Of a DNA stretch of 64,000 bases, positions 1 through 64,000 are shown piece after piece; the first letter of the stretch is position 1, and each line of letters opens with the position of its first letter. Under the pieces are notes generated by a model that ran no database searches, was not told the origin of the DNA, and saw only the letters and a list, made by a program, of their open reading frames with translations. The position numbers and the translations under genes are program-made. Source of the DNA: Azospirillum humicireducens (lineage in GTDB: Bacteria > Pseudomonadota > Alphaproteobacteria > Azospirillales > Azospirillaceae); the NCBI RefSeq assembly GCF_001639105.2, contig NZ_CP015285.1, forward strand, positions 984,501 through 1,048,500, given 5' to 3'.

Positions 1-1350
1 GATCTTGGCGAAGCCGGATTCGAGCGGCCCATAGGCCACCACGAAGAAGCGGATCAGGTAGCCGTAGAGAATGCCGGCGATGGTGGCGCCGAGAAGCGCA
101 CCGACCGGCCAGCCGGTCCAGTCGCGGGTCAGACCGACGGTGATGAGGATGCCGACGGCGATCACCGTGCCCGGCGTGGCATAGCCGAGCGAGGCGAGCC
201 GGGCCGCTCCGGTGGCAAGTCCGCTGCGGTCGTGACGCACGCCATGGATCACCAACAGCGCCACCACGACGACCAGCGCGGCGCCGCTGGCGCCGAGGAT
301 GAAGGTGTTGACCGTCAGGTCGGTGAAGCGGGCGAGCGTCAGTTCGGTGCCGCCGCGCAGGATCATGCGGATCAGCACGGCGCCGGGCAGCAGGAAGCCG
401 AACAGCACCGGTGTCAGGCAGACGATCCAGGCGACCAAGGTGCCGCGGGCCGACAGGCGCGGGGCGGGCAGGGCGCGATAGCGGCCGGTGGTCTGGTGGA
501 AGCGCATCCGCCCGCGCGACAGCCGTTCCAGCCCGACCAGCGCCAGCACCACCAGCAGCAGGACGGCGGCCAGCTGCGCCGCCGCCGCCGGGTCGCCCAG
601 CGCGAACCAGGTGCGGTAGATGCCGACGGTGAAGGTGTCGATGCCGAAATAGCGGACCGCGCCGAAATCGGCCAGCGTCTCCATCAGGGCATAGCCGACG
701 CCGGCCACCAGCGCAGGCCGCGCCAGTGGCAGCGCCACGCGGCGGAAGGCGCCGAACTGGGTGCAGCCCAGCGTGCGGCTGGCCTCCAGAACGCAGACAG
801 ACTGCTCGAGGAAGGCGGCACGGGTCAGCACATAGACGTAAGGGTACAGCACCGACGACAGCACCAGCCCGGCGCCCCAGGCGGTGTGGATGTCCGGAAA
901 CCAATAGTCGCTGCGGCGCCAGCCGAAACTGGCGCGCAGGAAGGACTGCAGCGGCCCCGCGAACTGTAGGAAGTCGGTGTAGGTGTAGGCCAGCACATAG
1001 GCCGGCATGGCCAGCGGCAGCAGCAGAAGCCATTGCAGCACCCCGCGCCCGCGGAAGTCGTGCATGGTGACGGTCCAGGCGCAGGCGACGCCGGTCACCA
1101 GCGTGACCACGCCGACGATGCCCAGCAGGATCAGGGTGTTGAGGATGTAGCCGGGAAGCACCGTCCGCGCCATGTGCCCCCACAGGTCGGTGGAGACGCC
1201 GGCGGCCTGGACGAAGACGGCGAGGATCGGCACGGCGATCAACAGTGCGAGGATCAGGGCGAACAGCCCGGTCGGGCCGATCCGCGACCACAGCCGGCGA
1301 GGAGAGAGGGATGGGGAGCCGGGGGACTTCGCGTCGGTCGCCATCGCCAT
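1..1350 (-). CDS. Iron(III)-type ABC transporter permease, partial (3' end outside window)
   Basis: Inner-membrane permease of a binding-protein-dependent importer, most like the fused ferric-iron permeases (FbpB/SfuB). The frame is open from the ATG at 1350 to base 1, giving 450 codons without a stop, so the C-terminus is missing. Several hydrophobic segments are visible, the first at about residues 29-50. A classic EAA loop (EASRTLGCTQFGAFRRVALP) lies near residue 200, where the permease meets its ATPase. A second set of membrane segments begins after about residue 300, as expected for a two-domain permease of 520-570 residues. The ATPase and binding protein are not in the window. No Fur-like site was seen upstream, and the repeat at 1392-1491 separates it from typA. 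A thiamine or phosphonate substrate cannot be excluded. Confidence 0.85.
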   Translation of the reverse strand, partial: MAMATDAKSPGSPSLSPRRLWSRIGPTGLFALILALLIAVPILAVFVQAAGVSTDLWGHMARTVLPGYILNTLILLGIVGVVTLVTGVACAWTVTMHDFRGRGVLQWLLLLPLAMPAYVLAYTYTDFLQFAGPLQSFLRASFGWRRSDYWFPDIHTAWGAGLVLSSVLYPYVYVLTRAAFLEQSVCVLEASRTLGCTQFGAFRRVALPLARPALVAGVGYALMETLADFGAVRYFGIDTFTVGIYRTWFALGDPAAAAQLAAVLLLVVLALVGLERLSRGRMRFHQTTGRYRALPAPRLSARGTLVAWIVCLTPVLFGFLLPGAVLIRMILRGGTELTLARFTDLTVNTFILGASGAALVVVVALLVIHGVRHDRSGLATGAARLASLGYATPGTVIAVGILITVGLTRDWTGWPVGALLGATIAGILYGYLIRFFVVAYGPLESGFAKI

Positions 1351-1391
1351 GCGGGGGTGTCCTCGCGGGTGGTGTCAGTTAACAAGCGTTT

Positions 1392-1491
1392 GCCCCCACC
1401 CCGACCCTCCCCCGCTGGGCGGGGGAGGGAGTCTGTCGCGGGGCGGCGGAGTTCCCTCCCCTGCGAAGCGGGGGAGGGTTAGGGAGGGGGC
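1392..1491. repeat. GC-rich bipartite palindromic repeat, copy 1
   Basis: Two hairpins (CCCCCGC-tggGCGGGGG type at about 1410-1427 and one around 1455-1475) are joined by a spacer that reads GGAACTCCGCCGCC on the minus strand. The distal edge (1470-1490) is the exact reverse complement of 21-nt blocks at 51320-51340 and 55900-55920. It lies downstream of typA and upstream of the permease, so it may also act as a transcription stop for typA. Confidence 0.8.
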
Positions 1492-1529
1492 AACCGATGC
1501 CAGTACTCTACGCTAAACGCCAACCCCGA

Positions 1530-3356
<1,827 letters not shown>

Positions 3357-3471
3357 GGAGCCTTCGGTCTCGCAAGGGCACCCCCGACACGCAGCAGCGT
3401 CATGCCACAAACAACAAAAAGGCCCAACGAACATTAATCCGTGGGCGCTGTCGGGGAAACTGTTGCGGCGC

Positions 3472-3499
3472 AATATATGGATCCGCAGGAAAAACGCAA
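3472..3499 (-). promoter_or_regulatory. Candidate housekeeping promoter for typA
   Basis: Read on the minus strand there is TTGCGT (3499-3494), a 16-nt spacer and TATATT (3477-3472), close to the -35/-10 consensus. It stands about 115 nt upstream of the typA ATG in the divergent typA/tamA gap. Confidence 0.45.
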
Positions 3500-3571
3500 G
3501 CGCCGTGCCCTTTGGCCTAACGCGAATTTCCGGGATGGAGCCATGCGTGGTCGCAGCCTACATTGTGGGCG

Positions 3572-5578
3572 ATGATCCGCTTCGCTTCCGCTTCCCGCCG
3601 CAGAATGGCCGCCGCAACCCGGATTGCAGCCGCGCCCTTCAAGGCCCCCATCGCCGCTCCGCTGGTCGCCGCCCTGCTGCTGCTCGGGCCGTCGGGCTCG
3701 GGCCGCGCCCAGAATTCGCCGGTCGACGGCGTTCCCGGCGCCCAGCCCGGCTCCGACGCTCCGGCAGAGGAGCCGGCAGAGGAGGAAGTCAGGCCGTCCG
3801 GCGTCCGCTATGACGTCGAGATCACCGGTGTCGAGGATGACGGCCTGCGCGGCACGCTCAACGACGCCTCGACGCTGGTGGAGCTGAAGGGCGACGCGCC
3901 GCCCTCGCTGATCGGGCTGGAACGGCGGGCGGACAGCGACCGCGACCGCCTGCAGACCGCGCTGCGTTCCGCCGGCTACTATGACGCTCGGCTGGACATC
4001 CGCATCGAGGATCCGGCGGCCACCGGCACCCTGCCGGCGGGTGGGGAAGCGCCTCCGGTCAAGGTGACGGTCGCGGTGACACCGGGTCCGCTCTACCACA
4101 TCAAGACGGTGACGGTGCGCGGCACCAACGGGACGACCCTGCCGGGGGAGCTGGCGACCGAGGAACTCGGTCTCGCCGCCGGAATGCCGGCGGTGGCGCA
4201 GGGGGTGCTGGATGCCGAAACGGCGCTGGTCGGCCGGCTCGCCAAGCGCGGCTACGCCTTCGCCAAGGCATCCGACCGGGAGGTCGTCGTCGACCATTCC
4301 GACCGGACGATGGATGTCGCCTACACCCTCAATCCAGGTCCGCTGACCCGCTATGGCGCCACCCGGATCGAAGGGCTGGAGAAGGTCGACGAGGATCTGG
4401 TGCGCGGACGGCTGGCCTGGACGGAGGGGCAGGTCTACGATCCCGGCGCCACCGACCGGGCGCGCCAGGACATCGCCGCGTTGCAGGTCTTCGACACCGT
4501 GCGCGTGCGCATGGCGGACGAGCCGGGGCCGGACGGCGTCACGCCGGTGATCGTCACGGTGGGCGAGCGCAAGCGCCGCTTCATCGGCGGCGGCCTCACC
4601 TTCTCGACCGAGGACGGGCTGGGCACCAACGCCTATTGGGGACACCGCAACCTGTTCGGCGGGGCGGAGCAGCTGCGTGTCGGGGTCGATGTGGGCCGGG
4701 TCGCCGGGTCCTCCGGCGGCAGTTCCAGCACCGGCAACGACCTGCCGGACCTGCGCTTCAGCGTCAATTTCCGCAAGCCGGACTTCCTGGCGGTGAAGCA
4801 ATCGCTGGTGGTCAATTTCGCCGTGGTCAACGACCAGCCGCCGGCCTACAGCCGTGTCGCCTCGGAACTGACGGTCAAGCTCGAACGGCCGCTGACCGAG
4901 CAGCTGACCGTCAGCTACGGCGTGACCAGCGAGCGCGGTCGGGTGCGGACGAAGGACACCACCTATCAGACCGCCTTCATCGGCGTGCCGCTGGGTGCCG
5001 CCTGGAACGGCACCGACAATCTGCTGAACCCGACCTCCGGCCAGCGGGCCTCCCTGCAGGTGACGCCGTGGTTCCCGGTGGGCGGCGATACCAAGTCGCC
5101 CTTCACCTCCGTGCGGCTCAACGGCTCCACCTATTACGATCTCGGCAATGACGGGCGCTATGTCGCCGCGGCCAGGGTCGGGCTGGGCAGCATCCTGGGA
5201 ACCTCGCTGACCGACATCCCGCCCGACCACCGTTTCTTTGCCGGCGGCGGCGGGTCGGTGCGCGGCTACGGTTTCCAGAAGGCGGGGCCGCGCGACCGCT
5301 ATGACGATCCCGTCGGCGGCCGGTCGCTGTTCGAGATCGGGGCGGAGCTGCGCATCAAGGTGACGGAGAGCATCGGTGTCGTCCCCTTCGTCGATGCCGG
5401 TACGGTCTATGATTCGGCCTATCCCGATTTCAGCGAGCCGCTGCGCGTCGGCGCCGGCGTCGGCCTGCGCTACTACACCGACTTCGGTCCCCTGCGCGTG
5501 GATGTCGGCGTCCCCCTCAACCCGGCGAGCGGCGATGCGCGCTGGCAGCTGTATCTCAGCCTGGGACAGGCGTTCTGA
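3572..5578 (+). CDS. tamA: Outer-membrane assembly protein TamA (BamA/Omp85 superfamily)
   Basis: Outer-membrane subunit of the translocation and assembly module, which works with TamB in outer-membrane protein or lipid trafficking. The N-terminus is a signal peptide with a hydrophobic core around PLVAALLLLGPSG and likely cleavage near GRAQ. POTRA-like repeats follow (about residues 60-330), then a 16-stranded-barrel type C-terminal half with the Omp85 signature GGGGSVRGYG. It ends in phenylalanine (YLSLGQAF), as outer-membrane barrels do. No strong ribosome site marks the start: ATG 3572 is chosen, with TTG 3563 or ATG 3605 possible. tamB begins 59 bases after the stop, and the pairing supports the assignment. 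Confidence 0.92.
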   Translation: MIRFASASRRRMAAATRIAAAPFKAPIAAPLVAALLLLGPSGSGRAQNSPVDGVPGAQPGSDAPAEEPAEEEVRPSGVRYDVEITGVEDDGLRGTLNDASTLVELKGDAPPSLIGLERRADSDRDRLQTALRSAGYYDARLDIRIEDPAATGTLPAGGEAPPVKVTVAVTPGPLYHIKTVTVRGTNGTTLPGELATEELGLAAGMPAVAQGVLDAETALVGRLAKRGYAFAKASDREVVVDHSDRTMDVAYTLNPGPLTRYGATRIEGLEKVDEDLVRGRLAWTEGQVYDPGATDRARQDIAALQVFDTVRVRMADEPGPDGVTPVIVTVGERKRRFIGGGLTFSTEDGLGTNAYWGHRNLFGGAEQLRVGVDVGRVAGSSGGSSSTGNDLPDLRFSVNFRKPDFLAVKQSLVVNFAVVNDQPPAYSRVASELTVKLERPLTEQLTVSYGVTSERGRVRTKDTTYQTAFIGVPLGAAWNGTDNLLNPTSGQRASLQVTPWFPVGGDTKSPFTSVRLNGSTYYDLGNDGRYVAAARVGLGSILGTSLTDIPPDHRFFAGGGGSVRGYGFQKAGPRDRYDDPVGGRSLFEIGAELRIKVTESIGVVPFVDAGTVYDSAYPDFSEPLRVGAGVGLRYYTDFGPLRVDVGVPLNPASGDARWQLYLSLGQAF

Positions 5579-5637
5579 TGGCGCAAAATCGTCCCGATCC
5601 TTCGCGACGATGACCGCTTATTGAGGTTGAGACAAAG

Positions 5638-8600
5638 ATGGCCCTGTCCGGGGTGGTCGTGCTGGTGAAAGGGCGTGGTGTGACGGCGGTTCGCATTCTT
5701 CTGGTCGGTCTGACGATCCTGGCCGGCCTGCTGGCCGGTCCGCAACCCGCAAGGGCCTTCTCGCTGTTCGGCGATTCCACGAGGGAATGGCTGACGGAGA
5801 AGATCGAGGGCGCCGTCGAATCGCCCGACATGCACCTCAAGCTGGGCGCCATCGAGGGCGGCTTTCCCACCGACTTCACCATAGCCACCGTCACGCTGTC
5901 CGACAGCCAGGGCGTCTGGCTGACCATCGAGCGGCTGCATGTGGTGCTGTCGCCGTCCGCCCTGTTCCTGCGCAGCGCCAAGATCGACGCCCTGGAAGCG
6001 GCCTCAATCGTCGTCACCCGAGCCCCCGTCAGCACCCAGCCGGCGGCACCGTCCGATCCGAACGCCCCGCTGCTGCCCAGCCTGCCGGTGGACATCGACC
6101 TGAAGAAGCTGGTGGTGGAGCGGCTGGAGCTGGCGCCGGCACTGCTGGGCGAACAGGCGGCGTTGCGCATCGAAGGCGCCTTGCTGCTGGAACACAGCGG
6201 CGGTGCGCTGAACACCACCCTGTCGGTGGCGCGCATCGACGACAAGCCGGGCAAGGCCGATCTGGTGGCCGCCTTCAAACCGGACGCGAACACGCTGTCT
6301 CTCTCGGTCGACGCGTCGGAACCCGCTGGCGGCGTCATGGCGCGCGCTCTGTCCATGCCCGGACTGCCACTGGTGCAGGTGACGCTGAAGGGCAACGGCA
6401 CGCTGGACGATTGGGCCGGCAAGCTCACAGCCATGGCGGGCGAGGTTGCAGCCCCCGATGGCACCCTGAACGCCGATGTTACCATCAGGAAGGGGCCGGA
6501 AGGCCACGCTCTGACGCTTGCGGCCGGCGGCAATTTCGCCCCGTTGATCGCCGGGCTGGCGGGGGAGACGGTGACGCCGCTGATCGGCCCCACCCCGACG
6601 CTGAACGCCAGCCTGCTGCGGGCGCCGACCGGCGCCATCTCCGTCCGTCCGCTGGCCCTGACCGTTGCCGCCGCGACCGCGACGGTGACCGGCGACATCG
6701 CCGCCGACTACAACAGCCTGAACCTGCGCTGGACCCTGCAGGCCGGCCCGGACTCCACCCTGCACCCGCTGGTGCCGCTGTCCTGGCGCGAGGGTGTGGT
6801 CGAGGGTTCCGCCGAAGGCGCGCTGAATGCCCTGAATGTCGCGGTCAACGCCACGCTGCGCGACCTCGCCGCCGACGATCCGGCGCTGTCCCGTCTGACC
6901 GGGCCGGAGACGGTGCTGGCCGCCCGCGCACGGATCGACGTCGGCAGCGGGCAGATTGGCCTCGAAACGCTGGCGCTGACCGCCGCCGCGGCGCGGGCGG
7001 AGGCGAAGGGGACCGTCGGCGGCTGGGGCCGGACCGCCGACCTGACGCTGTCGGCCAGCGCCGACGACCTCGCCCCGCTGTCGGACCTCGCCGGCCGGCC
7101 GCTGGCCGGGGCGGTGGCCCTCTCCGGACCGGTGCGGCGCACTGCCGACGGTGCGATCACCACCGAACTGACCGGCAGCCTCGACCGTCTCGCCACCGGC
7201 ACGCCGGCCGACGCGGTGCTGGGCGACAAGGCGACGCTGGCGCTGGCGGCGCGGCTGGAGCAGGACGGCGCCATGCGGCTGACCGACCTGACGGTGGACG
7301 GCCGCAACGGCAAGCTGACCGGCAACGCCGCACTGGCGAACAACCGGGTCGATGCCCGCACCACCCTGACGGTGGCGAAGCTGGAGCCGCTGGGCGGCGC
7401 GCTCGGCACCCCGATGGAGGGGGCGGCGACGCTGGAGGCCACCGCCCGCGGTCCGCTCGACGCCATCGAGGCGCAGGCGAAACTGAATGCACGCGACCTC
7501 GTGGTCCAGGGCCGCCGTCTGGGCGCTACGGAACTGCAGGCCACCGCTGCCGGCCTGCCGGCGACGCCGAACGGCACTCTGTCGGCCCGCACCACCCTGG
7601 ACAAGACGCCGCTGTCGCTCGACGGACGCTATGCACTGCGCGAGCAGACCCTGCGGCTGGATGGGCTGACCATCGCCAACGGGTCGAACCGCATCACCGG
7701 CCAAGTGCAGGTGGCGCTCGACACGCTGCTCGCCACCGGAAAGCTGGATGGCGCGCTGCCGAACCTGAACGGGCTGTCGGCGCTGGCCGGCATGCCGCTC
7801 GGCGGCGCGGCGACCTTTGCGCTGGCGCTCGACGGCAAGGGCGGCAAGCAGGCGGCCAACCTGACGGCTGACGCCACCAATCTGCGGGTGGATGGGGACG
7901 GCGGTCCGCTGCTGACCGCCCGCCGCCTGACGGCAAGGGCCGATGTCGCCGACGCGCTCGGCACCGCCAGCGGCAAGGCGCGGATCGAGATGACCAACGG
8001 CAACGCCGCCGGCAACGAGCTGCGCAATGTCACCGCCTCGGTCGATGGCTCGCTGGCGAAGGCCTCCTTCCAGGCCAACGCCGCGGGTGCAGGCGCCCAG
8101 CCGGTCGCGCTCGACCTCGCCGGCACTCTGGCTAGGGAGGGGGAGGGGACGCGCATCCGGCTCGACCGGCTCCAGGCGCGCTATGCCGGGGAGGATCTGC
8201 GGATGACCGCCCCGGCCACCATCCTGCTGGCCGAGCGCCGCTACGAGGTGAAGGACCTGCGGCTGGCGTCGGGCAATGCCCGGCTCGCCGCCGACCTCGG
8301 CTTGAACGGCGACCGGCTGAGCGGCGAGATGACCATCGACCGCCTGCCGCTGGCACTGGCCAAGCTCGCCAGCCCGGCTCTGCGGCTGGACGGGGTCGCC
8401 AACGCGCGCGCCTCGCTGGGCGGTACGCTGCGCAGCCCGCGGGCCGACGCCACCCTGCGCGTGAATGGACTGAAGGCGCAGCAGACGACGCAGGCCGGGC
8501 TGCCGGGCATCGACGCGACGCTGGATGCACAGTGGCGCGACCGCCGCCTGTCGATGACCGGCCGCATCGCCATGCCGAAGAATGCCGGCACCCTGACCGC

Positions 8601-9996
8601 CAACGCCGCCGTGCCGCTGGTGATGGACCCCGACAGCTATGCCGTCAGCCTGCCGCCGAAGGGCGCGCTGGAGGCGGCTGTCAACGGCACGCTGGACCTG
8701 TCGCTGGCGAACGACATTCTGGCATCTTCGGGCGACCGGGCGCGCGGGTCGCTGCAGCTCGACGTGCGGGCCGGCGGCACGGTGGAGAAGCCGTCGCTCG
8801 GCGGTTCGGTCGTCCTGGCGAACGGGCGCTACGAGAATCGGGCGTCCGGCGCGGTCATCAGCAACATCCAGGCCCGTCTGGTCGGCGAGGGCGACGTCTT
8901 CACCATCCAGAGCTTCCAGGGACGGACCCGCAACGGTGGTGCCATCAGCGCCAGCGGCGTCATCCGTCCGGCGGCCCCCGCCGACCGGCAGCTGGACATC
9001 GCGCTGAAGGCCGACAATGCCCGGCTGGTGGAACTCGACATCGCGACGGCGGAGATCGGCGCGAACCTGACGCTGACCGGCGGCTTCGCCAATGCGCGCC
9101 TGGCCGGGCCGGTCGATATCCGCCGTGCCGAAATCCAGATCCCCGACCGCATGCCGGCCAGCGTCGTCGACCTGAAGGTGACGGAGGTCGGCAAGGGCCG
9201 TGCCCGCGGCACCACCCAGGTCTCTACGTCCGGGGGCACACGGCGCATACCGCAGCCGGACGAGAGTCCGCCTGCCGCAACGCCCTTCGTGCTGGCGCTC
9301 GACATGACGGTCAACGCGCCGAACCAGATCTTCGTGCGCGGCCGCGGGCTGGACGCGGAGCTTGGCGGCAATCTGCGCGTCGGCGGGACCGCGGCGGCGC
9401 CCGAGCTGACAGGCCGCTTCACCATCCTGAAGGGCAGCCTGAACCTGCTGGCCCGCAATTTCGAGTTCAAGCGCGGCATCTTCGACTTCGACGGCGGTCT
9501 CGATCCGCGGCTGGACCTGTTGGCCGAGGCGACGGCCAACGGCATCACCGCGCAGGTGGTGGTCAGCGGCACCGCGCGCCAGCCGAAGATCGAGCTGACC
9601 TCGCCCCAGGGACTGCCGCAGGACGAGGTGCTGGCCGGCGTGCTGTTCGGCAAGTCTGTGGGCGACCTGAGCGCGGGGGAGGCGGTACAGCTCGCCCAGT
9701 CGGCGGCGGCGCTGGCCGGCGTCGGCGGCGGGGGCGGCGGCATCCTCGACCGCGTTCGCCGCAGCATCGGCGTCGACCGGCTGGACTTCACCCAGGGCGA
9801 GAACGGCAAGGGCGGCGCGGTCCAGGCAGGCCGCTATGTCAGCGACCGTGTCTATGTCGGCGTCGAACAGGGCATCGGCGCCAACCAGAGCCGCGCGAAG
9901 GTCGAGATCGACATCACCAACAACCTGAAGGGCACCGCCTCGGTCGGCGGCAATTCCGACACGGAGTTCGGACTGGTCTACGAGAAGGATTATTGA
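5638..9996 (+). CDS. tamB: Translocation and assembly module protein TamB
   Basis: Very large (1452 residues) periplasm-spanning partner of TamA, of the AsmA-like/bridge-like lipid transfer superfamily. A signal-anchor hydrophobic stretch (RILLVGLTILAGLLAG) near residues 19-35 would hold it in the inner membrane. The long middle is made of repeated amphipathic beta-strands rich in Leu, Ala, Thr and Gly. The C-terminal about 350 residues form the TamB (DUF490) domain, with motifs such as LNLLARNFEFKRGIFDFDGG and LPQDEVLAGVLFGKSVGDLS. The start is ATG 5638; GTG at about 5680 is an alternative that would shorten the n-region. Downstream it is convergent with a regulator, 16 bases away. Confidence 0.95.
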   Translation: MALSGVVVLVKGRGVTAVRILLVGLTILAGLLAGPQPARAFSLFGDSTREWLTEKIEGAVESPDMHLKLGAIEGGFPTDFTIATVTLSDSQGVWLTIERLHVVLSPSALFLRSAKIDALEAASIVVTRAPVSTQPAAPSDPNAPLLPSLPVDIDLKKLVVERLELAPALLGEQAALRIEGALLLEHSGGALNTTLSVARIDDKPGKADLVAAFKPDANTLSLSVDASEPAGGVMARALSMPGLPLVQVTLKGNGTLDDWAGKLTAMAGEVAAPDGTLNADVTIRKGPEGHALTLAAGGNFAPLIAGLAGETVTPLIGPTPTLNASLLRAPTGAISVRPLALTVAAATATVTGDIAADYNSLNLRWTLQAGPDSTLHPLVPLSWREGVVEGSAEGALNALNVAVNATLRDLAADDPALSRLTGPETVLAARARIDVGSGQIGLETLALTAAAARAEAKGTVGGWGRTADLTLSASADDLAPLSDLAGRPLAGAVALSGPVRRTADGAITTELTGSLDRLATGTPADAVLGDKATLALAARLEQDGAMRLTDLTVDGRNGKLTGNAALANNRVDARTTLTVAKLEPLGGALGTPMEGAATLEATARGPLDAIEAQAKLNARDLVVQGRRLGATELQATAAGLPATPNGTLSARTTLDKTPLSLDGRYALREQTLRLDGLTIANGSNRITGQVQVALDTLLATGKLDGALPNLNGLSALAGMPLGGAATFALALDGKGGKQAANLTADATNLRVDGDGGPLLTARRLTARADVADALGTASGKARIEMTNGNAAGNELRNVTASVDGSLAKASFQANAAGAGAQPVALDLAGTLAREGEGTRIRLDRLQARYAGEDLRMTAPATILLAERRYEVKDLRLASGNARLAADLGLNGDRLSGEMTIDRLPLALAKLASPALRLDGVANARASLGGTLRSPRADATLRVNGLKAQQTTQAGLPGIDATLDAQWRDRRLSMTGRIAMPKNAGTLTANAAVPLVMDPDSYAVSLPPKGALEAAVNGTLDLSLANDILASSGDRARGSLQLDVRAGGTVEKPSLGGSVVLANGRYENRASGAVISNIQARLVGEGDVFTIQSFQGRTRNGGAISASGVIRPAAPADRQLDIALKADNARLVELDIATAEIGANLTLTGGFANARLAGPVDIRRAEIQIPDRMPASVVDLKVTEVGKGRARGTTQVSTSGGTRRIPQPDESPPAATPFVLALDMTVNAPNQIFVRGRGLDAELGGNLRVGGTAAAPELTGRFTILKGSLNLLARNFEFKRGIFDFDGGLDPRLDLLAEATANGITAQVVVSGTARQPKIELTSPQGLPQDEVLAGVLFGKSVGDLSAGEAVQLAQSAAALAGVGGGGGGILDRVRRSIGVDRLDFTQGENGKGGAVQAGRYVSDRVYVGVEQGIGANQSRAKVEIDITNNLKGTASVGGNSDTEFGLVYEKDY

Positions 9997-10012
9997 GGGA
10001 GTGGGGCGGCCC

Positions 10013-10429
10013 TTACTCCGTTCCGCATCCCGGCTTCAGTCCCGGATCGTTGGCGAAGCTGCCGTCGTCGGCTTGCTTGTCCGCTCCGTAATCCGGGTCG
10101 ATCGCCGCCGCCAGCGCCGCCAGCCGGTGGGCGGTCGCCACATGGGCTTCGCGCTCGACGGCGCGGTAATGGTCGATGACCTGCTCGCCGAAGGGGGTCA
10201 GAACCGTGCCGCCGCCCTGCTTTCCACCCACCGCGGCATTGACGACCGGTTCGCGGAAGATGCGGTTGAGGTCGTCCACCAGCAGCCATGCCCGGCGGTA
10301 GGACATGCCCAGAGTCCGCCCGGCGGCGGAGATCGAGCCGGTCTCGCGGATCCGCTCCAGCAGCATGATCTTGCCGGGGCCGATGGAGCCGCCGCTGTCG
10401 AAATCGATTCGGATCCGCATGCGCGTCAT
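10013..10429 (-). CDS. ModE-type winged helix-turn-helix regulator (DNA-binding domain only)
   Basis: A 138-residue DNA-binding protein resembling the N-terminal domain of the molybdate regulator ModE. Visible family features are GPGKIMLLERIRETGSIS, the recognition-helix region AGRTLGMSYRRAWLLVDDLN and the wing GGKQGGGTVLTPFG. The C-terminal molybdate-binding (MOP/TOBE) domains are absent, so it is a single-domain version that may not sense molybdate itself. The ATG at 10429 gives MTRMRIRID. It lies 16 bases downstream of the CysK2-like gene in the same orientation, so it may be co-transcribed and have a local target. No mod transport genes are nearby. Confidence 0.85.
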   Translation of the reverse strand: MTRMRIRIDFDSGGSIGPGKIMLLERIRETGSISAAGRTLGMSYRRAWLLVDDLNRIFREPVVNAAVGGKQGGGTVLTPFGEQVIDHYRAVEREAHVATAHRLAALAAAIDPDYGADKQADDGSFANDPGLKPGCGTE

Positions 10430-10445
10430 CGCCGCGATCCTCCCG

Positions 10446-11486
10446 TCATCGCTCGGCGGATTCGAGCCCGTCGCCGCTCCAGGCGCCGGTGCGGAAGAAG
10501 CCGTCGATGCGCTCGCACCACGGGCCGATGTCCAGCCCGGCCGATGCCAGCCAGTCGCGGTTGAAGTAGGTTCCCATATAGCGGTCGCCGGGGTCGCAGA
10601 TCAGGGTGGCGACGCTGCCTTGCCGGCCGTCCTTCATCATTCCGGCGATCAGCTCGATGGACCCCACCAGATTGGTGCCGGTGGAGCCGCCGCAGGCCCG
10701 GCCCAGCCGGTCGCGCAGCACCCACGCCGCGGCGATGCTTGCGGCATCGGGCACGCGGATCATGCGGTCGATCACCGTCGGCTGGAAGGACGGCTCGACC
10801 GTCGGCCGCCCGATGCCTTCGATGCCGGAGCCGCGGCCGACATCGGCCTTCGGGTTGTCGTCGCGGAAGCCCTCGAAGAATGCCGAATGTTCCGGGTCGG
10901 CGACGCAGATGCGGGTGGGCAGCCGGCGGTAGCGGACGAAGCGGCCCATGGTGGCCGAGGTGCCGCCGGTGCCGGCGCCGCAGACGATCCAGTCGGGTAT
11001 CGGATGGGGTTCCTGCGCCAGCTGCTCGAAGATCGACTGGGCGATGTTGTTGTTGCCGCGCCAGTCGGTCGCCCGCTCGGCATAGGTGAACTGGTCCATG
11101 AAGTGTCCGTTGCAGGCCTGGGCCAGCCGCTGCGCCTCGCTGCACACCTCCGACGCGCGCTCCACCATATGGCAGCGGCCGCCGTAGAACTCGATCTGCG
11201 CGATCTTGGCAGGCGAGGTGTTGCGCGGCACCACCGCGACGAAGGGCAGGTCGAGCAGCTGGGCGAAATAGGCCTCCGACACCGCTGTGGAGCCTGACGA
11301 CGCCTCGATCACGGTGGTGCCCTCGCGCACCCAGCCGTTGCAGATCGCATAGAGGAACAGCGACCGTGCCAGCCGGTGCTTCAGGCTTCCGGTCGGGTGG
11401 GTCGACTCGTCCTTCAGGTACAATGTGACCCCCGGCGCCGACGGGATCGGCAGCCGCAGCAGATGGGTGTCGGCGGACCGGTTCAC
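10446..11486 (-). CDS. PLP-dependent cysteine synthase family protein, CysK2-like
   Basis: Fold-type II PLP enzyme of the O-acetylserine sulfhydrylase group, closest by eye to CysK2 (S-sulfocysteine synthase) proteins. The PLP lysine is K36 in HPTGSLKHR, the phosphate-binding loop is [12 protein letters not shown], and an asparagine/serine loop [12 protein letters not shown] is present. The only usable start in frame is GTG 11486. However, the same frame upstream to about 11531 encodes [15 protein letters not shown], which resembles the family's conserved N-terminus running into RSADTHLLR. No ATG, GTG or TTG precedes it before an in-frame TGA at 11565-11567, so a frameshift or sequencing error near 11523-11560 is likely. 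An ATG in another frame at 11568 would then be the true start. Confidence 0.85.
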
Positions 11487-11670
11487 GTCCGCCTCGATGC
11501 GCCGCAGCGCCTCGTCGAGCCAGCCGCGGCGTGCGGCTGTGGGAGGCGGCGGGGGTGGGGGAGATCATGGGGGCTCGTGTGGCGTCGATTCGCAAGACTC
11601 AATCCATAGCGCGGATCGGTGTGGAATGCACCCGGCGCGCGCCTGCCCACGGCGCGCGCCTTCCGGCCGC

Positions 11671-13359
11671 TCAGCCCTGACGGATGCGGGAGACGAAGGC
11701 CGAGACCTCTCTCAGCATACGGTCGGCCCGCTCGCCCACCGCACGGGCGGCGGCGGCCACCTCGGTCGATGCCTGGCCGGTGGCGGTGGCGTGGCTGCAG
11801 ACGAGGTTCAGGCTGTCCGACACCGAGCTGACACCCTGTGCCGCCTCGTTGACGTTCTGGCTGATGTCGCGGGTGGCGGCACCCTGCTCCTCGATCGCGG
11901 CGGAGATGCTGGAGGCGACGTTGTTCACCGTTTCGATGGCGCCGCCGACTCCGCGCATCGCCTCGACCACCGACGAGGTGGCGTCGGTCATGGCGGCGAT
12001 CTGCGCCTGGACGTCGTCGGTGGCCTTGGCCGTCTGGTTGGCGAGATTCTTGACCTCGCTGGCGACGACGGCGAAGCCCTTGCCGGCCTCTCCGGCGCGG
12101 GCCGCTTCGATGGTCGCGTTCAACGCCAGCAGGTTCGTCTGCTCGGCGATGGAGCGGATCAGGTCGACCACCTCCACCGTGCGCCGGGCGACGCCGTCCA
12201 GCTGTTCGATCAGCGCGTAGGTGCGGCGGACATCCTCAACCGCGCGGGCGGAGCCGGTCGTCGATTCGGCGATCTGCTGGGCGATCTCGCGGATCGACGC
12301 GGCCAGTTCCTCGGTCGCACCCGCCACCGCCTGGACATTGCCCGACGTGGTTTCCGCCGCGCGGGCGGCGCCGTCCATCAAGCGGGTCGTCTGTTCCGCC
12401 CCGCTGCTCATCGCGCCGGAGGTGTGGGTCAGCTGTCCCGCCGAGTCGGCGACCGAACGGACCAGTCCGCCGACCGTGTTCTCGAACTCGTCGGCGAGCC
12501 GGGCCATGGTCGCGCGTCGGGCCTGTTCGGCCTCATGCTCCAGGGCGGCATGGCGGCGGCGCAGGTCTTCCGCCTCGATGGCGCTGAGCCTCAGCGTCTC
12601 GACGGAGCGGGCGAGGGCTCCCACTTCGTCACGGCGCTCCGTCCCGCCGACCTGCGTGGCGAGATCGCCCGTGGCGATGCGGCCGGTGGCGCTGCCGATG
12701 CCGTCCAGCCCCTTGGTAATGCGCGACACCAGACGGAAGCCGAACACACCCAGCAGGACCGATGCGACCAGCGTGACCGCCAGCGTTTCCAACAGCGTGC
12801 GGCGGAAGGCGGCATCGACGTCGTCGATGTAGACGCCGGTGCCGATCATCCAGCCCCAGGGCTCGTAGATCGCGGCGAAGGCCAGCTTCGGCACAGGATC
12901 GCCGCCGCTTGCCTTGGGGAAGTTGTAGATCAGGAAGCCGTCGTTGGCCTTGGCCGAAGCGATCAGCCCGCGGATCACCAGCACGCCGTTGCTGTCCTTG
13001 AAATCGGCCAGCTTGCGGGTGCCTTCCAGGTCGGCGCGCACCCCGTGGAAAACGTTCGTCCCGTCGAACTCGTAACCGAACATGTACTCGCTCCCGAAGA
13101 AACGCAGCGCCCGCAGGGTGGCCTTGGCCCGCGTCTGCGCTTCTTCGCGGCTGAACTCACCCTTGGCGGCACGGGCGTCGTAGGACTTGATGATCGACAG
13201 CGAGGTCTGCACCACCGCCTGGATCGAGTTGCGGTATCCTTCCACCATGGTCTCGCGCTTGGATGTCGCGGACCAGAGGCCGGCCCCCAGGATGGTGAAG
13301 AGGAACAGCCCCAGAAGGATCAGGAGCTTCGCCTTGATGCTGTGAAGTTTGTCGATCAT
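11671..13359 (-). CDS. Methyl-accepting chemotaxis protein with Cache sensor
   Basis: Transmembrane chemoreceptor of 562 residues from ATG 13359 ([11 protein letters not shown]). The first membrane helix is at about residues 11-30. A periplasmic single Cache domain (about 40-185) has the typical [11 protein letters not shown] and [16 protein letters not shown] segments. A second helix at about 188-210 and a HAMP linker follow, then a long coiled-coil signalling domain with the invariant hairpin [34 protein letters not shown] that docks CheA/CheW. There is no C-terminal CheR/CheB pentapeptide. Single-Cache receptors often bind small organic acids; the ligand here is unknown. Two palindromes flank its candidate promoter (13433-13504). 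No che genes are nearby. Confidence 0.95.
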
Positions 13360-13432
13360 CGCCCAGTTCCACCCCAAACGCGCGAGACCGCCGCCGGAAC
13401 GCTCCGACGCATCGGGTCCGCTTAGATCAAAA

Positions 13433-13504
13433 ATTCCTAATGGAATGTGCCATCCATACTGGGGTATCGCGAGTTGATGCAATCCCTAACGGGGGCGTAG
13501 GGAT
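13433..13504 (-). promoter_or_regulatory. Promoter candidate of the chemoreceptor gene flanked by two palindromes
   Basis: On the minus strand TTGCAT (13482-13477), an 18-nt spacer and TATGGA (13458-13453) form a plausible promoter about 95 nt before the ATG. ATCCCTA/TAGGGAT (13482-13504) lies just upstream of the -35. ATTCC-TAAT-GGAAT (13433-13446) lies near the expected transcription start. Both could be operators; no regulator can be named. Confidence 0.35.
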
Positions 13505-13600
13505 AATCCGGATGGACCCGCAACCGGTTGCGATGGTCACGGTCCAACCGATTGAGCCGGCGGGTTGCGGCGGCCGGGAAATCTGGCAGGATGCGGCACC

Positions 13601-14332
13601 ATGACACTGATCGCCTATCCGCTGTCGGGGGCCATGCCCGACATCCGACCGGCGCGCCCGACGCGCGACTGGATCGACGCCCTGCCGGAGCAGTACGGCT
13701 ACCGCTGCCTGCCGCTGAACATCGCCAGCATGCATGGCTGGGAGGTCTGTTGCCCGGTGCGGGCGACGGCGGTCTGGGATGGCGGCACCGGGCTGGATGC
13801 AATCACGATCACGGCCGATGAACCGCATCCGCTGTTGCCGGCCAGTCATTTCGGCAGCGGCGTGCTGACCTTCCATGTCGCCGCGCTGTTCCGGACGCCG
13901 CCGGGCGTGAACCTGATGGTGACCGGGCCGCTGAACCACCCGAAGCACGGCATCCTCGGCCTGTCGGGCATCATCGAGACCGACTGGTCGCCCTATCCCT
14001 TCACCATGAACTGGCGATTCACCGCGCCCGGCGTGCCTGTGACCTGGGAGAAGGGCGAACCCTTCGCCCATCTGATGCCGGTGCAGCGCGGGCTGGTGGA
14101 GAGCCTGGAACCGGATGTGCGCGATCTCGACAGCGATCCGGAGACGGCGGCGCAGTACCGCGCCTGGGCCGCCTCGCGCAGCCAGTTCAATGCCGACCTT
14201 CAGACCCCCGGCAGTACGGCGGCGCAGGAGCGCTGGCAGAAGGGCTATTACCGCGGCAAGAGACCGGACGGCAGCGACGGCCCGCCCGGCCATGAGATCA
14301 AGGTACGGGCGAAGCCGTTTCCCATCAGGTGA
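13601..14332 (+). CDS. DUF6065 family protein of unknown function
   Basis: A 243-residue protein that matches, from memory, the DUF6065 pattern: PTRDWIDALPEQYGYRCLPLNIAS, then HGWEV, then a strongly conserved core SHFGSGVLTFHVAALFRTPPG, TGPLNHPKHGI, IIETDWSPYPFTMNWRFT, and finally a tail with W-K-YYRG. No signal peptide or membrane helix is seen, so it is probably cytosolic. Relatives are often found near secondary-metabolite or oxygenase genes, but here it stands alone, divergent from a chemoreceptor and convergent with gmk with no spacer. ATG 13601 is chosen because the family begins with a short hydrophobic strand (LIAYPLSG). The function is unknown. Confidence 0.8.
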   Translation: MTLIAYPLSGAMPDIRPARPTRDWIDALPEQYGYRCLPLNIASMHGWEVCCPVRATAVWDGGTGLDAITITADEPHPLLPASHFGSGVLTFHVAALFRTPPGVNLMVTGPLNHPKHGILGLSGIIETDWSPYPFTMNWRFTAPGVPVTWEKGEPFAHLMPVQRGLVESLEPDVRDLDSDPETAAQYRAWAASRSQFNADLQTPGSTAAQERWQKGYYRGKRPDGSDGPPGHEIKVRAKPFPIR

Positions 14333-14980
14333 CTACAGCGTGTCCTGGATGCTGCGCACGAACTCCGGCAGGCCGACCTGACGGCGGCGGCGCAGCCGTT
14401 CGGCCCGCAGGATCGACTCCACGGCCGCGATGCTTTCGTCCACGTCGTGGTTGACGATGACGTAGTCATATTCCGGCCAGTGGCTGATCTCGTTCGACGC
14501 CTTGGCCATGCGGTTGGCGATGACCTCCTCCGAATCCTGGCCGCGGCCGCGCAGGCGGCGTTCCAGCTCGCTCACCGTCGGCGGCAGGACGAAGACGCTG
14601 ACCAGATCGTCGCGCGCGTTCTGCGCCAGCTGCTGCGCACCCTGCCAGTCGATGGCGAACAGCACGTCGCGGCCGGCGCCCAACGCATCCTCCACCGCCA
14701 CGCGCGGCGTGCCGTAGCAGTTGCCGAAGACGCGGGCATGCTCCAGCAGGTCGCCGGTCTCCGCCATGCGGTCGAAGCGCTGCTGGTCGATGAAGTAATA
14801 GTCCAGCCCTTCGGCTTCGCCGGGACGCATCGCCCGCGTGGTCACCGAGACCGACATGGTGATGCCGGAATCGCGCTCCAGCAGGCCGCGGGCGATGGTG
14901 GTCTTGCCGGCGCCCGAGGGCGACGACAGCACCAGCATCAGGCCGCGCCGGTTGATCAGGGGGGTGTTGGTCGCAGCCAT
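14333..14980 (-). CDS. gmk: Guanylate kinase
   Basis: Cytosolic enzyme phosphorylating GMP to GDP with ATP, essential in the guanine nucleotide pathway. The P-loop SSPSGAGKTT is at about residues 19-28, followed by the GMP-binding region SVTTRAMRPGEAEGLDYYF, the lid containing ARVFGNCYGTPR, and DWQGAQQL. The 215-residue length from ATG 14980 fits the family. A GTG at 14989, inside the 17-bp repeat array, is an alternative giving three more residues. No good ribosome site is present, and translation may be coupled to yicC, whose stop lies 39 bases upstream. yicC-gmk is a common proteobacterial pair. Confidence 0.96.
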   Translation of the reverse strand: MAATNTPLINRRGLMLVLSSPSGAGKTTIARGLLERDSGITMSVSVTTRAMRPGEAEGLDYYFIDQQRFDRMAETGDLLEHARVFGNCYGTPRVAVEDALGAGRDVLFAIDWQGAQQLAQNARDDLVSVFVLPPTVSELERRLRGRGQDSEEVIANRMAKASNEISHWPEYDYVIVNHDVDESIAAVESILRAERLRRRRQVGLPEFVRSIQDTL

Positions 14981-15031
14981 GGCGCTCACTCGATGTTGGC
15001 GATTATTCGATGTTGGTGGTCATTCGATGTT
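14981..15031 (-). repeat. 17-bp tandem triplication at the yicC-gmk junction
   Basis: Three adjacent 17-mers each begin AACATCGA(A/G)T on the minus strand: 15031-15015, 15014-14998 and 14997-14981. The first copy includes the last codons and stop of yicC (AAC ATC GAA TGA), and the third ends directly before the gmk ATG. Confidence 0.9.
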
Positions 15032-15886
15032 CTGGACCTGCTCGCGAAGCTGCTCGATCGAAGCCTTCAGCGACAGGCCGATGCGGGTCAGTTCGACATC
15101 CGCCGACTTGGAGCACAGCGTGTTGGCCTCGCGGTTGAACTCCTGGCACAGGAAGTCGAACCGGCGGCCGATGGCCCCGCCTTCCGCCATCAGGTCGCGG
15201 GCGGCCTGGATGTGGGCGCGCAGGCGGTCCAACTCTTCCCGAATGTCGGCCTTGCCGATCAGGATGGCGGCCTCCTGGGCCAGGCGGTCTTCCGACAGCG
15301 CCGGGAAGGAGCCGAGGATGGCGGCGACCTGGGCGCGCAGCTTCTCGCGCAGCGCCTCCGGCTGGGTGGAGGCGCAGGCCGACGCCGCGTCCACCAGCCG
15401 GGCGATCTCGTCGAGATGGCCGTTCAGCACCTCGGCGATGCGCGCGCCTTCGGCAAGGCGGTTGACCACCAGCTGGTCCACCAGCTTGGCGAGGTCGGTC
15501 TTCAGCGCCGATTCGACACGCTCGCGCGCTTCCGTCTCGTCCTCCTCCACCGGCTCGATGATGCCGCGGACAGCCAGCAGCGAATCCAGCCGCGGCGGCG
15601 CGGCGCCCGCCCCCTCGATCTCGCGGGCCAACTCCAGCACCTGGGCCAGAAGCTCCCGGTTGATGCGGAGCTGCGACACCGCCTGGGCGCGGTTGACGGT
15701 CAGCGTCAGGTTGACATTGCCGCGGGCCAGCCGTTTCGGCAGCTCCGCGCGGGCGACTGCCTCGACGCTGTCGAAGCCCGACGGCAGGCGGCAGCGCAAA
15801 TCCAGGCTGCGGCCATTGACGCTCTTGGCCTCGAAGGTCCAGGAATAGCCGTCGCCGTGCCCGTCGACGCGCGCGAAACCGGTCAT
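15020..15886 (-). CDS. yicC: YicC family endoribonuclease-like protein
   Basis: Conserved 288-residue protein of the YicC/YloC family; family members have been described as endoribonucleases. The conserved start is MTGFARVDGHGDGYSWTFEAKSVNGRSLD (ATG 15886). The YicC-N domain follows with RGNVNLTLTVNR, and the DUF1755 C-terminal domain has DRLAQEAAILIGKADIREELDRLRAH and GRRFDFLCQEFNREANTLCSKS. The frame is open far upstream, but that part lacks family similarity. It is followed by gmk through a 17-bp repeat array that incorporates its stop codon. An SDR gene begins 142 bases upstream on the opposite strand. Confidence 0.93.
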   Translation of the reverse strand: MTGFARVDGHGDGYSWTFEAKSVNGRSLDLRCRLPSGFDSVEAVARAELPKRLARGNVNLTLTVNRAQAVSQLRINRELLAQVLELAREIEGAGAAPPRLDSLLAVRGIIEPVEEDETEARERVESALKTDLAKLVDQLVVNRLAEGARIAEVLNGHLDEIARLVDAASACASTQPEALREKLRAQVAAILGSFPALSEDRLAQEAAILIGKADIREELDRLRAHIQAARDLMAEGGAIGRRFDFLCQEFNREANTLCSKSADVELTRIGLSLKASIEQLREQVQNIE

Positions 15887-16028
15887 GCTGGCAATGACGG
15901 GACGATGGGCAGGCAAAGGCGGCCTCACTTGAAAAGCGGTGTCGGTTGGTGTCGTGCTTATAAACGCGCCATCACCCCACAACAAGCTCCGGCGCCGGAC
16001 GTAAGCCGACAAGCAGGACGGAGATTCC

Positions 16029-16814
16029 ATGAAGCAGCCGCGTTCCACCCCCCGGTCCGCCCCGAGTTCCATCGTCATCACCGGTGCGTCGAGCGGCATC
16101 GGCGAGGCCCTGGCCCTCCTCTATGCCGCTCCCGGTGTGGCGCTGGCTCTGACCGGCCGCGACTCCGCGAGGCTGGAGGCGGTGGCGCAGCGTTGCCGCA
16201 CCGCGGGATCCCGCGTGGACACCGCGGTGATCGACGTGGCGGATCGCGCGGCGATGGCGGAGTGGCTGGCGCGGGTCGATGCCGCCGATCCGGTCGACCT
16301 GCTGATCGCCAATGCCGGCATGTCGGCCGGCACGGGCGATGGTGGCGAGACGGAGGAACAGGCCCGCCGCATCCTGGCGGTCAACATCGACGGGGTGCTG
16401 AACAGCATCCATCCGCTGCTTCCGGCAATGCGGGCGCGGCGGCATGGACAGATCGCCCTGATGGCATCGCTGGCCGGCTTCCGCGGCCTACCCGGTGCGC
16501 CGGCCTATTGCGCCAGCAAGGCGATGGTGCGGGTGTACGGGGAGTCGTTGCGCGGCGACCTCGCGGGGGAGGGGATCGGCGTTTCGGTCATCTGCCCCGG
16601 CTTCGTCAAGAGCCGCATGACGGCGGTGAACCGCTTCCCGATGCCCTTCCTGATGGAGACGGATGCCGCCGCCCGCCTCATCCGCCGCGGGCTTGAGCGC
16701 AATGCGGCGCGAATCGCTTTTCCCTGGCCGATGATGGCCGCGGTCTGGCTGTTGGCGCTGTTGCCGCCGTCCTGGACCGACGGGCCGCTGCGGCGGGCGC
16801 CGCGCAAGGCGTGA
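16029..16814 (+). CDS. SDR family oxidoreductase
   Basis: Classical short-chain dehydrogenase/reductase of 261 residues using NAD(P). The Rossmann motif TGASSGIG starts at about residue 18, NAG is at about 95-97, and the catalytic triad is S147, Y160 and K164 (YCASK). A proline-glycine stretch ICPGFV follows. The C-terminal tail MMAAVWLLALLPPSW is hydrophobic and may associate with membrane, as in some lipid-metabolising SDRs. The ATG at 16029 follows a GGAG-containing leader. It is convergent with the EAL-like gene, 9 bases apart. The substrate cannot be told from sequence. Confidence 0.9.
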   Translation: MKQPRSTPRSAPSSIVITGASSGIGEALALLYAAPGVALALTGRDSARLEAVAQRCRTAGSRVDTAVIDVADRAAMAEWLARVDAADPVDLLIANAGMSAGTGDGGETEEQARRILAVNIDGVLNSIHPLLPAMRARRHGQIALMASLAGFRGLPGAPAYCASKAMVRVYGESLRGDLAGEGIGVSVICPGFVKSRMTAVNRFPMPFLMETDAAARLIRRGLERNAARIAFPWPMMAAVWLLALLPPSWTDGPLRRAPRKA

Positions 16815-16823
16815 GCGCTTCCC

Positions 16824-18116
16824 TCAATCCACCTTGGCGTGGGCGATGGCTTCACGAACGCTGACGCCCTTGCGCATGATGTTGTCGACCGCGCGGCCCT
16901 GGACCAGATTGATCCCCATCTTGTGGGCATAGACCAGGCTGGACACGCTGTCGCAGCGCGCCAGGATGAATTTGCAGCGGTCCTGTTCGGCGATGCGGTC
17001 GCGGAAATACTTCTCGAAGGAGGGGTCCATCTCCAGCATGTCGTTGGACCAGAAGATCTTGGCGTAGTCCGCGTTCAGGTATTCGAGATCGAAATTCGTC
17101 ACCCAGAACGGGTTCAGCCCGTCCACCGCGATCTGATAGCGGCGGTCCTGCGCGAACTCCACCACCTCGTTGAACAACGCAAGGTTCTCGATCAGATCGC
17201 CCTTCGACACTTCCAGCACCACCTGTCCGCGGAAGTCGATGGGCAGGCGTTCGTCGAACTTCACGAAGCCGGTGGAGATGACGGTAGACAGATTGATGTT
17301 GATGCCGATCCGGCGCCCCCGCATGAAGCTCAGCCCATGATTCAGGGCGCGCAGCACCGACTGGTCGAGATTGGCGGTAAAGTAGTTGAACAGCCACTTG
17401 TTGGCGGTGATGTCGTAATCGGGGCAGAGCCGTTCCTGAAGAAGCTTGATGGAGATGTAGAGCTCGTAATACTCCATCTCCGCGTCGCCACCGCCGCCGC
17501 CGATGTTGGCGATGCCCTGGTTGAACAGGAAGGGCGACAGGTCGAACATCTGCATCGAGCGTTCGAGCTTGCCCAATTCCTCCAGCGTGATCGGCGGCTT
17601 GGTTTCGGTGACGTGGCTGCCGGTCTCGCTCGCCTGAAGCTCCTCGATGAAGCGGATGACGTTGATGAAGTTCAACGCCAGTTCCATGATCGAGTAGAGA
17701 GAATATTCCTTGTAGGGATTCGGGCCGGTCAGCGTCGTCTTGGATAGGAAGACCTGTTCCACCGTCTGGCAGACATCGGTGACGCCGGTGAGCTTCAGCC
17801 CTTTGTAGAGGATGATGACGTCGCCGTTGGAGATGTTGAAGGATTGCAGGTAGGACGCCTTGGTCGCAAGTTCCTGGATGATGGAGCGGACCATCATCTG
17901 GCTGGTCGGGTCGCGGTCTTTCAGCAGCGACAGGTGCATGTGGATCAGCCGCATGCCCTGCAGTTCGTTCTTCGCCGACCGCAGCAGGTTCAGGAGCTTG
18001 TCGTTGTCGAATTCCGGTTTCTGGTCCTTGGCGGCGGCGACGGCGGCCTGCTTTTCCGTGGTGGAAAGCCGGACACGGTCCCGTCCCAGAGGGGGTCTGC
18101 CGCCAAACCTGCTCAT
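16824..18116 (-). CDS. Degenerate EAL-domain protein, probable catalytically inactive c-di-GMP effector
   Basis: A 430-residue soluble protein whose C-terminal about 220 residues align by eye with EAL phosphodiesterase domains but lack the active site. It keeps the strand ININLS. The EAL signature itself is absent, LE-LTE is replaced by LEVSKGD, DDFG by VDGL, the KID lysine region by YAKIFW, and QGYLFG by VQGRAVD. The N-terminal half (about 40-190) is mostly helical and unrecognised. Met at 18116 (MSRFGGRPPLG) is chosen; an upstream in-frame start at 18158 is possible. A perfect TTAA-N7-TTAA box lies 180 bases upstream. A role in c-di-GMP-dependent control of motility or cell cycle is inference. 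Confidence 0.75.
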   Translation of the reverse strand: MSRFGGRPPLGRDRVRLSTTEKQAAVAAAKDQKPEFDNDKLLNLLRSAKNELQGMRLIHMHLSLLKDRDPTSQMMVRSIIQELATKASYLQSFNISNGDVIILYKGLKLTGVTDVCQTVEQVFLSKTTLTGPNPYKEYSLYSIMELALNFINVIRFIEELQASETGSHVTETKPPITLEELGKLERSMQMFDLSPFLFNQGIANIGGGGGDAEMEYYELYISIKLLQERLCPDYDITANKWLFNYFTANLDQSVLRALNHGLSFMRGRRIGININLSTVISTGFVKFDERLPIDFRGQVVLEVSKGDLIENLALFNEVVEFAQDRRYQIAVDGLNPFWVTNFDLEYLNADYAKIFWSNDMLEMDPSFEKYFRDRIAEQDRCKFILARCDSVSSLVYAHKMGINLVQGRAVDNIMRKGVSVREAIAHAKVD

Positions 18117-18295
18117 ACGATGCTCACTCCCACAACAAGCGCCACGCCTGCCAACCACCCGTATCGACGGCCGCTCATTGTTCGGCAGCCTTCATGTTCG
18201 GTCCGGCGCCTTCTGCCGGCCGCAACTGTGGCTCCGCAAGTGCCGGAAACCCGGCGAATCCTGCGAAGCCGAACCGATTTTAACGGTAACTATCT

Positions 18296-18310
18296 TTAAA
18301 AAGACCTTAA
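18296..18310. promoter_or_regulatory. CtrA-type box upstream of the EAL-like gene
   Basis: TTAA-AAAGACC-TTAA is an exact match to the alphaproteobacterial CtrA full site TTAA-N7-TTAA. It overlaps the candidate rnd terminator and lies about 180 nt upstream of the EAL-like gene start. Confidence 0.45.
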
Positions 18311-18320
18311 GGCAAAGGTC
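18298..18320 (-). terminator. Rho-independent terminator candidate after rnd
   Basis: On the minus strand, GACCTT-TGCCTT-AAGGTC is followed by TTTTT, 67 bases after the rnd stop. A second GC-rich palindrome (GGGTCCGGACCC) sits just before it. Confidence 0.55.
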
Positions 18321-18386
18321 CGGGCGCGGGCGGGTCCGGACCCGGCAAAGGTCCCGCAATCATCGAAGCGACGTCATTCGCAAAGG

Positions 18387-19577
18387 TCAAGTTTCCAATT
18401 CGACCGGTTCGGCCGATGGGCGCGGGTCTCCGGCAGGAACGATGCGGACGCGACGATCGATGACGGCAAGCCCGATCTTGCCGTGCTTCAGGGCGAGCGC
18501 ATCGCTGCCGAACAGCTCGCGCCGCCACCCGTGCATCGCCGGAATGTCTGCGGCGTCATCGGCCGCCAATGCCTCCAACTCGGAGGACGAGGCCACGAGC
18601 TTCGCCGCGACATTGTTCTCGTCGCATTTCATCTTCAGCAGCACGCGCAGAAGCTCGACGATCGGTTGCAGACCGGGCGGCGGTTCCTCGCGCGGTTCGA
18701 CACGCGGCAAGGCACTGTCCGGCAGGTCGAGTCCAGCCTGCACCGCGGCCAGCACATCGCTCCCCTGCCTTCCCTCCGCGAAGCCGCGGCCAAGCCCGCG
18801 CGTGCGGGCGAGGTCGTCCACTGTGGTGGGGGCGTGGGCGGCGATCTCCAGCAGCGCTTCGTCGCGCAGCACGCGGGAGCGCGGCTGGTCGCGGCGCTGG
18901 GCCTCGCGCTCACGCCAGGCCGCCAGTTCCCTGAGGATCGCCATGAAGCGCGGCTTGTTGGTCCGCACCTTCAGCCGCAGATACGAGCTTTCCGGATCGA
19001 CCTGATAGGTCGCCGGATCGGTCAGGATCGCCATCTCCTCCTCCAGCCAGTGCGAGCGGCCGGATCGGGCAAGGCGGCGCTTCAGCTTCTCGTAGGCCGG
19101 GCGCAGATGAATGACGTCGGACAGGGCGTAGGTCAGCTGCCGCTCGGTCAGCGGCCGGTGCGACCAGTCGGTGAAGCGGCTGGACTTGTCGATGCGGGCG
19201 CCGGCCAGCTTGGTGACCAGCGTTTCATAGCCCACGCTTTCGCCGAAGCCGCAGACCATCGCCGCGACCTGGGTGTCGAACAGCGGATGCGGGATCTGGC
19301 CCGACAGATGCCAGAAGATCTCCACGTCCTGGCGGGCGGCGTGGAACACCTTCAGCACCGACGGGTCGCTCATCAGCGCGAACAGCGGTGTCAGGTCGAT
19401 TCCCTCGGCCAGCGGGTCGATGGCGACCGCGCCGTCGGGTCCGCCGACCTGCACGAGACAGAGTTGCGGCCAATAGGTCTTTTCCCGCAGAAACTCGGTG
19501 TCGACCGTGATGTACTCGGCCCCTGCCAGCGACTGACAGAAGGCCTGAAGGGCGTCGGTTGTCGTGATGAGCGTCAT
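18387..19577 (-). CDS. rnd: Ribonuclease D
   Basis: 3'-5' exoribonuclease that trims tRNA and other stable RNA precursors. The DEDD exonuclease domain shows VDTEFLRE (D26 and E28 from ATG 19577), the second acidic motif FHAARQDVEIFWHL, and YALSDVIHLRPAY. HRDC-type helical domains follow: PRFMAILRELAAWREREAQRRDQPRSRVLRDE and a second at about 290-370. The roughly 396-residue length is normal for alphaproteobacterial Rnd. Met 19577 (MTLITTTDAL) is preferred over an upstream in-frame ATG at 19592. aspS stands upstream on the other strand, with the insertion element between them. Confidence 0.95.
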   Translation of the reverse strand: MTLITTTDALQAFCQSLAGAEYITVDTEFLREKTYWPQLCLVQVGGPDGAVAIDPLAEGIDLTPLFALMSDPSVLKVFHAARQDVEIFWHLSGQIPHPLFDTQVAAMVCGFGESVGYETLVTKLAGARIDKSSRFTDWSHRPLTERQLTYALSDVIHLRPAYEKLKRRLARSGRSHWLEEEMAILTDPATYQVDPESSYLRLKVRTNKPRFMAILRELAAWREREAQRRDQPRSRVLRDEALLEIAAHAPTTVDDLARTRGLGRGFAEGRQGSDVLAAVQAGLDLPDSALPRVEPREEPPPGLQPIVELLRVLLKMKCDENNVAAKLVASSSELEALAADDAADIPAMHGWRRELFGSDALALKHGKIGLAVIDRRVRIVPAGDPRPSAEPVELET

Positions 19578-19841
19578 GGTGGCTTCATACACGACCGAAC
19601 CGATGCTTGAAAGTCCGCCGAAGCGCCGGGCGGCCCCGCGCTGAAAAAGGGACGCCCCGGCGGCAGGGCGGGGTAGCTTCCGGCCGGATTTTCCCCTCGC
19701 CCTTAATGTTGCGCGGCGACGGTGCTAAACTGCGGACGGCTGGACGGCGTGGCGGCGGGAAGTCCGGGTTGAACAGGTGAACAGGAGGGCGGAAAGCGTT
19801 TCACGGTGTTCCAAACGTTCCATTCCGGCCGCCGCGCCCGC

Positions 19842-20034
19842 AGCTCCACCCGAGGGCAATCGCATTTGAAATCTAGAGTCCTATGAAGGGACTTCCGTCA
19901 TCCCCGCGAAGGCGGGGATCCAGAGTTCGCATGGCGAATCTGTTGGAAAAGCCTGGATCCCCGCCTTCGCGGGGATGACGGGTTTCCTTGAAAAGGAGCA
20001 TGATCTTCATATGCGATTGCCCTGAGCTCCACCC
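19842..20034. mobile_element. MITE-like non-autonomous element with target duplication
   Basis: A 173-bp segment (19852-20024) is bounded by 13-bp perfect terminal inverted repeats, AGGGCAATCGCAT (19853-19865) and ATGCGATTGCCCT (20011-20023); with one mismatch the match runs to 18 bp. Directly outside both ends is the same 10-bp sequence AGCTCCACCC (19842-19851 and 20025-20034), as expected for a target-site duplication. It contains no coding capacity, only an inverted pair of hairpin units. The transposase would have to come from an insertion sequence elsewhere; 8-12 bp duplications are made by several IS families including IS4. It sits 89 bp upstream of aspS. Confidence 0.75.
19895..19981. 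repeat. Inverted pair of hairpin repeats (REPIN-like) inside the element
   Basis: Two identical 29-nt units lie in opposite orientation (19895-19923 and 19953-19981) with a 29-nt spacer. Each unit is itself a hairpin, CCCCGC-GAAG-GCGGGG, flanked by GTCAT and ATCCAG. The spacer carries a small palindrome, TTCGC-ATG-GCGAA. Units of this CATCCCCGCGAA type are common dispersed repeats in proteobacteria. Confidence 0.85.
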
Positions 20035-20123
20035 TATCGCGGCTTGACTTTCGCGCGCGTCCGGTGTGGTGTGTCGGACCGCTTTTTCCGCCGGAATCCG
20101 ACCTTTTCAAGGTGTTTCGACCC

Positions 20124-21950
20124 ATGCACCCCTACCGCACGCACACCTGCGGCCAGCTTCGTGAAGAGAATGCCGGTGAGACCGTCCGCCTGTCGGGCTG
20201 GATGAACCGGAAGCGCGACCATGGACAGCTGCTGTTCATCGACCTGCGCGACCATTACGGCCTGACGCAGTGCGTGGTCGATACCTCCAACCCGGCCTTC
20301 GAGGTCGCGAACCGGCTGAAGCTGGAATCGGTCATCACCGTCACCGGCAAGGTGGTGAAGCGCACGGCCGAGACCATCAACGACAAGCTGCCCACCGGCC
20401 GCATCGAGCTGCAGATCGCCGAGCTGACCGTGGAAGGCGAGGCGGAGCAGATTCCGCTGCAGGTCAACCAGGACACCGACGCGGGCGAGGACGTGCGCCT
20501 GCGCTACCGCTTCCTCGACCTGCGCCGCGAGCGCATCCACGAGAACATCATGCTGCGGTCGCGCGTGATCGCCTCGGCGCGCCGCCGCATGATCGACCAG
20601 GGCTTCACCGAATTCCAGACGCCGATCCTCACCGCCTCCTCGCCGGAAGGCGCGCGTGACTATCTGGTGCCGAGCCGCAACCATCCCGGCAAGTTCTACG
20701 CCCTGCCGCAGGCGCCGCAGCAGTTCAAGCAGCTGCTGATGGTCGCCGGATTCGACCGCTACTTCCAGATCGCCCCCTGCTTCCGCGACGAGGATGCCCG
20801 CGCCGACCGCAGCCCGGGCGAGTTCTACCAGCTCGATTTCGAGATGTCCTTCGTCACCCAGGAAGACGTCTTCGCCGCCATCGAGCCGGTTCTGCACGGC
20901 ATCTTCGACGAGTTCGGCGGCTTCCGCCGCGACTCGAAGCCGGTCATCGACGGGCTGCCGTTCCGCCGCATCTCCTTCGCCGAGTCGATGCTGAAATACG
21001 GCAACGACAAGCCGGATCTGCGCAACCCGCTGGTCATCACCGACGTGACCGAGGTGTTCAAGCGCGACGACGTGGAATTCCGCGCCTTCAAGCAGACGCT
21101 CGAGAAGGGCGGAGTCGTCCGCGCCATCCGCGCGCCGAAGGTTTCCGACCGTCCGCGCAGCTTCTTCGACAAGCTGAACGACTGGGCCCGCGGCCTCGGC
21201 GCCCCCGGCCTCGGTTACATCGTCATGGAGGCCGGCGGCGGAAAGGGTCCGATCGCCAAGTTCGTGCCGGAGGCGGCGCAGGCCCAGCTGCGCGAACTGG
21301 CCGGTCTGGAAGACGGCGACGCCATCTTCTTCGTCTGCGACCAGCCCGGCCCGGCAGCCAAGCTGGCCGGCTTCGCCCGCACCCGCATCGGCGAGGAGCT
21401 GGACCTGATCGAGAAGAACGCCTTCCGCTTCTGCTGGATCGTCGACTTCCCGATGTACGAGCTGGACGAGGAGACCAACAAGGTCATCTTCAGCCACAAC
21501 CCGTTCTCCATGCCCCAGGGCGGCCTGAAGGCGCTGGAGACGATGAACCCGCTCGACATCAAGGCCTATCAGTACGACATCGTTTGCAATGGCGTGGAGC
21601 TGTCCTCGGGCGCCATCCGCAACCACCTGCCGGAAGTGATGTACAAGGCCTTCGAGATCGCCGGCTATCCGCCGGAGGAGCTGGAAGCCCGGTTCGGCGG
21701 CATGCTGAGCGCGTTCAAGCTGGGCGCCCCGCCGCACGGCGGCTCGGCCCCCGGCATCGACCGCATCGTCATGCTGCTGGCCGACGAGCCGAACATCCGC
21801 GAGGTCATCGCCTTCCCGCTGAACCAGCGGGCCGAAGACCTGCTGATGCAGGCCCCGGCGCCGGTCGATACCGCCCGCCTGCGGGAACTGCATCTGAAGC
21901 TCGACCTGCCCAAGCCGAAGGTGGCGGCACCGTCAGCGCCGCAGGCGTAA
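20124..21950 (+). CDS. aspS: Aspartyl-tRNA synthetase (probably non-discriminating type)
   Basis: Class II synthetase charging tRNA with aspartate, 608 residues. It has an N-terminal OB-fold anticodon-binding domain ([23 protein letters not shown]), motif 2 with [19 protein letters not shown], a bacterial GAD insertion domain, and motif 3 [14 protein letters not shown]. Many alphaproteobacteria use such an enzyme also to form Asp-tRNA(Asn) for GatCAB; this is family knowledge, not visible here. ATG 20124 follows AAGGTG and gives the conserved [12 protein letters not shown]. Upstream lies the MITE-like insertion; a strong terminator follows. Confidence 0.98.
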
Positions 21951-21982
21951 AGGAACTTTTCCCACTTCTTGGCGGTTTGGTG

Positions 21983-22019
21983 AAAAGGCCATCCGGACAC
22001 CGATCCGGGTGGCCTTTTT
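21983..22019 (+). terminator. Rho-independent terminator of aspS
   Basis: AAAAGGCCATCCGGA pairs with TCCGGGTGGCCTTTTT across a CACCGA loop and ends in a T run, 33 bases after the aspS stop. It could also serve in the reverse direction because of the A run on the left. Confidence 0.9.
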
Positions 22020-22021
22020 CC

Positions 22022-22050
22022 TTGTCAACATACGCGCGCGGGGCTATGTA
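22022..22050 (+). promoter_or_regulatory. Promoter of the rpsB operon
   Basis: TTGTCA (22022-22027), a 17-nt spacer and TATGTA (22045-22050) form a strong sigma-70-like promoter directly after the aspS terminator. It leaves a leader of about 135 nt before rpsB, long enough for the S2 feedback seen in other bacteria; no specific fold was assigned. Confidence 0.7.
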
Positions 22051-22191
22051 AGCGCCGTCGTCAAAACCTCACGCGGGCTGGCGGACCCTCGGCTTTACCC
22101 CGATGGCCCGATCCGGTGTTGTGGGCCATGGACTCCATGAGCTCGCGACAATGCCCGCGGCGGAGCAACCGGAAAAAGGGAATTTTTCCAC

Positions 22192-22971
22192 ATGACCATG
22201 CCCACCTTCACCATGCGCCAGCTGCTGGAAGCCGGTGTCCACTTCGGCCACCACACCCGCCGCTGGAACCCGAAGATGAACCAGTACATCTTCGGCGTCC
22301 GCAATGGCGTGCACATCATCGACCTCGAGCAGACCGTCCCGATGCTGCACCGCGCCCTGCAGGCCGTGCGTGACGTCGTCGCCGGCGGTGGCCGCGTCCT
22401 GTTCGTCGGCACCAAGCGTCAGGCCCAGGAGCGGATCGCCGAGGCAGCCGCCAAGTGCGGCCAGTACTACGTCAACCACCGCTGGCTCGGCGGCATGCTG
22501 ACCAACTGGAAGACGATCTCCCAGTCGATCAAGCGCCTGCGCGAGATGGAAGAGCGTCTGGGCGGCGACACCTCGGGCCTGACCAAGCGCGAAGTGCTGG
22601 AACTGACCCGCGAGCGCGACAAGCTGGAGCGTGCGCTGGGCGGCATCAAGGAGATGGGCGGCCTGCCGGACGTCATCTTCATCATCGACACCAACAAGGA
22701 GTCGATCGCGGTCAAGGAAGCCAACAAGCTGGGCATCCCGGTCATCGCGGTCCTCGACAGCAACTCCGATCCGGACGGCGTGGCCTTCCCGATCCCCGGC
22801 AACGACGACGCGCTGCGCGCCATCGAGCTGTACTGCGACCTGACGGTCGGTGCGGTGCTTGACGGCCTGCAGGCCGAGATGAGCGCCGCCGGCATCGACG
22901 TCGGCGCCGCCGAGGACGCCCCGGCCGAGCAGCTGCCGGAGGAAGAGACCGCCGAGACCGCCCAGGCCTGA
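22192..22971 (+). CDS. rpsB: 30S ribosomal protein S2
   Basis: Small-subunit ribosomal protein of 259 residues. It shows the family signatures [22 protein letters not shown] near the N-terminus, [22 protein letters not shown] and [29 protein letters not shown]. The C-terminus has an acidic tail ([15 protein letters not shown]), common in alphaproteobacteria. ATG 22192 is used, with a second ATG two codons later; a small hairpin (GGAAAAAGGGAATTTTTCC) sits right before the start. It is first in the rpsB-tsf-pyrH-frr run and is followed by a strong terminator or attenuator. Confidence 0.98.
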
Positions 22972-22986
22972 CCCTGACGGTTGAAG

Positions 22987-23027
22987 GGCAGCCGGGCCTT
23001 ATGACCTATGGCCCGGCTGCCTTTTTT
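22987..23027 (+). terminator. Strong hairpin terminator/attenuator between rpsB and tsf
   Basis: A perfect 12-bp stem GGCAGCCGGGCC/GGCCCGGCTGCC with an 11-nt loop is followed by TTTTTT. It probably reduces transcription from rpsB into tsf. No good tsf promoter was found in the next 77 bases, so partial read-through is expected. Confidence 0.9.
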
Positions 23028-23104
23028 ATGGGTTGCCACCCGTTTTGACTTTGTGACTCAATCCGATCCGCCTGCCGGATCGCTTGGAAGGAAGAGGGCG
23101 CAAC

Positions 23105-24037
23105 ATGGCCGAGATTACCGCCTCGCTCGTCAAGGAACTGCGCGAGAAGACCGGCGCGGGCATGATGGACTGCAAGAAGGCGCTGAACGAGACGCAGGGC
23201 GACCTCGAGGGCGCCGTCGACTGGCTGCGCAAGAAGGGCCTCGCCGCCGCCGCCAAGAAGTCGGGCCGCATCGCCGCCGAGGGGCTGGTGGCCGTCGCCA
23301 CCGCCGGCACCAAGGGCGCTGTCGTCGAAGTGAACGCCGAGACCGATTTCGTCGCCCGCAACGACAAGTTCCAGGCTTTCGCGGCCAAGTCCGCCGAGCT
23401 GGCCCTGGCCACCGGTGGCGATGTCGAGGCTCTGAAGGCCGCTGCCTATCCGGGCACCTCGCACACTGCCCAGGACGAGCTGACCAGCCTGATCGCCACC
23501 GTCGGCGAGAACATGAACCTGCGCCGCAGCGTCACCCTGTCGGTTTCGGCCGGTGTCGTCGTCAGCTACGTCCACTCGGCCATTGCGCCGGGCCTGGGCA
23601 AGATCGGCGTTCTGGTCGCCCTGGAGTCGACCGGCGACGCCGGCAAGCTGGCCGATCTCGGCAAGCAGATCGCCATGCACATCGCCGCCGCCCGTCCGGA
23701 TGCGCTGGACATCGCCGACGTCGACAGCTCGTCGCTGGAGCGTGAGCGCAACGTCCTGGCCGAGCAGGCCCGCGCGTCGGGCAAGCCGGAAGCCATCATC
23801 GAGAAGATGGTCGAAGGCCGCGTCCGCAAGTACTACGAAGAGGTCTGCCTGCTGGAGCAGACCTACGTGATCGACGGCGAGACCAAGGTCCGCAAGGTGG
23901 TGGAGAACGCCGCCAAGGACATCGGCGCCCCGGTCAAGGTCACGGCCTTCACCCGCTTCGCTCTGGGCGAAGGCATCGAGAAGGCCCAGTCGGACTTCGC
24001 CGCCGAAGTCGCCGCCGCCGCCGGCGGTCAGGGCTGA
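23105..24037 (+). CDS. tsf: Translation elongation factor Ts
   Basis: Guanine-nucleotide exchange factor for EF-Tu, 310 residues. The N-terminal UBA-like domain [20 protein letters not shown] is followed by the exchange motif [12 protein letters not shown], then the core and coiled-coil with [16 protein letters not shown] and [14 protein letters not shown] 23105 follows a GGAAGGAAGAGG leader; an in-frame ATG seven codons upstream is unlikely. It stands after rpsB across a strong terminator and before pyrH, the usual bacterial order. Confidence 0.98.
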
Positions 24038-24103
24038 GCCCGGTAAGGTCGAACGCTTAGGTCCGCAAGCCGCATTCCGAAACAGCAAGGGAGCGTTCCC
24101 CCC

Positions 24104-24859
24104 ATGGTCGAAGCCACCGGGACCACCGCGCCGGCTGAGGGCGTCCGCTACAAGCGCGTCCTCCTCAAGGTGTCGGGCGAGGCGCTGATGGGTCAGCGCG
24201 ACTATGGTCTCGACCCGGAGATGGTGAACCGCATCGCCGGCGAGGTGAAGGCGGTCATCGCGCTCGGTGTCCAGGTCTGTCTGGTCATCGGCGGGGGGAA
24301 CATCTTCCGGGGTGTAAAGGGTGCGGCGAGCGGCATGGAACGTGCCTCGGCCGACTATATCGGCATGCTCGCCACCGTGATGAACGCGCTCTCCATGCAG
24401 AGCGCGCTCGAACGGATGGGTGTCAGCACGCGGGTGCAGTCGGCCATTCCCATGTCGACGGTCTGCGAGCCCTATATCCGGCGCCGTGCCGTCCGCCACA
24501 TGGAAAAGGGCCGGGTGGTGATCTTCGCGGCCGGCACCGGCAACCCCTTCTTCACGACCGACACCGCCGCGGCGCTGCGCGCCTCGGAAATGGGCTGCGA
24601 CGGTCTGCTGAAGGGGACGCAGGTCGACGGCGTCTACACCGCCGATCCCAAGAAGGATCCGTCGGCCCAGCATTACGAACGCCTCACCTACATGGATGTC
24701 CTGACCAAGGAACTGCAGGTGATGGACGCGTCGGCGATCGCGCTTTCGCGTGAGAACCACATTCCCATTCTGGTCTTCTCGATCCACACGCCCGGCGCCT
24801 TCGCCGAAGTGATGCAGGGCCGTGGCAAGCACACCATCATAACGGAAGAAAGGGAGTAG
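24104..24859 (+). CDS. pyrH: Uridylate kinase (UMP kinase)
   Basis: Amino-acid-kinase-fold enzyme converting UMP to UDP with ATP, 251 residues. Visible motifs are KVSGEALMG at the N-terminus, [10 protein letters not shown] (nucleotide binding), the [12 protein letters not shown] helix, [17 protein letters not shown] and [15 protein letters not shown] 24104 has AAGGGAG nine bases upstream. It is four bases from frr, so the two are probably translationally linked within the rpsB-lpxB run. Confidence 0.98.
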
Positions 24860-24863
24860 GCCC

Positions 24864-25421
24864 GTGGCTGCGCCCGACCTATCGGATCTGAAGCGCCGCA
24901 TGGAAGGCGCGCTCGACTCATTTCGCAAGGAACTGGGCGGTCTGCGCACCGGCCGCGCCTCGTCGAACCTGCTGGAACCGGTGATGGTGGAGGCCTATGG
25001 CAGCCGCATGCACCTGCGCGAGGTTGCGACGGTCTCCGTTCCGGAGCCGCGCCTGATCTCGGTTCAGGTCTGGGACCGCGGCATGACCAAGGCGGTCGAG
25101 AAGGCCATCCGCGACAGCGGCCTGGGTCTGAACCCGCAGGCCGAAGGCCAGGTCATCCGCGTGCCGCTGCCCGACCTGACCCAGGAGCGCCGCGCCGAGT
25201 TGGCAAAGGTCGCCCACAAGTACGCCGAACAGTGCCGTGTCGCCATCCGCAACATCCGCCGCGACGGCATGGACGGACTGAAGAAGGCCGAGAAGGCCAG
25301 CGAGATCACCCAGGACGAGCACAAGGTCCAGGCGGACAAGGTGCAGGTCCTGACCGACCAGCACATCAAGATGGTCGACGACTCGCTTGCGCAAAAAGAA
25401 AAGGAAATTATGCAGGTCTGA
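24864..25421 (+). CDS. frr: Ribosome recycling factor
   Basis: 185-residue tRNA-shaped factor that splits post-termination ribosomes with EF-G. It shows MEGALDSFRKELGGLRTGRASSNLLEPVMVEAYG, VWDRGMTKAVEKAIRDSGLGLNP and LTQERRAELAKVAHKYAEQCRVAIRNIRRDGMD. The start is GTG 24864 behind AAGGGAG. The stop is six bases before uppS. Family length and order are normal. Confidence 0.98.
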   Translation: MAAPDLSDLKRRMEGALDSFRKELGGLRTGRASSNLLEPVMVEAYGSRMHLREVATVSVPEPRLISVQVWDRGMTKAVEKAIRDSGLGLNPQAEGQVIRVPLPDLTQERRAELAKVAHKYAEQCRVAIRNIRRDGMDGLKKAEKASEITQDEHKVQADKVQVLTDQHIKMVDDSLAQKEKEIMQV

Positions 25422-25427
25422 TCCGGA

Positions 25428-26168
25428 ATGCGCGACGCGGACGACAACCGGTCCAACACGGCCCCTGCGCACGTCGCCATCATCATGGATGGCAACGGAC
25501 GTTGGGCCAAGGCGCGCGGCTTGCCGCGCACCGCCGGTCACAAGAAGGGCGTGGACGCCGTCCGCCGCACCGTGGAAGCGGCGCGCGAACTTGGCATCGG
25601 CACTCTGACGATCTTCAGCTTCTCTTCGGAGAACTGGCGCCGGCCGGAAGAGGAAATCAGCGACCTGATGGGTCTGCTGCGATTCTATCTGCGCAGCGAG
25701 GTCGCCGAACTGCACCGGGCGGGCATCCGGCTGCGGGTCATAGGCGACCGCAACCGGCTGTCAGACGACATCAACCGTCTGATCGACAACGCCGAGGGCC
25801 TGACCCGCGACAACAGGGTGATGACACTGGTCGTCGCCCTCAGCTACGGCTCGCGGCTGGAGATCGTCCATGCGGCGCGGCGGCTGGCGGAAGAGGCTGC
25901 GGCCGGCCGCCTGTCGCCCGACGCCATCGACGAGGATGCCCTGTCGGCCCGCCTCTACACCGCCGACATTCCCGACCCCGACCTGATCATCCGCACGAGC
26001 GGCGAGAAGCGGATCAGCAATTTCCTGCTTTGGCAGGCGGCCTACGCCGAGCTGGTTTTCGTGGACACGCTCTGGCCCGATTTCACCAAGCGCGATCTGG
26101 AGGCGGCGATTGAAGAGTTCCACCGACGGGAACGCCGCTTCGGCGCCACCACCGCCGGGTCCCGCTGA
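25428..26168 (+). CDS. uppS: Undecaprenyl (isoprenyl) diphosphate synthase
   Basis: cis-Prenyltransferase adding isopentenyl diphosphate units to make the C55 carrier for peptidoglycan and O-antigen. The catalytic aspartate is D21 in IIMDGNGRWA, followed by FSFSSENWRRPEEE, the flexible loop, and the substrate-binding RTSGEKRISNFLLWQAAYAEL. The length (246) is typical. The start is ATG 25428, six bases after frr. Its 3' end overlaps cdsA by 59 bases. Confidence 0.97.
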   Translation: MRDADDNRSNTAPAHVAIIMDGNGRWAKARGLPRTAGHKKGVDAVRRTVEAARELGIGTLTIFSFSSENWRRPEEEISDLMGLLRFYLRSEVAELHRAGIRLRVIGDRNRLSDDINRLIDNAEGLTRDNRVMTLVVALSYGSRLEIVHAARRLAEEAAAGRLSPDAIDEDALSARLYTADIPDPDLIIRTSGEKRISNFLLWQAAYAELVFVDTLWPDFTKRDLEAAIEEFHRRERRFGATTAGSR

Positions 26169-27006
26169 CGCCCAGGCTTCGGCCTCGACCACCGCGCCGG
26201 TGACGCCTTCCAAGGCCGGGGACCTGAAGGTCCGCGCCCTTTCTGCGCTTGTCATGGCGCCTGCCGTGTTGGGCGCCGTCTGGCTTGGCGGTTGGGTTTT
26301 CCATGCTCTCATCGCCTTCGGATCGGTTGTTGCCGTATCCGAATGGACCAACATCGTCCCCAGCGCTCGCCGCCTTCCGGCCCGCTTGATGGCGGCAATC
26401 GGCATTGCCGTCGCACTGATGGCCCAGATCGCGGCAGGGCCCGCCGCGGCCCTGGGCGTTGCCGCGGCCTTCTCCGTTCTGACGGCCATCGTCGGCGGCG
26501 GCAGCGACCGCGGCCTGCTTGGGTTCGGCGTCTTCTACGTCGCCGCCGGCATGGCGGGGCTCATCTGGCTGCGCGATCTGCCGACTGTCGGGCTATCGCT
26601 TTTCCTGTTCGTGCTCCTCGCCATCTGGGCGACGGACATCGGCGCCTATGCCGCTGGCCGCAGCATCGGCGGGCCGAAGCTGGCTCCAAGGATCAGTCCG
26701 AAAAAAACCTGGGCGGGCCTGATCGGCGGCATGCTGTCCTCCGCACTGTTCGGCTGGCTTGTGGCGATTGCCTTCGACGCGGCGCGCCCGGATATCGCCC
26801 TTCTGGTCGGCGCCGCCGTCGCGGTGGTGGGGCAGGCCGGCGACCTTTTCGAATCGGCGGTCAAGCGGCGTTACAATGTGAAGGACAGCGGCCAGCTCAT
26901 TCCCGGGCATGGCGGCATCCTCGACCGCATCGACGGGCTTCTGGCCGCGGCCCCGGTGCTGGCCTTGTTCCACGCGGCCGTTGGAACGGTTCTTTCATGG
27001 TGGTGA
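26110..27006 (+). CDS. cdsA: Phosphatidate cytidylyltransferase
   Basis: Membrane enzyme making CDP-diacylglycerol from phosphatidate and CTP, the branch point of phospholipid synthesis. It has several hydrophobic helices from about residue 43 and the signature near the C-terminus: [30 protein letters not shown] and [15 protein letters not shown]. The TTG start at 26110 is supported by a GGAGG six bases upstream, even though it lies inside uppS. The first about 35 residues are Pro/Ala-rich and unusual, so a later GTG near 26200 is an alternative. It overlaps dxr by 10 bases. Confidence 0.95.
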
Positions 27007-28205
27007 AGGCGGAAGCGGCGCCGGGTGCGCCGCGCAGCGTGACGATCCTTGGCTCCACCGGCTCGGTCGGAACGCAGACCGTGGACCTCGTCGCCCGCGA
27101 TCCGGAGCGTTTCCCGGTGGAGGCTCTGACCGCCAACCGCAACGTCGCCCTGCTGGCCAGGCAGGCCCGCGACCTGAAGGCCCGCCTGGCCGTCGTCGCC
27201 GATCCCGCCGGCTACACGCAGTTGAAGGACCTGTTGTCCGGCACCGGCATCGAGGTTGCCGCAGGGCCCGAGGCGGTGGCAGCCGCTGCCGAACGGCCGG
27301 CCGACTGGGTGATGGCCGCCATCGTCGGCGCCGCCGGACTGGAGCCGACGCTCGCCGCCGTGCGCCGCGGGGCCATCGTCGCCTTCGCCAACAAGGAGGT
27401 TCTGGTCTGCGCCGGCTCCCTGATGATGGAGGAGGTGAAGGCGCATGGCGCGACCTTGCTGCCGGTCGACAGCGAGCATTCCGCCATCTATCAGGTCTTC
27501 GATTTCGAGCGGACCGACAGCGTCGCCCGCCTGATCCTCACTGCGTCCGGCGGCCCGTTCCGCACCAGGGACCGCGTCTTCATGGCGGCGGCGACGCGGG
27601 AGCAGGCGGTGGCACATCCGACCTGGGACATGGGCGCCAAGATCTCGGTCGACAGCGCCACGATGATGAACAAAGGGCTGGAACTGATCGAGGCCCATTT
27701 CCTGTTCGGCATCCCGGAGGAGCGGATCGACGTCCTGGTCCATCCGCAGTCGGTCATCCACTCCCTGGTCGAGTATGTCGACGGCTCCGTCCTGGCGCAG
27801 CTCGGCACGCCGGACATGCGCACGCCCATCGCCTATGCGCTCGGCTGGCCCGCCCGCATCGCCACTCCGGCGGAAAGGCTTGATTTGGTCAAGGCGGCCA
27901 CCCTGACCTTCGAGGCCCCGGATCCCGTGCGTTTTCCGGCACTTCGGCTTGCCCGGGCCGCCTTGCAAAGCGGTGGGGGCGCTCCTACTATACTCAGTGC
28001 CGCCAACGAGGTGGCTGTTCAGGCGTTTCTCGACCGCCGGATCGGCTTCCTCGACATCGAACGGATCGTCGAGGAGACGTTGACGGCGTTGCCCCACCGC
28101 CCGCTGCGCGATCTCGCCGCCGTGCGGGAGGCCGATGCGGAGGCCAGGCGGGTTGCCGCCGACCGCATTCAGGCCAGCGGTGCGACGGCGGTTGGCAGCC
28201 GATGA
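26997..28205 (+). CDS. dxr: 1-deoxy-D-xylulose 5-phosphate reductoisomerase
   Basis: Second enzyme of the MEP isoprenoid pathway, converting DXP to MEP with NADPH. The 402-residue product starts at ATG 26997, inside the end of cdsA. The NADPH motif GSTGSVG is at residues 19-25. Metal and substrate motifs include [46 protein letters not shown] and [12 protein letters not shown]. Upstream in-frame sequence overlaps cdsA in another frame and is not Dxr. uppS-cdsA-dxr-rseP is the normal proteobacterial order. Confidence 0.98.
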
Positions 28206-28241
28206 TCCGCGTTCGAGGCGCTGGAAGGCGCAAGGGTTGAC

Positions 28242-29375
28242 ATGGACATAATCGGCGGTTTCTGGACCTCGGTGCTGGCTTTCCTGCTGGTCCTCACCGT
28301 GCTCGTCTTCGTGCACGAGCTCGGTCACTATCTGGTTGCGCGCCGCAATGGCGTGCGGATCGAGACCTTCTCCATCGGCTTCGGACCGGAGCTGTTCGGC
28401 TTCACCGACAGCGCCGGCACGCGCTGGAAGTTCAGCGCGCTGCCGTTAGGCGGCTACGTCAAGATGTTCGGCGACGCCGACCCGGCCAGCACGCCCGGCG
28501 CCCATCTGACCGGCATGACGGAGGATGAGCGGGCGGTGTCCTTCCACCACAAGCGGGTGGGTCAGCGCGCGGCGATCGTCGCCGCCGGACCGATCGCCAA
28601 CTTCCTGTTCTCCATCGTCGTGCTGGCCGTGCTGTTCATGACGGCCGGGCAATCCTTCACCCCGCCCGACGTTGGCGGCATCCAGCCGGGCAGCGCTGCC
28701 GAGCGTGCCGGCATCCAGCCGGGCGACCTGATTCTGTCTGTCGACGGCACCGATGTGCAGCGCTTCGAGGAAATCCGGCAGATCGTCTCCATCCGGCCAG
28801 GGCAGCCTCTGGCAGTCGAGTTGAAGCGCGATGGCCGGGTGATGACGGTTACAGCGACGCCTGATTCGCAGTCCGTCACCGACCGACTCGGGAACAGCCA
28901 CCAGATCGGCCTGCTCGGCATCAGCCGCGGCAGCGTCGGAATGATGCGCCACGACCCGCTGACCGCGGTCTGGCAGGCGGGACGAGAGGTCGCAGGCATG
29001 ATCACCGGCACCTTCACCGCGCTGGGCCAGATGGTCCAGGGATCGCGCGGAACCGAGGAGCTGGGGGGGCCGCTGCGCATCGCCCAGATGTCGGGCGAGG
29101 TGGCGCAATCCGGCTGGTATCCACTGATCTGGTTCATGACCTTCCTGTCGGTGAACCTTGGGCTGATCAACCTCTTCCCGGTGCCGATGCTGGACGGCGG
29201 CCACCTGCTGTTCTACGCCTTCGAGAAGCTGCGCGGCCGGCCGCTCGGAGCGCGAGCGCAAGAATACGGTTTCCGAATTGGATTGGCCTTGGTATTAACG
29301 CTCATGGTCTTCGCCACGTGGAACGACCTGGTTCAACTGCGCGTGGTCGATTTCTTCCGGGGACTGGTCTCCTGA
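28242..29375 (+). CDS. rseP: Site-2 intramembrane zinc protease RseP (MmpA type)
   Basis: Inner-membrane metalloprotease cleaving membrane-bound anti-sigma factors or signal peptides. The zinc motif HELGH is at residues 25-29 within the first helix. A single PDZ domain is visible (about 140-215, with IQPGSAAERAGIQPGDLILSVDG), and the third zinc ligand region is NLFPVPMLDGGHLLFY near residue 310. The 377-residue, one-PDZ form is the usual alphaproteobacterial length; E. coli has two PDZ domains. ATG 28242 follows dxr by 36 bases, and bamA follows by 27. Confidence 0.96.
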   Translation: MDIIGGFWTSVLAFLLVLTVLVFVHELGHYLVARRNGVRIETFSIGFGPELFGFTDSAGTRWKFSALPLGGYVKMFGDADPASTPGAHLTGMTEDERAVSFHHKRVGQRAAIVAAGPIANFLFSIVVLAVLFMTAGQSFTPPDVGGIQPGSAAERAGIQPGDLILSVDGTDVQRFEEIRQIVSIRPGQPLAVELKRDGRVMTVTATPDSQSVTDRLGNSHQIGLLGISRGSVGMMRHDPLTAVWQAGREVAGMITGTFTALGQMVQGSRGTEELGGPLRIAQMSGEVAQSGWYPLIWFMTFLSVNLGLINLFPVPMLDGGHLLFYAFEKLRGRPLGARAQEYGFRIGLALVLTLMVFATWNDLVQLRVVDFFRGLVS

Positions 29376-29402
29376 GCCCAGCCCCTTGCCAGGGAGCGTG
29401 AT

Positions 29403-31742
29403 TTGCCGGTGTCGAGCAAAGTTCTGGTGGCGGGCCTGCTGGCTGGCTGCGCCATGACGACGGTGTCTGTCGCCCACGCCCAAACCGCGGCCGCGCCCGG
29501 ACGGGCGCCTGCGGGGTCCGGGTCCATGGTCGCCCAGGTGTTCAGCGGCGGTACGGTGCGCGATATCCGGGTCGAAGGCACCCAGCGAATCGAACCGTCC
29601 ACGGTCCGCTCCTATCTGACGATCCAGCCCGGCGACCCGTTCGATCCCGACCGGATCGACCAGTCGCTGAAGGCGCTGTTCAACACGGGCCTGTTCGCCG
29701 ACGTGGTTCTGAAGCGCCAGGGCGACGCGCTGGTGGTGACGGTGGCCGAAAACCCCATCATCAACCGCATCGCGTTCGAGGGGAACCGGCGCATCGACAA
29801 GGAGACGCTGGAGAAGGAAATCCAGCTGCGTCCCCGCGTCGTCTATACGCGCACCCGCGTCCAGAGCGATGTTCAGCGGATCCAGGAAATCTACCGGCGC
29901 CAGGGTCGATTCGCCGCGACGGTTGAGCCGAAGATCGTCCAGCTCGACCAGAACCGTGTCGATCTGATCTACGAGATCAATGAGGGGGTGCGCACCGGCG
30001 TGCGTGGCATCACCTTCATCGGCAACGAGCATTTTTCCGACGGGACGCTGCGCGAGACCGTCCAGACCAAGGAAACCGCCTGGTGGCGTTTCCTGTCGTC
30101 CGACGACAACTATGATCCGGACCGCCTGAACTACGACCGCGATCTGCTGCGCCGGTTCTACCTGAAGGAAGGCTACGCCGATTTCCGCGTGGTCTCGGCC
30201 GTGGCAGAACTGACGCCTGACAAGTCGGACTTCTTCATCACCTTCACGATCGAGGAAGGCGAGCGCTACAAATTCGGCAAGGTCGACATCAAGACTTCGC
30301 TCAAGCAGCTCGACCCGACGGTTCTGCAGAACAGCGTGATCACCACCGAAGGCGACTGGTACAACGCCCAGAAGGTGGAAGACACCATCACCAAGCTGAC
30401 GAACGCCGTCGGCGATCTGCAATATGCCTTCGTCGATGTGCGGCCGAGAATTTCGCGCAACCGCGATGCGCACACCATTGATATCACCTACGAGATCAAT
30501 GAGGGGCCGCGCACCTTCGTCGACCGCATTGATATCAGCGGTAACGTCCGCACTCTGGACAAGGTGGTGCGCCGCGAGATGCTGTTGTCTGAAGGTGATC
30601 CCTTCAACGCTTCCAAGTTGAAGCGGTCTGAGCAACGCATCAAGGATCTGGGCTTCTTCGAGCGCGTGAACATCACCACCGCCGAGAGCAGCGCGCCCGA
30701 CCGCACCGTTGTGAATGTCGATGTGGCCGAGCAATCGACCGGTGAAATCTCGATCGGCGCAGGTTTCTCGACCTCTGACGGTCCGTTGGGTGACTTTTCT
30801 ATCCGCGAGCGCAACCTGCTCGGCCGGGGGCAGGATCTGCGCCTGGGCGCTACGCTGTCGGGTCGTCGCCAGCTGTACGATATCTCCTTTACGGAGCCGT
30901 ACTTCATGGATCGGGACCTGTCGGCGGGCGTCGACATCTTCCGGACGCGTTACAATTATCAGGACGAAAGTTCGTTCAACGAGAAGAACACCGGCTTCGC
31001 TCTGCGCCTGGGTTATCCGCTGACTGAGCGGCTGCGCCAGCGCGTCTATTACCAGCTGCAGGACACGCTGATCGAGGAAGTGCCGACCACCGCGTCGAAG
31101 TACATCCAGGAGCAGCGCGGCGAGCGCCTGACCTCGCTGATCGGTCAGGAGCTGACCTATGACGTCCGCAACAGCAAGCTGACGCCGACCGAGGGCTATT
31201 TCATCCGTCTGACCAACGACATCGCCGGATTTGGCGGGTCTGTTCGCTTCCTGCGGAACAAGTTGGCCGGTGGCTACTACATTCCACTCGGCGAAGACCA
31301 GTGGGTGCTGAGCACAACGGGCGAAATCGGCTACATCCATGGCCTCGGCCAGAAAGTACAACTGGGCGACCGCTTCTTCATCGGCGGCGATACACTGCGT
31401 GGCTTCAAGACCGCTGGTATCGGTCCTCGCGATCTCAGCACCGGCGATGCGCTGGGCGGCACCCGCTATGCCCGCGCCTCGGTTGAGATGAGCTTCCCCT
31501 TTGGCCTGCCGGAAGAGTTCGGCCTGCTTGGCCACGCCTTCACCGATGTCGGCACGCTCGGCAAGGTCGACATCAGCGATCCGAACGTGAAGGATGACGA
31601 GACCATCCGCGTCTCCGTCGGCACCGGCGTGTCGTGGAAGTCGCCGTTCGGGCCCATCCGGCTCGATGTCGCACTGCCGATCCGCAAGGAAGGCTACGAC
31701 AAGAAAGAGCTCATCCGCTTCAGCTTCGGAACCAGGTTCTAA
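29403..31742 (+). CDS. bamA: Outer-membrane protein assembly factor BamA
   Basis: Essential Omp85 protein inserting beta-barrels into the outer membrane. The signal peptide (VLVAGLLAGCAMTTVSVAHA) is followed by five POTRA domains beginning at IRVEGTQRIEPSTVRSYL. The 16-stranded barrel carries the lid-lock motif GGDTLRGF and ends in FSFGTRF, with the terminal aromatic expected for Bam substrates. TTG 29403 is the start, with AGGGAG about six bases upstream. It sits between rseP and ompH; ompH starts one base after its stop. Confidence 0.98.
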   Translation: MPVSSKVLVAGLLAGCAMTTVSVAHAQTAAAPGRAPAGSGSMVAQVFSGGTVRDIRVEGTQRIEPSTVRSYLTIQPGDPFDPDRIDQSLKALFNTGLFADVVLKRQGDALVVTVAENPIINRIAFEGNRRIDKETLEKEIQLRPRVVYTRTRVQSDVQRIQEIYRRQGRFAATVEPKIVQLDQNRVDLIYEINEGVRTGVRGITFIGNEHFSDGTLRETVQTKETAWWRFLSSDDNYDPDRLNYDRDLLRRFYLKEGYADFRVVSAVAELTPDKSDFFITFTIEEGERYKFGKVDIKTSLKQLDPTVLQNSVITTEGDWYNAQKVEDTITKLTNAVGDLQYAFVDVRPRISRNRDAHTIDITYEINEGPRTFVDRIDISGNVRTLDKVVRREMLLSEGDPFNASKLKRSEQRIKDLGFFERVNITTAESSAPDRTVVNVDVAEQSTGEISIGAGFSTSDGPLGDFSIRERNLLGRGQDLRLGATLSGRRQLYDISFTEPYFMDRDLSAGVDIFRTRYNYQDESSFNEKNTGFALRLGYPLTERLRQRVYYQLQDTLIEEVPTTASKYIQEQRGERLTSLIGQELTYDVRNSKLTPTEGYFIRLTNDIAGFGGSVRFLRNKLAGGYYIPLGEDQWVLSTTGEIGYIHGLGQKVQLGDRFFIGGDTLRGFKTAGIGPRDLSTGDALGGTRYARASVEMSFPFGLPEEFGLLGHAFTDVGTLGKVDISDPNVKDDETIRVSVGTGVSWKSPFGPIRLDVALPIRKEGYDKKELIRFSFGTRF

Positions 31743-31743
31743 G

Positions 31744-32382
31744 ATGCAATTCACCCAGACGAAGGCGCCATATCGCGTCGCCGCCCTGTCGGCCGTGACG
31801 GTCGCCGGCCTCCTGTTCGCCGTCACGTCGGCCCAGGCACAAACCCAGCCGAAGGCCGAGCCTCCCAAGGCGGCCGCTGCCACCCCCCCGGCTCCGGGTG
31901 CGGAACTGAAGGCACCGGTCATCGCGGTGATCGATGTCCAGAAGATCATGCAGGAATCAGCTGCCTCGAAGGGCATTACCAAGTCCTTCGAATCTCTGCG
32001 CGATTCCTACCAGAAGGAAATCTCTGCGCTGGAGGACAAGCTCCGCAAGACCGAGGACGAGCTGCGCAAGCAGCAGACCGTCTTGTCGCCTGAGGCGCTT
32101 GCCACCAAACGACGCGATTTCGAAAAGCAGGTTGCCGACGTTCAGAAGACTGTCCAGAACCGCAAGCGCGCCCTTGAGACCAGCTTGAACGAAGCGATGG
32201 CTGTCGTGCACAAGACGATGGTCGACGTGGTCGCCGAGATTTCCCGCGAGCGCGGCGCCAACCTCGTTCTGGCCCGTCAGCAATTCGTCTTGGTGGATAC
32301 CCAGCTCGATGTCACCGACACGGTGATGGAGCGGGTCAACAAAAAGCTTCCGCAGGTTGCGCTGAACGTTCCGAAGCAGTGA
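31744..32382 (+). CDS. skp: OmpH/Skp-like periplasmic chaperone
   Basis: Periplasmic chaperone that holds unfolded outer-membrane proteins for BamA. The signal peptide [22 protein letters not shown] is followed by a proline/alanine-rich linker (about 36-56), then strand [14 protein letters not shown] and a long charged coiled coil (about 70-175) as in Skp arms. It ends with [20 protein letters not shown] 31744 sits one base after the bamA stop, so translation is probably coupled. In most proteobacteria lpxD follows; here a hairpin and then fabZ follow instead. Confidence 0.93.
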
Positions 32383-32395
32383 TGCCTTTCTGATC

Positions 32396-32433
32396 AGGGC
32401 CGTCGCCGTCCCGACCGGGGAGGTGACGGCCCT
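32396..32433 (+). terminator. Hairpin between ompH and fabZ
   Basis: AGGGCCGTC pairs perfectly with GACGGCCCT across a 20-nt loop, 13 bases after the ompH stop. The following tract is only weakly T-rich (GTTGCATTT), so it may be an attenuator or 3'-end stabiliser. It occupies the place where lpxD would normally be. Confidence 0.45.
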
Positions 32434-32599
32434 GTTGCATTTCCGGGTTCGGCGGTTGCGGTCGCCGCGGAAATGGGGCAAGAAAGCTGAGCGAACAATA
32501 AGGTGCCGGCGTTTCTTCAATGGAGCGGCGGCGCCCGTTCTCCGGGAACGGAGAATGATGAACCCTATCGGTTGTGGTGGAAAGGCGGGCGGCCGGACA

Positions 32600-33082
32600 A
32601 TGGACGTGACGGCGGACAACAACGCGCAAAGCAAGAAGATCGACGACATCGACATCACGCGGATCATGAAGATGATTCCGCATCGCTACCCGATCCTGAT
32701 GATCGACCGGGTGATCGATGTGACGCTGGGCGAAGGCGCAACCGGCGTGAAGAATGTCACGATCAACGAGCCCTTCTTCCAGGGCCATTTCCCGTCGCGT
32801 CCGGTGATGCCCGGCGTGCTGATCATCGAGGCGATGGCGCAGACCTCCGCCGTGCTGGTGGTTGCCACGCTCGGGCCCGAGGCGGAAGGCAAGCTGGTCT
32901 ATTTCATGACCGTGGATGAGGCGCGCTTCCGCCGTCCGGTTACTCCCGGTGACACGATCCACATCCATGTGACCAAGCAGCGTCAGCGCGCCAATGTGTG
33001 GAAGTTTAAGGGCGAGGCCAAGGTCAATGGCGTCCTCGTCGCCGAAGCCATCTATTCCGCCATGATCCTGGACGAAAAATGA
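32600..33082 (+). CDS. fabZ: 3-hydroxyacyl-ACP dehydratase FabZ
   Basis: Hot-dog-fold dehydratase of type II fatty acid synthesis acting on beta-hydroxyacyl-ACP. Family motifs are [20 protein letters not shown], the active-site [24 protein letters not shown], and [14 protein letters not shown]. The 160-residue form starts at ATG 32600. ATG 32558, close behind GGAACGGAG, would add 14 residues and has the better ribosome site. It overlaps lpxA by four bases (ATGA), indicating translational coupling of fatty acid and lipid A steps. Confidence 0.96.
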
Positions 33083-33873
33083 CCGTCACCATCCATCCGT
33101 CCGCCATCGTCGATCCCGCGGCCAAGTTGGGCGAGGGAGTCGCCATCGGCCCCTTCTGCGTCGTCGGCCCCGACGTCACGCTGGGCGACGGCGTTCGGCT
33201 GGTTTCGCATGTGGCTGTGGACGGGCGTACCAGCATAGGCTCCGGCACCGTCATCTATCCGTTCGCGTCCATCGGCCATCGGCCGCAGGACCTGAAGTTC
33301 CACGGTGAGCCGTCCGAACTTATCATCGGTGCCCGCAACCAGATTCGCGAGCATGTGACGATGAATCCCGGCACCGAAGGCGGCGGCATGATCACCCGCG
33401 TCGGCGACGACGGGCTGTTCATGATGGGTTCGCATGTGGCTCATGATTGCATCGTCGGCGACCATGTGATCATGGCGAACAATGCCACCCTGGGCGGCCA
33501 TGTGACGCTGGGCGACTATGTCATCATTGGTGGGCTTTCCGCCGTGCGTCAATTCGTTCGCATCGGCTCCCACGCCATGATCGGCGGCATGTCAGGCGTC
33601 GAGAATGACGTGATCCCCTTCGGTCTGGTCATGGGCGACCGTGCCCGACTGGCGGGGCTGAACCTCGTCGGACTGGAGCGGCGCGGCTTCAAGAAGGACG
33701 ACATCCACGCCCTGCGAGCGGCCTACCGCATGCTGTTCGGGCCGGAGGGGACCTTCGCCGAGCGGGTGGAGGAGGTGGGTCGCGACTTCGGTGAGCGTGC
33801 CCTGATCTCTGACGTGCTGTCCTTCATCCGTGCCAAGGAAGCGCGCTCCCTCTGCCAACCGCGCGAGAGCTGA
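33079..33873 (+). CDS. lpxA: UDP-N-acetylglucosamine acyltransferase LpxA
   Basis: First enzyme of lipid A synthesis, transferring 3-hydroxyacyl from ACP to UDP-GlcNAc. It is a left-handed beta-helix built from hexapeptide repeats over residues 1-190 ([22 protein letters not shown] and onward). The catalytic histidine is in [10 protein letters not shown], and the acyl-ruler region is [28 protein letters not shown] helical C-terminus ([25 protein letters not shown]) completes the 264 residues. Its start overlaps the fabZ stop. Confidence 0.98.
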
Positions 33874-33885
33874 GGCGACCGGCCG

Positions 33886-34728
33886 ATGGCCGATATCCTT
33901 AAGGCTACCGGTCCAAAGCTGGCGATCCTGGCCGGTGGCGGCACATTGCCGGCCAGGATCGCCACCGCGGTGCTTGGGCAGGGGCGGGAAGTCTTCGTCG
34001 TCGCCTTCCACGGTCACACCGATCCTGAGACGGTCGCCGGGTTTCCGCATTTGTGGAGCCGCTTCGGTGCCGCCGGCAGTATCCTGCGCCGCCTGCATGA
34101 GGAGGGCGTGGGGGAGGTCGTGCTCGCCGGGCCGGTGAAGCGTCCATCCTTTACCGAACTGATGCCCGACTGGCGCACCGCACGTTTCCTCGCCCGTGTC
34201 GGCACGCGCGCGCTCGGCGACGACGGCCTTCTGCGCGCCGTGGTGCGCGAGGTGGAGGAGGATGGCTTCCGTGTCGTCGGCCTGCATGAGCTGCTGAAGG
34301 AACTGCTGACCACGCCCGGCCCGGTCGGCCGTCTGGTCCCGGATGCCGATGCGGAGCGCGACATCGCCCGCGCGGTGGAGGTCGCCCTTGCCCTGGGAGC
34401 GCTCGATGTCGGGCAGGGGGCGGTCGTCCAGCAGGGCATCGTTCTGGCGGTCGAAGCCATCGAGGGCACCGATGCGATGCTCGACCGCTGTGCCGGCCTG
34501 TCGCGTCCCGGACCCGGCGGGGTGCTGGTCAAGGTGAAGAAGCCGAAACAGGACCGCCGCATCGATCTGCCGACCATGGGCGTGACCACCGTCGAGAAGG
34601 CCGCCGCCGCCGGGTTGCGCGGCATCGCGGTGGAGGCCGGCGGCAGCCTGCTGGTCGACCGCGCCGCTGTTGCGGAGACCGCCGACCGGCTCGGCCTGTT
34701 CGTCACCGGCATCGAGAGTCCGCAATGA
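33886..34728 (+). CDS. lpxI: UDP-2,3-diacylglucosamine diphosphatase LpxI
   Basis: Alphaproteobacterial enzyme hydrolysing UDP-2,3-diacylglucosamine to lipid X, replacing LpxH. The N-terminal domain begins LAILAGGGTLPARIA with HGHTDPETV and the conserved GPVKRPSF. The C-terminal catalytic domain includes DVGQGAVVQQGIVLAVEAIEGTDAMLDR and the metal/phosphate region VKVKKPKQDRRIDLPTMGVTTVE. The length of 280 fits. It overlaps lpxB by four bases, consistent with consecutive steps. Confidence 0.96.
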   Translation: MADILKATGPKLAILAGGGTLPARIATAVLGQGREVFVVAFHGHTDPETVAGFPHLWSRFGAAGSILRRLHEEGVGEVVLAGPVKRPSFTELMPDWRTARFLARVGTRALGDDGLLRAVVREVEEDGFRVVGLHELLKELLTTPGPVGRLVPDADAERDIARAVEVALALGALDVGQGAVVQQGIVLAVEAIEGTDAMLDRCAGLSRPGPGGVLVKVKKPKQDRRIDLPTMGVTTVEKAAAAGLRGIAVEAGGSLLVDRAAVAETADRLGLFVTGIESPQ

Positions 34729-35921
34729 GTGCCGCATCGGTGGACGGCGACGTCCCGATCCTGTTCCTGATCGCCGGCGAACCGTCGGGCGATGCGCTGG
34801 GCGCGCGGCTGATGGCGGCGGCGAAGCGGCTGACCGGCGGCAAGGTGCGCTTCCTCGGCATTGGCGGCGAGAAGATGACGGCGGAAGGTCTGGTCAGCCT
34901 GTTTCCCATGGGCGAACTGACACTGTTCGGCATCTTCGAACTGCTGCCGCATCTGCCGAATCTGCTCCGCCGGATCGACCAGACCGTCGCCGAGATCGTC
35001 AGACTGCGGCCGGACGTCGTCGTGGGCATCGATTCGCCCGGCTTCACCGTCCGGGTGGCGAAGAAGGTGCGCGCTGCCGAGCCCGCCATCCCGTTGGTCC
35101 ACTATGTGGCCCCCACGGTCTGGGCCTGGAAGCCAAAGCGGGCAGCCAAATATGCCGCCATCTACGACCATCTCCTCGCCGTTCTGCCCTTCGAGCCCCC
35201 TTATTTCGAGAAGGAGGGGCTGGCCTGTACCTTCGTGGGTCACTCAGTCGTAGAGGGGCGCGCAGGGAAGGGCGACGGCGCGGCTTTCCGCGAGCGGCAT
35301 GGCATTGCGCCAACTGAGCGGATTGTCGCCATGCTGCCTGGAAGCCGCAAGGGAGAGGTGTCGCGCCTGCTGCCGGACTTCCGCGCGGCGCTGGACCTGC
35401 TGCGTCCGTCCCATCCCGATCTGGTGGCGGTGGTGCCAACGGTGGCGACGGTGCGCGATCGCGTCGCCGCCGCCATCGCCGACTGGCCGGTCCGTACCCT
35501 GCTGGTCGAGGGGGACGCCGAGAAGTACGACGCCTTTGCGGCGGCGGAGGCGGCGCTCGCCGCATCGGGGACTGTCGCATTGGAATTGGCGCTCGCACGG
35601 TTGCCGACAGTTATCGCCTACCGGCTGAACCCGATCACTGTCGCGCTCTATCGCAGGCTGATCCGGGTGAAGTACGTCAATCTGGTCAATCTGATGCTCG
35701 ATCGGATGCTGGTTCCGGAACTGCTGCAGCAGGACTGCCGGCCGGATAGACTGGCGGCCGAGTTGGGGCGTCTGCTCGACGATCCTGCGGCGCGCCAGAC
35801 ACAGATCGATGGCGTCGCCGAGGTGGCACGCTGGTTGGGGCAAGGCGATACCCCGCCCAGCGAACGCGCCGCCCGTACCATCCTGAACGTCGTTGTCCAA
35901 CGCCGCCCTGTAAGCACCTGA
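34725..35921 (+). CDS. lpxB: Lipid-A-disaccharide synthase
   Basis: Peripheral-membrane GT-B glycosyltransferase joining lipid X and UDP-diacylglucosamine. It shows the N-terminal [26 protein letters not shown], the hydrophobic membrane-contact region [32 protein letters not shown] and [11 protein letters not shown]. The C-terminal half has [15 protein letters not shown] and [21 protein letters not shown] for UDP binding. The length is 398. It is last in the outer-membrane cluster; gloA follows after 40 bases. Confidence 0.98.
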
Positions 35922-35961
35922 ACAACCGCCCAGTCAACCGCCAAGCGGGAGAAGAGAGACA

Positions 35962-36357
35962 ATGAGCGAATTCCGTCTGCTGCACACGATGCTGCGTGTT
36001 CTCGATCTGGAGAAGTCGCTGGACTTCTATACCCGTCTGCTCGGCATGAAGCTGCTGCGCCGCAACGACTATGAAGGCGGCCGCTTCACCCTGGCCTTCG
36101 TCGGCTATGGCGACGAATCCGACACTGCCGTCTTGGAACTGACCCACAATTGGGACCAGAAGGAGCCGTACGAGATCGGCACCGCCTATGGACACATCGC
36201 ACTCGGCGTTCCCGACATTTACGGCACCTGCGAGAAACTGGCCGCGGAAGGCGTGACGATTCCGCGTCCGCCGGGGCCGATGAAGCACGGCACCACCGTG
36301 ATCGCCTTCATCGAGGATCCCGACGGCTATAAGGTCGAGTTGATCGAGAGGAAGTGA
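35962..36357 (+). CDS. gloA: Lactoylglutathione lyase (glyoxalase I)
   Basis: Metal-dependent enzyme converting the methylglyoxal-glutathione hemithioacetal to S-lactoylglutathione. The compact 131-residue form has two betaalphabetabetabeta modules. H8 in LLHTMLRV, a glutamate in [10 protein letters not shown] in YGHIALGV and the C-terminal E in GYKVELIE are the expected metal ligands. The short form without the human-type insertions is generally nickel-dependent (family knowledge). ATG 35962 follows GGGAGAAGAGAG. It ends four bases from the convergent FtrA-like regulator. Confidence 0.95.
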
Positions 36358-36361
36358 CCGT

Positions 36362-37399
36362 TCAGCCGGTCATTGGCTTCGGACGGGGGGCGTGGTCGGC
36401 AACGGCCGCGCCCTTGTCATATGTGGACGGCGCCGGATCGCGGCGGAAGCGGGCGCGGTAGCTGGCTGGGCTGATGCCCAGCCGCTGGCGGAAATGATGC
36501 CGCAAGGTGGCGGCGGATCCGAAACCGGCGAGAGTCGCGACATCCTCCACCGGCAGGGTGCCGCGTTCCAGCAGGTCGCGGGCGCGGTTCAGCCGCTCCG
36601 CCGCCAGCCAGTCGCCGGGCGTGGTGCCGGTCAGTGCCTGGAACCGGCGCAGGAAGGTGCGCAGGCTCATCCCGGCCCGCGAGGCCATGCTGGACAGGCT
36701 GTGGTCCTCCGCCAGCGTCTCCCGCAGATGGTCGAGCAGCGGGCCCAGGCGGGCGCCCTCGCGGGCGGTGGGCACCGGCGCCTCGATGAATTGGGCCTGG
36801 CCGCCCTCGCGGTGGGGCTGGACCACCAGACGGCGCGCGACGCTGTTCGCGGCATCGGGTCCGAAATCGCGGCGCACCAGATGCAAACAGAGGTCGATGC
36901 CGGCGGCGCTGCCGGCGGAGGTCAGGATGTTGCCCTCGTCCACATAGAGCACGTCGGGCACCACCCGGATGTCCGGATAAAGCTCCCCGAGCGTTGCGGC
37001 ATAGCGCCAATGGGTGGTCGCCCGGCGGCCCGTCAGCAGACCGGCCGCAGCCAATACGAAGGCACCGGAACAGATCGACAGAATGCGCGCTCCGCGGTCA
37101 TCGGCCCGGCGCAGCGCCTCCGACAAGGGGGCGGGCACCGGTTCGCGCGCGCCGCGCCATCCCGGAACCACGATGATGTCGGCCTGGTCGAGCAGATCGA
37201 GCCCGCCATCGGCCTCGATGCGGATGCCGCCCACCGCGCGCAGCGGGCCGGGATCGAGCGCGGCCACGGCGAAGCGATACCAGCTGGGGCCGAGTTCCGG
37301 GCGCGGCAGGCCGAACACCTCGACGGCCACGCCGAACTCGAAGGTGCACAGACCGTCATAGGCGAGAGCGACGGCAAGCGGTGGCGTGGCGTTTGGCAT
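36362..37399 (-). CDS. ftrA: GlxA/FtrA-type AraC family transcriptional regulator
   Basis: Two-domain regulator of 345 residues. The N-terminal DJ-1/PfpI-like domain (about 8-190) has the nucleophile-elbow cysteine in RILSICSGAFVLAAAGLL, and the AraC DNA-binding domain (about 225-325) has the second HTH LLERGTLPVEDVATLAGFGSAATLRHHFRQRLGISPASYR. The adjacent divergent rhodanese gene is the usual partner of FtrA, so it likely controls that gene. The 87-bp gap contains TTCC-AGC-GGAA and a longer imperfect inverted repeat (CCACTTTCC...GGAATGATGTGG) that could be its operator. The inducer is unknown. Confidence 0.88.
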   Translation of the reverse strand: MPNATPPLAVALAYDGLCTFEFGVAVEVFGLPRPELGPSWYRFAVAALDPGPLRAVGGIRIEADGGLDLLDQADIIVVPGWRGAREPVPAPLSEALRRADDRGARILSICSGAFVLAAAGLLTGRRATTHWRYAATLGELYPDIRVVPDVLYVDEGNILTSAGSAAGIDLCLHLVRRDFGPDAANSVARRLVVQPHREGGQAQFIEAPVPTAREGARLGPLLDHLRETLAEDHSLSSMASRAGMSLRTFLRRFQALTGTTPGDWLAAERLNRARDLLERGTLPVEDVATLAGFGSAATLRHHFRQRLGISPASYRARFRRDPAPSTYDKGAAVADHAPRPKPMTG

Positions 37400-37486
37400 G
37401 ATCTGAACGATAGCTGTCAGTCACGCCACTTTCCAGCGGAAGCGGCGGTTGGAATGATGTGGCCGGCAACCGATCAGGAGAGTTCC

Positions 37487-37885
37487 ATGGCCAGTTCAGT
37501 TACCGAGATTCCGGCCGCGTCGCCGGAAGATGCCGCCGCCCATTTCGCCCGCAAGCTGTCGCTGGAGACCGACTGCTGGGACGTGCATGAGTCGTTGAAG
37601 TCGGGCAGTCCCGACTTCGTCCTGCTCGACGTGCGCGGACCGGCGGCTTTCGCCGGCGGGCATGTGCCGGGAGCGCTGAACCTGCCGCATGGCAAGATAA
37701 CGGAACGGCGGATGGCGGAATGGGATGATGGGACGCTGTTCGTCGTCTACTGCGCCGGCCCCCATTGCAACGGGGCGGATCGCGCGGCCTTGCGGCTGGC
37801 GCGGATCGGGCGGCCGGTCAAGCTGATGATCGGCGGCGTGACGGGCTGGATCGACGAAGGCTTCGCGCTGGAAAGCGCAATCTGA
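37487..37885 (+). CDS. Rhodanese-like sulfurtransferase domain protein
   Basis: Single-domain rhodanese of 132 residues. It has LLDVRGPAAFAGGHVPGALNLPHGKI and the active-site loop VVYCAGPHCNGADRAALRLA, with the first cysteine in the persulfide-carrying position and a longer than usual loop CAGPHCN. The domain ends in LMIGGVTGWIDEGF. It probably transfers sulfur or reduces oxidised sulfur species in the cytosol. ATG 37487 is preceded by AGGAG. It is divergent from the FtrA-like regulator and convergent with a small membrane protein; both stop codons lie in one hairpin. Confidence 0.9.
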   Translation: MASSVTEIPAASPEDAAAHFARKLSLETDCWDVHESLKSGSPDFVLLDVRGPAAFAGGHVPGALNLPHGKITERRMAEWDDGTLFVVYCAGPHCNGADRAALRLARIGRPVKLMIGGVTGWIDEGFALESAI

Positions 37886-37899
37886 GCGGCTTGCTCAGA
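37881..37899. terminator. Hairpin containing the stop codons of two convergent genes
   Basis: TCTGAGC-GGCTT-GCTCAGA is a perfect 7-bp stem. The TGA of the rhodanese (37883-37885) lies in the left arm and the minus-strand TGA of the small membrane protein (37895-37897) in the right arm. T runs are absent, so termination would be weak. Confidence 0.5.
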
Positions 37900-38090
37900 T
37901 AAGAACGATCCCGGCGATCAGGGCAAGGATCAACACATAAACGACCATCCGGCGCACCCGCCAGCCAAGCGGTGCCCGGTTGTCGTTGGCCGGCGAGCGC
38001 AGACGCACGCGCCGGGCCGGAACGATGTACGCAGTGGGATCCTGGGCGGCTCCGTTGGAGCCGCCCATTCCCATATGGGCTGTGGGCCGG

Positions 38091-38098
<8 letters not shown>
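37895..38098 (-). CDS. Small single-pass membrane protein, hypothetical
   Basis: A 67-residue reading frame whose GTG start (38098) overlaps the gltA stop, suggesting coupled translation. The N-terminal half is polar ([19 protein letters not shown]), then [16 protein letters not shown], and the C-terminus is one hydrophobic helix ([17 protein letters not shown]), giving an N-in topology by the positive-inside rule. Internal ATGs near 38074 are alternative starts. I recognise no domain; the PANDN-type motif is seen in small alphaproteobacterial proteins. The overlap with gltA and the hairpin at its stop favour a real gene, but it is unproven. Confidence 0.5.
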
Positions 38099-39404
<1,306 letters not shown>

Positions 39405-39459
39405 CTCGGCACGTCCTTATCGTTGAGGGTCGGGCTTGGTGCCCTTTTTTCGTCGGCGC

Positions 39460-39488
39460 AGCATAGTTCCATGGCAGCCCGATGGCAA
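39460..39488 (-). promoter_or_regulatory. Promoter of gltA
   Basis: On the minus strand, TTGCCA (39488-39483), a 17-nt spacer and TATGCT (39465-39460) form a good sigma-70-like promoter 55 bases before the gltA ATG. It lies just after the gltX stop, so gltA can be transcribed independently. Confidence 0.65.
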
Positions 39489-39504
39489 CGCACGGAAATG
39501 ACCA

Positions 39505-40911
39505 TTATGCTGCACCCGCTGCATCGCGGATGCGAGAAAGCGTCGCCTCACGGCCCAGCAACTCAGCCACCTCGAAGATCGGCGGCGACACCGTCGAACC
39601 GGTCAGCGCGGCGCGCAGCGGCTGCGCCACCTTGCCCAGTTTTTCGCCTCGTGCCTCGGCGAAGGCGCGGACCTGAGCCTCCAGTGCAGCGGCGGTGAAG
39701 TCCGGTTCGCCGGCAAAGGCTTCGGCCAACTCCCTCAACAGCCCGCGGCCCTTTTCGTCCAGCAGGGCGGATGCTTTTTCGTCATAGCCGAGCGGCTGCG
39801 CAGCGACGTAGAAGCGGGCGCTCTGCGCCAGATCGACGACGGTGCGGGCGCGCTGCTTCAGGCCGTTCATCGCCCGTGTCAGAAGGTCGCGATCCGCATC
39901 GGTCAGACTGCGGCCCAGGTCCGCCTCCAGCCGCGGGGCGATCAGCCCGACCAGCCGGGAATCGTCAGCCAGACGCATGTAGTGGGCGTTCAGGTTTTCC
40001 AGCTTGGCGAAATCGAACCGCGAGGGCGAGCGGCCGATGCTCTCCAGATTGAACCATTCGATGGCCTGTTCGGTCGAGATGATCTCGTCGTCGCCATGCG
40101 ACCAGCCGAGCCGCAGCAGGTAGTTGCGCACGGCTTCCGGCAGATAGCCCATGTCGCGGTAGGCATCGACGCCCAGCGCGCCGTGACGTTTTGACAGCTT
40201 GGCGCCATCCGGTCCATGGATCAGCGGGATGTGGCCGAAGCGCGGCAGGTCCCAGCCCATGGCGTTGAAGATCTGGATCTGGCGGAAGGTGTTGGTCAGA
40301 TGGTCGTCGCCGCGGATGACGTGGGTGACGTTCATGTCGTGGTCGTCCACCACCACCGCCAGCAGATAGGTCGGCGTGCCGTCGGCGCGCAGCAGGATCA
40401 GGTCATCCAACTGGGCGTTCTGCACCGTGACCTCCCCCTGGACGAGATCGTTCAGGACCGTCTGGCCTTCCTGCGGCGCCTTCAGCCGGATCACCGGAGC
40501 GACGCCGGGAGGCGCGTCGGATTCGGGACGGTCGCGCCAGCGGCCGTCATAGCGCATCGGCTGGCCGGCGGCCTTCTGGGCGGCGCGCATCTCCTCCAGC
40601 TCTTCCGGGCTGCAATAGCAGCGGTAGGCCTTGCCGGCAGCCAGCATCTGGTGCGCCACCTCGGCATGGCGGTCCTTGCGCTCGAACTGGCTGACCGCGT
40701 CGCCATCCCAATCCAGGCCCAGCCACTGCAGCCCGTCCAGGATGGCGTCGACCGCCGCCTGGGTCGAGCGTTGCCGGTCGGTGTCTTCGATCCGCAGCAG
40801 GAACTTGCCGCCGGTGTTGCGGGCGTACAGCCAGTTGAACAGGGCGGTGCGGCCACCGCCGATGTGCAGAAAGCCGGTCGGCGACGGAGCGAAGCGGGTG
40901 ACGACGGTCAT
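39505..40911 (-). CDS. gltX: Glutamyl-tRNA synthetase
   Basis: Class I synthetase of 468 residues. The catalytic domain shows the HIGH-type [16 protein letters not shown] (about residue 16), the editing-free zinc-like region [17 protein letters not shown], and the KMSKS-type [23 protein letters not shown]. The C-terminal helical anticodon domain ends at [22 protein letters not shown] 40911 gives [13 protein letters not shown], the family start; the frame continues upstream without similarity. Alphaproteobacteria often have two GltX copies, one non-discriminating; which this is cannot be told. It is divergent from comEC. Confidence 0.97.
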
Positions 40912-41067
40912 CGGTCTCTCAATTTCCGGTTCGGCGCTGGTATGATGCGCCGGTGGTTCGACACCGTGGTTTAACACAGCCACCGGGTTGGGAGGCAATG
41001 CGATGCGCGCATGGACGGTCGTTGAGGGGCACGCGGGCGGCATCGCTGCGCCGGGAGGCCGTTGCCG

Positions 41068-43221
41068 GTGACCGTCGCCGGATGGCCGGACGAGGAGACG
41101 GACGGTCCCGCTGCATCCGGTGGGAGGTGGCGGCGCCTGTGGTTTCACATCGGGCGGCGACTCGCGGCTGTGGCGGAGGCGGAGGGCGACCGGTGGGTCC
41201 TGTGGCTTCCGGTCGCCTTCGGGGCGGGAGTGGCGCTGTATTTCGGCTTGATGAGGGAGCCGGACTGGTGGGCCGGAGCGGCGGCCTGTGGGGGCTGCAC
41301 TGTCCTGCTTCTGGTCCTGCGGCGCTGGTTCGCGCTGTTCGGTGCGGTGATGGCATTGATGATGGTGGCGGCGGGGTTCCTGGTGGCGCAGGGCCACAGC
41401 GCGCGGGTGGCGGCGCCGGTGCTGACCCGCGTCATCACCAGCGCAACCGTCACCGGACGCGTGATGGCGGTGGAGCGCCGGCCGGGTGCCGTCCGCATCA
41501 CCCTGCGGGATCCGACCGTCAGCCGCCTGCCGCCGGAACAGACACCGGCTGCCCTGCGCATCCGCCTGTCGGATCGCCATGCCGGGCCGGAGCCCGGATC
41601 GGTGGTGAGCCTGCGCGCCACGCTGCTGCCGCCCCAGGCTCCCGCCGAACCGGGGGCCTTCGATTTCCAGCGGCGGGCCTGGTTCATGGAACTGGGCGGC
41701 ACTGGCTTCGCCACAGGTGCGGTGGACGTGGTCGAGGCGCCGCCGGTCACGGGCTGGCGCGTGGTGACGGTTGCCTTCGAGCGCGCGCGCGGTGCAATCG
41801 CCGAGCGGGTGACTGCGGCCATCGCCGACCCGGTGGAGGCCAGCGTCACCACGGCGCTGCTGAATGGGGAGCAGTTCGGCATCCCGGATGGGACGCTGGA
41901 GGATTTCCGCAACAGCGGGTTGGCGCATCTGCTGTCGATCTCCGGCCTGCATGTGGGGATCGCTGCCGGCATCCTGTTCTATGTCGCCCGCGCCCTGCTG
42001 GCGCTGGTGCCGTATGCGGCCCTGCGCTGGCCGATCAAGAAGATCGCGGCGCTGTTCGGCATCCTGTCGGCGCTCGCCTATACGCTGCTGGTCGGTGCGC
42101 CGCTGCCGACGGTGCGGTCAGTGCTGATGACGGGCATGATCATGGGCGCGATCATGCTGGACCGCCACCCGCTGAGCATGCGGCTGGTCGCCTTCGCCGG
42201 ACTGGTCACCATCGCCATGGATCCGGAGGGGATGCTCGGCCCCAGCTTTCAGATGTCATTCGCGGCGGTGGTGGCGCTGATCGCCGCCTTCGAGCGCGGC
42301 AGTTCGCGGATGGCGGAATGGCGCAGCGAGGCGGGATGGCTTCTGCGCGGCCTGCTCTATGTCGGCGGCATCCTGTTGACCAGTGTGGTGGCGACGCTGG
42401 CGACGCTGCCGTTCGCGCTCTTCCATTTTCAGCAGATCGCCTTCTATGGCGTGCTGTCCAATCTGATCGCCATTCCCATCACCTCCTTCTGGGTCATGCC
42501 ATGGAGCCTCATCGCCTATGCCCTGATGCCCTTCGGGCTGGAGGCGCCGGCACTGATCGCGATGAACTGGGGCGACCGGGCGGTGATCTGGACGGCGGAG
42601 TTCTTCGGCCGCCTGCCCTGGGCGTCGATCACCGTGCCGGCGATGCCGGTGGAAGGCTTTGCGGTGCTGGTTCTGGGTGGAATCTGGCTGTGCCTCTGGA
42701 CGAGGCGGTGGCGCTGGCTGGGGCTGCTGCCGATCATGGCAGGGTTGGCGTCACCGGCATTGGTGACCCGGCCGGACGTGCTGGTGGCGGCAGATGGGAC
42801 GGTGATGGCGGTGCGGACGCCGGACGGTCGCCTCAGTGCTTCGGGGAAGACCGGCGGGCGGGTGACGGAGACATGGCGGGAACGCGATGGCGAACGCACC
42901 GCCGCCGATCCCTGGCCTGTGGCGGGGGGGTGGAGCGAGGGGGAACGGTCGCTGAGTTGCGACCTGCTGGGATGCCTGTACCGGGTGAAGGGGAGGACGG
43001 TCGCCCTGCCGCGGTTGCCGGATGCACTGGACGAGGATTGCGGGACGACCGATGCGGTGGTGACGGCCGCGGTGGCTCGGGGATGCCGGTCCGGGGTGGT
43101 GGTCGACCGCTGGTCCCTGCGGCATGAGGGAGCGCATGCGCTGAGGGTGACGGCGGGCGGAATAGAGGTTGAGACGGTGCGGGGGCTGCGGGGGGAACGG
43201 CCTTGGACCGGGGGGAGGTGA
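41068..43221 (+). CDS. comEC: ComEC/Rec2 family DNA uptake channel protein
   Basis: Polytopic inner-membrane protein of about 717 residues related to the DNA transport channel of competence. After two or three N-terminal helices comes an OB-like DUF4131 region (about 130-235), then the Competence domain with [24 protein letters not shown], the [14 protein letters not shown] segment, and [19 protein letters not shown]. The C-terminal region (about 575-717) is not a full metallo-beta-lactamase domain. GTG 41068 is chosen because GGGAGG stands nine bases upstream; TTG 41062 is the alternative. Whether the organism is competent is unknown. Its 3' end is convergent with lexA through a palindromic repeat. 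Confidence 0.92.
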
Positions 43222-43223
43222 TG

Positions 43224-43286
43224 TTGCCCCCTTCCTAACGCTTGCCCCCTCCCCATCCCTCCCCCGCTTTGCGGGAGAGGGGGCAA
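43224..43286. repeat. GC-rich palindromic repeat, copy 2
   Basis: Short member of the family, between the convergent 3' ends of comEC and lexA. It has TTGCCCCC-TTCC-TAACGC, then the hairpin CCCCCGC-TTT-GCGGGAGAGGG, and ends GGGGCAAC. It probably also works as a bidirectional transcription stop. Confidence 0.7.
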
Positions 43287-43293
43287 CAGCAAC

Positions 43294-44016
43294 TCAGTAC
43301 TTCCGCACCAGACCGACCAGCTTGCCCTGCACGCGGACGCGGTCGGCGCCGAAGATGCGGGTTTCATAGGCGGCATTGGCGGGCTCCAGGGCGATGGTGT
43401 TGCCCTTGCGGCGCAGGCGCTTCAGCGTCACCTCGCCCTCGTCCACCAGCGCCACGACGATGGTGCCGTTCTCCGCCGCGTCGCAGCGCTGGATGATGAT
43501 GGTGTCATGGTCGAGGATGCCGGCCTCCACCATCGAGTCGCCGGACACCTCCAGGGCGTAGTGGTCGCCGCCGCCGAGCATGGAGGCGGGGACGTCCACG
43601 AAGGCGCTGTTGTCGCGCAGCGCCTCGATCGGCGTACCTGCGGCGATGCGGCCATAGAGCGGAAGCTGCACCGTCTCGTTCCCCGCGGTCCTGGCCGGAG
43701 CTTGCGGAGCCGCATCGCGGCCGGCGAAGGCGAAGTCGCCCTTGATGACGTTGGGCTGGAACTTCGGCTTGGGCGCGGTGCGGGAGCGGGCGGCATCCAG
43801 TCCCTCGGGCAGGCGCAGAACCTCCAGCGCGCGGGCGCGGTGGGGCAGGCGGCGGATGAAGCCGCGTTCCTCGAGACCGGTGATGAGGCGGTGGATGCCC
43901 GACTTGGACTTCAGCCCCAGGGCGTCCTTCATCTCGTCGAACGACGGCGAGACGCCACCCTGGCCAAGCCGTTCGTGGATGAAGAGCAGCAATTCGTGCT
44001 GCTTGCGCGTGAGCAT
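43294..44016 (-). CDS. lexA: SOS repressor LexA
   Basis: Repressor of the DNA-damage response that cleaves itself when bound to RecA filaments. The N-terminal winged HTH ([17 protein letters not shown], then [30 protein letters not shown]) is followed by a linker and the S24 protease domain. The scissile bond would be A126-G127 in GRIAAGTP. The catalytic dyad is S161 (SGDSM) and K199 (EVTLKR), with spacing as in E. coli LexA. ATG 44016 gives 240 residues. The promoter carries a perfect alphaproteobacterial SOS box at 44075-44089, so autorepression is expected. Confidence 0.98.
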
Positions 44017-44049
44017 GGATGCCTCCCGGCCGTCGCCAGACTGAAGATG

Positions 44050-44064
44050 GAACAAAAACTAAAC
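44050..44064 (-). promoter_or_regulatory. Second, imperfect SOS half-box before lexA
   Basis: On the minus strand GTTT-N7-GTTC differs at one base from GTTC-N7-GTTC. It lies 33 bases before the lexA ATG, downstream of the perfect box, and could add repression. Confidence 0.4.
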
Positions 44065-44074
44065 GTTGCTCCAT

Positions 44075-44103
44075 GTTCTAGTTTGGTTCCTGCCACGCGT
44101 CAA
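44075..44103 (-). promoter_or_regulatory. lexA promoter with overlapping SOS box
   Basis: TTGACG (44103-44098), a 17-nt spacer and TAGAAC (44080-44075) form the promoter on the minus strand. The exact SOS box GTTC-TAGTTTG-GTTC (44075-44089, plus-strand reading) covers the -10 and half the spacer, ideally placed for LexA to block polymerase. Confidence 0.85.
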
Positions 44104-44215
44104 GTCCCCCATCGCCTTGTTTTAGAACTTGAACGGAACATTTGAAACAGCGTGAAACGGTTTTCGGGATGCTGTTCAATTGTTCCATCCGCCGTCCGGG
44201 GGTTGTCTCCCAAGA

Positions 44216-45445
44216 CTATATGCTGAGCGCTCCATCGGTCAGGGGAAGCACGGCCACCATGGCGCCGGCCGGTTCCGGGTCGGCATGGGCTGTGCGTGGG
44301 ATCAGGCAGTCGGCCTTGGCGTAGAGCGAGGTGATGGCGCTGTCCTGCCGGGCGAAGGGCGTGACGGCCAGGACACCGTCCGGGCCGGCGGCGAGCGTGG
44401 CGCGCAGATACTCCTCGCGCCGGTCGTTGGCCTTCAACCCGACGGTCAGGCGGGCGCGCAGCGGCAGGCCGTCGTCTTCGGGCGACAACCCCTGCAGCAG
44501 GCGTAGGATCGGGCGCAGGAACAGGACGGCGGTGACGCCGGTGGACACCGGATTGCCGGGCAGGCCCAGCAGAGGCACCGACCCGGCCCGGCCGAACATC
44601 AGCGCCTTTCCCGGCCGCATCGCCACCGTCTGCACCTCCAGCGCCACCCCACGCTCGGCCAGCACGTCGCGCACGAGGTCGTAGTCGCCATGGGCGGCGC
44701 CGCCGGTGGTGACCAGCAGGTCGCAGCCGGCGGCGCCCTTCGCCAAAGCGGCGACACTCTCCGGCGTGTCCTTGGCGACGCCCAGATTGTGGGCCAGCCC
44801 ACCCTGTGCGGTCACAAGCGCGCAGAGGCCGAGCGCGTTGGTGCTGACGATCTGGCTCGGCCCCAGCGGGTCGCCGGGCAGGGCGATCTCGTCGCCGGTG
44901 GCAAGAATGGCGATGCGCGGCCGGCGGTGGACCGACAGCCAGGGCACGTTGCCGCCAGCGGCCAGCGCGATGTCGCGGGCGGTCAGGCGGCGGCCTTTCG
45001 GCAGAAGCTCCTGCCCATGGACAAAGTCGAAGCCGGCCTCGCGGACAAAGCGGCCGGCAACCACGGCGCGGCCGACCTGGACGCTGGATTCGTCGGCGCT
45101 GCAATCCTCCTGCATCACCACGGCGTCGGCGCCATCGGGCATCGGCGCGCCGGTGAAGATGCGCACCGCCTCGCCGGGGCCGACGCTGCCGCCGAACGCA
45201 TGGCCGGCGGAGGATTCGCCGATGCGGCGCAGGGGGACGGGAGAGTTGGCGGCCGCGGCGGCGATGTCGTCGGCGCGCACGGCCCAGCCATCCATCGCGG
45301 CGGCATGGAAGGGCGGCTGGGTCAGCCGGGCGACCACCGGTTCGGCCAGCACGCGGCCGAGCGCGTCGGGCAGGGCCACCGTCTCCGCCGGCAGGGGAGC
45401 GAAGGCCGACAGGATGCGGGCGCGCGCCTCTGCGACGGAGATCAC
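44216..45445 (-). CDS. moeA: Molybdopterin molybdenumtransferase MoeA
   Basis: Inserts molybdate into adenylylated molybdopterin in Moco synthesis. The 409-residue form from GTG 45445 begins ISVAEARARILSAFAPLP. It shows PPFHAAAMDGWAVRADD, GEAVRIFTGAPMPDGADAVVMQEDC, the MoCF-like core RIAILATGDEIALPGDPL...IVSTNALGL and DLLVTTGGAAHGDYDLVRDVL, then LLGLPGNPVSTGVTAVLFLRPIL. The start lies four bases after the moaC stop; a start further upstream inside moaC is possible but unneeded. It is the last gene of the trp-moa run; lexA follows with its own promoter. Confidence 0.96.
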   Translation of the reverse strand: MISVAEARARILSAFAPLPAETVALPDALGRVLAEPVVARLTQPPFHAAAMDGWAVRADDIAAAAANSPVPLRRIGESSAGHAFGGSVGPGEAVRIFTGAPMPDGADAVVMQEDCSADESSVQVGRAVVAGRFVREAGFDFVHGQELLPKGRRLTARDIALAAGGNVPWLSVHRRPRIAILATGDEIALPGDPLGPSQIVSTNALGLCALVTAQGGLAHNLGVAKDTPESVAALAKGAAGCDLLVTTGGAAHGDYDLVRDVLAERGVALEVQTVAMRPGKALMFGRAGSVPLLGLPGNPVSTGVTAVLFLRPILRLLQGLSPEDDGLPLRARLTVGLKANDRREEYLRATLAAGPDGVLAVTPFARQDSAITSLYAKADCLIPRTAHADPEPAGAMVAVLPLTDGALSI

Positions 45446-45449
45446 GGCG

Positions 45450-45950
45450 TCAGGCTCCGGTTGTGGGAGCGGTTGCGGCAGACCCCCACTCGCCGCTCTT
45501 GCCGCCGGCCTTGTGCAGAAGGCGGACATCGGTGACGGTCATGCCGCGGTCCACCGCCTTGCACATGTCGTAAACGGTCAGCGCGGCGATCGTGACCGCG
45601 GTCAGCGCCTCCATCTCCACCCCCGTCTGTCCCTTCAGCTTGCAGGTGGCTGTCACGTCCACCGCGTTGCGCGCCGGATCGCAGGACAGGTCGACCTTGA
45701 CCGAGGTCAGCATCAGCGGATGGCAGAGCGGGATCAGGTCCGGCGTGCGCTTGGCCCCCATGATGCCGGCCAGCCGGGCGACCGACAGCACGTCGCCCTT
45801 CTTCACCCCGCCTTGCATGATGAGCGCCAGGGTTTCCGGCTGCATCAGCACGGTGGCGGCGGCGGTGGCCGTGCGTTCGGTGTCCGCCTTGTCGGAGACG
45901 TCCACCATCACCGCCTTGCCCTCGGCGTCGAAATGGGTGAAGCCGCTCAT
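45450..45950 (-). CDS. moaC: Cyclic pyranopterin monophosphate synthase MoaC
   Basis: Second half of the first Moco step, converting the MoaA product to cyclic pyranopterin monophosphate. Motifs present are [31 protein letters not shown] (active-site region) and [29 protein letters not shown] with conserved lysine in [12 protein letters not shown]. The length of 166 is normal. Its start overlaps the GNAT gene stop by four bases and moeA starts directly after it, so the three are likely one translational unit. Confidence 0.98.
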
Positions 45951-46420
45951 GCGACGGTCTCCCGCAGGGATTTTTCCATGAAGACGCTGACGCCGTTGTT
46001 TTCGTAGCAGGCGTAGGGGCCGCGGTCGGTGAAGCCGGCCTTGCGGTAGAGCGCCAGCGCCTCGTGCTGGTGGATGCCGGATTCCAGCAGCAGGGCGGCC
46101 AACCCCTCCGCCCGCGCCTGTTCCTCCAGCCGGGCGAGCAGGCGGTCGCCGATGCGATGGCCGCGGGCGGCGGGATCGACATACATCCGCTTGATCTCGC
46201 CATAGCCCGAGGGATCGACGCGGAGCGCGGCGCAGCCGACAGGAACGCCATCCTTGCGGGCGACGAAGAAGCGCAGGTCAGGCGCCTCCCGCTCCCCTAT
46301 GTCGAGCAGGTGGCAGGTATCGGCCGGATAGAGGTCGAGCAGATAACGGTCCAGTGCGGCGACCAGCGCGATCACGGCGTCCTGGCGCGGGCTTTCCGCC
46401 GCGATGGTGACGTCGGTCAT
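45947..46420 (-). CDS. GNAT family N-acetyltransferase
   Basis: A 157-residue acetyl-CoA dependent acetyltransferase. Motif A, with the acetyl-CoA pyrophosphate loop [25 protein letters not shown], and motif [26 protein letters not shown], are clear. It resembles YpeA/PhnO-like small GNAT enzymes; the substrate is unknown. It sits between trpC (4 bases away) and moaC (4-base overlap), so it is co-transcribed with Trp and Moco genes. In related genomes trpC and moaC are often adjacent, which makes this an insertion into a conserved order. Confidence 0.92.
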
Positions 46421-46424
46421 CGGT

Positions 46425-47228
46425 TTAGACCGGAGCCAGCAGGGCGCGGGTCGCGGCGGTCACGTCGGCCTGCCGCATCAGCGATTCTCCGACAAGGAAG
46501 CAGCGCGCCCCGACCTTCGCCATCCGGGCCAGATCTGCGGGGGTGTAGAGCCCGCTTTCGGCGACCAGCATGCGGTCGGCCGGCACATTGGCCGCCAGCT
46601 CCTCCGTCGTCGCGATATCGACGGCCAGAGTCTTGAGGTTGCGGTTGTTGACGCCCAGCAGCGGAGTCTTCAGCAGCAGCGCGCGGTCGAGTTCGGCGCG
46701 GTCATGCACCTCCACCAGCACGTCGAGGCCCTGGGATATCGCGGCGTCCTCGATCTCCGCCGCCTGGGCATCGGACAGGGAGGCCATGATGATGAGGATG
46801 CAGTCGGCACCCAGCGCGCGGGCCTCGACGATCTGATAGGGATCGACCATGAAGTCCTTGCGCAGCACCGGCAGATCGACAGCGGCGCGGGCGGCGACCA
46901 GATACTCGTCCTTGCCCTGGAAATAGGGCTCGTCGGTCAGAACCGACAGGCAGGTCGCCCCGCCGTCGCGGTAGGCGCGGGCGAGCGCCGGCGGATCGAA
47001 GTCGGCGCGGATCAGGCCCTTGGACGGGCTCGCCTTCTTGATCTCGGCGATCAGGCCATAGCGCCCGGCCTCGACCGCGGCGCCGAGCGCCCGGATGAAG
47101 CCGCGCGGCGGGTTGGTCTCGTTGGCGGCCCTGGCGGCGGCCTCGACCTCCGACAATGGGCGGGCGGCCTTGCGGGAGGCGACCAGCGCGCGCTTGTCGT
47201 CGTTGATGCGGGTCAGAACGTCGCTCAT
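46425..47228 (-). CDS. trpC: Indole-3-glycerol phosphate synthase
   Basis: TIM-barrel enzyme closing the indole ring in tryptophan synthesis. It shows the N-terminal substrate-binding helix ending in GFIRALGAA, catalytic [65 protein letters not shown] and [15 protein letters not shown]. The 267-residue length is typical. Its ATG shares one base with the trpD stop (TGATG), indicating translational coupling. trpF is not here. Confidence 0.98.
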
Positions 47229-48262
47229 CAGGCCACCGCCTCGTTGGTGATGGCGACCAGCCGGCGCAGGCGGTCGCGGGCGCCGCCGCTGTCGATGGCG
47301 TCGGCGGCCATCGCCACGCCCTCCTTCAGCGTCGCGGCCTTGCCGGCCACCAGCAGGGCGGCGGCGGCGTTCAGCAGCACGATGTCGCGGTAGGGGCTGC
47401 GCACCCCGTCGAACAGGGCGTGGATCGCCTCGGCATTGACCTGGGCGTCGCCGCCCTTGAGGTCCTCGATCCTGGCGCGGGGCAGGCCGGCATCCTCCGG
47501 TGTCACCTCGAACACCGTCACCTCGCCGTCCTTCAGCTGGGCGACGGTGGTGGGGCCGGTGGTGGTGATCTCGTCCAACCCGTCGGAGCCATGGACGACC
47601 CAGGCCGTTTCTGAGCCCAGCCGCTTGAGCACATGAGCCAGCGGCTCCACCCACTGCTTGGAGAATACGCCGAGAACCTGCCGCCTGGCGGTCGCCGGGT
47701 TGGCGAGCGGACCCAGCAGGTTGAAGACGGTGCGGGTGCCGAGCTCGACGCGGGTGGGGCCGACGTTGCGCATGGCAAGGTGGTGGCGCGGCGCCATCAG
47801 GAAGGCGATGCCGGCATCCCACAGCGCCTTGCGCACCAGCGCGAAGTCGCAGTCGAGATTGACGCCCAGCGAGCCCAGCACGTCGGCGGCACCGGACTTC
47901 GACGAGATGGCGCGGTTGCCGTGCTTGGCGACCGGCACGCCGCAGGACGACACCACCAGCGCCGCGGCGGTGGAGATGTTGTAGGTGCCGACGCCGTCGC
48001 CGCCGGTGCCGCAGGTGTCGATGGTGCCGGGAGGTGCCTCGACCGGGATCGCCTTTGCGCGCATGACGCGGGCGGCGCCGGCGATCTCGTCCACAGTCTC
48101 GCCACGGACGCGCAGAGCCATCAGGAAGCCGCCCATCTGCGACGGGGTGGCGTTGCCGGACATGATGATGTCGAAGGCGAAGCCGGCCTCGGCCTCGGTC
48201 AGGGCGGCGCCGGTGGCGACCTTGCCCAGGATGGCCTTCATATCGCCGAGATCGCCGCTCAT
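47228..48262 (-). CDS. trpD: Anthranilate phosphoribosyltransferase
   Basis: Transfers phosphoribosyl from PRPP to anthranilate. The N-terminal helical domain has [24 protein letters not shown], and the PRPP/anthranilate site has [69 protein letters not shown] and [10 protein letters not shown]. The length of 344 is normal. The start overlaps the trpG stop by four bases. It is monofunctional, not fused to trpG. Confidence 0.98.
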
Positions 48263-48867
48263 GCCGCGGTCTCCAGGCCCGCGCGTTCCGGGCGGGGGCG
48301 GGTCAAATCCAGGAAGTTCTGCAGGATCTTGTGGCCGTGCTCGCTCTCGATGCTCTCGGGATGGAACTGCACGCCGTGGATCGGCAGCTCGCGGTGGGCC
48401 AGCGCCATGATGAGGCCGTCGGCGGTCTCGCCGGTCACTTCCAGGCAGGCGGGCAGCGTCTCGCGCTCGACGATCAGCGAGTGGTAGCGGGTGGCGCGGA
48501 ACGGGCTGGGAAGTCCGGCCAGAACGCCGCGACCCTCGTGCCGGATGTTGTCGACCTTGCCATGCATGGGGACCGGCGCGCGGATCACCCGGCCGCCGAA
48601 GGCCTGGCCGATGGACTGGTGGCCGAGGCAGACGCCCATCAGCGGCAGGCGGGCCTTGGCGGCGGCGTCGATCAGCGGAAGACAGATGCCGGCGCGGTCG
48701 GGGTCGCAGGGGCCGGGCGACAGCACGATGCCGTCGGGCCGCAGCGCCATCGCCTCCTCGACCGTCAGGGCGTCGTTGCGGCGGACCTGCACGTCGGCGC
48801 CAAGCTCGCCCAGATAATGGACGAGGTTGTAGGTAAAGCTGTCGTAGTTGTCGATGAGCAGCAGCAT
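48259..48867 (-). CDS. trpG: Anthranilate synthase glutamine amidotransferase subunit
   Basis: Class I glutaminase supplying ammonia to TrpE. It begins [23 protein letters not shown] (ATG 48867). The nucleophile cysteine is in [15 protein letters not shown] and the catalytic His-Glu in [16 protein letters not shown]. The length of 202 fits. trpE is not adjacent. The protein may also serve p-aminobenzoate synthesis, as some TrpG do; this cannot be judged here. The leader GGAAGGCGGAAGGCGC precedes the ATG. No leader peptide with Trp codons was found upstream. Confidence 0.97.
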
Positions 48868-49000
48868 GCGCCTTCCGCCTTCCACCTTTGCCCGGCCACC
48901 TTCGCCCGGGTCGTCCGAGCCGTTCCGGCCCTGTTCCAACGACCGACACCCTAGCCGCTGAGTGGGCGGATTTCCAGCCTCCGCGCAGAACTCCGGGGCA

Positions 49001-49456
49001 TCAACGGCAGTCGAGCTGCGGCAGTGTCTTCGGCTCGTCCAGGACGGCGCCGCGGATGTCGGTTTCCAGCGTCAGGGTGCAGCGGCGGATGTGGCGCGGC
49101 AGGTCGGCGGCCAGCGTCGCCTGGGTGTTGCGGTAGCGGCAGAGCAGGAAGACGGTCTCGCGCCGCGAGCCGGAGAACTCCCAGACCTGGACGATGCTGC
49201 GCCCGCGCCGCACCTCGCGGTCGGGGGCGAGCGTGGCGGGGGCGGCGGAGGTCATCTGACTGGCGCGGTCGCCCTCGACGATGGAGATGCCGGCGAAGCT
49301 GTGGCTGTCGCGGCCGGGGTAGGGCGACCAGCCGCCGGGGGCATCGGGCTGCGCCTGGACAGTGAGGCTGGCCGGGCAGTCCAGCCCCTGGGCGGCCGGC
49401 GCCGGAGTCGCGGCGGCGGTCGGAAGCAGGGCGGCGATGACAAAGATGGGACGCAT
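49001..49456 (-). CDS. STY0301 family secreted protein
   Basis: A 151-residue exported protein of unknown function. The signal peptide ([23 protein letters not shown]) is followed by a mature domain with four cysteines (LDCPASL, LLCRYRN, RRCTLTL, QLDCR) that could form two disulfides. The pattern C-P-...-W...G..L.P and W.F......C.YRNT matches, from memory, the STY0301 family. It has its own leader, 133 bases upstream of trpG in the same direction, and is divergent from the polysaccharide deacetylase gene. No function can be inferred. Confidence 0.7.
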
Positions 49457-49593
49457 CTGGCGGACTCTTCGGGTGGACTCTTGCAAATGGGCTCGGCCGG
49501 GCAGGACAGGCAGCGCCGCAGCGGCGTCCTGCGCCGATTGGGCGATTGCGGTCGCGGCGGCAGGGTGCCACTGTGCGGCGCCCCGGTCGCAGG

Positions 49594-50733
49594 ATGGACA
49601 TCGTCACCATGGCCCGCAAGGCGCCTTTGAAAGCCCGCAAGTCTCCGCTTCCCCCCGTCCTGTCCAACCCCTTCGTCCTGGCGCTGTTGGCCGTCGCCGC
49701 GGTGTTCGCCGTGGCGATGGGGGTGGCGACGCTGACCGGCGGACTGTCCGGCGGCGAGGCGGTCAAGCCGGCGCCGGTGCAGCAGGCGGCCCAGCAGACT
49801 GTCCAGCCGCCTCCGGTGCCGATGACGAAGGCGGAGCCGCCTGCCGCACCCCCGCGCTCTGCGGCTCAGCCCGAAGCCGAAGCTCCCGGCCAGACGGCGG
49901 CGGAGAAGCCGGCGCAGGCCGACTCCCGTCCGGCGGCGACGACCGTGGCGATGCTGCCGCCGCCCGCTCCGCCCAGCCAACCGCCGCAGGTGCAGGCTCC
50001 GCCCGGCAACGCCGCGCTGTGGCGCAAGAACGCGCTGCCGGCCGAGGTGCCGCAGGGCAGGCCGATGATCGCCATCGTCATCGACGACATGGGGCTGGAC
50101 CGCAAGCGCTCGACCAGGATGGCGGGCCTGCGTGGGCCGCTGACGCTGTCCTGGCTGCCCTACGCCCGCGACCTCCAGGTCCAGGCCAGGGCGGCGCGGG
50201 CCAATGGGCACGAGCTGATGCTGCACATGCCGATGGAACCCAGCGTGATGGCCGATCCCGGCCCGAACGCGCTGCTGGTCTCGCTCGACCGGGGGGAGAT
50301 CGTGAAGCGGGCCCGTGCGGCGCTGGACAGCTTCGACGGCTATGTCGGGGTCAACAACCATATGGGAAGCCGCTTCACCGCCGACCGTGCCGCGCTGGCG
50401 CCCGTGCTGGCCGAGCTGCATCGCCGCGGCCTGCTGTGGCTGGACAGCCGGACGACGCCCAACAGCGCCGGAATCGGGCTGGCGCGGGAGATGAAGATGC
50501 CCTGGGTCGGCCGCGACATCTTCCTCGACAACCAGGAGACGGTCGCCGCGGTCAAGGCGCAGTTGGCGAAGACGGAACAGGTGGCGAAGCGGCAGGGCTA
50601 CGCCGTCGCCATCGGCCACCCGCATGATGCGACAATCGATGCCCTGGCGTCCTGGCTACCGGAGGTGCAAAAGCGTGGCTTCGTACTTGTCCCGGTCAGC
50701 GCGGTGGTGCGGACGCACCATGCCGGCGGCTGA
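49594..50733 (+). CDS. Divergent polysaccharide deacetylase family protein (YibQ-like)
   Basis: Membrane-anchored periplasmic protein of about 379 residues. One N-terminal helix (FVLALLAVAAVFAVAMGVATL) is followed by a long Pro/Ala/Gln-rich low-complexity spacer (about 55-145). The catalytic-like NodB-fold domain (about 160-379) has PMIAIVIDDMGLD, HELMLHMPMEP, VGVNNHMGSRFTAD, LLWLDSRTTPNSAG and GYAVAIGHPHDATIDAL. The family (DUF610) is often next to ctp/envC in cell-envelope loci; its substrate is not established. The start could be ATG 49594 or 49609. Confidence 0.88.
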   Translation: MDIVTMARKAPLKARKSPLPPVLSNPFVLALLAVAAVFAVAMGVATLTGGLSGGEAVKPAPVQQAAQQTVQPPPVPMTKAEPPAAPPRSAAQPEAEAPGQTAAEKPAQADSRPAATTVAMLPPPAPPSQPPQVQAPPGNAALWRKNALPAEVPQGRPMIAIVIDDMGLDRKRSTRMAGLRGPLTLSWLPYARDLQVQARAARANGHELMLHMPMEPSVMADPGPNALLVSLDRGEIVKRARAALDSFDGYVGVNNHMGSRFTADRAALAPVLAELHRRGLLWLDSRTTPNSAGIGLAREMKMPWVGRDIFLDNQETVAAVKAQLAKTEQVAKRQGYAVAIGHPHDATIDALASWLPEVQKRGFVLVPVSAVVRTHHAGG

Positions 50734-50754
50734 CCCGACCGTGAGGGGAGCCCT

Positions 50755-50967
50755 GTGACGATGGCCGATGCTTACAAGGTGGATGGAATGACCTGCGGCG
50801 GCTGCGCCCGCTCGGTATCCAACGCGATCATCAAGGCGGCGCCCGACGCGGCCGTGACCGTGGACCTCGCGACCGGCACCGTGCTGGTGGATGGAGGCAT
50901 CGCGGCCGAGGTGGTCCGGCAGGCGGTGGAGGCCGCAGGCTTCGACTTCGGCGGCGTGGCAGCCTGA
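50755..50967 (+). CDS. Heavy-metal-associated (CopZ/Atx1-like) metal-binding protein
   Basis: A 70-residue ferredoxin-like-fold metallochaperone with the copper-binding motif GMTCGGC at about residues 11-17 and the expected betaalphabetabetaalphabeta spacing ending GFDFGGVAA. It probably carries Cu(I) in the cytosol to a P-type ATPase that is not in the window. The start is GTG 50755, with GGGGAG four bases upstream; ATG 50761 is also possible. It follows the deacetylase gene by 21 bases. No copper-responsive regulator is nearby. Confidence 0.93.
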   Translation: MTMADAYKVDGMTCGGCARSVSNAIIKAAPDAAVTVDLATGTVLVDGGIAAEVVRQAVEAAGFDFGGVAA

Positions 50968-51071
50968 CACCGCCGCGGTTCGCCGCGCTTGGTGCGGCGC
51001 AACAAAACCTTTTTCAGAATGTGGATATTGCGGGATACTCGGTACGACGCGATTCGTGCCGGGAGGTTCCG

Positions 51072-51302
51072 ATGCCGCTTTACTCGTACCGTTGCAAAGC
51101 CTGCGACCATGGGTTCGAGAGCCTTGTGCGCTCTGGAGAAACGCCGGTCTGCCCCTCTTGCGGCAGCGCCGATCTGACCCGTCAGCTGTCGAACGTGGCG
51201 CCGGAGGGCAAGTCCGGCGCCGTCGTCCAGTCGGCCCGCCGGATGGCGGCGAAGGAGGGGCATTTCAGCAACTATTCGCGGGCGGAACGGCCGAAGGGGT
51301 GA
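51072..51302 (+). CDS. FmdB-type zinc ribbon protein
   Basis: A 76-residue putative regulatory protein with a single zinc ribbon: YRCKACDHGFESLVRSGETPVCPSCGSADL supplies two CxxC knuckles. The remainder is a basic, flexible tail (QSARRMAAKEGHFSNYSRAERPKG). The family is named after FmdB near formamidase genes, but its role is unclear. ATG 51072 gives the conserved MPLYSYRC and follows GGGAGG. It is convergent with the lytic transglycosylase gene across a repeat. Confidence 0.93.
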   Translation: MPLYSYRCKACDHGFESLVRSGETPVCPSCGSADLTRQLSNVAPEGKSGAVVQSARRMAAKEGHFSNYSRAERPKG

Positions 51303-51318
51303 GGGTGGGGGCGTAACG

Positions 51319-51446
51319 GCCCCCTCCCTAACCCTCCCCCACTTTCAGTGGGAGAGGGAACTGCCGCCGCCATGCAAACTCTCCCCTCTCCCGCTGAAAG
51401 CGGGGGAGGGAGGGACCCGCGGCAAAGCCGTGGGAGGGAGGGGTCA
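51319..51446. repeat. GC-rich bipartite palindromic repeat, copy 3
   Basis: Located between the convergent 3' ends of the fmdB-like and slt genes. It begins with the shared CCCTCCCTAACCCTCCCC block, then hairpin CCCAC-TTTCA-GTGGGAG, spacer GGGAACTGCCGCCGCC, hairpin CTCCCGCT-GAA-AGCGGGGGAG, and a third small hairpin near 51417-51432. Confidence 0.8.
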
Positions 51447-51454
51447 CCATCCCC

Positions 51455-53440
51455 CTACCGCCGCAGATCCCTGTCCAGATTCGGCTCCACCCGGTCGCCA
51501 CCAAGGCGGCTGCGGTAGACCTGGACGGCCTCCAGCACGCGCTGGACATAGTTGCGGGTCTCGGAGATCGGGATCAGCTCGATCCAGTCGACCACGTCCA
51601 CCGTTTCGGTCCGCGGATCGCCATAGGTCTGCAGCCACTGGCGCACCCGGTTCGGCCCGGCATTGTAGCCGGCGACGGCCAGCACCCAGGAGCCGTTGAA
51701 GCGGTCGATCAGCTCCGACAGATAGGCCGAGCCCAGCGTGACGTTGTAGCCTGGATCCGAGGTCAGCCGGGCGTTGGTGTGCTTGAGCCCCAGCTTGCCC
51801 GCCACCAGCTGCGCCGTGGCCGGCATCAGCTGCATCAGGCCGCGGGCGCCGGCCGACGAGACGATGGTGGGGTTGAAGGTGCTCTCCTGCCGGATGATGC
51901 CGTGGATCAGCGCCAGATCCGGCGCCGCCGGCCGGGCGTCGATCATCGGGTAGCCGGCCTCGACCAGGAACACCTCGTTCTGCGCCGCGTCCTTGGCCGC
52001 GGCGACGGCGAGGTCGCGGCGGCCGACCTCGCTCGCCAGCCGGGCGGCGAGAACATAGTCGGCGGGGGTCTTGGCATCCAGGCTGACGCGGCGGACGAAG
52101 CTGCCCAGCCGGTCGTCGGTGCTGCCGCCGATCTCCGCCAGCAGGCGGGCGACGCGCACCACCTCGCGCCGGTTGAAGGCGGCGCTGTCGGCGCTGGACA
52201 CCGACGGCGGCGTCGGCAGGGTGACGGCACCGTTGGAGACATGGCGGAAGGCCAGCTGGCCGTAGAAGGTGGTGGGGTAGGTCGCGGCCTTGGCATACCA
52301 GTCGCGGGCGGGCTCCGTCTGTCCCAGCGCCTCCGCCGCCCGTCCGCACCAGTAGGCGCCGCGCGCCTTGCTGATCGGGGCCGAGACGGAGCGGTAGAGC
52401 TTGTGGAAATGGGCGAAGGCCTCCGACGGCTTGTCGAGGAAGCGCAGAGCCAGGAAGCCCGACAGGAACTCGGCGTCGGCGAAGGCGCTGCCCTCGGTCA
52501 TGCCGTGGGTGCTGACCAGACGGTAGGCGAGGTTGAAGTCGCCGCGTTCCATCGCCCGGCGGGCCAGCAGATGACGCTCCGGCCACCAGGCCTGCGGACG
52601 GCCGAGGTCGGTGCCGGCGCGGGCCATGATCTCCAGCGCGCCGGCATCGTCGCCCTTCCGGCGCAGATAGCGGGCGCGGTCGAACATCAGGCCGGGATCG
52701 TCCCGCAGTGCAGGGGCAACGCGCGACAGCGCCGCGTCGGCGTTCGGGCTGTCGCCGTCCAGCGCGATGCGTGCCTCGATCAGCGTGTCATAGGCCTCGT
52801 CGAAGAAGGGCAGCATCCGGCGGACCGGCGCCTCCTGCTTGGCCCACAGCAGCCGGTCGATGCGCGCCTTGTGGTCCTGCGGGCGCAGATAGGGCGTGTA
52901 ATGGGCAAGGAAGGTCGCCTCCTCGTCCGGGGTGAAGGTGGCGTCGGTCCATTGCTTGCGGATCAGCGCGGTCGCGCGCTCCACGCTGCCGGTGGCGATC
53001 AGCGCATCGGCATGGCGGACGAAGCCGTCGTTGGTCTGCGGCGGGCTCTGGCGGAACCACTCCACCACCTCGGCCGGCGGGATATCGGGCATCGCCAGCT
53101 CGGCCTGACGGCGCAGCGCCGCCATGTTGGGCCAGTCCGGATTGTCGCGGATGAAGGCGGTGATTTCGGCGAAGCTGCCGCCGCCGGGAGTGGCGAGCGC
53201 CATCCAGCGCAAAACCTTCGCCGGTAACGGGTCCTGCGCACGCGTCGCCGTTGCCAGCGCCTCGGCAAGCCGGTCGTTGTCGGCGAGCTTGAAAGCCTCG
53301 CGATAGATGGCGATGTCCTGTGCGCTCAGCGCCGCGGCGGGCAGGGCGCCGGGAACCGCGGCGATAAGGGTGAGGAGACCCGCGAAAACAGCGGTCCGGG
53401 CGCTCTTGCCGAGGGCGGCGGGGAGGGATAATGTGCGCAA
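51455..53440 (-). CDS. slt: Soluble lytic murein transglycosylase (Slt70-like)
   Basis: Periplasmic enzyme cleaving peptidoglycan glycan strands with 1,6-anhydro product. TTG 53440 is chosen because GGAAAAAAGAG precedes it and a proper signal peptide follows ([23 protein letters not shown]). The next about 430 residues form the alpha-superhelical U domain with TPR-like repeats. The C-terminal SLT domain (about 505-640) has catalytic glutamate in [28 protein letters not shown], then GSAYL and [16 protein letters not shown]. The 661 residues match Slt70. Its start is 36 bp from divergent dapA, so its promoter must overlap dapA sequence. Confidence 0.94.
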
Positions 53441-53476
53441 CTCTTTTTTCCAGCTAAGCCGACTGAGGAGGCAGCC

Positions 53477-54352
53477 ATGTTCCACGGTTCCATCGTCGCC
53501 CTTCTGACTCCGTTCAAGGGCGGGAAAGTGGACGAGAAGGCCTTCCAGTCCTTCGTGGAGTGGCAGGTCGCCCAGGGCACGCATGGTCTGGTGCCCTGCG
53601 GCACCACCGGCGAGTCGCCGACCCTGTCCCACGATGAACACAACCGCGTCGTGGAGTTGTGCATCGAGGCCGCCGGCGGCAAGGTCCCGGTGATGGCCGG
53701 GAGCGGTTCCAATTCGACCGACGAGGCGATCGCGCTGACCCGCCATGCCAGGCAGGCCGGCGCGCAGGCGGCGCTCGTGGTCACGCCCTACTACAACAAG
53801 CCGTCTCAAGAGGGTCTGTACCAGCATTTCAAGGCGATCCATGACGCGGCGGATTTGCCGATCTTCATTTACAACATTCCCGGCCGCAGTGTCGTGGATA
53901 TGTCTGTGGCGACGATGGCCCGGCTGGCGAAGCTGCCCAACATCGTCGGCGTGAAGGATGCCACCGCCGACCTGTCCCGCCCGTCCCGCCTGCTGCAGGA
54001 GGTCGGCCGCGACTTCATCCAGCTGTCGGGCGAGGACGCCACCGCGCTGGCCTTCAACGCGCAGGGCGGCGTGGGCTGCATCTCCGTCACCGCGAACATC
54101 GCGCCGGCGCTGTGCTCCGCCATGCAGAACGCTTGGGCCAAGGGCGATCTGAAGGAGGCCTTCCGCCTGCGCGACGTGCTGTCGCCGCTGCACGACTCGA
54201 TGTTCGTCGAGACCAGCCCGGCTCCGGTGAAGTTCGCCGCCAGCCTGCTGGGTCTCGCCACCGACGAAGTGCGCCTGCCGCTGGTTCCGGCCTCCGACAA
54301 CGCCCGCGCCGCCGTGCGTGGAGCCATGACCAAAGCCGGCCTGTTGTCGTAA
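53477..54352 (+). CDS. dapA: 4-hydroxy-tetrahydrodipicolinate synthase
   Basis: TIM-barrel enzyme condensing pyruvate and aspartate semialdehyde in lysine and diaminopimelate synthesis. The Schiff-base lysine is K160 in [11 protein letters not shown]132 ([13 protein letters not shown]) and the GTTGESPTL loop (42-50) complete the active site. The length of 291 is typical. ATG 53477 follows GAGGAGG. It is followed by smpB after 30 bases, a frequent alphaproteobacterial neighbour. The divergent slt gene also serves cell-wall metabolism. Confidence 0.98.
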
Positions 54353-54382
54353 CCGACAGCAAGGGCCGTAGAGGAGAGAGAC

Positions 54383-54856
54383 TTGGCGACGCGCGAGGAA
54401 GCTAAAAAATACGCGGCGCAGAACCGCCGCGCGCGATTCGACTTCTTCATCGACGATGTTCTCGAAGCCGGGATCATGCTGACCGGGTCGGAGGTGAAGT
54501 CGCTTCGCGGCGGCCGCGCCAGCGTGAACGAGGCCTATGCCGGCCTGAAGGGCGGGGAACTGTTTCTGTTCAACGCCTACATCCCCGAATATCTCCAGGC
54601 CGGCCGCGTCGATCAGCATGAGCCCAAGCGCCCGCGCAAGCTGCTGGTCCGCCGCCGCGAGTTGGACAAGCTCGCGGCCGGCATCAAGCAGAAGGGCGTG
54701 ACGCTCGTGCCGATGTCGGTCTATTTCAACGAACGCGGCTTCGCCAAGGTCGAGATCGGTCTCGCCACCGGCAAGAAGAAGCACGACAAGCGCGAGAGCG
54801 AGAAGGAACGCAGCTGGCAGCGCGACAAGGCGCGGCTGATGCGCGACAAGGGCTGA
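54383..54856 (+). CDS. smpB: SsrA-binding protein SmpB
   Basis: Partner of tmRNA in rescuing stalled ribosomes. The OB-like fold shows NRRARFDFFIDDVLEAGIMLTGSEVKSLRGGRASVNEAY, IPEYLQAGRVDQHEPKRPRKLLVRRRELDKL, and the basic C-terminal tail GKKKHDKRESEKERSWQRDKARLMRDK that enters the mRNA channel. The start is TTG 54383 behind AGGAGAG. The length of 157 fits. The tmRNA gene was not found in this window. A methyltransferase gene follows after five bases. Confidence 0.98.
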   Translation: MATREEAKKYAAQNRRARFDFFIDDVLEAGIMLTGSEVKSLRGGRASVNEAYAGLKGGELFLFNAYIPEYLQAGRVDQHEPKRPRKLLVRRRELDKLAAGIKQKGVTLVPMSVYFNERGFAKVEIGLATGKKKHDKRESEKERSWQRDKARLMRDKG

Positions 54857-54861
54857 TCCAG

Positions 54862-55884
54862 GTGGCACGTCTCGACAACCGGGCCACGGACCGCGACTCC
54901 ACCGTCGCCGCCGTGGCCGCCGAAGCCCTGTCCGACATCCGGCCACAGGGCCGGATTCTTGTTGCCTTCGACAGCGACGGCGCCATCGCCGACGCGCTTC
55001 GCGACGGCGGGGCGGAGGTGGTGGTGTGGAACCGGCTCGCTGTCGGCGGGCAGGTTGCCACGCCCTGGCCGGCAGAGGGGCCGTTCGACGGCGCCGTGCT
55101 GCGCCTGCCGCGCGGCTGGGCCGGATTCGAGATGGCGCTGCATGCGCTGGCCTCGCGCCTTGCCCCCGGTGCGCCTCTGTGGATCGCCGGCGGCAACGAC
55201 GAGGGCGTGACCAGCGCGCCCAAGCATCTCGACGGGCTGGCCGGAGAGCCGGAAACGCTGATCATCAAGCGGCGTGCCCGCTTGCTGCTGACCCGGCGCA
55301 CCGATGCGCCGGCCAAGGGCGCGCTGGAGGATTGGCGGCAGACCGTTCCCCTGACACTGCCGGACCGGACGCTGGAACTGGTGTCCTATCCCGGCCTGTT
55401 CGCCCACGGACATCTGGATGTCGGCACCGAGTGCCTGCTGAAGGTGCTGCCGGAGGTGGCGGCCGGCACCCGTGTGCTGGACTTCGGCTGCGGTGCCGGG
55501 GTGATCGCGCGGGCGGTGCGGGAACGCCAGCCCGATGCACCGCTGACCCTGCTGGACATCGATGCGGTGGCTTTGCACGCCGCCCGCCAGAATGTGCCCG
55601 ATGCCGAACTGGTGCTGAGCGACGGGCTGGCGGGGCTGGGCACCCGCGAGCGCTTCGGCCTGATCCTGTCCAACCCCCCGCTTCATCGTGGCAAGGATGA
55701 GGATTTCGGCATGCTCGACGCGCTGGTGGCCGGAACGAAGCAGTATCTGAAGCTGCGCGGCACGCTGGTGGCGGTGACCCAGCGGACGGCCGGCGTCGGC
55801 AAGCTGTTCAAGACGGCCTTCGGGCACAGCGACATGCTGCTGGAGACCACGCAGTTCCAGGTCTGGGCGGGGACGCCGAAGTAG
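54862..55884 (+). CDS. Class I SAM-dependent methyltransferase, RsmC-like
   Basis: A 340-residue protein laid out as in 16S rRNA (guanine-N2) methyltransferase RsmC. It has a degenerate N-terminal domain (about 1-165) and a catalytic C-terminal Rossmann domain with motif I VLDFGCGAGVIARAV, acidic DID in LTLLDIDAVALHAAR, and the N2-G/N-methyl motif NPPLHRGKDEDFGML. RlmG is the other candidate. GTG 54862 follows smpB closely, so the two may be co-transcribed. Downstream is a palindromic repeat and a convergent aldo/keto reductase gene. Confidence 0.85.
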   Translation: MARLDNRATDRDSTVAAVAAEALSDIRPQGRILVAFDSDGAIADALRDGGAEVVVWNRLAVGGQVATPWPAEGPFDGAVLRLPRGWAGFEMALHALASRLAPGAPLWIAGGNDEGVTSAPKHLDGLAGEPETLIIKRRARLLLTRRTDAPAKGALEDWRQTVPLTLPDRTLELVSYPGLFAHGHLDVGTECLLKVLPEVAAGTRVLDFGCGAGVIARAVRERQPDAPLTLLDIDAVALHAARQNVPDAELVLSDGLAGLGTRERFGLILSNPPLHRGKDEDFGMLDALVAGTKQYLKLRGTLVAVTQRTAGVGKLFKTAFGHSDMLLETTQFQVWAGTPK

Positions 55885-55898
55885 GGGGGAGTGCCGGT

Positions 55899-56048
55899 GC
55901 CCCCTCCCTAACCCTCCCCCGCTCTCGGCCGGCCGAAGGCCGGTCCGATCGCGGGAGAGGGAACTCCGCCGCCCGCCCAAATACCCTCCTCCCAGCAAGC
56001 GTTCTACCCCCTCTCCCGCGAAGCGGGGGAGGGATGGGGAGGGGGCAA
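55899..56048. repeat. GC-rich bipartite palindromic repeat, copy 4
   Basis: Longest copy, between the convergent methyltransferase and aldo/keto reductase genes. It has the shared leading block, a first hairpin enlarged by GGCCGGCCGAAGGCCGG, spacer GGGAACTCCGCCGCC, AGCAAGCGTT, then hairpin CTCCCGC-GAA-GCGGGGGAG and GGGGGCAA. The AAGCGTT element also occurs at the edge of copy 1. Confidence 0.8.
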
Positions 56049-56066
56049 TCCGTCACTGAGACTGCC

Positions 56067-57050
56067 TCACACATTCACCCCCCGCATCCCCTCCGCCGTA
56101 TAGCGGTCGCCCGCTGCGGCACCCGGCGGCAGTGCGTCGCTCAGCGCCTTCACCTCCGCCTCGGTCAGCGTCACCGCGGCGGCGCCGACATTCTCCTCCA
56201 GATATTTGATCCGTTTGGTCCCCGGAATCGGCAGGATCTCCGGTCCTTGCGCCAGCAGCCACGCCAGCGCCACCTGTCCCGGCGTGCAGCCCTTCTGCGC
56301 CGCCAGCGCCTTCACCTGCTCGACCAGGGCCAGATTGCGGTCGAAATTCCCGCCGGCGAAGCGCGGTGCCACGCGGCGGAAGTCGTTCTCGGCGAACTGG
56401 TCGGGGCTGCTGACCGCGCCGGTCAGCATGCCGCGGCCGAGCGGGGCGTAGGCGACCAGCGAAATCCCCAGCTCCCGGCAGGCCGGCAGCACCGCATCCT
56501 CTACGTCGCGGGTCCATAGCGAGTATTCGCTCTGCACGGCGGCGATGGGGTGGACGGCATGCGCGCGTCGCAGGGTCGTGGCCGAGACCTCCGACAGGCC
56601 GAGCGCCCGGACCTTGCCGGCCTTCACCAGATCGGCCATGGCGCCGACCGTCTCCTCCACCGGGGTGTCCGGGTTGACGCGGTGGGCGTAGTAGAGATCG
56701 ATGGTCTCCACCCCCAGCCGCTTCAGCGAGGCGTCGCAGGCCTGCGCCACATAGGCCGGGCTGGTGTCGATGCGGCGGGCGTACTCGCCGGGCTGGCGGA
56801 CGATGCCGAACTTGGTCGCGATCACCAGCCGGTCGCGCTTGCCGGCCAGGAAGCGGGCGAGCAGCGATTCGTTATGGCCGCTGCCGTACATGTCGGCGGT
56901 GTCGTAATGGGTGACGCCAAGTTCGAACGCCCGCTCCAGCGTGGTGAGCGACTGGGAATCGTCGGTCGGTCCGTAGAACTCCGACATGCCCATGCAGCCG
57001 AGACCGATCTCGGAAACCGAGAGAATGCTGCCGATGTTGCGTTGTTTCAT
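56067..57050 (-). CDS. Aldo/keto reductase (AKR13-like)
   Basis: NADPH-dependent TIM-barrel oxidoreductase of 327 residues. It begins [22 protein letters not shown], with the tetrad residues in [14 protein letters not shown] (Asp, Tyr), IATKFG (Lys) and YYAHRVNP (His). The NADPH pocket is seen in [13 protein letters not shown] and [19 protein letters not shown]. The CMGMS form is typical of AKR13/YajO-type enzymes acting on reactive aldehydes or quinones. It is divergent from a TetR gene, with an operator between them, so it is most likely under that regulator. Confidence 0.93.
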
Positions 57051-57109
57051 CGCTTTACCCCTCCCGTGCCGCGGCCGGGCGGATTACCCTGGGAGCCTGC
57101 GGCAGAAAA

Positions 57110-57130
57110 TACACTACACGGTGCAGTGTA
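57110..57130. promoter_or_regulatory. Palindromic TetR-family operator
   Basis: A 21-bp near-palindrome with half-sites TACACT and AGTGTA around CAC-G-GTG lies between the divergent reductase and TetR genes, 60 bases from the reductase start and 16 from the TetR start. This is the size and form of TetR-family operators. Confidence 0.75.
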
Positions 57131-57145
57131 CTTGGCGGCGGGGGA

Positions 57146-57793
57146 ATGTCAATGTCTCGGGAGGGTGATGCTGTGCGCGGTTCGGCGAAGCGGGATGCGG
57201 TGGTGGAGGCGGCGACCCGCGCCTTCCTGACCCACGGGTACGAGGCGTCATCGATGGACGCCATCGCCGCCGACGCGAATGTGTCGAAGCGCACCGTCTA
57301 CAATCACTTCCCCGGCAAGCGGGAGCTGTTCCAGGCCGTGGTTGCCGGCCTGTACAAGGGGTTCAACAGCGACGGCGACCAGACGCTTCGCCACGATCAG
57401 CCGCCGGAACAGGCGCTGCCCGCCTTCCTGCGGTCGCTGCTGGTCCATATGCGCCGGCCGGAGGTGCGCGGGCTGCTGCGCCTCGTCATCGCCGAGCATC
57501 AACGCTTTCCCGAATTGTCGCAGGACTATCTGGAAGGCGGGAAGGGGCAGGCCTATGCGCTGCTCGACGACTATATCGCCGCCCAGCATGCGCGAGGCCG
57601 GCTGAACGCCCCCGATCCGCATGTGGCGGCGACCCAGCTGTTGGGCGGCATGAAGGAGGTGCTGTTCTGGCCGACCATGCTTGGCCTGCCGGTCGCCGCC
57701 GATCCGGAGCGGGTGATCGCCGAGTCGGTGGCAGCGTTGGTGCGGGCCTATGGCTCCGCACCGGTCAACGGTCGCGAAGGTCCGATGGGTTGA
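57146..57793 (+). CDS. TetR/AcrR family transcriptional repressor
   Basis: A 215-residue regulator. The N-terminal HTH (about 15-65) shows AVVEAATRAFLTHGYEASSMDAIAADANVSKRTVYNHFPGKRELFQAVV, the canonical TetR pattern. The C-terminal part matches TetR_C_7/AefR-like domains (LLRLVIAEHQRFPELSQDY, LLGGMKEVLFWPTMLGLP). The likely target is the palindrome 57110-57130 shared with the divergent aldo/keto reductase. ATG 57146 or 57152 is the start. Its last 29 bases overlap the convergent AraC gene. Confidence 0.92.
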   Translation: MSMSREGDAVRGSAKRDAVVEAATRAFLTHGYEASSMDAIAADANVSKRTVYNHFPGKRELFQAVVAGLYKGFNSDGDQTLRHDQPPEQALPAFLRSLLVHMRRPEVRGLLRLVIAEHQRFPELSQDYLEGGKGQAYALLDDYIAAQHARGRLNAPDPHVAATQLLGGMKEVLFWPTMLGLPVAADPERVIAESVAALVRAYGSAPVNGREGPMG

Positions 57794-58625
57794 CGCCGAC
57801 GGCGGCGCGGATGCGCCGGGCGAAGTGGGACCGGTTGGCGTAGCCGCAGGCTTCCGCCGCCTCCTGCACGCTCAGCCCCTCGCGTTCCAGGAGATCGCGG
57901 GCATGGGAGACACGCTCCTCCACCAGGATGCTGCGGACCGAGCAGCCTTCCTCCGACAGCCGGCGGCGCAGCGTGCCGGTGCTGAGGTTGAGCGCACCGG
58001 CGACGCTGTCCGCCGTCCAGGCGGTATCCGGCCGGGTGCGCAGCAGTTGGCGGACCGCGTCGGCGGTGCCGGTCGGCGCGACCGGACCCAGCCACCAGAC
58101 GCCGTCCTCCAGCAGGGCCAGAAGCACCTCCATGCAACGATGCTCGGCCAGCTTCGGCGGCAGCGGCGGGTCTGCGGTCAAGCCGGCGGCGGCGTGGTGG
58201 ATGGCGTCGGTCAGGGCCGGCGTCAGGGCGACATGCCAGTCGCCCGGCCGGGTGCGCTGGGTCAGCCCCTCCGTGCCGTGGGCGCGCAGAAGCCGCCGAA
58301 CCATCTCCGCGGGGAACTCCAGCACCAGGGCGCGGTAGCGGCCGGCGGAACCGGGATCGTTCACCACCGACCCGCACCAGCCCGGCGGCAGCAGCATGGC
58401 CGTGCCGGCGGGAAAGCTGCGGGTGGTGCCGGCGGCGTCGGTCAGCTCCTTGACGCCCTCCAACACGGCGATCAGGGCGGTGCGCTCGATCCGCACCTCC
58501 GCCAGCCGCTCGCAGTCATGGGCGATGAAGGCCCACAGCTCCGGCCGGTGCGGACGGTCGCCCGCTCCCGGACGCTGGTCGCGGGCGGCGAAGCGGGACA
58601 GGCGGGCAAGGAGGTCTGGACCCAT
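57765..58625 (-). CDS. AraC family transcriptional regulator
   Basis: A 286-residue regulator with an N-terminal cupin-like sensor domain (about 40-150, FPAGTAMLLPPGWCGSV) and a C-terminal double HTH (about 190-284: WTADSVAGALNLSTGTLRRRLSEEG, LSVQEAAEACGYANRSHFARRIRAAVGVNPSDLR). The gene overlaps the 3' end of the convergent TetR gene by 29 bases. It is followed upstream by the PEBP gene on the same strand, 32 bases away, so the two may be one unit. The inducer is unknown. Confidence 0.9.
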   Translation of the reverse strand: MGPDLLARLSRFAARDQRPGAGDRPHRPELWAFIAHDCERLAEVRIERTALIAVLEGVKELTDAAGTTRSFPAGTAMLLPPGWCGSVVNDPGSAGRYRALVLEFPAEMVRRLLRAHGTEGLTQRTRPGDWHVALTPALTDAIHHAAAGLTADPPLPPKLAEHRCMEVLLALLEDGVWWLGPVAPTGTADAVRQLLRTRPDTAWTADSVAGALNLSTGTLRRRLSEEGCSVRSILVEERVSHARDLLEREGLSVQEAAEACGYANRSHFARRIRAAVGVNPSDLRDR

Positions 58626-58657
58626 GGCATCATCCTATGGCGACGGCCAGCGGTCGA

Positions 58658-59215
58658 TCAACGGCCGTAGCGGGCGGTCAGCGTCGCCTTCGCCAGAGTG
58701 GCGGCATTCAGGTTGAAGCCGACCATTGCGGCGGACGCATCCGCCGGCAGGGACAGGCTGTCGATCTTCAGCGCGTGAACGGTGACGATATAGCGGTGCG
58801 GCGTGTCGCCCTGCGGCGGGCAGGGACCGCCATATCCTGCGGTGCCGTAATCGGTGCGGCCCTGGACCGCGCCGGCAGGCAGCAGCGGCTTGGCCGGATC
58901 GCCGGCCCCGGCGGGCAGGCCGCGGCTGTCGGCCGGCAGGTTGTACAGCACCCAGTGCCACCATCCGCTGCCGGTCGGCGCGTCGGGATCGTAGATGGTG
59001 ACGGCGAGGCTGCGCGTGCCGGCCGGCGGTGCCGTCCAGCTCAGGGCCGGCGACTGGTTGGCGCCGCTGCAGCCGAAGCCGGAGAAGACGTTGCGTTCTG
59101 GGATCGGCGATTTTTCGCTGAAGTCGGAACTGTGCAGTTCGAACGCCGCGGCGGGGGAGGCGGCCAGCAGCAGAGCGCCCATCAGGGCCGGGCGGAAGAA
59201 GGCGGTCAGGGTCAT
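58658..59215 (-). CDS. YbhB/YbcL family (PEBP-like) periplasmic protein
   Basis: A 185-residue Raf-kinase-inhibitor/PEBP-like protein exported by the signal peptide MTLTAFFRPALMGALLLAASPAAA. The mature protein has the family's ligand-pocket motifs: CSGANQSPALSWTAPPAGTRSLAVTIYDPDAPTGSGWWHWVLYNLP and YGGPCPPQGDTPHRYIVTVHAL. Bacterial members bind small anions or are of unknown role. It lies upstream of and in line with the AraC gene; hemB ends behind it with a terminator between. Confidence 0.93.
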   Translation of the reverse strand: MTLTAFFRPALMGALLLAASPAAAFELHSSDFSEKSPIPERNVFSGFGCSGANQSPALSWTAPPAGTRSLAVTIYDPDAPTGSGWWHWVLYNLPADSRGLPAGAGDPAKPLLPAGAVQGRTDYGTAGYGGPCPPQGDTPHRYIVTVHALKIDSLSLPADASAAMVGFNLNAATLAKATLTARYGR

Positions 59216-59250
59216 CGGGAGCGTCTCCGTTGGGTTGGATGCCTCCGACG

Positions 59251-59279
59251 ATAAAGGGCCGCTGATCGCTCTGCGGCCC
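59251..59279 (-). terminator. Rho-independent terminator of hemB
   Basis: On the minus strand, GGGCCGC-AGAGCGATCA-GCGGCCC is followed by TTTAT, 29 bases after the hemB stop. The T run is short but the stem is strong. Confidence 0.7.
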
Positions 59280-59308
59280 CGTACGGCTCAAAGATGGCTC
59301 CGAACCGC

Positions 59309-60349
<1,041 letters not shown>

Positions 60350-60429
60350 CTACGCCTTCCCTCATCGTGAACTCAAGCCGTGGGGGCGGTCGCGGTCCTT
60401 TGGGAGGAGCCGCCTGCCTTGCGCGGGCT

Positions 60430-61338
60430 TCATGCCCTGTCCCGGTCCTGTCCCCGTGAAGGACGGTCGGCCGCTTCCAAGGCGGCGGCGACCGGATCGC
60501 CGCTTGCCGGACGGAAGCCGGTGTCCTGCGCCTGCAGGGCCCAGCGGTTCCCCTGCTTGCGGTAGGTGGAGACCAGCCCGCCGGTGAAGGCCGCACCCTC
60601 CCATGACCGCACCTCGAAGGTGACGGTCGGCTGGTCGACGATGATCAGGTTATAGGCGTTGGTCTCGTTCCGCAGGCGGGTGGAGGTCGCGGTTGAGGCC
60701 TGGGCGACCAGGATCGAGCGCGCGATCTGGGTGTGGAAGCTCATGATGTCGCCGGAATAGGCCTTGTGCAGATGGCCCGCCAGCAGCAGGTCGATGCCGC
60801 AGCTTTCCAACGCCGGCAAGGCCAGCTTGTGGCGCCCGACCAGCTGGGTCTTCGGCAGATCCGGCGGCGGCAGGAAGGGATGGTGGGTGAACAGCACCTT
60901 GAACATGGTGTCGGGCATGCCGCAGAAAACCTCGCGTACACGGGCGATCTGCCGCTTGTTCATCCGTCCTTCGGAGAAATCCATGATGACCGGACGGGCG
61001 GTGTTGATGCCCAGCACAGCAATCTCGTCATCGATGTGCAGCGGGCTGAAATCGCTGGTGATGTAGCGCCGGTAATGGCCGAACGGGTCGGTGAACCGCT
61101 TGAACACGTTATAAACCGGAATATCATGATTTCCCGGTACAGCTATGTAAGGAACGGGTAATTTCTGCAGGAAGGCTCGTGCTTCCTCGAAGTGGCGCGC
61201 CTTGGCCCGCTGCACGAAGTCGCCGGAAATGACGATCAGGTCAGGCGCCTGTGCCGTCAGGTCGGCCAGCAGCCCATCGACCACTCGGGGGTCGATCCGC
61301 CCGAAATGCAGATCGGAGATGTGAGCGAGCCGTTTCAC
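60430..61338 (-). CDS. Calcineurin-like metallophosphoesterase
   Basis: A 302-residue phosphoesterase with all five metal-binding blocks: ISDLHFGRID, VISGDFVQRA, VPGNHDIPV, LFTHHPFLPP and LAGHLHKAYSG. The arrangement resembles class III phosphodiesterases (CpdA/Icc) and UDP-diacylglucosamine hydrolases. Since lpxI is present elsewhere in the window, LpxH function is not needed. The substrate is unknown. It ends near residue 302 with a charged tail (EAADRPSRGQDRD). It is followed by no gene in line for 100 bases and preceded by the lipid kinase 19 bases away, suggesting co-transcription. Confidence 0.92.
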   Translation of the reverse strand: MKRLAHISDLHFGRIDPRVVDGLLADLTAQAPDLIVISGDFVQRAKARHFEEARAFLQKLPVPYIAVPGNHDIPVYNVFKRFTDPFGHYRRYITSDFSPLHIDDEIAVLGINTARPVIMDFSEGRMNKRQIARVREVFCGMPDTMFKVLFTHHPFLPPPDLPKTQLVGRHKLALPALESCGIDLLLAGHLHKAYSGDIMSFHTQIARSILVAQASTATSTRLRNETNAYNLIIVDQPTVTFEVRSWEGAAFTGGLVSTYRKQGNRWALQAQDTGFRPASGDPVAAALEAADRPSRGQDRDRA

Positions 61339-61357
61339 GCCATCTTCATCCTTTCTC

Positions 61358-62251
61358 TCAGCCGGGTGCCAGAACCTTCAGGGCGCCTGGACGAATCCGG
61401 TACTGAAGCGGCGCATGCAGCTTCCGGATTTCGCCATCGTTGACCATCTTCAGGCGATGGCGGCGGCTGTGGACCGTCAGGCTGGTGACCGCATAGGTGT
61501 CGAGCGCCTCATCCTGCTTCCAGGAACCGGCGACCAGCCGTCCCATCAACCGGAGCATCGCAAAGGCGTTCCGTTCGCGGGCGACATAGACCCCAAGTTT
61601 TCCGCCATCCAGGGCCTGTCTGCTGAGGACGAGGCCGAAGCCGTCGTCGTAGACATTGTTGGAGACGACCAGGATCGGCGTGCGCATCCGCTTCGGACCC
61701 TCGCCCCAATCCAGACGGACATCCAGCATCGGCAGCCGGTACAGGGTCTTCGCCAGGGCCAGGGCGGCACCCGGCCATTTCAGCAGACGGTGGAGCTTGC
61801 GCTGACGTTCACGTTCCTGCACCACCTGGGGGTAGAAGCCGAGGATGGAGCTGTTGGTATAGGGCTCGCCATTCACCTCGGCGACATCGATGGCGCGGAC
61901 ACGGCCGGACGCCAGGGCTTCCGCCGCAGCCTCCAGTTCAAGTGGGATATGAAGATCCCGTGCCAACAGGTTGAGTGTGCCCAGGGGAATCACCCCCAGC
62001 GTCTTGCCGGTGGGCAGCGCCAGCTTCACCGCGCTGTGCAGTGTGCCGTCACCGCCGCCGACCACCACCGTCTCGGCGTCGGATTCCAGCACCCGCTGGA
62101 TGGTCTCGGTGCATTGGGCGCCGTCAACGGTGTGCAGATCGACCTCGGCGCCATGCCGCTCGAAGGCGGTGCGGATCGCCTGTCTGGCCCCGTCCAAAGG
62201 GCGGTCGACCAGGGAACCGGCCTGCTGGTTCAGGATGACACCGACCTTCAT
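61358..62251 (-). CDS. Diacylglycerol kinase family lipid kinase
   Basis: A 297-residue soluble lipid kinase of the DAGK/YegS/sphingosine-kinase superfamily. It shows the N-terminal VGVILNQQAGS, the nucleotide-binding GGGDGTLHSAVKLAL (about 67-81), LGVIPLGTLNLLARDLHIP, and a C-terminal beta-rich domain ending in LKMVNDGEIRKLHAPLQYRIRPGALKVLAP. It probably phosphorylates diacylglycerol or a related lipid at the membrane face. It is paired with the phosphoesterase downstream, which could form a lipid-phosphate turnover unit (inference). Confidence 0.93.
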   Translation of the reverse strand: MKVGVILNQQAGSLVDRPLDGARQAIRTAFERHGAEVDLHTVDGAQCTETIQRVLESDAETVVVGGGDGTLHSAVKLALPTGKTLGVIPLGTLNLLARDLHIPLELEAAAEALASGRVRAIDVAEVNGEPYTNSSILGFYPQVVQERERQRKLHRLLKWPGAALALAKTLYRLPMLDVRLDWGEGPKRMRTPILVVSNNVYDDGFGLVLSRQALDGGKLGVYVARERNAFAMLRLMGRLVAGSWKQDEALDTYAVTSLTVHSRRHRLKMVNDGEIRKLHAPLQYRIRPGALKVLAPG

Positions 62252-62569
62252 GGCTGACCGGCCGGGTTGGGAAGCGGCATGGCATCGAACCTTCTATGGA
62301 CTGCGTCTCGTGGCTGTGCTGATCAGATGAGAGCGTGAGCGCAACGGTCCAAGGGGGGCGAAGTTCCTTGATCGGAAATACGGTGGCGCTTGCGGCGGCG
62401 CCAGCGAACATCCGGTGCCGTATGGCCGGTTTGACAGGGGCGCAGGCTCCCGTATCATCTGCGGTGGCCGCTGGCTTCGCCCGATGTATCTGGGGATGCA
62501 TCGGGGTTGGACGAAGCGGGTGGTCCGCCACCGCCCGACCTTCAACAATAATCGAGAAAATACAAAAAG
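62252..62569. other. 318-bp divergent intergenic region between the lipid kinase and hydrolase genes
   Basis: No gene is visible. It contains a strong plus-strand promoter (62431-62458) and a GC-rich imperfect hairpin CGGGTGG-tcc-gCCACC near 62517-62535 in the hydrolase leader. The left part must hold the minus-strand promoter of the lipid kinase, but no good match was found. Confidence 0.7.
62431..62458 (+). promoter_or_regulatory. Promoter of the 3-hydroxyisobutyryl-CoA hydrolase gene
   Basis: TTGACA (62431-62436), a 16-nt spacer and TATCAT (62453-62458) give one of the best sigma-70-like matches in the window. The start of transcription would lie about 105 bases before the ATG, leaving a leader with a small hairpin. 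Confidence 0.7.
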
Positions 62570-63631
62570 ATGAGCGACGCTGCTGAGATTCTGTTCGAAC
62601 GTCGGGGCGCCATCGGCCTCGTCACGCTCAACCGGCCGAAGGCGCTGAACGCCCTGACGCTGGGCATGATCAGGCTGCTGGATCCGCAGCTGCGGGCCTG
62701 GAACGCGGACCCGGAGATCAAGGCCGTCGTGATCCGCGGTGCGGGCGAAAAGGCCTTCTGCGCCGGCGGCGACGTCGTCAGCCTCTATGAGGCGGGGAAG
62801 TCGGCGAAGGAGGGCCATGGCGACATGGCGTCGGTCCGCGCCTTCTTCAGCGAGGAATATGTGCTGAACCGGCTGATCAAGCGGCTGTCCAAGCCCTATG
62901 TCGCGCTGGTCGACGGCATTTCCATGGGCGGCGGCGTCGGTCTGTCGGTTCATGGCAGCCACCGCATCGTCACCGAACGGACCCTGTTCGCCATGCCGGA
63001 AACGGGCATCGGCCTCTATCCCGATGTCGGAGGCACCTATTTCCTGCCCCGGCTGCCGGGGCAGGTCGGCACCTGGCTGGGCCTGACCGGCGACCGGCTG
63101 AAGGCCGCCGACATGCTGGCCATCGGTGCCGCCGACGCCTTCGTGCCGAGCGGGAAGATCGACGCACTGGTCGATGATCTGGCGGCCGGCATCCCGGCGG
63201 ACAAGGCGCTGGCGACCCATCGCGGCGAGGCCGGCGAGGCGTCGGTGACCGCGATTCGCGCCGCGGTCGACCGCTGCTATGGCTTCGACAGCGTCGAGGC
63301 GATCATCAAGGCATTGGAGACCGAGGGGACGGAGTGGGCGGCCGGACAGGCCGCCACCCTGCGCCGCGTCTCGCCGACCAGCCTGAAGGTGACGCTGGCG
63401 GCCCTGCGCCGCGGGGCCAAGCTGGATTTCGAGGCCTGCATGGTGCAGGAACTCCGCCTCAGCCTCGCCTGCCTTGCCGGGGACGATTTCTACGAAGGCA
63501 TCCGTGCCGTGCTGGTCGACAAGGACAAGAACCCGAAATGGAAGCCGGCCGATCTGGCCGATGTCGGACCTTCCGACGTGGAGCGTCATTTCGCCGAGCC
63601 TGCAGGCGGGGATCTGGTGTTCCGTGACTGA
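62570..63631 (+). CDS. 3-hydroxyisobutyryl-CoA hydrolase (enoyl-CoA hydratase/isomerase family)
   Basis: Crotonase-fold enzyme of 353 residues, most like HIBCH of valine breakdown, releasing 3-hydroxyisobutyrate from its CoA ester. The oxyanion-hole segments are FCAGGDVVSLYEAG and GISMGGGVGLSVHGSHRIV, with the HIBCH-type catalytic stretch AMPETGIGLYPDVGGTYFLPRLPG. The C-terminal part longer than in hydratases (SPTSLKVTLAALRRGAKLDFEACMVQELRLS...NPKWKPADL) is specific to this subgroup. The start is ATG 62570. Other valine genes are not in the window. Confidence 0.92.
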   Translation: MSDAAEILFERRGAIGLVTLNRPKALNALTLGMIRLLDPQLRAWNADPEIKAVVIRGAGEKAFCAGGDVVSLYEAGKSAKEGHGDMASVRAFFSEEYVLNRLIKRLSKPYVALVDGISMGGGVGLSVHGSHRIVTERTLFAMPETGIGLYPDVGGTYFLPRLPGQVGTWLGLTGDRLKAADMLAIGAADAFVPSGKIDALVDDLAAGIPADKALATHRGEAGEASVTAIRAAVDRCYGFDSVEAIIKALETEGTEWAAGQAATLRRVSPTSLKVTLAALRRGAKLDFEACMVQELRLSLACLAGDDFYEGIRAVLVDKDKNPKWKPADLADVGPSDVERHFAEPAGGDLVFRD

Positions 63632-63651
63632 CCTTAAAGGGTGAAGGACGC

Positions 63652-63675
63652 GGCCCCGGCGCGGTCTCCGGGGCC
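63652..63675 (+). terminator. GC-rich hairpin after the hydrolase gene
   Basis: GGCCCCGG-CGCGGTCT-CCGGGGCC is a perfect 8-bp stem, 20 bases after the stop codon. No T run follows, so it may depend on Rho or only stabilise the 3' end. A second small hairpin TCCGGC-tat-GCCGGA follows. Confidence 0.5.
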
Positions 63676-63812
63676 ACTCCGTTCCGGCTATGCCGGAGCC
63701 TCCGCCCGGTCGAAAACAGTCGGATGGGAGCACCCGGCGAAAGTGGCCTGTACAGACGGGTTGTGCCGGACTTTTTCCGGAATTATTAGGATGATTGCCG
63801 ACGAATGATCGG

Positions 63813-63827
63813 TTAATCTCGCCTTAA
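63813..63827. promoter_or_regulatory. CtrA-type box upstream of the MarR/LdtR-like gene
   Basis: TTAA-TCTCGCC-TTAA is an exact TTAA-N7-TTAA site, ending 56 bases before the GTG start of the regulator gene, in the position expected for direct control. Confidence 0.55.
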
Positions 63828-63883
63828 GGTCCCGGTATCGTCCTTGCGCGGGGAACGGCCGGTTAGAGCCAAAGGAGACCGCG

Positions 63884-64000
63884 GTGCGCAAACCCTATTA
63901 TGAGAGCATTCTGTTGATCGAGCGGCTTCACCGCCACTTTCTCGAAGTGCTCAAGACCGAACTCGACCGGCTTGGGATCCAGGACATCAACAACGTCCAG
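63884..64000 (+). CDS. MarR family regulator, LdtR-like, partial (5' end only)
   Basis: Only the first 39 residues are in the window. The GTG at 63884 has a strong AAAGGAG seven bases upstream. The visible sequence includes LLIERLHRHFLEVLKTELDRLG and ends QDINNVQ, which is the conserved N-terminal helix of a MarR subgroup found across alphaproteobacteria that includes LdtR, a regulator linked to L,D-transpeptidase and osmotic tolerance in Liberibacter and Sinorhizobium. The HTH lies beyond the window edge. The CtrA box and hairpins upstream suggest it has its own regulated promoter. Confidence 0.7.
   Translation, partial: MRKPYYESILLIERLHRHFLEVLKTELDRLGIQDINNVQ

Follow-up and report, generated by a model that had tools for sequence, protein, structure and literature searches.

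The 173-bp segment that precedes aspS in the window (here, the whole stretch of 64,000 nucleotides that was analysed) is best explained as a non-autonomous MITE with ISAs1-family ends, moved in trans by an ISAs1 transposase with a 10-bp target duplication, a reading to which we assign a probability of about 0.93. The MITE before aspS is real, young and recently inserted. In its main points the reading of the earlier note is borne out, the proposed outward promoter being the one suggestion without support. Its movement in trans by a transposase is suggested by the shared ends and by the length of the duplication. The features of the region are the following.

19852..20024, + strand: MITE, GAGGGCAATCGCAT...ATGCGATTGCCCTG (sequence, folding, copies, empty site of relatives)
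19842..19851, no strand: left target-site duplication copy, AGCTCCACCC (sequence; relatives with a single target copy)
20025..20034, no strand: right target-site duplication copy, AGCTCCACCC (sequence)
19852..19870, + strand: left terminal inverted repeat, GAGGGCAATCGCATTTGAA, with the outermost base G, not C (sequence; IS-end comparison)
20006..20024, - strand: right terminal inverted repeat, reading CAGGGCAATCGCATATGAA on the minus strand (sequence; the 16 first bases are those of a G020 ISAs1-family end)
19895..19981, no strand: inner palindromic dimer of two CGTC-1-type REP units, CGTC ends outward (sequence; CGTC-1 description, PMC3733652)
20035..20123, + strand: native aspS leader, with a CTTGAC motif at 20043-20048 (alignment of relatives)

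The earlier note had described a non-coding segment of 173 bp between identical 10-bp repeats, and this can be read directly in the sequence. It had also given 13-bp perfect terminal inverted repeats, or 18 bp with one mismatch. Indeed, the ends AGGGCAATCGCAT (19853-19865) and ATGCGATTGCCCT (20011-20023) are perfectly complementary over 13 bp, and the inverted ends reach 18 bp if one mismatch is allowed, the outermost base being G on the left and, read inward, C on the right. The stated distance of 89 bp to aspS is likewise correct, the ATG lying at 20124, 89 bp past the right duplication copy. The ORF list of the window has no ORF of at least 80 aa within the element, and a length of 173 bp without a transposase gene fits the size range of MITEs (about 70-500 bp). 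The window has one 13-bp inverted pair with identical flanking 8-mers, and 100 Markov-simulated sequences have none. Nearly the whole MITE forms a near-continuous hairpin, a feature that the earlier note had overlooked, with 71-nt arms that are 79% complementary, and its RNA fold reaches -114.8 kcal/mol versus a shuffled mean of -56.7 (z = -13.8).

Comparison with relatives shows that the segment was inserted. Of 45 genomes from the genus, that of the window included, 44 yielded the aspS leader and start, and 29 relatives could be read against the window minus the element and one repeat. The earlier note had named a sister strain with one AGCTCCACCC copy at an empty site as proof of insertion, and eight genomes of related species have such a site at aspS (G036, G024, G021, G033, G032, G019, G023 and G026); in G036, for instance, the uninterrupted sequence reads ...GCACGCTCCACCCTATCGCGGCTTGAC. 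Since a single target copy is found at the empty site in at least eight related species, the insertion is demonstrated. The MITE is absent from aspS in 29/29 relatives read, except for a possible end remnant in G044. In that genome, a single 13-mer, TTGCGATTGCCCT, resembles the MITE end with one mismatch; it is found 112 bp upstream of aspS, no more than one base from the insertion position, and the upstream sequence there is also unlike that of the other species. This 13-mer could be a remnant, a hot spot or a chance match.

A search of the same genome (6.86 Mb, seven contigs) for further copies, as suggested in the earlier note, recovered several, each with different flanks. A second copy, 100% identical, lies at C1:839524-839696 with an 8-bp duplication, GTGCGGGC, on either side; in the empty-site comparison, the sequence around it shows no conservation across the genus. 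A 116-bp copy at C1:2657874-2657989 has lost 57 internal bp between ATCCCCGC repeats. Its junction shows no target duplication, and relatives have no element at this site, the empty site reading GGTGAGGCTG. The same deleted form of 116 bp was also seen in another species, at a different site (G040, C69:80221-80335). An older copy of 172 bp at C1:3135723 is flanked by an imperfect 11-bp repeat (9/11), and end fragments are found on contigs C3 and C5. Outside this genome, plasmid p5 of Azospirillum lipoferum 4B, typed as mobilizable, bears a full copy that is 98.8% identical and lies at a different site, flanked by the 10-bp duplication ATATGATCCG. Several other Azospirillum species have more distant relatives of 172-174 bp, and some of these lie between perfect duplications of about 10 bp.

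The MITE ends, CAGGGCAATCGCAT, resemble those of ISAs1-family insertion sequences, which make 10-bp duplications. In Azospirillum, ISAs1-family ends have the form CAGGG..ATCGCAT; family members such as the resident 1223-bp IS, ISAzs11 and ISArsp11 (PMC6305408) share with the MITE both CAGGG-initial ends and the 10-bp duplication. The MITE has the CAGGG... ends of the ISAs1 members of the genus, with G rather than C as the left outermost base, and a 10-bp target duplication at aspS, the second copy having 8 bp. Exact 10-bp duplications flank 16 of the 20 ISAs1 loci in the genus whose ends could be recognised. On the other hand, ISAs1-family IS measure 1.2 kb, whereas the MITE has 173 bp, no transposase gene and no evident common interior; nothing evident is common to it and the resident IS beyond the ends. 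Full membership of the ISAs1 family was considered and rejected for the element, which is not an IS itself because it has no coding region.

Three intact and identical 1223-bp ISAs1 copies reside in the same genome. Their ends are of the form CAGGG(GA/TT)ATCGCATTTG, in full CAGGGGAATCGCATTTG / CAGGGTTATCGCATTTG, and they are flanked by exact 10-bp duplications (GCTCCCGGCA, TGCGGACCGC and GCCCCGATCC). The NCBIfam ISAs1 model NF033564 recognises their transposase, encoded for instance at C1:1690741-1691850, with E = 4.7e-102, and at the DNA level they share about 80% identity with ISAzs11 of Azospirillum sp. B510. When one mismatch to the MITE end is allowed, the matches in this genome include AGGGGAATCGCAT at C1:1466181, C1:1690649, C1:1825045 and C6:418610; the first three are ends of the 1223-bp copies and the last runs into an N stretch. 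The resident and MITE ends differ at positions 6-7, and at one end only one of 13 bases is different. A full IS with the same ends had been put forward as a further check. No full IS with exactly CAGGGCAATCGCAT ends was found in this genome, but nearly the same ends are resident, and in the congener G020 one end of the ISAs1 copies, CAGGGCAATCGCATAT, equals the MITE right end over 16 bases. Furthermore, a full 1.2-kb ISAs1 element on a Chloroflexi contig has the same 13-bp ends as the MITE.

Judged from these end sequences, the resident ISAs1 is likely the source of the transposase in trans. In the proposed mechanism, an ISAs1 DDE transposase would act in trans on the MITE ends, supplied most likely by the three resident 1223-bp copies or by a close relative with CAGGGCAATCGCAT ends. 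A staggered cut at the target would allow the 173 bp to be inserted and leave the 10-bp target duplication. The right end of the MITE now lies 99 bp upstream of the aspS start codon. The MITE and the resident transposase constitute a concrete, testable pair.

Mobilisation by a resident IS has been proposed for other bacterial MITEs, among them MITEPye1, which has IS1182-family ends (PMC11578231), and MITEAba12 (PMC6382973). Like both of them, the aspS-site MITE is short and non-coding, has terminal inverted repeats and target duplications, and occurs in few copies, and like MITEPye1 it is intergenic with a long hairpin; unlike either, it has ISAs1-family ends. The literature collection that was searched contained no description of ISAs1-related MITEs from Azospirillum. 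The ISAs1-ended MITE before aspS is a further example of a known element type, traced to its likely parent.

The interior of the MITE, as read from its sequence, appears to be a CGTC-1 REP-type palindromic dimer without coding function. Positions 44-130 of the element (87 bp) hold two units in opposite orientation, each composed of CGTC, ATCCCCGC-GAAG-GCGGGGAT and CCA. REPs of the CGTC-1 type have an 8-bp stem, a 4-nt loop and a CCA tail, and are frequently paired (PMC3733652). The inner 87 bp share the CGTC head, the 8-bp stem (AT first), the 4-nt loop, the CCA tail and the inverted pairing, as compared with the textual description in that paper rather than with its consensus sequence. A. lipoferum is one of the organisms from which CGTC repeats have been reported, and these were described as having no associated transposase genes (PMC3733652). 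Unlike the published CGTC-1 dimers (PMC3733652), the present one is enclosed in ISAs1-type ends and moved with them. Such a dimer travelling inside a DDE-transposon end pair bears on how these REPs spread (PMC3733652). It is mildly novel that a REP class reported without transposase rides within an ISAs1-ended MITE, and of all the parts only this cargo might come as a surprise to a specialist. The genome holds 45 pattern matches to CGTC REP units, most of them outside ISAs1-type ends.

Two other views of the element have to be weighed. Its position between divergent genes and its strong folding (z -13.8) would also suit a terminator, promoter or RNA with a regulatory function for aspS or for the divergent RNase D-like gene, one that only resembles a transposon. 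We consider this very improbable, for the element is missing at aspS in the 29 relatives, bar the possible remnant in one, and an identical copy lies elsewhere in the genome. Moreover, the promoter scan of the MITE region, at a threshold of 9 of 12 consensus bases, returned no site, and a structured RNA was rejected, the sole Rfam match being a sub-threshold plant miRNA hairpin judged to be a chance hairpin match. The earlier note had proposed a weak outward promoter at the right end, at about 19989-20016. The sequence TTGAAA-N16-TATGCG is indeed present, one base away at 19988-20015, but as a promoter it fails the scan, with 8 of 12 consensus bases. Nor is an outward promoter needed, because the conserved aspS leader lies downstream of the insertion. 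These 89 bp from the insertion to the start codon are intact and conserved among closer species, and their CTTGAC (20043-20048) would be the native -35 element of aspS; the insertion was probably neutral.

The other view holds that the segment is a REP/BIME-like palindrome whose origin or movement followed a REP-specific route, its ISAs1-like ends and target repeat being coincidental. Indeed, the inner 87-bp repeat is found at about 25 further places of the genome without MITE ends. However, the full 173 bp, ends included, recurs at different sites, each with its own duplication. Two free REP dimers that were tested stand, unlike the MITE insertion, at positions common to related species, and these two are old because relatives share their positions; no target duplication could be defined for them. 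We give hardly any credence to the REP-specific route, which is contradicted by the mobile unit being the 173 bp with ISAs1-type ends. Within the preferred reading, a MITE moved by an ISAs1 transposase, the mover could alternatively have been non-resident, of the ISAzs11/G020 type, perhaps plasmid-borne and now lost. The closest ends, with 16 identical bases, belong to the IS of the congener G020 and not to the resident one, and the near-identical MITE of A. lipoferum sits on a plasmid typed as mobilizable. We regard such a source as possible though the less probable one, given that the resident ISAs1 copies are intact and differ at one of 13 bases at one end. Furthermore, these copies were probably recently active, because all three are identical.

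Ends of this type extend well beyond the genus. A scan for AGGGCAATCGCATNTGAA outside Azospirillum gave at least 119 stretches in many phyla. Among 46 MITE-sized pairs of ISAs1-type ends across phyla, exact duplications were found in 19, all of 10 bp, whereas only 4 of 9200 random position pairs had an 8-10 bp match. Miniature elements of Azospirillum, Bradyrhizobium, Magnetococcales, Acidobacteria, Nitrospirae and Chloroflexi are in this way linked to ends of the ISAs1 type and to a duplication of strictly 10 bp. Their interiors fold strongly in 10/46 cases, versus 1/46 controls, so palindromic cargo is not universal. Bradyrhizobium sp. CSA207 (G045) has a palindromic dimer of about 111 bp, in about 30 copies, unrelated to the Azospirillum dimer; roughly half of its 20 best copies lie inside ISAs1-type ends, the others being without ends. 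It is rather unlikely that palindromic REP-type dimers have ISAs1-ended MITEs as their vehicles in more than one bacterial group (Azospirillum, Bradyrhizobium). If they did, and if some free copies were decayed vehicles, there would be a transposase for a REP class that has been reported without any. The Bradyrhizobium parallel is a lead, and it does not show that free REPs derive from MITEs.

Other repeats were noticed along the way. At C3:81154-81254, C6:560963 and C6:178854 of the same genome, CGTC REP units adjoin another shared sequence, GCAAAGTTCCTTTTGTTCCAGAGACTT..., apparently forming a second, different composite repeat. The window itself contains a palindromic repeat, CCCCCTCTCCCGCGAAGCGGGGGAGGGATGGGGAGGGGGCAA, at 43242-43283 and 56007-56048, two copies that are 98% complementary to each other, and also at 1454-1493 and 51380-51425.
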